Part shown: in pieces, positions 1-6,450 of the stretch
How positions within the stretch are numbered: position 1 is the first letter of the stretch
Layout: each line of letters opens with the position of its first letter
Assembly (NCBI GenBank): GCA_937942465.1
Contig: CALDEO010000007.1
Coordinates: 1-6,450 of the forward strand
DNA length: 6,450 bases
Direction of reading: 5' to 3'
Origin: an uncultured Saprospiraceae bacterium
GTDB lineage: Bacteria > Bacteroidota > Bacteroidia > Chitinophagales > Saprospiraceae
Translations under genes and position numbers: made by a program
Notes under the pieces: model-generated
What the model saw: only the letters and a program-made list of their open reading frames with translations
Database searches by the model: none
What the model was told of the DNA's origin: nothing

Positions 1-360
1 GACCTAGCAAGTAAGGATACCGATAACTGGGATAGTTACTTTACCAACCATGAAAATGAAAAAATACGAAACGAGGCTATAAGCCTCATGTCTAGCCCGT
101 ATGTATATGCTAACTGGGAATCTAAAGAAGTGGAGTTGCAAACTCAAAAAAAACCAGAGCTCAATCAACAGAAAGACAGCTATCAGGCAGTACTCCGATT
201 TAAACTTAAAAAGGTAAAACGGATCATGGAAAACCTAAGTGCAGAAATTAAAGCAATGGACCATGAAGATGAAAACTTCTTAATCAATGTAAAAGTTTTA
301 CAAAAACTACAAGAGCAACGCAATACGATAGCTAGCGAACTCCATACCGTGATATTGTAG
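1..360 (+). CDS. dnaG: C-terminal part of probable DNA primase DnaG (5' end outside window)
   Basis: The frame is open from base 1 and ends at TAG 358-360, so about 119 C-terminal residues are visible and the start lies to the left. DnaG makes the RNA primers for replication, and its C-terminal domain binds the DnaB helicase. The assignment rests on resemblance to the C-terminal region of Bacteroidota DnaG: a 'sSPYxxxxNW' segment (visible as SSPYVYANWES), then a helical stretch with 'RLKLKKV'-type spacing (RFKLKKVKRIMENL), then a final amphipathic helix ending in a short hydrophobic tail (HTVIL). The catalytic TOPRIM and zinc-binding domains are not in the window, so this is family recognition from a poorly conserved end. 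No clear terminator follows. It appears unrelated to the storage genes downstream. Confidence 0.6.
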   Translation, partial: DLASKDTDNWDSYFTNHENEKIRNEAISLMSSPYVYANWESKEVELQTQKKPELNQQKDSYQAVLRFKLKKVKRIMENLSAEIKAMDHEDENFLINVKVLQKLQEQRNTIASELHTVIL

Positions 361-861
361 TAGTGCAATAGATTGGTAGTACCTCAATAATAACTCTCTC
401 CTCTCCCCCTTAGTCCAATAGTCAACTCTTAAGATTGGAATCAAATAAGAACTCCATAGCTTTTTGAGTCAGAATGACCTGTCTATCTACAAAGTTCAAA
501 CAGCCCTCGTATAGCCAATTCACCTGAATCAAATATGATTGGTATAGCTGTTTCACTTTCTCAATAGTATTGTAATCGGCATATACTAATTGCAATACAA
601 CTGACAATTGTGATAACTCATATAAAAAACCAGACAAAAAAGTGCTGGAGTAGTATCAATGACTTGACTTCAATTAATAAAAGCTGTAAATTAAATTAAG
701 GTAGATATCATATATTAAACGATTAGTATATGTAACGCTGCCTCAAACCAAAAAACTTTAACACTTTTTATTGCGATTATTTGAATAAACATGAAATTAA
801 TCTTAAGTTAAAGGAGTTATATAAGTATAAAATTGATCTTTCAACCCTATAAACAAAATAT
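361..861. other. Gap between dnaG and the hibernation factor; no confident gene
   Basis: This 501-bp stretch has no gene I can support. It holds an 18-nt pyrimidine-only tract at 394-411. A 71-codon minus-strand frame (422-637) has only a TTG start and no recognisable promoter or ribosome site; it is discussed under findings. A short inverted repeat pairs CATATA 709-714 with TATATG 727-732. An AAGGAG at 811-816 has no start codon at a suitable distance (the nearest TTG, 833, is 16 nt away in the wrong frame). The promoter of the 862 gene must lie here, but no full TAnnTTTG box with a partner TTG was found. The nearest is TAAAATTG at 828-835, one base off consensus and without a clear -33. Confidence 0.5.
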
Positions 862-1161
862 ATGGATATTAAAATTGATAGAGGATTCAACGTTAGTGAA
901 GCAACTAACGGATTTGAAGCATACGCATTTGACAAAGTACAGAAGTACTTTGACCACTATACATTTCTACAATCAGTGCAAATATACCTACGAGGTCAGA
1001 AGCATCCCACCAAGAAAGTGAAGCTGCGGATGAACTTGAAAGGAAAAGAAATATTTTCGGAAGCTAAAGGTTATAAACACCATGATGCATTTGATAATGC
1101 GCTTACTAAAATGGCGGCTCAGCTAGCCAAACACAAATCTAAAAGATACTCTGCGGCTTAA
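862..1161 (+). CDS. hpf: Short ribosome hibernation-promoting factor (HPF/YfiA, sigma-54 modulation family)
   Basis: The 99-residue product is of the short HPF/YfiA class. These proteins bind the decoding channel of the 30S subunit and silence ribosomes in stationary phase or starvation. It shows the usual beta-alpha-beta-beta-beta-alpha order: an N-terminal strand (MDIKIDRGFNVSEA), a first helix (about 15-33), strands with VQIYLRG and KVKLRMNLKGKEIF, then a second helix with the family-like pattern DAFDNALTKMAAQLAKHKSKR (about 74-95). It has no C-terminal dimerisation domain of the long HPF type. ATG 862 is the first start after an in-frame TAA at 850-852 and follows an A-rich leader (AAACAAAATAT), as is common in Bacteroidota. 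It is monocistronic, with hairpins right after the stop. Its nearness to storage genes suits a starvation role, but shared control is not shown. Confidence 0.9.
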   Translation: MDIKIDRGFNVSEATNGFEAYAFDKVQKYFDHYTFLQSVQIYLRGQKHPTKKVKLRMNLKGKEIFSEAKGYKHHDAFDNALTKMAAQLAKHKSKRYSAA

Positions 1162-1182
1162 AACCTGCATTACCCCAAATAC

Positions 1183-1237
1183 AATGGTTGTATATTGAAA
1201 AATATGCAACCATTTTTATTTTCAATATGCTTTTTTT
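1183..1237 (+). terminator. Overlapping rho-independent terminator hairpins after the hibernation factor gene
   Basis: Two hairpins share bases. Hairpin A pairs 1183-1196 with 1201-1214 (AATGGTTG against CAACCATT, continued inward through one T-G wobble) around a GAAA loop, and is followed by TTT. Hairpin B pairs 1190-1201 with 1219-1230 (core ATATTGAAAA against TTTTCAATAT) and is followed by seven T at 1231-1237. They cannot form together. The position, 21 nt after the stop codon, supports termination of the 862 gene. Confidence 0.8.
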
Positions 1238-1257
1238 AATATTCGACGAAAGTCAAC

Positions 1258-1422
1258 AATACGAAATGAGGTACTTCATATCCCACTAATAGGAACTAAA
1301 TCATCTAATATTTGCGTTAGAAAGCCTTGTCGTAACTACGGTTACGCCTATGTTTTCTGCCTTAATCTTAAATTATTTCTCTAGGATATGAGATGAGACA
1401 TTAAGTACCTCAAATTCGTATT
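1258..1422. repeat. 165-bp structured element with long terminal inverted repeats
   Basis: The left arm 1258-1276 (AATACGAA-A-TGAGGTACTT) pairs with the right arm 1403-1422 (AAGTACCTCA-AA-TTCGTATT), giving 8 + 10 perfect base pairs with a 1x2 internal loop. Inside, CATATCC 1277-1283 matches GGATATG 1384-1390. At the centre CGTAAC 1331-1336 and GTTACG 1341-1346 form a stem closed by TACG, the extra-stable C(UACG)G tetraloop if transcribed. AGAAA 1319-1323 and TTTCT 1354-1358 could extend it. There is no coding frame of note and no oligo-T end. It could be a MITE-like or REP-like dispersed repeat, or a structured RNA. It fills most of the 335-bp gap 1162-1496; the remaining 1423-1496 is leader sequence with no clear promoter. 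Confidence 0.6.
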
Positions 1423-1496
1423 AGAGAAAAACATGGAAATAGTTATATTAATAACAGCATCCTACCCTATCTTGAGTTTAGAAAAGTAATAACCGC

Positions 1497-2021
1497 ATGT
1501 CAAACAAAAAAGATCAAACCGCATCATTCGTAGTACGTTTTACTCAGCAGATATTTGAGGATACTCAAGGACAATCTGATGTACAGTGGAAAGGAAAAAT
1601 ATCTCACGTACAGAGCGATGACGAAAAACGATTTACCGATGTGTCAGAGGCATTAAACTTTATGCAAGCAAGACTTGCCGATATGACGAAATCGTCAACT
1701 GAGCATGTAAGTAAGGATGAGCAGAAAGGCATCCTCAACAAGAGTCTAGGTATATGGAAGCGAGTATCCAAAGAGTACCCCAAGTTTGTAATGGATACAA
1801 TCAAAGACCCTAAAGCGCAAGTCGAGCATATACAAGGGCAAATACAAGAAGGATTGCATCAAGTAAGCGAAGGAATCAGCGAGAAACTAGAACTCAATGA
1901 ATGGCAACCTGCATCAAAAAGTGATTATAAAAACATGATGGAGATGATGACTACATTGACTACTCAAGTATCGGAGTTAAGTAAAAAGGTAGACACCATG
2001 TCCAAAAAGTCAAAAATATAA
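1497..2021 (+). CDS. Phasin-like protein with N-terminal W-x-G-x-I-x-H-V-Q-S module
   Basis: The 174-residue product is soluble, with no signal peptide or membrane segment. Residues 10-56 form a small module with SFVVRF, then W31-K-G-K-I-S-H-V-Q-S40, then RF46 and an EALNFM helix. I recognise this pattern from small uncharacterised bacterial proteins but know no function for it. Residues 80-130 are helical (SLGIWKRVSKEYPKFVMDTI, then a Gln/Glu-rich amphipathic stretch). Residues 136-168 start with W-Q-P-A-S-K-S-D-Y and continue as a leucine/methionine heptad coiled coil (MMEMMTTLTTQVSELSKKV). A 'W/P-x-S-K-S-D' segment followed by a short zipper is typical of the C-terminal oligomerisation region of PHA phasins. 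A role on the surface of a storage granule is therefore inferred, not shown. ATG 1497 is the natural start. The gene is coupled to the regulator that follows in the same frame. Confidence 0.7.
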   Translation: MSNKKDQTASFVVRFTQQIFEDTQGQSDVQWKGKISHVQSDDEKRFTDVSEALNFMQARLADMTKSSTEHVSKDEQKGILNKSLGIWKRVSKEYPKFVMDTIKDPKAQVEHIQGQIQEGLHQVSEGISEKLELNEWQPASKSDYKNMMEMMTTLTTQVSELSKKVDTMSKKSKI

Positions 2022-2024
2022 TCT

Positions 2025-2828
2025 TTGGCAACTACAACATCAAATATCGATGACTTAATTGCACTAGAATCTAGTGCCCAGCTTAGGTTCTATACCTTAG
2101 GTGGATTTGATACCTATGTTGTCGAGAAAGCCATAGATAATAAAGAATGGGGACGAGATAAGACGATACAGTTATTACAATTTATGATCACAAGTAGACA
2201 CCGACATGGACTTCATAAAGAACAGATCATAGATCGTATCTGGGAGGATGTAGATCAAAAATCAGGGGATAGAGATTTTAAAGTGGCATTGCATGGTATC
2301 AATAAGGTACTAGAACCGAATAGAGCCAGTCGTACAGACACTAAATATATTGTCAGATCAGGGCTCAGTTATCAATTGCAATCAGACAAAGTCTGGGTAG
2401 ATAGCAGCGCTTTTGAGGAGGCTATAATATTAGGCAACGACAATCTGCATAAATCGGATGACATCGCCCGAAAAGCATACAACTATGCAATACAACTATA
2501 CAAAGGTATCTATCTACCAAGCCGCGTATACATGGACTGGACAAGTGCCGAACGGGAGCGACTGCAGGTACTAGCACTCGGCACCTATATAGAGTTAGCT
2601 AAAGTAGAATTAGAGACGAATGCATTCGAATGTATAAGACTATGTCAAGCAGCATTGCAGATAGATCATGCATGGGAGGAGGCGTATACATTACAGATCA
2701 AAGCATACTTGTCGAGTGGCAATAGACCACAAGCAATAAAAACATATAAAACCTGTAAAGAGATACTATCAGATGAATATGGTCTCGATCCGCTGCCTAC
2801 AACAAAAGCTCTGATCAACAATATATAA
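2025..2828 (+). CDS. Winged-helix/BTAD (SARP-like) transcriptional regulator, TTG start
   Basis: The 267-residue product begins its DNA-binding domain at about residue 20 with LRFYTLGGFDTYVV, the usual first strand of an OmpR/SARP-type winged helix. The recognition region is near residues 50-95 (LLQFMITSR...KEQIIDRIWED...FKVALHGINKVLE). VWVDSSAFEEAI opens the bacterial transcriptional activator domain, a TPR-like helical domain that runs to the C-terminus (MDWTSAERERLQ; ALQIDHAWEEAYTLQIKAYLSSGNRPQAIKTYKTC; EYGLDP). It has no ATPase, receiver or sensor domain, so it resembles small SARPs. TTG 2025 is chosen because the next in-frame methionine (in QLLQFMITS) would cut into the winged helix. 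It lies 3 nt after the upstream TAA (2019-2021) in the same frame, so translation is probably coupled. The adjacent phasin promoter is a plausible target. Confidence 0.85.
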   Translation: MATTTSNIDDLIALESSAQLRFYTLGGFDTYVVEKAIDNKEWGRDKTIQLLQFMITSRHRHGLHKEQIIDRIWEDVDQKSGDRDFKVALHGINKVLEPNRASRTDTKYIVRSGLSYQLQSDKVWVDSSAFEEAIILGNDNLHKSDDIARKAYNYAIQLYKGIYLPSRVYMDWTSAERERLQVLALGTYIELAKVELETNAFECIRLCQAALQIDHAWEEAYTLQIKAYLSSGNRPQAIKTYKTCKEILSDEYGLDPLPTTKALINNI

Positions 2829-2898
2829 TACTAGAGAGGCAGTACACTTACCTACCTTTTTAAAATAAATCAAACTTTTTATTAATAAATATGGCAGA

Positions 2899-2950
2899 TG
2901 TAGTTGTTTGTAACTCATCTGTAACTCGCTGTTCTCATCTTTGTATTATA
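2899..2950 (+). promoter_or_regulatory. Candidate regulated promoter with 11-bp-phased direct repeats upstream of the long phasin gene
   Basis: TGTAACTC occurs at 2909-2916 and again at 2920-2927, exactly 11 bp apart. Weaker TGT-initial copies lie at 2899 (TGTAGTTG), 2930 (TGTTCTC) and 2942 (TGTATTAT), a spacing of about one helical turn. CATCTTTG at 2936-2943 is one base off the Bacteroidota -7 box TAnnTTTG and starts 8 bp after the second perfect repeat. A TTTG at 2907-2910 lies 25 bp upstream, longer than the usual spacing. A start site near 2950 would give a leader of about 22 nt to ATG 2972. SARP/BTAD regulators are known to bind heptamer direct repeats at 11-bp steps close to the -10 box; that this is the operator of the 2025 regulator is inference. 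Confidence 0.5.
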
Positions 2951-2971
2951 AATAACAAAAATACCAGAACA

Positions 2972-3808
2972 ATGGCAACAAAGACTCCAACATTAAAGAA
3001 ACTTGAAAATGCAAGATCATTCGTAATGAAGAATGCAAAGACTGCTCACAATACACTATTGAGTACTACAGAAGAGTTAATTGAAGGATCTATAGCTACA
3101 GCTGAAAAAGTACAGAAGCTTACTTCAAAAACGATCAAAAAAACTGAGCCTCTAGTTGAGAAGCAAGTAGATATCATGTTTGATGCAGCCGAAGAAGTAT
3201 TCGTACAAATGGATAAAGGGAGTGAGCGATTCCAGAAATTACTAGGAATCACTGACCAAGTAGCTAAAGTCAAAAAATATGTAAACAAGTCAGTAAAAAT
3301 GACTGGTAAGACTTTAGAAGAAAACTATGACTACGTAACTAAAAATGCTAAAGAAGTAGCGAATAAAGTTGAAGATAGAATAGAAGACCTAACTGCAACA
3401 GTAAAGAAAAATGCTAAAGCTACAGTAGCTAAAGTTGAAGATAAAATAGAAGACATCACCAAAACAGTGAAAACGTCATCTGCTAAAGCTGAGAAGAATG
3501 TAGTAAAGACTGCTACTAAAGCGAAAAAGCAAACTAAAACAACAGTAAAAGCTGTAAAGAAAACTACTAAGAAAGCTGTTGCTAAAGTAAAAGTAATCGC
3601 TGAAGTAACGCTAAACGATATCAAAGGTATCGGACCAAAAATGCAAGAAACATTGAAGACTGCAGGTATCAACAGCGTAGCTGATCTTGCTAATGCAAAT
3701 GCAAAAGAACTTAACGAAGTATTAGCAAATGCCAATCCTAGATACAAGAGTTTTGATCCAGCACCTTGGATTGCAGATGCAAAGGCAGCAATAGCAGCGA
3801 AGAAATAA
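2972..3808 (+). CDS. Phasin-like granule protein fused to H1-like Lys/Ala tail and helix-hairpin-helix domain
   Basis: The 278-residue protein has three parts. Residues 1-92 are a helical phasin-like domain with TTEEL, QKLTSKTIKK, KQVDIMFDAAEEV and GSERFQKLLG, closely matched by the product of the 3839 gene. Residues 93-212 are a long, highly charged helical and Lys/Ala/Thr-rich segment; it includes two 22-residue repeats (124-145, 146-167) and an H1-like basic tail (TKAKKQTKTTVKAVKKTTKK). Residues 214-278 are a helix-hairpin-helix domain (LNDIKGIGPKMQETLKTAGI, then ADLA, FDPAPWIADAK), a non-specific DNA-binding fold. The layout recalls Pseudomonas PhaF, a phasin with an H1-like tail that ties PHA granules to the nucleoid. 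An earlier in-frame ATG at 2891 would add 27 residues. I prefer 2972 because the paralogue also starts MATK and the predicted start site lies near 2950. Confidence 0.75.
   Translation: MATKTPTLKKLENARSFVMKNAKTAHNTLLSTTEELIEGSIATAEKVQKLTSKTIKKTEPLVEKQVDIMFDAAEEVFVQMDKGSERFQKLLGITDQVAKVKKYVNKSVKMTGKTLEENYDYVTKNAKEVANKVEDRIEDLTATVKKNAKATVAKVEDKIEDITKTVKTSSAKAEKNVVKTATKAKKQTKTTVKAVKKTTKKAVAKVKVIAEVTLNDIKGIGPKMQETLKTAGINSVADLANANAKELNEVLANANPRYKSFDPAPWIADAKAAIAAKK
3341..3472 (+). repeat. Two tandem 66-bp repeats inside the long phasin-like gene
   Basis: Copy 1 is 3341-3406 and copy 2 is 3407-3472. Both start AAAAATGCTAAAG and share AAAGTTGAAGAT and ATAGAAGAC blocks in register. Each encodes 22 residues of the pattern KNAKxxxxKVEDxIEDxTxTVK. 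Twenty-two residues is two 11-residue turns, the period of phasin-like and LEA-like amphipathic helices that lie on lipid surfaces. The copies differ at many codons, so the duplication is not recent, but its length could still vary between strains. Confidence 0.8.
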
Positions 3809-3838
3809 TCATCGATAATAACAACAAAATCATAAATC

Positions 3839-4129
3839 ATGGCAACTAAAAATGCTAAGACATCAAAAATGGATGTTACTAAGAACATAGAAAACATCAA
3901 GTCAATGACTAAAGATGTAAACAACTTTGTACTACAGACATCTGAAGAACTTGTAGATACAGCAATCGTACGAGGCGAACAATGGCAAAAAGTAAGCGCT
4001 AAAGCAATCAAAGGTGGATTGAAACTAGCAGCTACACAACAGGACATTATGTTCACAACACTAGAAGCTGTAAAAGGTCAATTAATGACTGGAACTAAGA
4101 GATTTCAAAAGTTATATAGTAAGAACTAA
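3839..4129 (+). CDS. Small phasin-like protein, paralogue of the N-terminal domain of the preceding gene product
   Basis: The 96-residue, all-helical, soluble product has no signal peptide. Residues 34-94 align without gaps to the first domain of the 2972 product: T-x-EEL, I, E, QK, K-x-IK, Q-x-DIMF, M-x-x-G-x-x-RFQKL are shared. It lacks the Lys/Ala tail and the helix-hairpin-helix domain, so it would be a coat protein without the DNA-binding part, much as PhaI is to PhaF in Pseudomonas (analogy, inference). The start MATK is shared with the preceding gene, which supports ATG 3839 over the internal ATG at codon 11. It lies 30 nt after the preceding stop, has an A-rich leader, and probably shares its transcript, ending at the 4211-4246 terminator. 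Confidence 0.75.
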   Translation: MATKNAKTSKMDVTKNIENIKSMTKDVNNFVLQTSEELVDTAIVRGEQWQKVSAKAIKGGLKLAATQQDIMFTTLEAVKGQLMTGTKRFQKLYSKN

Positions 4130-4139
4130 TACAAGTTCA

Positions 4140-4188
4140 GCATTTCGATGCCGCTTTGTATAACGCAACTTTCTTGACAAATCAAGAA
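4140..4188 (+). other. Two small hairpins in the 3' UTR of the phasin operon
   Basis: GCAT 4140-4143 and ATGC 4148-4151 enclose TTCG, the loop sequence of the stable UUCG class (though closed here by T-A and not C-G). TTCTTGA 4171-4177 and TCAAGAA 4182-4188 form a perfect 7-bp stem around CAAA. Together with the terminator that follows, the transcript would end in three consecutive hairpins, which could slow 3' exonuclease decay. The function is inferred. Confidence 0.45.
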
Positions 4189-4210
4189 CATATCAACGAA
4201 TAGATTACTG

Positions 4211-4246
4211 GCCAAGGCATAATTCTCAAATGCCTTGGCTTTTTTT
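4211..4246 (+). terminator. Strong rho-independent terminator of the phasin operon
   Basis: GCCAAGGCAT 4211-4220 pairs perfectly with ATGCCTTGGC 4230-4239 around a 9-nt loop. Seven T follow at 4240-4246. It lies 81 nt after the stop of the small phasin gene and separates that transcription unit from the hydrolase and acyltransferase unit, which has its own promoter at 4375-4408. Confidence 0.93.
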
Positions 4247-4262
4247 ATTCAAATACAGTAAT

Positions 4263-4290
4263 GAGTAACTCTATTTATATTGAGTTATTC
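4263..4290. promoter_or_regulatory. Isolated hairpin or operator-like inverted repeat upstream of the hydrolase promoter
   Basis: GAGTAACTC 4263-4271 and GAGTTATTC 4282-4290 form a 9-bp stem with one G-T wobble and a 10-nt A/T loop. No T-run follows on the + strand, so it is not a standard terminator. It contains GTAACTC, the core of the direct repeat found upstream of the long phasin gene. Apart from this, three GCTAA copies and the promoter, the 314-bp gap 4130-4443 has no gene. Confidence 0.35.
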
Positions 4291-4374
4291 GATTTGGACT
4301 ATGAGCTATTAACGATAAGCCGTTTGCAATAAAGCTTGGATTATACATTCACTTGATAATGCTAAGCGAGCTAA

Positions 4375-4408
4375 TTTGCTAATAAATTCATGATTTCGAC
4401 TATATTTG
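4375..4408 (+). promoter_or_regulatory. Bacteroidota-type promoter of the hydrolase/acyltransferase unit
   Basis: TATATTTG at 4401-4408 is a perfect match to the -7 box TAnnTTTG used by the primary sigma factor of Bacteroidota. TTTG at 4375-4378 lies 22 bp upstream and fits the -33 element. Transcription would start near 4414-4416, about 30 nt before TTG 4444. GCTAA occurs three times (4361, 4370, 4378) across the -33 element and might be a regulator site. Confidence 0.75.
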
Positions 4409-4443
4409 TTAAAATCAAAAGTCTATCCCAATAGAAAAATAAT

Positions 4444-5229
4444 TTGACAGAACTTACACAAGATTCCTTAGATTATAAAAGGCCCCCATTATTTTGGGCT
4501 TTTACAGAAGCATATCGTGCTCTATTTGAGCTCGCTACGTATGTACCGTATAAGCTTATCAACCGATTGCCTAAAAATGGTGATTCACATCCCGTATTGA
4601 TCCTTCCTGGGTTTATGGCGACTGATTCATCTACGGTACCATTGAGGAGTTTCATACATAACCTAGGTTATAATGTTTATGGATGGGGAGCTGGTAGAAA
4701 CTATGCTAGCGAAGCATATCTAGAACTACTACAGGATAAGGTGGATCTCATATTTGATAAAAATCAAGAAAAAATAAGCCTTATCGGTTGGAGTCTAGGT
4801 GGAGTATTTGCCAGACAACTAGCGAAGTCTAGACCTAATAAAATAAGACAAGTAATCACACTTGGATCCCCATTTAAAGATGTCATCAACGCCAACAATG
4901 CCAAATGGATGTATGACTTCATCAATAGAGACAAAGAGACTCAAGTAGTCAATCAAAAACTCCTTGATGACTTACCTAACCCTGCCCCTGTGCCGACGAC
5001 AGCAATCTACTCTAAGCAAGACGGCGTCGTACCTTGGAAACTCTGTATGGAGCAAGAAGAGAATGCAATACACCAAAATGTGGAAGTACGCGGCAGTCAC
5101 TTGGGTCTAGGAGTCAACCCCACCGTATTACAAATAATAGCAGATAGACTGCAATACAAGGAAGAAAACTGGTGCCACTTCGAGCCAAGTAATTTAGTTG
5201 AAGATTTGTTATTCTACCCTTCATTATAA
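4444..5229 (+). CDS. Alpha/beta hydrolase (lipase/esterase-like), TTG start
   Basis: The 261-residue product is a serine hydrolase of the alpha/beta fold. HPVLILPGF (about 50-58) is the first core strand with the oxyanion-hole loop. GWSLGG (115-120) is the nucleophile elbow with Ser117. YSKQDGVVPW gives the acid Asp193, and GSHLGL the base His219. The segment GYNVYGWGAGRN is typical of lipase/esterase-like members. There is no signal peptide, so it should act in the cytoplasm, likely on a lipid ester. A nucleophile Ser, not Cys, argues against a PHA synthase. TTG 4444 is the only usable start, since an in-frame TAG lies at 4432-4434 and no ATG lies in between. It is probably co-transcribed with the WS/DGAT gene 52 nt downstream, which suggests lipolysis or acyl-chain supply for stored lipid. 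The substrate is not known. Confidence 0.85.
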   Translation: MTELTQDSLDYKRPPLFWAFTEAYRALFELATYVPYKLINRLPKNGDSHPVLILPGFMATDSSTVPLRSFIHNLGYNVYGWGAGRNYASEAYLELLQDKVDLIFDKNQEKISLIGWSLGGVFARQLAKSRPNKIRQVITLGSPFKDVINANNAKWMYDFINRDKETQVVNQKLLDDLPNPAPVPTTAIYSKQDGVVPWKLCMEQEENAIHQNVEVRGSHLGLGVNPTVLQIIADRLQYKEENWCHFEPSNLVEDLLFYPSL

Positions 5230-5230
5230 G

Positions 5231-5272
5231 TTTAAAGATTTCTATCTTAAAGCCGTTATCAGCACGCTTTAA
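5231..5272 (+). other. Alternative hairpins between hydrolase and acyltransferase genes
   Basis: TTTAAAGAT 5231-5239 can pair with ATCTTAAA 5244-5251 (one bulged A), or TTAAAGC 5247-5253 can pair perfectly with GCTTTAA 5266-5272. The two stems share 5247-5251 and exclude each other. No T-run follows. They lie in the 52-nt gap just before the ATG of the acyltransferase gene and could tune its translation or mRNA processing, but both are short and A/T-rich. Confidence 0.3.
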
Positions 5273-5281
5273 ATAGAACTC

Positions 5282-6450
5282 ATGTTTAAGACCATCCTAG
5301 ATCAACTCAAGACCGAAAATCTTCAATCCGTATCTGGAATGGATGCTACCTTTCTATATGCGGAGACAGAAACTAGTCCGATGCATGTCGGTAGTGTTGC
5401 CATTATAGAGGGTTCTCTTGAGTTTGAGACATTCAAAAAAACGATCGCATCTAGGATACATCAAGTACCTAAATTGCGTAAACGTCTGATGACGATCCCA
5501 TTCAGCATCGACTATCCTTACTGGGTAGATGATCCAAACTTTGATATTGACTTGCACATAGATCACGTAGCACTGCCTAAACCTGGAAGCTGGAAAGAGC
5601 TCAGAGCGATGGCTTCTAGGATATTCAGTGAGCCACTAGATCACTCTAGACCACTGTGGTCATTTACATTTGTAGAGGGGCTAGACAAGTTGTCACAAGT
5701 CAAGCCCGGCAGTATAGCCATAATCTCTAAGATACACCATGTTGCTATCGACGGCGTTGCAGGAGCTAGTCTGTTGCCTATATTGTTTGACATGTCTCCT
5801 ACTCCATCAAAGATTAAAGAACCGCCACCATACAAGCCACATCCGTTGCCTAATGAGCTTGCGCTAATAGCAAAGAGTAGTTTGAGTTTCGCAACGAAGC
5901 CATTGAAGTTTCCAAAACTTATAAAGAGCACGTTAGAAGCTACCGTAAAAGCAGGATTCCTGACTCGAGTTCAACATCTAGACTTACCTACAGGACCATT
6001 CACTGCGCCTAGTACTCCGCTCAACGGGATCATCTCTGCAAAGAGAAAATGGAACACATCTATATTATCGCTAAATAGAGTAAAGAACCTGCGTAAAATC
6101 ATGGGTACAACCCTCAATGATATCATACTCGCTATATGTGCCGGAGCACTGAGAAGGTATCTACTGGAGAAAGACAAACTACCAATAAAACCACTTGTGG
6201 CGATGGTACCTATATCTACAAGAAGTAAATCAGAATCCGCGAACTCCGGCAATCAATTGTCAGCCATGCTAGTACAACTAGCAACACATATAGAAGATCC
6301 TATCGAAAGACTAGAAGCAATCTACGAAAACACCATCAGAGGTAAAACTTACCAGGGGGCTATCGGCGCTAAATCACTTACCAATCTTGCAGAGGCAGTA
6401 CCATTTGGTGTTGCTAATCAAGCAGCTAGGTTCTACTCAAGATACAATCT
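5282..6450 (+). CDS. Wax ester synthase/diacylglycerol O-acyltransferase (WS/DGAT), 3' end outside window
   Basis: ATG 5282 opens a frame that is still open at the right edge, giving 389 visible codons; family members usually have about 450-530. The enzyme transfers an acyl group from acyl-CoA to a fatty alcohol (wax ester) or diacylglycerol (triacylglycerol). Motifs in order: MDATFLYAE and PMHVG near the N-terminus, RPLW (123-126), the catalytic HHxxxDG as H152-H-V-A-I-D-G158, TPLNG before a basic segment, and N279-D-I-I-L-A with the following GALRRYL, then PLVAMVPIS. The motif set is complete for the visible part and there is no frameshift. The family is best known in Actinobacteria and Gammaproteobacteria, so its presence in a Bacteroidota setting is worth noting. 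It probably shares the promoter at 4375-4408 with the hydrolase. Confidence 0.93.
   Translation, partial: MFKTILDQLKTENLQSVSGMDATFLYAETETSPMHVGSVAIIEGSLEFETFKKTIASRIHQVPKLRKRLMTIPFSIDYPYWVDDPNFDIDLHIDHVALPKPGSWKELRAMASRIFSEPLDHSRPLWSFTFVEGLDKLSQVKPGSIAIISKIHHVAIDGVAGASLLPILFDMSPTPSKIKEPPPYKPHPLPNELALIAKSSLSFATKPLKFPKLIKSTLEATVKAGFLTRVQHLDLPTGPFTAPSTPLNGIISAKRKWNTSILSLNRVKNLRKIMGTTLNDIILAICAGALRRYLLEKDKLPIKPLVAMVPISTRSKSESANSGNQLSAMLVQLATHIEDPIERLEAIYENTIRGKTYQGAIGAKSLTNLAEAVPFGVANQAARFYSRYN

What the first reader, a model, noticed from the sequence alone, without database searches (positions are those of the whole stretch)
2972..3808. Phasin / H1-like tail / helix-hairpin-helix fusion: a possible granule-to-nucleoid tether
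A phasin-like head, a Lys/Ala/Thr-rich basic linker and a helix-hairpin-helix domain in one protein match the plan of PhaF (phasin plus H1-like tail) and, functionally, of MLDS in Rhodococcus, which ties lipid droplets to DNA. The HhH end is, as far as I know, not part of the known tethers and would be a distinct solution to granule segregation or DNA protection.
Basis: partly seen in the sequence, partly recalled or inferred. Interest (0 to 1): 0.75.

Follow-up and report, generated by a model that had tools for sequence, protein, structure and literature searches.

The report
Oil-droplet-to-chromosome tether in Saprospiraceae
This gene sits in a cluster, shared by many relatives, with a predicted wax- or fat-making enzyme, and encodes a protein that is predicted to coat storage oil droplets with its helical front and likely holds the chromosome with its helix-hairpin-helix tail; a protein of this plan (PhaH) is already known from bioplastic granules, so the new part is the likely oil-droplet setting.

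Summary
The observation largely holds: 2972-3808 encodes 278 aa with a conserved head predicted helical, a mixed-charge middle, a short Lys/Ala/Thr stretch and a C-terminal helix-hairpin-helix (HhH) domain. Two parts of the interpretation change. First, HhH is not new for granule tethers: PhaH of Caulobacter is an HhH phasin (2023). Second, the likely cargo is neutral lipid, not PHA. The gene belongs to a cluster conserved in Saprospiraceae: p174 - BTAD - this protein - tail-less paralogue - alpha/beta hydrolase - WS/DGAT-SCP2. In 150 family genomes 31 of 34 head-domain carriers have WS/DGAT, against 14 of 116 others; PHA synthase shows no such link (2 of 34, 14 of 116). At the same place the tail is HhH in 19 of 37 relatives and a basic, Lys/Ala/Thr-rich tail without HhH in 18. 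Best reading: a droplet coat protein that ties oil droplets to the nucleoid, working like MLDS and PhaH but passing neither family's tests. Droplet and DNA binding are untested. Caution: the same HhH tail also caps bL27, S1, bS6 and a membrane subunit in this genome, so its target may not be DNA. New variant of a known kind.

The parts
2972..3808 (+). phasin1: 278-aa head / middle / HhH protein, the finding
2972..3247 (+). head, residues 1-92; predicted helical, low confidence; paralogous to the gene at 3839
   Evidence: paralogue (40% identity, 1.7e-9)
3248..3484 (+). middle, residues 93-171: mixed-charge, self-similar segment, sub-threshold apolipoprotein hit
3485..3592 (+). Lys/Ala/Thr-rich basic stretch, residues 172-207
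3602..3805 (+). HhH domain, residues 211-278, hairpin GIGPK
3839..4129 (+). phasin2: 96-aa head-only paralogue
1497..2021 (+). p174: conserved 174-aa protein, unknown family; cluster member
2025..2828 (+). BTAD-domain protein (PF03704 59.5 bits, cut-off 22.1), likely regulator; cluster member
4444..5229 (+). alpha/beta hydrolase (PF00561 32.9 bits, cut-off 25.8); cluster member
5282..6448 (+). WS/DGAT acyltransferase (TIGR02946 351.4 bits, cut-off 309.95), cut by the window end
   Evidence: in the congener 608 aa with SCP2

Best explanation
This is a protein, encoded next to a predicted wax ester/triacylglycerol synthase, that is predicted to coat neutral-lipid droplets with its helical head and likely ties them to the nucleoid through its basic stretch and helix-hairpin-helix tail. 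Shown: the domain plan, the conserved gene cluster and the co-occurrence of head domain and WS/DGAT. Inferred: that head and middle lie on the droplet's lipid monolayer, that the tail holds DNA without sequence preference, and that this spreads and segregates droplets and may shield DNA in starvation. The tail-less paralogue next door would be the plain coat protein; the p174/BTAD pair would adjust coat expression to droplet supply, as MLDSR does for MLDS.
For: WS/DGAT next door. Among the best 80 WS/DGAT-SCP2 loci of named genomes (of 569 relatives) a head gene is found in 41, within 4 kb in 37, two head genes in 38 (same strand, 23-108 bp apart in 38 of 38), the full order p174-BTAD-head-head-hydrolase-WS/DGAT in 19. 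In 150 family genomes head and WS/DGAT coincide in 31 of 34 carriers against 14 of 116 others; PhaC_N in 2 of 34 against 14 of 116. Class III PhaC over cut-off in 0 of 21 genomes picked for head genes near or linked to WS/DGAT, and in 6 of 6 comparison genomes (two of those six, G271 and G310, later proved head carriers). The tail exchange, 19 HhH and 18 basic tails in 37 loci with three changes on the tree, and two of 38 members hitting H1-like HC2, point to nucleic-acid holding. Invariant GxGPK in 28 of 28 aligned homologues. Working precedents: MLDS (PMC5504291, passages) and PhaH (PMC13052382, passages).
Against: No binding data. The head model is low in confidence and passes no phasin or apolipoprotein cut-off. 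The same HhH module caps bL27, S1, bS6, an NrfD-like membrane subunit and a membrane-anchored protein in this genome, and its second-look matches include NusA AR2 in complex with SuhB, a protein contact. The hairpin lysine is replaced in at least two HhH forms (L123, L144). One HhH form (L141) has no basic tail (linker -5, best 40 residues +3). Three of 34 head carriers lack a WS/DGAT match (G204, G244, G313) and two have PhaC. Ten of 80 loci with 6 kb or more on both sides have no head gene. The Fisher p (5.6e-18) is not corrected for kinship and takes as one set of 150.
Confidence: 0.55

Rival explanations
1. Droplet coat protein whose HhH tail does not hold the chromosome but binds RNA, ribosomes or a protein partner; the HhH is a shuffled general-purpose tail.
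For: The module also caps bL27, S1, bS6, an NrfD-like subunit and a membrane-anchored protein in this genome; NCBIfam models of NuoE, L21, S2 and valyl-tRNA synthetase match 19, 17, 11 and 6 of 38 relatives; NusA AR2, bound to SuhB, is among the structural matches; HhH net charge is small, -3 to +11 in 19 forms.
Against: In 18 of 37 loci the HhH is replaced by a strongly basic Lys/Ala/Thr-rich tail, which fits a nucleic-acid role better than a specific protein contact; PhaH uses an HhH for DNA.
Confidence: 0.25
2. A phasin of PHA granules, as in PhaF or PhaH.
For: Same plan; sub-threshold hits to PhaH (24.5 bits, cut-off 250), Phasin_2 and PHA_granule_1; two head carriers, G271 and G310, have a class III PhaC.
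Against: PhaC_N in 2 of 34 head carriers against 14 of 116 others; class III PhaC over cut-off in 0 of the 21 genomes first picked for head genes (in all 23 of the 34 carriers were tested, 2 over cut-off); none in the 99%-complete congener.
Confidence: 0.06
3. A general nucleoid or stress protein with long charged helices (histone-like), unrelated to droplets.
For: High Lys/Ala content, basic tails with H1-like hits in 2 of 38 relatives, low-confidence helical head.
Against: Paired with a tail-less head paralogue and with WS/DGAT in many genera; head domain found in 1 of 247 class genomes, the window's own.
Confidence: 0.1

Closest known systems
PhaH, HhH phasin of Caulobacter crescentus (Salinas et al. 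2023; seen only through review passages, PMC13052382)
   Same: Granule-binding N-terminal part and C-terminal HhH in one protein.
   Different: PHB granules there; here a WS/DGAT gene next door and no PhaC found. NF045508 is not passed (24.5 of 250 bits) and its match covers residues 115-272, not the head.
MLDS / MLDSR of Rhodococcus jostii (PMC5504291, abstract and passages)
   Same: TAG droplets; N-terminal droplet part, C-terminal DNA-binding part, regulator gene beside it.
   Different: DNA held by PAKKA motifs there, none here; regulator is an XRE-type HTH protein there, BTAD here; an extra HhH here. Sequence kinship with MLDS was not tested.
PhaF of Pseudomonas putida (PMC13052382, passages)
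   Same: Phasin plus histone-like tail; 18 of 37 relatives here end in such a tail without HhH.
   Different: PF05597 and TIGR01837 are not passed (12.4 of 28.8 and 11.4 of 94.7 bits); PHA granules there.
WS/DGAT-SCP2 enzymes of Bacteroidota (PMC10351704, passages)
   Same: The same enzyme type: 613 +/- 15 aa, SCP2 detected in two of the four sequences reported there, with a putative acyltransferase/hydrolase nearby.
   Different: In the passages seen no phasin or tether is named next to the Bacteroidota enzymes (one phasin is named on a Pseudomonadota scaffold).

Membership tests
PhaH (NF045508) | Score over the curated cut-off | tested here: not met
   24.5 bits, cut-off 250, residues 115-272; 19 of 38 relatives match at E<=0.01, best 6.9e-9
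PhaH (NF045508) | C-terminal HhH domain | tested here: met
   HHH_5 33.4 bits, cut-off 27
PhaH (NF045508) | PHB granules, so a PHA synthase in the cell | tested here: not met
   PhaC_N absent in the own genome (65% complete) and in G180; TIGR01836 over cut-off in neither
PhaH (NF045508) | Non-specific DNA binding and granule placement | not testable with these tools
   needs experiment
Phasins (PF09361, PF05597, TIGR01837, PF09602) | Score over the curated cut-off | tested here: not met
   Phasin_2 15.7 of 24.9, Phasin 12.4 of 28.8, PHA_granule_1 11.4 of 94.7; Phasin_2 at E<=0.01 in 2 of 38 relatives; PF09602 not among the window protein's hits and below cut-off in L040 and L067
MLDS | Apolipoprotein-type droplet-targeting part | tested here: inconclusive
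   ApoLp-III 27.2 of 36.3, Apolipoprotein 24.2 of 90 bits; Apolipoprotein at E<=0.01 in 7 of 38 relatives
MLDS | C-terminal PAKKA motifs | tested here: not met
   no PAKKA in the translation (by reading); motif from PMC5504291
MLDS | XRE-type HTH regulator (MLDSR) in the operon | tested here: not met
   the regulator-like neighbour is a BTAD protein
MLDS | Sequence kinship with MLDS | not tested
   no MLDS sequence was fetched
WS/DGAT (TIGR02946), neighbour gene | Score over cut-off and the HHxxxDG motif | tested here: met
   351.4 of 309.95 bits; HHVAIDG in the frame (motif consensus recalled)

The most novel reading that the evidence does not exclude
Saprospiraceae own an operon-encoded oil-droplet system in which a dedicated, so far unnamed coat-protein family ties wax/TAG droplets to the chromosome by an exchangeable tail (HhH in some lineages, H1-like in others), with a tail-less partner coat protein and a p174/BTAD pair that senses droplet surface and adjusts coat expression.
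Probability: 0.3. Interest if true: 0.68.

Novelty: new variant of a known kind. Interest (0 to 1): 0.52.

Why it matters
The papers seen place storage-body tethers in Pseudomonadota (PhaM, PhaF, PhaH, AlgP) and Actinomycetota (MLDS); this would add Bacteroidota and show the HhH tether design shared between plastic granules and oil droplets. The cluster would be a marker for oil storage in Saprospiraceae, in a phylum where such storage is called unexplored (PMC10351704). The near-even split between HhH and basic tails at one place makes a question directly testable: does a storage body need only some grip on nucleic acid, whatever its form?

Tried and rejected
PHA granule reading: tested by PhaC_N and class III PhaC searches and set low. 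HhH as a new tether part: dropped after PhaH. Tail-charge compensation (HhH-less tails median 28.5, linkers of HhH forms median 14, Mann-Whitney p 0.0019): only 2-3 independent pairs on the tree, so not claimed. Repeating the association in another family failed for lack of carriers: head domains in 1 of 247 class genomes, WS/DGAT in 2 of 396. Fold of the head: both models too uncertain, and no fold search was run on the second. Sequence search against PDB: best E 0.014, nothing at 0.001. Literature searches without anything on point; led to PMC10351704. Rows dropped before the tree: L178 (its long head protein looks like an N-extended phasin2), open-ended frames, and head proteins under 160 aa; still held L178.

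In one search the class III model was run on 27 genomes, 23 of the 34 head carriers among them; sub-threshold matches (28 bits or less) occur in 6 of the 21.

Full report

Neighbours. Upstream: an S30AE/HPF-like gene (862-1161), p174 (1497-2021) and a BTAD-domain protein (2025-2828). Downstream: a 96-aa head-only paralogue (3839-4129), an alpha/beta hydrolase (4444-5229) and a WS/DGAT acyltransferase (5282 on, TIGR02946 351.4 bits over 309.95). In the congener (L040) the WS/DGAT is 608 aa with a C-terminal SCP2 domain, a type already reported for Bacteroidota (PMC10351704, passages seen).

Conservation of the cluster. A scan of named genomes with a WS/DGAT-SCP2 alignment gave 569 relatives, the best 80 kept. 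Of these 80, 41 hold a head gene, 38 two, 46 p174 with BTAD, 46 the hydrolase, and 20 a head with HhH. The head gene lies within 4 kb of WS/DGAT in 37 of 80; the full collinear order occurs in 19 of the 41; the two head genes are on one strand with a gap of 23-108 bp in 38 of 38 pairs. Of the 39 loci without a head gene, 29 have under 6 kb of sequence on at least one side and 10 have 6 kb or more on both. A second layout puts the head genes, BTAD and p174 divergent from WS/DGAT.

Genome-level association. In 150 genomes of the family (80% complete or more, apart from the window's own), head domains occur in 34, WS/DGAT in 45 and PhaC_N in 16, 14 of them over the cut-off. Taking the three calls as one set, which their listed rows suggest but do not show in full, head and WS/DGAT coincide in 31 of 34 carriers against 14 of 116 non-carriers (Fisher 5.6e-18, kinship not corrected), and head and PhaC in 2 of 34 against 14 of 116. 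Exceptions: G204 (weak, 2.2e-7), G244 and G313 have a head without a WS/DGAT match; G271 and G310 have a head and PhaC. The class III PhaC model was run on 27 genomes: over the cut-off in 0 of the 21 picked for head genes and in 6 of 6 comparison genomes, two of which later proved to be head carriers. Outside the family head domains are rare: 1 of 247 class genomes, the window's own, though a Winogradskyella protein shares the plan (P0018, 26% identity, 4.8e-10).

The tail. Of 37 loci with a scorable phasin1, 19 have HhH and 18 end in a Lys/Ala/Thr/Arg-rich tail without it; on the WS/DGAT tree three changes suffice (quick tree, 12 of 34 inner branches starred). The most basic 40 residues of the tail have a median charge of +12 (HhH forms) and +15 (HhH-less), against a median of 5 and a 99th percentile of 12 for the most basic 40 residues of 516 other frames of the same loci; L141 is an exception at +3 (38 rows, L178 included). 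Two of 38 members hit the H1-like HC2 family. This exchange is the best sequence hint that the tail's job is to hold nucleic acid. The hairpin GxGPK is invariant in the 28 rows of A1, but the lysine is replaced in at least L123 and L144. Between L105 and L170 head and HhH are under purifying selection (dN/dS 0.02 and 0.05, dS near saturation).

The caution. The same linker-HhH module caps other proteins of this genome: ribosomal bL27 (L004), S1 (L006, partial frame) and bS6 (L007), an NrfD-like membrane subunit (L008) and a membrane-anchored double-HhH protein (L003). Pfam calls HHH_5 over its cut-off in L003 and L004; in L006, L007 and L008 the module was found by the phasin query and by reading the GxGPK motif. 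NCBIfam models of NuoE, L21, S2 and valyl-tRNA synthetase match 19, 17, 11 and 6 of 38 relatives. So the module moves between proteins, and its ligand cannot be read from its name.

Known precedents. PhaH of Caulobacter is an HhH phasin that binds granules by its N-terminal end and DNA by its C-terminal end (review PMC13052382, passages seen; primary paper not held). MLDS of Rhodococcus binds TAG droplets by its N-terminal part and DNA by C-terminal PAKKA motifs; its regulator MLDSR shares the operon and is sequestered by droplets (PMC5504291, abstract and passages seen). The protein here works like both by plan but passes the tested defining features of neither in full.

Judgement. A coat protein of neutral-lipid droplets is likely (about 0.75, my estimate); that the tail ties droplets to the nucleoid is the leading but unproven step (0.55 for the whole chain). 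It is a new variant of a known kind: known parts (HhH phasin, droplet-DNA tether, WS/DGAT-SCP2) in a combination and phylum for which my searches of the held open-access papers showed no report; these are listings, and subscription papers are mostly not held.

Noticed in passing
L004, L006, L007, L008, L003 (own genome, G000): A Lys/Ala- or Pro-rich linker plus HhH (GxGPK) caps ribosomal bL27, S1 and bS6, an NrfD-like membrane subunit and a membrane-anchored protein; such a shared tail on housekeeping proteins deserves its own study.
   Followed up: partly
window 1497-2828: p174 and the BTAD protein are 3 bp apart and travel together (both in 46 of 80 loci); p174 has a conserved N-terminal part (TASF..RF.Q, Q.W.G) of no known family.
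   Followed up: partly
window 862-1161: An S30AE/HPF-like ribosome hibernation gene lies upstream of the cluster; in the 80 named loci an HPF hit is seen in L105, L170 (same side) and L127 (other side) only.
   Followed up: no
L169, L180, L181, L184: WS/DGAT relatives (53-61% identity in the best segment) in records labelled Anaerolineales, Anaerolineae or Chloroflexi, without head genes in the held sequence: possible transfer or binning error.
   Followed up: no
L080 / L111 (same contig by length): One 732-aa frame hits both the hydrolase and WS/DGAT: a gene fusion or a sequencing frame effect.
   Followed up: no
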